16,871 bases of DNA, taken from Alphaproteobacteria bacterium. Lineage in GTDB: Bacteria; Pseudomonadota; Alphaproteobacteria; Sphingomonadales; Sphingomonadaceae. Under the pieces are notes generated by a model. That model worked only from the letters and a program-made list of their open reading frames with translations, was not told the origin of the DNA and did no database searches. Below, piece by piece: positions 1 through 16,871 of the stretch. Within the stretch, counting starts at the first letter, position 1, and the number at the start of each line of letters is the position of its first letter. The translations under genes were made by a program, and so were the position numbers. The stretch covers positions 1 through 16,871 of the forward strand of contig JAQGLD010000493.1 in assembly GCA_028293055.1 (NCBI GenBank). The letters are read 5' to 3'.

Positions 1-1
1 C

Positions 2-151
2 GAAACCTCGGGAAATGTCGCGCTCGCCGCCCGGCGATCCGCCAAGGTGCGATCGACCGGGGCTGGAGATGTGACCATTACCGGAGCGGCGGCGGCCTGC
101 ACGGTGGAAGCGCTTGGCTCGGGGACGGTACGCTGCGGAAATCGGCAATAA
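2..151 (+). CDS. Head-GIN / DUF2807 domain protein, C-terminal fragment
   Basis: This is the last 49 codons of a gene entering from the left edge, read in the frame starting at base 2 and ending at TAA 149-151. The peptide shows the short repeating pattern of a beta-helix: SGNVALAAR, then STGAGDVTITG, then a Cys-containing turn and GSGTVRCGN at the end. Alternating Gly-Ser/Gly-Asp turns with short hydrophobic strands, closing on a strand with 'GSGxVRCG', are characteristic of the DUF2807 (putative auto-transporter adhesin, head GIN) family. Those proteins are exported, and their biochemical role is poorly defined. Two cysteines (residues 33 and 45 of the visible part) could form a disulfide. 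The start and signal peptide lie outside the window. Family assignment rests on this repeat pattern alone. Confidence 0.72.
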   Translation, partial: ETSGNVALAARRSAKVRSTGAGDVTITGAAAACTVEALGSGTVRCGNRQ

Positions 152-191
152 AGCCGCCGGCATCGAGGGCCTTTCGTCGAGCATTTGCGTT

Positions 192-209
192 TCCCGGCGG
201 AGGCCGGGA
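192..209. repeat. GC-rich hairpin, half of a dispersed palindromic element
   Basis: A perfect 7-bp stem (tcccggc / gccggga) closes a 4-base loop (ggag). The same stem sequence occurs twice in the element at 7940-8043, so this looks like a lone or decayed copy of a dispersed intergenic palindrome. It lies in the 195-base gap between the head-GIN gene and the DUF1489 gene, which otherwise shows nothing I can name. It could help end the upstream transcript, but no run of T follows it. Confidence 0.55.
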
Positions 210-346
210 TCCAGAAGACGCGCCGCGCGACTGCACCCCCGCCTTGGCCCGGAGACAGGCTTTTCCTTTGGATTCGCCGCATACCACCGCTCGCTCGACC
301 AGCCCAAAGCGTTGATTCCTTGTCCCGTCATCGCCAATTGATCGCA

Positions 347-754
347 ATGCACCCGCTCCACATGTCCAAGGTCGCCGTCAGCTGTGCGAGCCTCGAGACT
401 CTGCAGCGCCGGCAGGCCTTGCGCCTGGTCGATGGCGAGGTGCCGTTGCTCACCCGGTTTCGGCCGAAGCGCGCCGATGAGCTGATCGGCGGCTCGCTCT
501 ACTGGATCATCAAGCACCGGCTGGTTGCGCGCCAGACCATCCTCGGCTTCGACCTGCGTACCTCCGATCGGCGCACCGTGATTCGTCTCTCTCCCGAGAT
601 CGTCCGGGTCGAGCCGGTCGCCAAGCGCGCCCACCAGGGATGGCGATATCTGGTCGTTGAGGACGCCCCGCGCGACCTCGGCGGCGACGAGACCGGCCTC
701 GCCGATCTTCCCCCGGCACTCGCGTCGAAACTCTCGATGCTGATGCTGATCTAA
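347..754 (+). CDS. DUF1489 family protein
   Basis: Encodes 135 residues. The N-terminus MHPLHMSKVAVSC, followed by a segment with TRFRPKRADEL and then GSLYWIIKHRLVARQTILGF, matches the DUF1489 family of alphaproteobacteria. Members of this family are about 135-150 residues, soluble, and of unknown function. The ATG at 347 is chosen because family members begin with a very similar M(x)PLH(M/L)xKVA sequence. A second in-frame ATG lies at 362, and no good Shine-Dalgarno sequence precedes either. No signal peptide or membrane segment is visible. The gene converges on mgtE with 22 bases between stop codons, so the two are not co-transcribed. The reading frame is open upstream to 185, but that part covers the palindromic repeat and is not protein-like. 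Confidence 0.85.
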   Translation: MHPLHMSKVAVSCASLETLQRRQALRLVDGEVPLLTRFRPKRADELIGGSLYWIIKHRLVARQTILGFDLRTSDRRTVIRLSPEIVRVEPVAKRAHQGWRYLVVEDAPRDLGGDETGLADLPPALASKLSMLMLI

Positions 755-776
755 ACACAGCCCGGGCCCGATCGGC

Positions 777-2186
777 CTAGCCCTGCAGGCCCCACAGGCT
801 GGCGAGGCCGAGGAACGAGAAAAAGCCCATCACATCGGTCATCATCGTCACGAATACCGCCGACGAGACCGCCGGATCGACATTGACCTTGTCGAGCGTC
901 ACCGGAATCAGAATTCCCGAAAGTCCGGCGACCAGATTGTTGATCAGCATGGCAAGCGCGATCACCAGCCCGAGATCGCCGCGCTGGAAGATGATCCAGA
1001 CTCCGACTCCGATAAGCAGGCCCAGGGCGAGCCCGTTGGTGCAGGCAATTCGGAACTCGCGAAAGATCATCCGCTTGGTGTTCGAGCTGGTCAGCTGGTT
1101 GGTCGCGAGTGCCCGCACCGTGACCGCCATCGTCTGGGTGCCGGCATTGCCGCCCATCCCTGCGACGATCGGCATCAATATGGCGAGCGCGACCAGCTTC
1201 GAGATCTCGGCCTGGAACAGGCCGACCACCGACGCAGCGATGATCGCGGTGCCGAGATTGACCACCAGCCAGGTGAGCCTGCGGCGAACCGTCTCCCAGA
1301 TCGGTTCGTTGATGTCGCCTTCGCCCGCGCCTGACAGCAGCAGGACGTCCTCCGACGCCTCTTCCTGGATGATGTGGACGATGTCGTCGACGGTGATCAT
1401 TCCGACCAGCCGGCCCGACTGGTCGACCACCGCGGCCGAAATCAGCGCGTATTTCTGGAATCGGAGCGCGACCTCCTCCTGATCCATGTCGACCGGAACC
1501 AGGGTCTGCTCGCGCTTCATGACGTCGCTGACCGGAACCTGGCGGTTGGTCCGCAGGATCCAGCTCAGCATGCAGGTGCCGACCGGATGGTGGCGCTCGT
1601 CGACGACGAACACCTCCCAGAAGTCGGTGGTGAGATCCTCGCCGGCGCGCAGATAATCGATGATCTGGCCGATCGTCCAATGCTCGGGCACCGCGATCAG
1701 GTCGCGCTGCATCAACCGGCCGGCCGATTCCTCAGGATAGGTCAGCGCTTCCTCGATCGCGGCACGGTCGTCGGGATCGAGGGCTCGCAGGACGGCGCGC
1801 TGGTCGTCCTCTTCCATGTCCTCGATGATCGAGACCGCATCGTCGGTTTCGAGCTCACCGGCGAGCTCGGCGACCTGATGCGGCTCCAGCGCGTCGATCA
1901 GTTCCTCGCGGACATGCTCGTTCATCTCCGCGAGCACATCGCCGTCGAGCATATCGGCGAGGGCCGCGGCGAGTGCGCGACGATCGTCCGAATCGACCAG
2001 CTCGAACAGGTCGGCGATGTCGGCAGGGTGAAGCGGCTCGACCAGCTGTCGGGCACCCTCGGAGTCCCCGGCCTCGACCCGCTCCATCACTGCGCGGACG
2101 AATCCCGGGCGCAGTCGGTCGTCCTCGTCGAGCCTGGCATTGGCCGCGGACGCGGGAATGGGCGATTGAAAGTCGCTTTCGCTCAT
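777..2186 (-). CDS. mgtE: Magnesium transporter MgtE
   Basis: Encodes 469 residues, the usual size for MgtE, a homodimeric inner-membrane Mg2+ channel/transporter gated by intracellular Mg2+. In order: an acidic N-terminal helical domain (about 25-150), a tandem CBS pair (about 155-280; for example VSDVMKREQTLVPV and GMITVDDIVHII), and a membrane domain with five segments (about 305-469). The membrane domain carries PIVAGMGGNAGTQT (339-352), the family's signature, and Asp451 in VTMMTDVMGFF, the position of the conserved ion-site aspartate of characterised MgtE. The many acidic residues in the N-domain and CBS pair fit the Mg2+-sensing role. The ATG at 2186 is preferred because GGAGAGGG lies just upstream; a GTG at 2198 would use up that site. 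It is divergent from the cyclophilin gene across a hairpin-rich gap. Confidence 0.97.
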   Translation of the reverse strand: MSESDFQSPIPASAANARLDEDDRLRPGFVRAVMERVEAGDSEGARQLVEPLHPADIADLFELVDSDDRRALAAALADMLDGDVLAEMNEHVREELIDALEPHQVAELAGELETDDAVSIIEDMEEDDQRAVLRALDPDDRAAIEEALTYPEESAGRLMQRDLIAVPEHWTIGQIIDYLRAGEDLTTDFWEVFVVDERHHPVGTCMLSWILRTNRQVPVSDVMKREQTLVPVDMDQEEVALRFQKYALISAAVVDQSGRLVGMITVDDIVHIIQEEASEDVLLLSGAGEGDINEPIWETVRRRLTWLVVNLGTAIIAASVVGLFQAEISKLVALAILMPIVAGMGGNAGTQTMAVTVRALATNQLTSSNTKRMIFREFRIACTNGLALGLLIGVGVWIIFQRGDLGLVIALAMLINNLVAGLSGILIPVTLDKVNVDPAVSSAVFVTMMTDVMGFFSFLGLASLWGLQG

Positions 2187-2226
2187 CGCCCTCTCCACTT
2201 GTTACGAGACCGCCGCTTCCTAGGCT

Positions 2227-2265
2227 GGGCATGCCCGCCTGTCGATATTCGAAGCATCGGCAGGC
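2227..2265. repeat. Two adjacent palindromes in the mgtE-cyclophilin gap
   Basis: Two structures lie side by side. The first is a perfect 10-bp palindrome GGGCATGCCC (2227-2236). It is followed at once by a 10-bp stem with one G-U wobble (gcctgtcgat 2237-2246 / atcggcaggc 2256-2265) and a 9-base loop. They lie 41-79 bases upstream of mgtE, inside its likely 5' leader, and could act as operators or as RNA structure. I cannot assign a binding protein or an RNA family. Confidence 0.5.
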
Positions 2266-2306
2266 TTGGGGGTGTGAAGCCTCCGCCGGACAGCTGGAGT
2301 CTCCTC

Positions 2307-2355
2307 CCGGTTTGGAAACGTCGAGTGCCGCGGTCGTCCGGTCCTTCCAAACCGG
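2307..2355. repeat. Perfect 11-bp inverted repeat with 27-base loop
   Basis: ccggtttggaa (2307-2317) is the exact inverse complement of ttccaaaccgg (2345-2355). The stem lies 48 bases before the cyclophilin start and 121 bases before the mgtE start, so it could serve either divergent transcript. Arms this long are more than expected by chance. No T-run follows on either strand, so it is not an intrinsic terminator. It may be a leader hairpin or a site for a dimeric regulator. Confidence 0.55.
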
Positions 2356-2402
2356 CGGGACAGCTCCTAAGTCCTGGGCAACCCATCACAAGGAGCCAAG
2401 AC

Positions 2403-2864
2403 ATGGCTGAAGATCTCAACACGCTCGTCCTCAACCTCGACAGCGGCGGCGATGTCGTCATTCGCCTTCGCCCCGATCTCGCGCCCGGCCATGTCGATCG
2501 GATCAAGGAGCTGGCCGAGGAAGGCTTTTACGACGGAGTGGTCTTCCACCGGGTGATTCCGGGCTTCATGGCCCAGGGCGGCGACCCGACCGGGACCGGG
2601 ATGAGCGGCTCGAGCAAGCCCAACCTCAAGGCCGAGTTCAGCAACACTCCACACGTCCGCGGAGTCGCCTCGATGGCGCGCTCGAGCAATCCCAACAGCG
2701 CGAACAGCCAGTTCTTCATCGTCTTCGACGACGCCCGCTTCCTCGATGGCCAGTATACCGTCTGGGGCGAGGTCATCGAGGGCATGGAAAATGTCGACGC
2801 GCTCCCGACCGGCGAGCCGCCGCGCCAGCCCGGCAAGATCGTCAAGGCGAGCCTCCGCGCCTGA
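2403..2864 (+). CDS. Peptidyl-prolyl cis-trans isomerase, cyclophilin type
   Basis: Encodes 153 residues, a single cyclophilin domain with no signal peptide, so probably cytoplasmic (PpiB-like). It catalyses cis-trans isomerisation of X-Pro bonds during protein folding. The catalytic block VVFHRVIPGFMAQGGD (47-61) carries the key Arg50, Phe55 and Gln58. Further active-site residues appear in NSQFFIVF (101-108) and in the Trp of TVWGEV (Trp121), the position linked to cyclosporin binding in human CypA. The start is well supported: AAGGAG lies 9 bases before the ATG at 2403. The frame is open far upstream, but that is antisense to mgtE and not coding. The stop is followed after 7 bases by a GTG that begins the dehydrogenase, which suggests one transcript and coupled translation. 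Confidence 0.95.
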   Translation: MAEDLNTLVLNLDSGGDVVIRLRPDLAPGHVDRIKELAEEGFYDGVVFHRVIPGFMAQGGDPTGTGMSGSSKPNLKAEFSNTPHVRGVASMARSSNPNSANSQFFIVFDDARFLDGQYTVWGEVIEGMENVDALPTGEPPRQPGKIVKASLRA

Positions 2865-2871
2865 TCCAGAC

Positions 2872-3627
2872 GTGCCTCGCCCCGCGACCCTGATCACCGG
2901 CGCCTCCGCGGGGCTCGGTGCTGAGTTCGCGCGCCTCTGCGCCGCGCGGGGCGAGGAGCTGGTCCTCGTCGCCCGGCGGCGGGACCGGCTGGAGGCGCTC
3001 GCCGCCGAGCTTGGCAACGCGCATGTCGTCGTCGCCGATCTCGCTGTGCCGGGAGCGCCACGGCGGTTGCTCGCCGAGACCGAGGCGCTAGGGGTCAGCA
3101 TCGAAACCCTGATCAACAATGCCGGCTTCGGCCAGATCGGCCGAATCGCCGCTTTGTCTGTCGAGCGGCAAAGCGAGATGATCGAGCTCAACATCCGGGC
3201 CCTGGTCGAGCTGACCCGATTGGTGTTGCCGGCGATGATCGAGCGAGGCCACGGCGCGATCCTCAATCTCGCCTCGACCGCCGCTTTCCAGCCCGGCCCC
3301 AATTACGCGGTCTATTTCGCCAGCAAGGCCTTCGTCCTCTCCTTTACCGAGGCGCTTCACCAGGAAATGAAGGGCGCGGGAGTAAGGGTCTCCGCCCTCT
3401 GTCCCGGCCCGACCTCGACCGAATTCGGCCAGGTCGCCGGGGTGACACGCCCGATTCCCGAATTCCTGTCGGCCGATGCGCGGTCGGTCGCCAAAGCCGG
3501 CCTTCGCGGGCTCGACCGCAACCGCGCGGTGGTCGTGCCGGGCCTGTTCAACAAGCTCGGTACGCAATCGAGCCGCTTTGTCCCCCGCGCGCTGATGCGC
3601 AGGATCGTGGCTTCGGTGAAGGCCTGA
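2872..3627 (+). CDS. Short-chain dehydrogenase/reductase (SDR)
   Basis: Encodes 251 residues of a classical NAD(P)-dependent SDR. The cofactor motif TGASAGLG is at 9-16 and NNAG at 82-85. The catalytic set is Ser135 (LNLAS), Tyr148 and Lys152 (YFASK). ARRRDRL after the second strand, with Arg residues at its end, suggests a preference for NADP(H). The protein is of the YqjQ/DltE-like type often annotated simply as an SDR; the substrate cannot be read from sequence. The start is the GTG at 2872, because the Rossmann fold begins only eight residues later, and the frame upstream overlaps the cyclophilin gene. No strong Shine-Dalgarno sequence is present, so translation may be coupled to the cyclophilin gene. 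The gene ends 24 bases before the convergent LysR gene. Confidence 0.93.
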   Translation: MPRPATLITGASAGLGAEFARLCAARGEELVLVARRRDRLEALAAELGNAHVVVADLAVPGAPRRLLAETEALGVSIETLINNAGFGQIGRIAALSVERQSEMIELNIRALVELTRLVLPAMIERGHGAILNLASTAAFQPGPNYAVYFASKAFVLSFTEALHQEMKGAGVRVSALCPGPTSTEFGQVAGVTRPIPEFLSADARSVAKAGLRGLDRNRAVVVPGLFNKLGTQSSRFVPRALMRRIVASVKA

Positions 3628-3651
3628 CTCGAGCCGTCGCAACGGATCCAA

Positions 3652-4539
3652 TCATCCCTGCGGCACGTCGCTCCCGAACAACCAGTCGTGGAACACTCGT
3701 ACCGGCCTCTGCTTGAGCGCCGAGCGCCGACAGGCGAACCAGTAGCTGTACGGGCTCTCGACCGTGACATCGAACAGCTGGACCAGCCGGTCGTCGTGCG
3801 AATGGCGCAAATGGCTCTCGAGCATGAACGCCACTCCAAGTCCTTGCGCGGCGGCGTCGAGGATCAGCTGACCCGAATCGAAATGGTCGATCGCGGCGGG
3901 CTGGAGGTTGGGCAGCCCGATCGCCTCCCGCCAGTAAGCGAAAGTCTCGGGCATGTCGCGGTGGAGAAAGATGGTCGCATTGGCGAGCTGCGCCGGCTCG
4001 GTGATCGCATTGGGCCCGTCGCGAAGCTCGCGAGAGGCGATGGTGATCACCCGGTTGCTGTCGATCCGACGCGAGTAGAGCGATGGGTCGACCTCGCTCG
4101 TGATCGCGATCGCCGCATCCAGTCCGTCGTTGAGCCTGCCGATGCGATTGGCGCCGGTGTCGAGGTCGATGTGGAGGTCGGGATATTGGTCGCGCAACGC
4201 CGGCAGGGCCGGCATAAGCCGCTGAGACGCGAACAAGGAGGGGACCGCGAGGCGGAGCCTCATCATCTCGCCATTGCCGCTCGCCCGCTCCATCGCCAGC
4301 GCCAGCGCATCGATCGACGGGGCGATCTCGGCGAGCAGCCGCTCCCCGTCGCCGTTGAGATTGACGCCCTGGTGGCGCCGCTCGAACAAGGGATGTCCAA
4401 TGAATCGCTCGAGTGCCTGGATACGGCGGGTCAGCGCCGGCGACGACAAAGCGAGGGCCTCGGCGGCCGCCTTGAGCGAGCCCAGGCGCGCGACCTGCAC
4501 GAAGGCTTCGATCGCGGTCAGAGGGGGTAGTCTGCGCAT
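3652..4539 (-). CDS. LysR-family transcriptional regulator (GcvA-like)
   Basis: Encodes 295 residues, the normal LysR length. The N-terminal winged helix-turn-helix is clear (LTAIEAFVQVARLGSLKAAAEAL, then SSPALTRRIQALE, about 7-44), followed by the linker and a substrate-binding domain of periplasmic-binding-protein type (about 90-290). The 'PPLTAIEAF' opening and the C-terminal part resemble the GcvA group. The effector and target genes are unknown. The ATG at 4539 is chosen because the domain starts immediately after it; GGAGG lies 13 bases upstream and AAGAGG directly abuts it. A GTG at 4578 is a weaker alternative. LysR regulators often control a divergent neighbour. Here the divergent side holds the small RNA candidate and the AAA+ ATPase rather than a metabolic gene, so the target may be elsewhere or the convergent SDR. 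Confidence 0.94.
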   Translation of the reverse strand: MRRLPPLTAIEAFVQVARLGSLKAAAEALALSSPALTRRIQALERFIGHPLFERRHQGVNLNGDGERLLAEIAPSIDALALAMERASGNGEMMRLRLAVPSLFASQRLMPALPALRDQYPDLHIDLDTGANRIGRLNDGLDAAIAITSEVDPSLYSRRIDSNRVITIASRELRDGPNAITEPAQLANATIFLHRDMPETFAYWREAIGLPNLQPAAIDHFDSGQLILDAAAQGLGVAFMLESHLRHSHDDRLVQLFDVTVESPYSYWFACRRSALKQRPVRVFHDWLFGSDVPQG

Positions 4540-4619
4540 CCTCTTGGTGCTGCCTCCATGTTTTCTTGTGCAGCGCACCCTTTACAATTGGGGCCAGATT
4601 TCGCGGAAATGGCCTTAGC

Positions 4620-4666
4620 TGCAAGTGCAATTCGTGCACCTATATCATATTTTCTTCGCACTTGCA
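4620..4666. promoter_or_regulatory. 9-bp inverted repeat around AT-rich promoter-like segment
   Basis: tgcaagtgc (4620-4628) and gcacttgca (4658-4666) are perfect inverse complements. They flank the most AT-rich stretch of the local sequence (about 4641-4655, 'tatatcatatttt'). That stretch could hold a -10 element for a transcript running right towards the terminator at 4728-4757. A further gtgca/tgcac pair lies at 4626-4639. The arrangement fits an operator straddling a promoter between the divergent LysR gene and the small RNA candidate, but no start site is proven. Confidence 0.4.
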
Positions 4667-4757
4667 CAATAACGCTCGCAGGCGCAAAAAGACCCTGCCT
4701 TTCAGGCATCCTCTCCTAAAACTTTCAGGGCCGGCCTTCGGGACCGGCCCTTTTTTT
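4655..4757 (+). ncRNA. Candidate small RNA ending in an intrinsic terminator
   Basis: The 4579-4825 gap holds no plausible protein gene, yet it contains an excellent rho-independent terminator (4728-4757) that would stop a transcript 68 bases before the ATPase start. Upstream of it are a small hairpin (gcc-tttca-ggc, about 4697-4707), a C/U-rich unpaired stretch 'atcctctcct' (4708-4717) that could pair with Shine-Dalgarno sequences, and a cccug/caggg closing pair. An AT-rich promoter-like block lies at 4641-4651, which would give a transcript of about 100 nt. Trans-acting bacterial small RNAs often have this plan: stem, anti-SD loop, terminator stem, U-tail. An alternative is a leader attenuator of the ATPase gene. 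I do not recognise the family, and the 5' end is a guess. Confidence 0.5.
4728..4757 (+). terminator. Strong rho-independent terminator
   Basis: A 7-bp all-GC stem (gggccgg 4728-4734 / ccggccc 4744-4750) with a TTCG-containing loop is followed directly by seven T (4751-4757). This is the clearest intrinsic terminator in the window. It points to the right and sits upstream of the AAA+ ATPase, not downstream of any visible gene on the plus strand. Confidence 0.9.
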
Positions 4758-4825
4758 GCGCCTGTCGCGCTGGCGCTCCCGCTATGGCTTCCTATCTCCG
4801 TCGCGACAGAGGAGATCAGCCGGCC

Positions 4826-7120
4826 ATGGCGGACGAAGAAAAGCAGCCGACGCGCCTCCAGGTTGCGACGATGCGGCCTGAGGATAGCGGGCGCGGCCTT
4901 GCCCGGCTGCCGCGGCGGATCATGACCGAGCTCGGTCTCGCCGAAGGCGACGTAATCGAGATCACGGGCAAGCGGGCGACGCCCGCGCGTGCCGTGGGGC
5001 CTTATGCCGAGGACGAGGGTCTCGACATCATCCGCCTGGACGGGCTCCAGCGCGCCAACGCCGAGATCGGCTCGGGCGATTTCGTCACCATCCGCAAGGC
5101 CGATTCGAAGCCCGCGCAACGCGTGGTGTTCGCACCCGCGCAGAAGAACCTCCATCTCCAGGGTTCGGCGCAGGCGCTCAAGCGCAGCTTCGGGATGAAG
5201 CCGCTCACCGCGGGCGACGTCGTCGCCACTACCGGCCAGCAGCAGATCCAGCGCGGCGACATCCCGCCCGAGCTCCGCCAGATGCTCTATTCTCCGGCGT
5301 ATGCGCTTCAGGAGATCCGCCTGACCGTGGTCTCGACCGCGCCCAAGGGCATCGTCCATATCGACGCGAATACCGAGGTCGAGCTAAGGCCCGAATATAC
5401 CGAAGCGTCCGACACCCGCCGCACCGACGTCACCTACGACGATATCGGCGGCCTCGGCACGACGATCGACCAGATCCGCGAGATGGTGGAGCTGCCGCTG
5501 CGCTATCCGCAGCTGTTCGAGCGGCTGGGCGTCGATCCGCCCAAGGGCGTCCTCCTCCACGGCCCGCCCGGCACCGGCAAGACCCGGCTGGCCCGAGCGG
5601 TCGCCAACGAAAGCGACGCGACCTTCTTCCACATCGCCGGACCCGAAATCATGGGCTCGGCCTATGGCGAGAGCGAGCGTCGGCTGCGCGAGATCTTCGA
5701 GGAAGCCGCCCAGGCCTCGCCCTCGATCATCTTCATCGACGAGATCGATTCGATCGCGCCCAAGCGCGGGCAGGTCCAGGGCGAGACCGAGAAGAGGCTG
5801 GTCGCCCAATTGCTCACCCTGCTCGACGGTCTCGAGCCGCGGCAGAATACCGTCGTGATCGCAGCGACCAACCGACCCGAGGCGATCGACGAAGCGCTGC
5901 GCCGCCCGGGCCGGTTCGACCGCGAGATCGTCATCGGAGTGCCCGACGAGCGCGGCCGCCGCGAGATTCTCGGAATCCACACCCGCGGCATGCCGCTCGA
6001 TTCCGAAGTCGATCTCGCCGAGCTGGCGCGGCGCACCTACGGATTCGTCGGCGCCGACCTTGCCGCCTTGACCCGCGAGGCGGCGATCGACGCCGTCCGC
6101 AGGATCATGCCCAGGATCAACCTCCAGGAAGGCACGATTCCGCCCGAAGTGCTGGAGAATCTCTCGGTTTCGGCCAATGATTTCGATCAGGCGCTCAAGC
6201 GCATCCAGCCCTCCGCGATGCGCGAGGTGATGGTCCAGAAGCCCGATGTGAAATGGGACGATGTCGGCGGCCTCGACGATGCCCGCGAGCGGCTTCGGGA
6301 AGGCGTCGAGCTGCCGCTCAAGCATCCCGACGCGTTCAAGCGGATGGGGATCAGGCCGGCCAAGGGCTTCCTGCTCTACGGACCGCCGGGCACCGGGAAG
6401 ACACTGCTCGCCAAGGCTGCGGCGCGCGAGGCCGAGGCCAATTTCATCGCCACCAAATCCTCCGACCTGCTGTCCAAATGGTATGGCGAGAGCGAGCAGC
6501 AGATCGCGCGTCTGTTCGCGCGTGCGCGCCAGGTCGCTCCGACGGTGATCTTCATTGACGAGCTCGACAGCCTGGTTCCCGCCCGCGGCGGCGGCCTCGG
6601 CGAGCCGCAGGTCACCGAGCGTGTGGTCAATGCGATCCTCGCAGAGATGGACGGGCTCGAGGAGCTCCAGTCGGTGGTCGTGATCGGCGCCACCAACCGA
6701 CCCAACCTGATCGACCCGGCGCTGCTTCGTCCGGGACGATTCGACGAGCTCATCTATGTCGCGGTGCCCGACAAGGCTGGACGGCGCAGGATCCTGTCCA
6801 TCCACACCACGAAGATGCCGCTGGCCCAGGATGTCGACCTCGACAGCCTCGCCGCGCGTACCGAGAGGTTTACCGGCGCGGATCTGGAGGATTTGGTTCG
6901 CCGCGCCGGCCTGTTCGCATTGCGCGGATCGATGGACGCCAGCCAGGTCGGCGCCGCCGACTTCGAGGCTGCGCTCAAGGAGACCAGGGCCTCCGTGACG
7001 CCCGAGACCGAGCGCGAATATGAGCAGATCCAGTCCAAGCTGAAGCAGGATGCGATGAGCCTCGGAGGCATCGGCTTCGTCTCTCCGGGAATGCTCACGC
7101 CGCGCAATCGCGACGAGTGA
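4826..7120 (+). CDS. CDC48/VAT-like AAA+ ATPase
   Basis: Encodes 764 residues with the full layout of the CDC48/p97/VAT family. An N-terminal double-psi barrel and second N-subdomain (about 8-185) precede two AAA+ modules. D1 has Walker A GPPGTGKT (246-253), Walker B IIFIDEID (301-308) and arginine-finger region RRPGRFD (359-365). D2 has Walker A (519-526), Walker B VIFIDELD (575-582) and RPGRFD (635-640). Pore-loop aromatics are Tyr280 (AYGESE) in D1 and Trp552-Tyr553 (KWYGESE) in D2, so both rings look able to grip and pull a substrate. Known relatives are hexameric unfoldases. Bacterial partners are not well defined, and no HbYX proteasome-docking tail is seen. The ATG at 4826 (MADEEK) is preferred, with GAGGAG 11 bases upstream; an earlier in-frame ATG lies at 4784. 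Some actinobacterial and alphaproteobacterial genomes carry such genes. Confidence 0.95.
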   Translation: MADEEKQPTRLQVATMRPEDSGRGLARLPRRIMTELGLAEGDVIEITGKRATPARAVGPYAEDEGLDIIRLDGLQRANAEIGSGDFVTIRKADSKPAQRVVFAPAQKNLHLQGSAQALKRSFGMKPLTAGDVVATTGQQQIQRGDIPPELRQMLYSPAYALQEIRLTVVSTAPKGIVHIDANTEVELRPEYTEASDTRRTDVTYDDIGGLGTTIDQIREMVELPLRYPQLFERLGVDPPKGVLLHGPPGTGKTRLARAVANESDATFFHIAGPEIMGSAYGESERRLREIFEEAAQASPSIIFIDEIDSIAPKRGQVQGETEKRLVAQLLTLLDGLEPRQNTVVIAATNRPEAIDEALRRPGRFDREIVIGVPDERGRREILGIHTRGMPLDSEVDLAELARRTYGFVGADLAALTREAAIDAVRRIMPRINLQEGTIPPEVLENLSVSANDFDQALKRIQPSAMREVMVQKPDVKWDDVGGLDDARERLREGVELPLKHPDAFKRMGIRPAKGFLLYGPPGTGKTLLAKAAAREAEANFIATKSSDLLSKWYGESEQQIARLFARARQVAPTVIFIDELDSLVPARGGGLGEPQVTERVVNAILAEMDGLEELQSVVVIGATNRPNLIDPALLRPGRFDELIYVAVPDKAGRRRILSIHTTKMPLAQDVDLDSLAARTERFTGADLEDLVRRAGLFALRGSMDASQVGAADFEAALKETRASVTPETEREYEQIQSKLKQDAMSLGGIGFVSPGMLTPRNRDE

Positions 7121-7317
7121 TCTCAGGAGCTTGCGCGCGGATCGGCCAGGCCAGGCCACTTCGCCGGCAGGCTGCGGGGCGGTGCATGCGTTCCGTCCCG
7201 CTAGCGGCGCGTCCCGTCCCGAGGCGGGGCTATTTGCCGTATATCGGTGCGCCGCCCTTGCCTTCGCGGCGTTGATTTGCCAACGCATTCGGCTGGAACT
7301 TTACTCAGGGGCATTCA

Positions 7318-7935
7318 ATGACCTTCTCCGGTGAACAGGCTCAAAGGAGCCGTGCCTTTGAGCGCGGTACCGGCGGCGGGCCCTTTTGGCAGTTCCTTCG
7401 CGGATTCGTGAAGCACCCGGTGATGGTCGGGTCGATCATCCCGTCGTCCAAGGTGCTGATCGACAAGATGCTAGCCCCGGTCGACTGGGACAAGTGCAAG
7501 GTCTTCGTCGAATACGGACCGGGCGTCGGCACCTTCACCGAGCGGGTGCTCGAGAAGATGGCCCCGGATGCGGTGCTGATCGCGATCGACACCAATGAGG
7601 ATTTCATCGACTATCTCGGCCGCAAGATCCGCGATTCGCGGCTTCGGCCGGTCGCCGGCTCGGCCGCCGACGTTCGCCAGATCCTCGCAGAGTTCGGCTA
7701 CGACCATGCCGATTACATCCTGTCGGGTCTGCCCTTCTCGACGTTGCCGCCCGGTGTCGGCCCGGCGATCGGCGAGGCGACCGCCGAAGCGATCCGCCCC
7801 GGCGGCGCCTTCCTGGTCTACCAATTCTCCCCCAAGGTGCGGCAGTTCATTGCCCCCTATTTCGACCGGCTCGACCGCGGTTTCGAATGGGTCAACATCC
7901 CGCCCGCCACCCTGTTCTGGGCCTGGAAGGACTGA
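7318..7935 (+). CDS. SAM-dependent methyltransferase, phospholipid N-methyltransferase (PmtA)-like
   Basis: Encodes 205 residues of a class I methyltransferase. The SAM-binding motif I EYGPGVGTFTERVL is at 65-78, an acidic residue ends the second strand (AIDTNEDF, Asp91), and SGLPFSTLPP (136-145) follows strand 4. Motif I, the preceding HPVMVGSIIPSS (33-44), and 'SGLPFS' resemble the rhizobial PmtA group. That group converts phosphatidylethanolamine to phosphatidylcholine, or methylates related head groups, at the inner membrane. The amphipathic N-terminus (FWQFLRGFVKHP) could mediate membrane contact. The substrate cannot be fixed from sequence; an rRNA dimethyltransferase-like role is a less likely alternative. 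The ATG at 7318 follows AGGGG at a suitable distance. The gap before it (7121-7317) shows no clear promoter. Confidence 0.82.
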   Translation: MTFSGEQAQRSRAFERGTGGGPFWQFLRGFVKHPVMVGSIIPSSKVLIDKMLAPVDWDKCKVFVEYGPGVGTFTERVLEKMAPDAVLIAIDTNEDFIDYLGRKIRDSRLRPVAGSAADVRQILAEFGYDHADYILSGLPFSTLPPGVGPAIGEATAEAIRPGGAFLVYQFSPKVRQFIAPYFDRLDRGFEWVNIPPATLFWAWKD

Positions 7936-7939
7936 AGCT

Positions 7940-8043
7940 CGTCATCCCGGCGCGGGCCGGGATCTCGTGGAACCACGCCGCGAGGCGGCCAGACAGAGGT
8001 CACCGACCAGCTCGCTGAGTTCCCGGCTTTCGCCGGGATGACG
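7940..8043. repeat. Palindromic repeat element between convergent genes
   Basis: A compact 104-bp element has two hairpins at its ends: atcccggc / gccgggat (7944-7963) and tcccggc / gccggga (8021-8038), each with a 4-base loop. The element's outer 12 bases, cgtcatcccggc (7940-7951) and gccgggatgacg (8032-8043), are also perfect inverse complements of each other. It fills nearly the whole gap between the methyltransferase stop and the convergent phospholipase D stop. This is the architecture of a paired REP/short intergenic mobile palindrome. It may act as a two-way transcription stop or mRNA 3' end, although no T-run is present. Confidence 0.75.
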
Positions 8044-8049
8044 CGAATT

Positions 8050-9219
8050 TCAATTCCCGAAGTTGAGCCGTCGCGAGATTCGATAGTCGGCAACCGCGAC
8101 CAGGAAATAGCCGAGCGCCCATTTCACCCGGTTGACCAAGGTGCGCTGCTTGCGGTGGCTTTCCAGTGTGATCGGCTCGCTCGCCGAGACCTCGCCGTCG
8201 ACGAACCGCCGCATCGCGTCCGCGAATGCGGCATCCTCCACCCGCAGCATCATCTCCAGGTTGAGGAAAAGGCTGCGCATGTCGAAATTGGCCGAGCCGA
8301 TATGGACTGCTTCGTCGACGACGAACAACTTGGTGTGGAGCTTGGTGCGCTGATATTCGAAGACCTGCACACGGCGCCTGAGCATCCACCAATAGAGGTT
8401 GCGTGCCGCAGCGATCGTCGCCTGGTTGTCGGACTTGCCCGCGGTGATCAGCCGGGCGGAGCCGCCCCGCCTTGCGACCCCGCTGATTCGGCGCAGCATG
8501 CCCAGACTCGGCGCGAAATAGGCCGCGATGATGTCGAGCCGGTCCGCGGTCTTCATGTCCTTGCGCACCGCCCGCGCCCACGGGCTCAGTCGGCGGGTCG
8601 GACCGCCGAACAGCCAATGTAATTCGCCCTCTGTGACGCTGTGCTGGGTGAGCATCCGCCGGAGGTCGCGGATTCGCGCCTTCGGCTGCTGGGTCCACCC
8701 GAAAAGATCGTCGAAATATCCGACCAGGCATTTGACGCTGTCGCCCTCGACCTGAAGGCCGAGATCGCGCCACGCCCCCGATTCGACGCTCCCGAAATAG
8801 TCGTCGGCCACGTTGAAGCCGCCGATGATCACCTTGCGGCCGTCGGCGAGCGCGAGCTTCTGGTGATTGCGGAGCAGATAGCGGCGCCCCCATCTGGGGC
8901 TGAAGCGGCAGAATGCGACCTCGCTGTCGATCAGCGGCTGGAGGAATTCGGCATTGGCGGTCGATCCGAATCCGTCGACCAGCACCGTCACCTGCACTCC
9001 GCGGCCGGCGGCGGCGACGAGCGCGTCGCGAACCCGCGTTCCCGATCGGTCGTCGAGGAAGATGTAATAGAGAATGCGCAGGCTCTCGCGCGCTCCCTCG
9101 ATCAGCGCGACCAGGGCCTCGAGCCGTTCGGGCCCTTCCGCGAGCAGGGTCAGCCGATTGCCGGCCACCACCAGCGGCGCGGGGGCGGAGGCCTTTTCGG
9201 AGGGTGCGGGTGAGGCCAT
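8050..9219 (-). CDS. Phospholipase D-like / cardiolipin synthase family protein
   Basis: Encodes 389 residues with two HKD motifs: His119-x-Lys121-x4-Asp126 (HQKLALAD) followed by IIGGFN, and His295-x-Lys297-x4-Asp302 (HTKLFVVD) followed by IGSANFDMRS. These two half-sites form the active centre of the PLD superfamily. The layout, without the two N-terminal membrane helices of ClsA, resembles the ClsB/YwiE-like group, which joins phosphatidyl groups to make cardiolipin or related lipids. A cluster of Arg/Lys near the C-terminus could hold the protein at the membrane. The ATG at 9219 is chosen although its Shine-Dalgarno is weak; a TTG at 9276 would add a low-quality tail. It converges with the PmtA-like gene, so both lipid enzymes are neighbours but not one operon. 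Confidence 0.88.
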   Translation of the reverse strand: MASPAPSEKASAPAPLVVAGNRLTLLAEGPERLEALVALIEGARESLRILYYIFLDDRSGTRVRDALVAAAGRGVQVTVLVDGFGSTANAEFLQPLIDSEVAFCRFSPRWGRRYLLRNHQKLALADGRKVIIGGFNVADDYFGSVESGAWRDLGLQVEGDSVKCLVGYFDDLFGWTQQPKARIRDLRRMLTQHSVTEGELHWLFGGPTRRLSPWARAVRKDMKTADRLDIIAAYFAPSLGMLRRISGVARRGGSARLITAGKSDNQATIAAARNLYWWMLRRRVQVFEYQRTKLHTKLFVVDEAVHIGSANFDMRSLFLNLEMMLRVEDAAFADAMRRFVDGEVSASEPITLESHRKQRTLVNRVKWALGYFLVAVADYRISRRLNFGN

Positions 9220-9269
9220 CACTCGGTCACATGGCGGCCCCGCAGGGGCCGCGCAACCCCTCCGCCACA

Positions 9270-9298
9270 TTGACAATTGAGCCCTCCGTGACTAGCTG
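9270..9298 (+). promoter_or_regulatory. Possible promoter of rpoZ
   Basis: A perfect -35 hexamer TTGACA (9270-9275) is followed after 17 bases by TAGCTG (9293-9298), a poor -10 match. It lies about 40-70 bases before the rpoZ start in the divergent gap to the phospholipase D-like gene. Only the -35 is convincing. Confidence 0.35.
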
Positions 9299-9338
9299 CC
9301 ATTCTTCCCCAAGAGTATGAACCCAGCGGAGCTGCTTC

Positions 9339-9680
9339 ATGGCGCGCGTTACCGTCGAAGATTGCGTCGACAAGATTTCCAACCGTTTCGATCTGGTCCT
9401 GCTCGCGGCGCAGCGCGCTCGGCAGATTTCGGGCGGCGCGGAGCTGACCATCGATCGCGACCGAGACAAGAATCCGGTCGTCGCGCTCCGTGAGATCGCA
9501 GACGAGACCGTTCGGCCTCGCCACCTCGAGGAGAGCCTGGTCGGAGCGCTGCAGAAGGTCCAGATCGACGACGAGGAAGCCCCGGACGAAATGGGCTCGC
9601 TGAGCGCCTCGGCCGAAGCGCTTAGGCTCACCGCCGCAGCTCCGCCGCGCAATAACAATGCCGGCGGCGACTACGAGTAA
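9339..9680 (+). CDS. rpoZ: DNA-directed RNA polymerase subunit omega
   Basis: Encodes 113 residues. [29 protein letters not shown] (N-terminal 29 residues) is the conserved omega signature, followed by the [15 protein letters not shown] segment and an acidic, low-complexity C-terminal tail (from about 70) typical of alphaproteobacterial omegas. Omega binds the beta-prime subunit and helps assemble RNA polymerase; in several bacteria it also contributes to the (p)ppGpp site. This makes its position 1.6 kb upstream of the (p)ppGpp synthetase/hydrolase gene meaningful, since rpoZ and spoT/rel are often adjacent. The ATG at 9339 is preceded by CGGAG. The DNA methyltransferase gene starts 17 bases after the stop, so the two are probably co-transcribed. 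Confidence 0.97.
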
Positions 9681-9697
9681 GTCGTGACGCGCGGCCG

Positions 9698-10267
9698 ATG
9701 AGCGGCCTCGCTTACACCGTGTTCGCGACCGCGATCGGCCGCTGCGCCCTCGTCTGGCGCGGCGGCTCGATTGTCGGCGCTTCCCTTCCCGAGCCGAGCG
9801 ACGCGCGGATGCGTGAACGGCTCTCCCGCCGGTTTCCGGACGCCGTCGAATCGCCGCCGCCACCCGAAATCTCCGAGGCAATCGATCTCGTCGCGCGATC
9901 GCTGCAGGGCGAGGATGTAGATCTCTCGATGCTCCCGGTCGATCTGGCGGCGAGCGATCCGTTCGAGCGAAAGGTCTACGCCGCAGCTTTGGCGATTCCG
10001 CGCGGGGAGGTGCGCACCTATGGCGAGCTCGCCGCGGAGCTCGGTCAGCCCGGCGCATCGCGCGCAGTCGGCGCCGCGCTGGGGCGAAACCCGATTCCGA
10101 TCATCGTTCCGTGCCACCGTATCCTCGCCGCGGGCGGAAGGAGCGGCGGCTTTTCGGCTCCGGGAGGCACCGCGACCAAGTTCAGGATCCTGGCGATCGA
10201 AGGGGCTCGCCGCAGCTCGGATTCCGATCTGTTCGAAACGCTGCCGCTCGCGGTGAAGCCGGCCTGA
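9698..10267 (+). CDS. Methylated-DNA--protein-cysteine methyltransferase (O6-alkylguanine repair)
   Basis: Encodes 189 residues. The C-terminal domain has the active-site PCHR motif with the acceptor Cys139, preceded by SRAVGAALGRNPIPII (helix and Asn hinge) and followed by GGRSGGF. The helix-turn-helix part is at DPFERKVYAAALAIPRGEVRTYGELA (87-112), with the Arg used to flip the base in RAVG (122-125). The enzyme moves the alkyl group from O6-methylguanine to its own cysteine and is thereby spent. The cysteine is intact, so this is an active-type enzyme and not an alkyltransferase-like protein. The N-terminal 85 residues are weakly conserved. It lies 17 bases after rpoZ with a weak Shine-Dalgarno sequence. 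Ogt is the usual name for single-domain forms. Confidence 0.93.
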   Translation: MSGLAYTVFATAIGRCALVWRGGSIVGASLPEPSDARMRERLSRRFPDAVESPPPPEISEAIDLVARSLQGEDVDLSMLPVDLAASDPFERKVYAAALAIPRGEVRTYGELAAELGQPGASRAVGAALGRNPIPIIVPCHRILAAGGRSGGFSAPGGTATKFRILAIEGARRSSDSDLFETLPLAVKPA

Positions 10268-10362
10268 AGCAGGTTGCCCGGGGAATTGTCGGGTGCGCAT
10301 CGCAGCGCTCTTGAAGCTCGATCCGGGCGTTCTCGCCGAAAAGGATCAACCGGCCTCGCCGA

Positions 10363-10827
10363 TTACCCCTCGGCAAGCTCGGAGCGGTCCACCCAGGCGA
10401 GTTCGCCGAGCGTGAGGGACCGGCCGTCTTCGGTACGCACCGCGATTTTCGCGACCGGCCGTCGAGTCAGGCGATCGACCAGCACCGGGTTGCTCGGCAT
10501 TCCCGACACCCAGCGCTCGCCCCATTGTCGCAACGCGATCAGCACCGGAAGGAGCTCGCGGCCCTTGTCGGTCAGCCGATACGCCACCCGGCGGCGGTCC
10601 GAGGGATCGGGCTCGCGGCTGAGTATCTCGTGCTCGACAAGTCGCGCGAGACGATTGGACAGGATGTTGCGCGCGATTCCGAGCGTCGACTGATATTCCT
10701 CGAAATGGTGCAGGCCGTTGAACGCGCCGCGCAGGATCAGGAACGACCAACGCTCGCCGACCACCTCTAGCGCGGCCGAGATGCCGCATTCCGCAAACAC
10801 CTCCTTCAAATGTTCGGCCTTGTGCAC
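10363..10827 (-). CDS. HxlR-family transcriptional regulator
   Basis: With the GTG start at 10827 the protein has 154 residues. The HxlR pattern is clear: CGISAALEVVGERWSFLIL, then a helix-turn-helix region (LGIARNILSNRLARLVEHEILSREPD) and the wing RRVAYRLTDKGRELLPVLIAL. HxlR proteins are small dimeric winged-helix regulators, often responding to redox or electrophilic stress through a cysteine near the N-terminus; here the Cys of AECGIS is in that position. The frame is open to an ATG at 10917, but that would put one arm of the operator palindrome inside the coding region and add 30 residues unusual for the family. It is divergent from the CC_3452-type gene. The last third is less typical and may be a C-terminal extension. 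Confidence 0.9.
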   Translation of the reverse strand: MHKAEHLKEVFAECGISAALEVVGERWSFLILRGAFNGLHHFEEYQSTLGIARNILSNRLARLVEHEILSREPDPSDRRRVAYRLTDKGRELLPVLIALRQWGERWVSGMPSNPVLVDRLTRRPVAKIAVRTEDGRSLTLGELAWVDRSELAEG

Positions 10828-10875
10828 GTCGCTGAACCTACGCCTTTTTCCGCCTTTGTCACTTAGCGCATGCAA

Positions 10876-10930
10876 TTTAAGTTGCAAGACGCAACGGAAA
10901 CTCGTAACCAGTTGCATATTGCAACTTAAA
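10876..10930. promoter_or_regulatory. Perfect 12-bp inverted repeat, probable HxlR operator
   Basis: tttaagttgcaa (10876-10887) and ttgcaacttaaa (10919-10930) are exact inverse complements separated by 31 bases. Extra gttgca and gcaac words in the spacer (about 10891-10916) make further half-sites. The region is notably AT-rich for this genome and lies between the divergent HxlR and CC_3452-type genes. The right arm is directly followed by the Shine-Dalgarno of the secreted-protein gene. This is the expected layout for a dimeric winged-helix autoregulator controlling both directions. Confidence 0.75.
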
Positions 10931-10940
10931 GGAGAGTGCG

Positions 10941-11255
10941 ATGTCCAGTTCCTTGATTCCCGGGGCCTTGATCGCTCCCTTGTTCCTCGCCTTCGCAGCG
11001 CCGGTCTCAGCCGCCGGCGCCCCGATCCAATACCGCGCGGAGCTTGCAGTCCCGGCTGTTGCGGAACGAATCGTCGTTCGCGACACGGTCTGGCATTGCG
11101 AAGGCGGCGCCTGCGTCGGTCCGAAGAGCAACAGTATCCCGGCCGTCCTCTGCGCCGCGCTGGTTCGCGAGACCGGGCCGGTTCGCAGCTTTGCGGTGGA
11201 TGGCCGCCCGCTTCCCGCGGAACAGCTGGAAAAATGCAACGCCAGGGCCCGCTAG
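10941..11255 (+). CDS. CC_3452-family secreted protein
   Basis: Encodes 104 residues. An N-terminal signal peptide (about 1-24, ending PVSAAG) is followed by IQYRAELAVPAVAERIVVRDTVWHC and then four cysteines in the mature part (53, 58, 71, 99), which could form two disulfides in the periplasm. The pattern with 'RDTVWxCxxxxC', 'PAVLCAALVRETGPV' and the final 'EQLEKCN' corresponds to the CC_3452 family found in Caulobacter and sphingomonads, whose function is unknown. The start has a good AAAGGAG seven bases upstream, directly after one arm of the HxlR inverted repeat. The gene is the only candidate target on that side, so it is probably repressed or induced by HxlR. The rel gene begins 48 bases after the stop. 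Confidence 0.85.
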   Translation: MSSSLIPGALIAPLFLAFAAPVSAAGAPIQYRAELAVPAVAERIVVRDTVWHCEGGACVGPKSNSIPAVLCAALVRETGPVRSFAVDGRPLPAEQLEKCNARAR

Positions 11256-11303
11256 CGCCTTTTCACGTTGCAACGCCTTGCCGCAGCACCCCATGCTGGT
11301 GCG

Positions 11304-13391
11304 GTGCTCAGGCAATATGAACTCGTTGAGAAGGTTCGCTCCTACGATCCGGACGCGGACGAGGCGATGATCAATCGCGCCTACGTCTTCTCGATGAAGG
11401 CGCATGGCAGCCAGAAAAGGGCTTCGGGAGACCCTTATTTCAGCCACCCGATCGAGGTTGCGGGCATTCTCACCGACCTCCACCTCGACGACGAGACGAT
11501 CGTCACCGCGATCCTCCATGACACGATCGAGGATACGGTCGCCACCCACGAGGAGATCGAGGCTCGGTTCGGACCCAATATCGCCCGCCTCGTCGACGGG
11601 GTTACCAAGCTTTCCAAGATCGAGGCGCAGAGCGAGAGCCAGCGCGCAGCCGAGAATCTGCGAAAGTTCCTGCTCGCAATGTCGGACGACATCCGGGTCC
11701 TGCTGGTCAAGCTCGCCGACCGGCTTCACAACATGCGCACGCTCCACTTCATCCAGTCACCGGACAAGAGAAAGCGGATCGCCCGCGAGACGATGGATAT
11801 CTACGCGCCGCTCGCCGAGCGGATCGGCATGTACGAGTTCATGACCGAGATGCAGACGCTCGCCTTCCGCGAGCTGGAGCCCGACGCCTACGAATCGATC
11901 TCGAAGCGGCTCGAGCAGCTCCATCAGGGCGGCGGCGACCTGATCGACCGGATCGGCCGGGGAATTCGCGCCCATCTCGAGGCCAATGCGATACCGGCCC
12001 AGGTCCACGGCCGCGAGAAGCACCCTTACTCGATCTGGCGAAAGATGGCCGAGCGCCATGTCAGCTTCGAGCAATTGTCGGACGTGATGGCGTTCCGGGT
12101 GATCGTAGACACGCCCGAGGATTGCTATCGCGCGCTCGGCCTCGTCCACCGCCGCTGGCCGATGGTTCCGGGCCGGTTCAAGGACTTCATCTCGACTCCG
12201 AAGCGCAACGGCTATCGCTCGGTCCACACCACCGTGATCCACGACGAAAGGATGCGGATCGAGATCCAGATCCGCACCCGCGAGATGCACGCCCAGGCCG
12301 AGCACGGCCTCGCGGCCCACTGGGCCTATAAGGAAGGCCAGGCCGCGGCCGAGGCGGAGCATCCCTGGATCAACGACCTGATCGAGATTCTCGAGCATGC
12401 GGCGAGCGCCGAGGAGCTGCTCGAGCATACCCGGATGGCGATGTACCAGGATCGGATCTTCGCCTTCACCCCGAAGGGCGAGCTGATCCAGCTGCCCAAG
12501 GGCGCGACTCCGGTCGATTTCGCTTATGCGGTGCATACCGATCTCGGCGACCAGACCGTTGGAGCCAAGATCAACGGCCGGGTGATGCCGCTGAGGACTC
12601 CGCTCGAAAATGGCGACCAGGTCGAGATCCTGGTGTCCAAGGCCCAGCACCCCCAGCCGTCCTGGCTGAACTTCATCGTCACCGGAAAGGCGCGCGCCAA
12701 GATCCGGCGATTCGTCAAGTCGAAGGAGCGCGAGGAAACGATCGCGCTCGGCCGGATGATCTACGACGAGATCGTCCAGCGCCTGCCCGAGAAGCTCGGC
12801 TGGGAGGCGATGGCGGAAGCGTTGAAGCGACTCAATTTCCACGACGATGCCGCCCTGATGGAGGCGATCGCGCTGAAGCGGGTGAGCGACGTCGCGGTCA
12901 TGGAAGCGCTGATGCCGGGATCGACCGGCAAGGACGGGGTCAAGCCGCCGCCGCAGCGCACCGCAATCTCGATCAAGGGGCTGACTCCGGGCGTCGCCTT
13001 CAAGCTCGCCGAATGCTGCCACCCGATCCCGGGAGACCGGATCGTCGGCTTGCGCCGGGAAGGCGAGGAGATCGAGGTCCACACGATCGGCTGCGACAGC
13101 CTCGCCACCGGGATCGATGCCGACTGGGTCGATCTCGCATGGGGCGACGAATCGGACGGCGGAACCGCCCGGCTCGCGGTGGTGGTCAAGAACGAGCCGG
13201 GATCGCTTGCGGTGGTCGCAGGCATACTGGGCAGCCACGGCGCCAATATCGTCAGCATGGACCAGGCCGCGCGCGACGGCAGCTTCCACACCTTCCATTT
13301 CGATGTCGAGGTCCACGACGTCCAGCACCTTATGCGGATCCTGGCGGCTCTGCGCGGCGTCGAAGCGGTGTCCAGCGCCGGGCGCCTGTGA
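11304..13391 (+). CDS. spoT: Bifunctional (p)ppGpp synthetase/hydrolase (Rel/SpoT)
   Basis: Encodes 695 residues with the full RelA/SpoT layout. The HD hydrolase domain (about 20-175) has H48 in FSHP and H72-D73 with E76-D77 in LHDTIEDT. The synthetase domain (about 230-345) contains RFKD (291-294), the RxKD form typical of bifunctional enzymes rather than the ExDD of synthetase-only RelA; it also has RNGYRSVHTT and IEIQIRT. The TGS (about 385-445) and C-terminal ACT (about 620-695) domains follow. It makes and degrades (p)ppGpp in response to amino-acid starvation and other stresses. The start is the GTG at 11304, where homologous N-termini begin (LRQYELVEKVRSYDPDADEA); a TTG at 11268 is an alternative. 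No strong Shine-Dalgarno is visible. Sphingomonads usually carry a single such enzyme. Confidence 0.95.
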   Translation: MLRQYELVEKVRSYDPDADEAMINRAYVFSMKAHGSQKRASGDPYFSHPIEVAGILTDLHLDDETIVTAILHDTIEDTVATHEEIEARFGPNIARLVDGVTKLSKIEAQSESQRAAENLRKFLLAMSDDIRVLLVKLADRLHNMRTLHFIQSPDKRKRIARETMDIYAPLAERIGMYEFMTEMQTLAFRELEPDAYESISKRLEQLHQGGGDLIDRIGRGIRAHLEANAIPAQVHGREKHPYSIWRKMAERHVSFEQLSDVMAFRVIVDTPEDCYRALGLVHRRWPMVPGRFKDFISTPKRNGYRSVHTTVIHDERMRIEIQIRTREMHAQAEHGLAAHWAYKEGQAAAEAEHPWINDLIEILEHAASAEELLEHTRMAMYQDRIFAFTPKGELIQLPKGATPVDFAYAVHTDLGDQTVGAKINGRVMPLRTPLENGDQVEILVSKAQHPQPSWLNFIVTGKARAKIRRFVKSKEREETIALGRMIYDEIVQRLPEKLGWEAMAEALKRLNFHDDAALMEAIALKRVSDVAVMEALMPGSTGKDGVKPPPQRTAISIKGLTPGVAFKLAECCHPIPGDRIVGLRREGEEIEVHTIGCDSLATGIDADWVDLAWGDESDGGTARLAVVVKNEPGSLAVVAGILGSHGANIVSMDQAARDGSFHTFHFDVEVHDVQHLMRILAALRGVEAVSSAGRL

Positions 13392-13407
13392 AGGGGGATG
13401 GGCTGAG

Positions 13408-14229
13408 ATGAGCGGCGGGCGGAGCGACAGCGAGGACGGCCAAGGGCGGATGACCTATGGCGGCTATCTCGACCTCGAGCGCCTGCTCGGGGCGCAGCAC
13501 CCGATCTCCGCCCATCATGACGAATTATTGTTCGTCATCATCCACCAGACCAAGGAGCTGTGGCTCAAGCAGATGATCCACGAGCTGCGTTTCTCGCGGC
13601 GGCTGATCCACGAGGATCGCCTCGTCGAGGTCCACAAGAGCCTGTCGCGAATCTCCCGCATCCAGACCGTTATGACCCTGAGCTGGGATATACTCTCGAC
13701 CCTGACCCCGACCGATTATTCGAGCTTCCGCTATGTGCTCGGCGGCAGCTCGGGTTTCCAGTCGGCCCAGTTTCGCGAGTTCGAATATCTGCTCGGCCTC
13801 AAGGATGGCGAGCATCTCCGCTTTCAGGAAGAGGGATCCGCCCCCTACCTCGCCCTCCTCGACGCGCTCGAACATCCAAGCCTGTGGGACGAAGCCAATG
13901 CGGCCCTCGCCCGTCACGGCATGGCCTTGCCGGCGGAGGTGCTGGAGCGCGATTGGCGCAGGCCCTATGCGCCCGACCCACGGGTCGAAGCCGCCTGGGC
14001 CGAAGTCTATCGCGGCACCGAGCGCTGGTGGCCCTTTTACCAGCTCGCGGAAAAGCTCGTCGATATCGATGATTCGCTCGCTACCTGGCGGCACAAGCAT
14101 GTGCTGACGGTCAGCCGGATCATCGGCATGAAGCGCGGCACGGGGGGCACCGCTGGCGTCGGCTATCTCGAGACCACCCTCGCCAAGCGCGCATTTCCCG
14201 AACTCTGGTCGCTGCGCACTTCGCTGTAG
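13408..14229 (+). CDS. kynA: Tryptophan 2,3-dioxygenase
   Basis: Encodes 273 residues, the usual length for bacterial TDO. The enzyme is a heme protein that opens the indole ring of L-tryptophan to N-formylkynurenine, the first step of kynurenine breakdown. The distal His46 is in VIIHQTKELWLKQ, substrate-binding Arg108 in SSFRYVLGGSSGFQS, the proximal heme ligand His231 in WRHKHVLTV, and the KRGTGGTAG loop is at 242-250. All key residues are present. The ATG at 13408 follows rel by 16 bases, so the two may share a transcript. No other kynurenine-pathway gene (kynB, kynU) is in the window. Confidence 0.95.
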   Translation: MSGGRSDSEDGQGRMTYGGYLDLERLLGAQHPISAHHDELLFVIIHQTKELWLKQMIHELRFSRRLIHEDRLVEVHKSLSRISRIQTVMTLSWDILSTLTPTDYSSFRYVLGGSSGFQSAQFREFEYLLGLKDGEHLRFQEEGSAPYLALLDALEHPSLWDEANAALARHGMALPAEVLERDWRRPYAPDPRVEAAWAEVYRGTERWWPFYQLAEKLVDIDDSLATWRHKHVLTVSRIIGMKRGTGGTAGVGYLETTLAKRAFPELWSLRTSL

Positions 14230-14250
14230 GCCGGTCCACTGCCTCCCTTC

Positions 14251-14275
14251 GCTCTCCCGCGGAAGCGGGGAGAGC
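14251..14275. repeat. Hairpin between convergent kynA and M48 genes
   Basis: gctctcccgc (14251-14260) pairs with gcggggagagc (14265-14275), giving a 10-bp stem with one bulge and a GGAA loop. It is in the middle of the 85-base gap between two convergent stop codons and could stop both transcripts, although no T-run is present. The sequence is of the common 'ctctcccgc..gcgggagag' intergenic repeat type. Confidence 0.5.
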
Positions 14276-14314
14276 AGGGCGATCCGAGCTTGGGCGTTAG
14301 GATGAAAATCGAGG

Positions 14315-15352
14315 CTATTTTCGATCGTTCGGTGCGGTCGCTTTCTTCCGAGCGATTGCCTCCATCTCCTCGCGCACGATTCGCTCGCGCGCCTTGAGGC
14401 TGGGATGGGAGCGGAACAACTGGGGATACCAATCATATTTGCCGAGATAACGGCGCCAGAAGGGAATTGCCGCTTCGAGGTCGTAGCCGGCAGCGGCCGC
14501 GAGCCTCAGGCCGAGTCGGTCGGCCTCGGCCTCGCGCTGCCAATATTCGCCGGCCTTGATCCCGAAGGCGGCGAGCAACCCGTCGGCGTTGCGCATCGGC
14601 GGATGGCCGAGGATCTGGTGGGCCAGCTCATGGCCGAGCACGATCGCCAGCTCGTCGTCGCTTCGCACGAAATCGAGCATGGCCGTCGTCATCACCACTT
14701 CGTGGCCGGTCGAGAAGGCGTTGACCTGATTCGAATAAGCCAGGCGGACGCGTCCGAAGCAGGCCGGCAGCGAATCGAGCGTCAGCGCGCGCTCGCGCCC
14801 GCGGCGCAGCACGATGAGGTCGGCGGGACCAGCACGCAGCGAATCCTCGAGCTGGTCCTCGCTCTTGTCGGTCAGCGGCCGCCAGGATTTCGAATCGATT
14901 CCGTCCGGCGGCCGGACAAAGGCCTTGCCGTCGACCGAAAGCAGCACATCGCCAGCTTCGAGGCCCACTTTGGCGGCGGGCGAATCCCCAACTATGGCAA
15001 GCACTCCCGGGCCGCGGTCGAGCCCGTAGCGCGAAATCATTCCGGGTCGGTCGGCAGGGGCATATTCGGGGAGGTGGTGGAAGACGATGCCGGTCAGCGG
15101 CTCTAGGCGACGACAAAGCGGAGTGCCGTAGCCGGCTAGGCGGAACACGACGCTTGCGACCCTGAGATCGGCAGCGCGCAAGCTGCTTCCGGCGTAGGCG
15201 GGGGCCGAGGGGGGAGTGGCCGGGTGTTCGGAGGCCGGAGAGACCGGTGCCGCGGCCAGGGCATTGGACGCGGCAAGCGCGAGTATCGCCGGCAGCAGCA
15301 CCGGTGCGCGGACCGCGAACGCAGAAAAGGGCCGGATGAAGATCAACTCCAC
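14315..15352 (-). CDS. Secreted M48-family metalloprotease with PDZ domain
   Basis: Encodes about 345 residues. The N-terminus is a signal peptide (FAVRAPVLLPAILALAASNALA, with AAA as a likely cut site), so the protein acts in the periplasm or on the membrane. A PDZ-like segment follows (about 110-190, with VLAIVGDSPAAKVGLEAGDVLLSVDG). The C-terminal M48 domain carries the zinc motif HELAH (241-245) and the third-ligand region REAEADRLG (273-281). PDZ-bearing M48 peptidases of this type are often linked to envelope protein quality control, but the substrate is unknown. The start is uncertain: TTG 15361, GTG 15352 and TTG 15346 are all possible, and the hairpin at 15329-15359 covers this region. 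The mature part is not affected. It lies downstream of a tiny membrane-protein gene, same strand, with 47 bases between them. Confidence 0.9.
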   Translation of the reverse strand: MELIFIRPFSAFAVRAPVLLPAILALAASNALAAAPVSPASEHPATPPSAPAYAGSSLRAADLRVASVVFRLAGYGTPLCRRLEPLTGIVFHHLPEYAPADRPGMISRYGLDRGPGVLAIVGDSPAAKVGLEAGDVLLSVDGKAFVRPPDGIDSKSWRPLTDKSEDQLEDSLRAGPADLIVLRRGRERALTLDSLPACFGRVRLAYSNQVNAFSTGHEVVMTTAMLDFVRSDDELAIVLGHELAHQILGHPPMRNADGLLAAFGIKAGEYWQREAEADRLGLRLAAAAGYDLEAAIPFWRRYLGKYDWYPQLFRSHPSLKARERIVREEMEAIARKKATAPNDRK

Positions 15353-15359
15353 CCGGCCC
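15329..15359 (-). promoter_or_regulatory. Hairpin over the M48 gene start, terminator-like
   Basis: On the minus strand gggccgg (15359-15353) and ccggccc (15335-15329) form a 7-bp stem with a 17-base loop, followed by 'ttttct'. It sits 41 bases after the small-protein stop and over the M48 start codons. It could be a weak terminator of the upstream gene or a fold that hides the ribosome site of the peptidase gene. The large loop makes it a doubtful intrinsic terminator. Confidence 0.4.
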
Positions 15360-15399
15360 AATATTCTGACGTGAAAGACCCTTTCAGCCGTGCCGAAGC

Positions 15400-15645
15400 T
15401 TACGGGCTGGTCGGGGTCTTGCTGCCATTGTGCGTCGCGGCAAGAATGCCGAGAATGATCGCGATGAGCGCGATCAGGGGGATGATGAATCCGCCACGCA
15501 GTTCACTTCCGTTAACATTCTCGCTGGCCGGCGCCACCTCTGTGGTGGCAGCGCGTGCCGGCGCCGTCCCAGCGGCAGACGCAACGGCCGAGGTTGCCAT
15601 AAGCGCAACCGATGCAGCCGCAGCAATAAATCCCTTGAAAACCAC
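15400..15645 (-). CDS. Small secreted/membrane protein of unknown function
   Basis: Encodes 81 residues from the GTG at 15645, preceded by GGGAGAA at 8 bases; the longer frame to the ATG at 15693 lacks such a site. The protein has a signal-peptide-like start (VVFKGFIAAAASVALMATSAVASAAG), a short Ala/Glu-rich stretch, then a hydrophobic segment near the C-terminus (GGFIIPLIALIAIILGILAA) with a short polar tail. The mature form would be a single-pass inner-membrane protein with its N-terminus outside. I do not recognise a named family, though small exported proteins ending in one membrane segment of this kind are common in sphingomonads. It lies upstream of the M48 peptidase gene on the same strand. 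Confidence 0.7.
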   Translation of the reverse strand: MVFKGFIAAAASVALMATSAVASAAGTAPARAATTEVAPASENVNGSELRGGFIIPLIALIAIILGILAATHNGSKTPTSP

Positions 15646-15807
15646 GTCAGCTTCTCCCTTCGTACTCGAGCCTGTGCTCTGGTTTCGGGCCATTACCTAT
15701 CCGAGGTGCGATTGGCTGTCTACCCCGAAATGGTTACCCATTGAATTCCTGACGATGCCCCGTAAGCCGGCGAGGGTTTACGAACACTGAAGTCGAACGC
15801 GGGCGAT

Positions 15808-16503
15808 TTGAAAAGGTTCAGCCCCATCTTGGAGATTGTAACTCTGTTGCACGTAGGTAACAGCCGGCCGCGAAACGATCGCGCCCATCCCGCCGACACT
15901 GCTGCGCTGCGGCGTCGATTCCCAGGCTCCTGGCCCGTCGCCCGGGCGATCGGGCTGCTCGCGGCGCTGCTGCTCGGCTTCGCCCCGATCCCGGCCTCGG
16001 CCGCGGTCGAACTCACTTTCTATTCGAAGGAGCTGGGCGCGTCCTTTCCCCATGCCTTCGTCACGATGCACGGAAGCCTCGACCGCAGCGGGCAGAGGAT
16101 CGACGTGGATTATGGCTTCACCGCCAAGGCGGTCAGCCCTGCGATCCTGTTCGGCAAGGTCACCGGCGAGGTCATCTCCGATCACGGCGCCGCCTACATT
16201 CGCGGCAGCGACAAGCATTTCAGCCTGATGCTCGACGATCCCGACTACGATCGGGTGATCGGCACCGTCGAACGCTGGCGCAAGCTGCCCCAGCCTTCCT
16301 ACGACCTCAATCACCGCAATTGCGTCCACTTCGTCGCGAGCATAGCCGAGGCGCTTGGAATGAAGGTCGACACCAGCCGGTTCATCAAGAAGCCGCGATC
16401 CTTCCTCGAGGCGCTGACCGAAGCCAATCGGCCCTGGCTCGCCTCCCGCAAAGCCCATTTCTACCGGGACGTCAGCCAGGCCGCGCCGGCGGCCCGGCCT
16501 TGA
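15808..16503 (+). CDS. Exported protein with H...NCxHF motif (permuted papain-like fold?)
   Basis: Encodes up to 231 residues. A hydrophobic signal segment (AIGLLAALLLGFAPIPASAA, about 47-66) precedes the mature domain. The mature part contains PHAFVTMHG (81-89) and, about 85 residues later, YDLNHRNCVHFVASIAEALGM (165-185). Cys172 is the only cysteine of the protein. A His-first, 'NCxHFV'-later order is the arrangement of circularly permuted papain-like enzymes (LRAT and relatives, NlpC/P60 superfamily). If so, Cys172 would be the nucleophile and His82 a catalytic partner; the reaction (amidase, acyltransferase or peptidase) is unknown. The start is unclear: no ATG, with TTG at 15808 and 15847 as candidates and a CTG at 15910. 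It lies 76 bases before the nucleotide-sugar dehydrogenase gene. Confidence 0.75.
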   Translation: MKRFSPILEIVTLLHVGNSRPRNDRAHPADTAALRRRFPGSWPVARAIGLLAALLLGFAPIPASAAVELTFYSKELGASFPHAFVTMHGSLDRSGQRIDVDYGFTAKAVSPAILFGKVTGEVISDHGAAYIRGSDKHFSLMLDDPDYDRVIGTVERWRKLPQPSYDLNHRNCVHFVASIAEALGMKVDTSRFIKKPRSFLEALTEANRPWLASRKAHFYRDVSQAAPAARP

Positions 16504-16579
16504 CTTTTGCCCCGCCGGCGAATGTGGGCGGACCCGCCGTCTTTCGAAATTTAAACCCTTTCCGGCACATGGGGAGCCA

Positions 16580-16871
16580 ATGAGCGCGCCTTTCAATCCG
16601 CAGATCGTCGTCGTCGGACTCGGCTATGTCGGGCTTCCGCTCGCCGTCGCGCTCGCCAGGACCTTCGATGTGACCGGGCTCGACATCGACGCGCGCCGCG
16701 TCGACGAGCTCCGCTCGGGCCACGACCGCACCCACGAAGTCCTTCCGGAAGCGCTTGCCGCCTCCTCGCTCAGGCTGAGCAGCCGATCGGACGAATGCGC
16801 CGGAGCGGACATCTACATCGTCACCGTCCCGACCCCGGTCGATTCGGACAACCAGCCGGACCTCGGACCGG
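16580..16871 (+). CDS. Nucleotide-sugar dehydrogenase, N-terminal part
   Basis: The first 97 codons of a gene running off the right edge. The N-terminal Rossmann motif VVVGLGYVGLPLAVALA (10-26) is typical of the UDP-glucose/GDP-mannose dehydrogenase family, followed by DVTGLDIDARRVDELRSGHD and then IYIVTVPTPVDSDNQPDL. 'TVPTPVD' and 'LRSGHDRTHEV' suggest the WbpA/TviB-like group that oxidises UDP-N-acetylhexosamines to the uronic acid for surface polysaccharides. The catalytic cysteine lies outside the window. The ATG at 16580 follows GGGGAG closely. The gene probably opens a polysaccharide locus continuing to the right. Confidence 0.9.
   Translation, partial: MSAPFNPQIVVVGLGYVGLPLAVALARTFDVTGLDIDARRVDELRSGHDRTHEVLPEALAASSLRLSSRSDECAGADIYIVTVPTPVDSDNQPDLGP

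Follow-up and report, generated by a model that had tools for sequence, protein, structure and literature searches.

The window (the whole stretch of 16,871 nucleotides that was analysed, from a genome of the Sphingomonadaceae) carries a gene for a GcvA-like LysR-type regulator (3652..4542, minus strand; PF00126 and PF03466), the proposed regulator of the RNA discussed here, and a gene for a CDC48-family AAA ATPase (4826..7117, plus strand; TIGR01243, 919.9 bits with a cut-off of 802.65), its conserved downstream neighbour. The best NCBIfam match of the LysR protein is GcvA, at a score under that model's cut-off. Between the two genes, cmscan against Rfam places RF00519 (suhB/mmgR, alpha-r8) at 4690-4765 on the plus strand, scoring 56.9 bits where the gathering threshold is 41; six further Rfam families matched the window more weakly, none approaching its own gathering score. 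The stretch 4690-4765 is a real small RNA of this catalogued family, and the word 'undescribed', used in the initial annotation, has to be dropped, because the score is well above the RF00519 cut-off and the relatives MmgR, SuhB and SisA-D have been studied (according to the accessible portions of the source papers). Otherwise every feature noticed there was recovered in its place, and the predictions support its picture of a free small RNA with its own promoter, a mini-hairpin, an anti-Shine-Dalgarno stretch and an intrinsic terminator. That the window encodes an alpha-r8-family RNA with an independent promoter is practically certain.

The predicted transcript is about 61-63 nt long (4695..4757, plus strand; RF00519 match, 5′ end taken from promoter spacing as explained below). 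The segment 4696-4758 folds better than 200 of 200 shuffled versions (z -3.46), and its predicted fold shows the mini-hairpin, the C/U-rich unpaired stretch and the terminator with seven T. Specifically, it consists of a 5′ mini-hairpin UGCC-UUUCA-GGCA (TGCC-TTTCA-GGCA in DNA; 4696..4708), a single-stranded pyrimidine-rich seed UCCUCUCCU (4709..4717), which is anti-Shine-Dalgarno in character and a sphingomonad variant of the family core, and an intrinsic terminator (4728..4757; stem 4728-4750, seven T at 4751-4757), all on the plus strand. In the 32 aligned copies of alignment A1, all five consensus pairs of the terminator show double-sided changes that keep the pair (each in 1-10 of the 32 rows), and each is broken or gapped in 2-6 rows. 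The four pairs of the mini-hairpin are unchanged in all 32 rows, which says little, because 31 of these rows had been chosen with an exact search pattern that already fixes 9 of the hairpin's 13 bases. A simple terminator scan missed the terminator on the plus strand, which has a bulged stem. The same scan gave, for the suggested two-way terminator, at best one weak 5-bp match on the minus strand (0.7 on average in shuffled sequences), and that suggestion was rejected.

Within its family the RNA is somewhat unusual. In the sphingomonad form of the core, GGCAUCCUCUCC replaces the CUCCC of the family, and at the position of the alpha-r8 core the window reads AUCCUCUCCU. As this differs from the published 10-mer core, the RNA is filed as a divergent sub-class of RF00519 and not as canonical alpha-r8. 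A weak hairpin 5′ of the core and a Rho-independent terminator, both typical of alpha-r8, are present at the window; the N-formylglutamate amidohydrolase (FGase) gene that adjoins alpha-r8 in most species is absent there, the neighbours being the LysR and CDC48-like ATPase genes, which also sets the locus apart from that of MmgR. MmgR of Sinorhizobium meliloti shares the Rfam family, the stem-loops and the anti-Shine-Dalgarno stretch, as far as the available parts of its papers describe them, but it is 77 nt long against the 61-63 nt or so predicted here, the published core is UUUCCUCCCU against the seed UCCUCUCCU here, and the promoter elements quoted for mmgR are unlike those of the window. 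Closer in length is SuhB of Sphingopyxis granuli TFA, at 61 nt, which is likened here by its description in the accessible part of the source (PMC6563040). The SisA-D RNAs of Caulobacter crescentus are, as here, several alpha-r8 siblings in one genome with a common seed, whereas no conserved upstream motif is reported for them in the portion of the paper available (PMC12559287), in contrast to the two-part promoter common to most copies here.

RF00519 matches over the cut-off occur in 83 of the 98 genomes searched, the window's own included, which has two such copies, both with the composite promoter pattern defined below. A separate observation in this genome is an alpha-r8 copy on contig C629 (1691-1771, plus strand; 32 bits, under the RF00519 cut-off), which overlaps the end of an FGase gene (PF05013), has the canonical core UUCCUCCCUGAAC and reads GUUCCUCCCU where the window has AUCCUCUCCU. 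By eye, a similar FGase-type copy is found in sixteen other genomes of the genus, mostly with TTGAA upstream, which we take as a possible heat-shock sigma promoter.

The start of the RNA was placed by comparison. In several related genera TTGCAC is followed, after 16-17 nt, by CATAT(A) and then by about 7 nt to CCTTTCAGG (judged by eye); from this -35/-10 spacing, together with the 61 nt of SuhB, we infer a transcription start near 4695 and therefore an RNA of about 61-63 nt. The window's own -10 box is poor, and a consensus scan found no sigma-70 promoter; 4620-4690 is the predicted promoter region, and the AT-rich promoter-like block of the initial annotation is retained in the form of conserved promoter sequence on the plus strand. 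That annotation had also pointed out an exact inverse complement between caggcgcaaaaa (4679..4690, plus strand) and tttttgcgcctg (4753-4764), which is indeed there, and had suggested that it could produce an antiterminated, longer transcript. Taken in isolation, 4679-4764 folds strongly (z -5.8). With a start near 4695, however, the 5′ arm lies in promoter DNA (the spacer/-10 region), upstream of the start and outside the predicted RNA. Among 194 copies (two of the 196 described below, with no T run, were dropped) the longest complement measures 12 nt in a single copy, that of the window; one copy reaches 8 nt, six reach 7, and the other 186 have 6 or fewer. After one shuffle of each 5′ arm, one copy had 8 nt and the remaining 193 had no more than 6. 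Complements of at least 6 nt are somewhat commoner in real copies (28 of 194, against 14 of 194 shuffled), a slight excess of the kind that A runs facing the U tail would give. The pairing 4679-4690/4753-4764, peculiar to this genome, was rejected as an antiterminator, and we take the 12-nt match as coincidence.

The exact core YAGGCATCCTCTCC is present in 51 of the 59 genomes of the family, in 81 copies (one copy in 35 genomes, two to five in 16), and outside the family only once each in two of 39 other genomes of the order, at no listed RF00519 match. In 46 of the 51 genomes with a core the ATPase gene lies downstream of it on the same strand, at most 2.5 kb away, and in 42 of them at most 600 nt away. 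Conversely, for the 47 family genomes with the ATPase (defined at E up to 1e-120), an RF00519 match, in some cases below the gathering score, lies at most 500 nt upstream on the same strand in 42 and 1.3-2.2 kb upstream in four further genomes; in G037 no RF00519 match lies upstream of the ATPase gene among the matches listed, and no core is found there. The ATPase, a CDC48-family AAA protein with CDC48_N and CDC48_2 domains in a bacterium, and in 47 of 59 family genomes, is an observation in its own right; it is probably not part of the mechanism of the RNA. Two others concern copy number. At three loci (L152 in G052:C1, L153 in G054:C32, and L236) pairs of alpha-r8 copies lie about 350 to 1000 bases apart, an arrangement that suggests tandem duplication, and at L164 (G042:C1) a second core, TAGGCATCCTCTCC, follows straight after the terminator of a copy and looks like what is left of an RNA that had been duplicated.

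The cores are preceded by two elements, TTGC-N7-GCAA and YGCANTTGY, each at a fixed distance. In the window these are the dyad TGCA-N5-TGCA (a T-N11-A pattern; 4626..4638, upstream of the RNA), a predicted LysR-type binding site with its centre near -64 of the predicted start, and, near -34, the conserved promoter element TTCGCACTTGCACAA (4655..4669, plus strand), which overlaps the -35 box TTGCAC (4662-4667). Their conservation was counted, with both strands taken into account, over 196 distinct copies, made up of fetched genome loci and 120 named stretches. The named stretches were found by an exact 17-base pattern (at least 120, with 80 among the matches listed), so that sequence invariance in these stretches and in the named rows of A1 is there by construction. 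The 196 include one chance match (L255, a Planctomycetes record) and exclude copies with too little flank; where both collections hold a copy of the same species, it enters the count twice except when 110 bases are identical. At least seven of the eight dyad bases are present in 164 of the 196 copies, against 2% of shuffled upstream regions, and in 141 of these 164 the dyad starts at -77 or -78 from the core; YGCANTTGY is present in 168, in 158 of them at -46. The remaining copies depart from this scheme, with fewer than seven dyad bases in 32 of 196 and no -35 element in 28 of 196. In 10 copies the half-sites change jointly, from TTGCA..TGCAA to TTGCG..CGCAA, while the inner bases are symmetric (A..T or G..C) in only 105 of the 164.

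The composite pattern TGCA-N5-YGCA-N12..20-GCACTTGC was found 42 times across the 98 genomes and its reversed form twice; 37 of the 42 places are 38-39 nt before a core. Of the 81 family cores, 37 have the pattern in this strict form. Among the five places elsewhere, three (L171 in G038:C43, L172 in G041:C1 and L173 in G036:C12) have the dyad and the -35 element without a core and look, by eye, like possible further regulon members near protein genes. Among the loci returned from other families of the order, none of 15 copies has seven or more dyad bases (two reach six); all 15 carry the canonical CUCCCU core and one has a TGCATTTGC. A two-part promoter common to most copies in the Sphingomonadaceae looks new: a literature search, which covered its sources in part (the first publications on SuhB of Sphingopyxis, from 2018, and on how mmgR is distributed, from 2016, lay outside it), returned no description of the promoter that the copies share, of the LysR gene or of the linkage to the ATPase.

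LysR-type regulators usually bind sites at -65 and -35. A T-N11-A dyad upstream, a second site near -35 and a divergent regulator gene, all expected of a LysR-type promoter, are found here, and according to the accessible text of one source T-N11-A is the motif preferred by LysR proteins, which bind at two sites (PMC11739112). In 36 genomes the LysR gene lies divergently at a distance of 108-205 nt from the core; four of these (G026, G049, G053 and G054) have the pair but no detected ATPase. A LysR homologue (at least 48% identity) and the core occur in an identical set of 51 of the 59 family genomes, a count that leaves out G037 (36% LysR homologue, no core); some of the eight genomes with neither are incomplete (G047 67%, G032 86%). 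On a SpoT tree (37 family genomes and four others, with two rows outside the clade on long branches) this corresponds to about one joint gain, on the stem of a clade supported at 100/100, and to the absence of both from G050, a member of that clade. With about one joint gain and one joint loss, the co-occurrence therefore weighs little as independent evidence; it fits a functional tie between the two genes without proving one. In 15 core-bearing genomes the LysR homologue lies away from any core (14 at 48-52% identity, G056 at 65%), and the upstream regions of distal LysR genes (G037 and G056 left out), inspected for signs of autoregulation, show a dyad of at least seven of eight bases in 5 of 14 cases, one scoring 8. 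The small RNAs activated by VtlR, another LysR-type regulator, belong to RNA families other than alpha-r8. VtlR activates small RNAs in Agrobacterium and thus exemplifies LysR-type control of the kind proposed here, although its proposed box, GCAT-N3-TG-N3-T, is unlike the present dyad (PMC7486931, as far as its accessible text goes). On these grounds the LysR protein probably controls the RNA.

Other readings of the promoter and of its setting have to be weighed against this one. The shared promoter may be chiefly under the control of PhaR (AniA), the repressor that senses polyhydroxybutyrate, as mmgR of Sinorhizobium has been found to be; the LysR gene would then just happen to lie nearby. 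A PhaR-type domain (PF07879) is encoded in the window's own genome, in vitro binding of PhaR to the S. meliloti mmgR promoter is on record (PMC12542648), and the accessible part of one paper says that in Sphingopyxis the transcription of suhB is favoured by polyhydroxybutyrate granules (PMC6563040). Set against the published PhaR consensus TGCRNYGCASMA (PMC6201568), the -35 element CGCA-CT-TGCACAA agrees exactly with its second half, with a spacer one base longer and C for T at the start. Compared with YGCR-N1-YGCR, the centre of a longer PhaR motif (given as YGCRNYGCR in PMC12542648), the half-sites of CGCA-N2-TGCACAA are similar, but the conserved spacer of the -35 element is 2 and not 1, and the upstream dyad, with a spacer of 5, fits T-N11-A and not the quoted PhaR sites. 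Moreover, the form TTNGCACTTGCNNAA occurs a single time in the window's genome, in the window itself, and is therefore at no other promoter of that genome in that exact form. PhaR acting at the -35 element is a serious rival or partner to the LysR protein, even if PhaR as the main actor is rather unlikely.

It is improbable that the promoter is simply sequence inherited along with the RNA copies, with no dedicated regulator. In favour of this, the copies of one family share their descent, with few gains and losses; against it, the sequence lying between the two elements and the RNA is highly variable (by eye) while the dyad and the -35 element keep fixed offsets, and half-sites change together in some copies. 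Less probable still is a role as leader attenuator or antiterminator for the CDC48-like ATPase gene, as the initial annotation had considered. The same-strand linkage in 46 genomes, mostly at no more than 600 nt, and the 12-nt complement in the window's genome would suit such a leader, but neither a conserved alternative fold nor a constant linkage was found. The complement is not conserved among the 194 copies, the distance grows to 1.3-2.2 kb in four genomes, and paralogues elsewhere carry the same promoter. Five core-bearing genomes keep the RNA without an ATPase match at E 1e-120 (four of them also keeping the LysR-RNA pair), which makes the leader reading unlikely.

Regarding targets, AGGAGAGGA-N2..11-ATG occurs at seven places in the window's genome, against one for the reversed pattern. 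One of the seven precedes a fragment, 198 codons long, of a phaB-like reductase, which scores 282.3 bits with the acetoacetyl-CoA reductase model TIGR01829, short of the 302.1 that the model requires. The reductase was found in 47 other genomes among the 58 searched; starts were examined in 40 of these 47. Within the genus, 22 of 25 genomes (G019, the 26th, had no match) have a run of at least 7 bases complementary to the RNA no more than 30 nt from the start; so do three of six from other core-bearing genera, one of which (G034) has no start codon at the expected place. Among genomes without the core the figure is three of ten, or three of seven with a clear start, since G030, G075 and G063 have no start codon where expected. 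The baseline, drawn from the named stretches and thus from mixed genera, is 25 of 187 long ORFs with a Shine-Dalgarno sequence, or 20 of 182 without five that are antisense to the RNA. Because kinship makes the genomes poor independent samples and the controls are imperfect, the phaB-like reductase is only a lead, and its role as a target of the RNA is tentative. In the same genome AGGAGAGGA also stands before the starts of genes that, by eye, encode an MFS-like transporter, an amidohydrolase-like protein and a TonB-like protein (L302, L303 and L307). From the accessible portions of the literature, SisA of Caulobacter pairs upstream of a start codon and acts on several mRNAs (PMC12559287), SuhB acts on thnR (PMC6563040), and MmgR is part of polyhydroxybutyrate control, its source papers, in those portions, reporting no direct target.

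Taken together, the following explanation seems the best as a whole, with a probability of about 0.65, the phaB-like target excepted. The sphingomonad-form alpha-r8 RNA would be a trans-acting RNA, transcribed from its own promoter. The GcvA-like LysR protein, as putative activator or repressor, would bind the dyad near -64 and the site over the -35 box, in the two-site layout of LysR regulators, and so control both the window copy and a paralogue on contig C510. The RNA, presumably with Hfq, would pair its seed UCCUCUCCU with Shine-Dalgarno sequences and block translation, the phaB-like acetoacetyl-CoA reductase being the best target candidate found. More speculatively, sphingomonads may have two parallel alpha-r8 systems, an ancestral FGase-linked RNA that keeps the canonical seed, and one to five derived siblings whose seed is altered. 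Through their shared promoter these siblings would form a nearly exclusive regulon of one LysR-type protein and set polyhydroxybutyrate (PHB) synthesis via the phaB ribosome-binding site.

The copies compared here illustrate that Rfam-annotated members of one family in one genome can differ in both seed and promoter. If the proposed regulation is true, one transcription factor would be dedicated to sibling small RNAs across a large bacterial family, and carbon-storage control of the MmgR/SuhB type would gain an upstream input.
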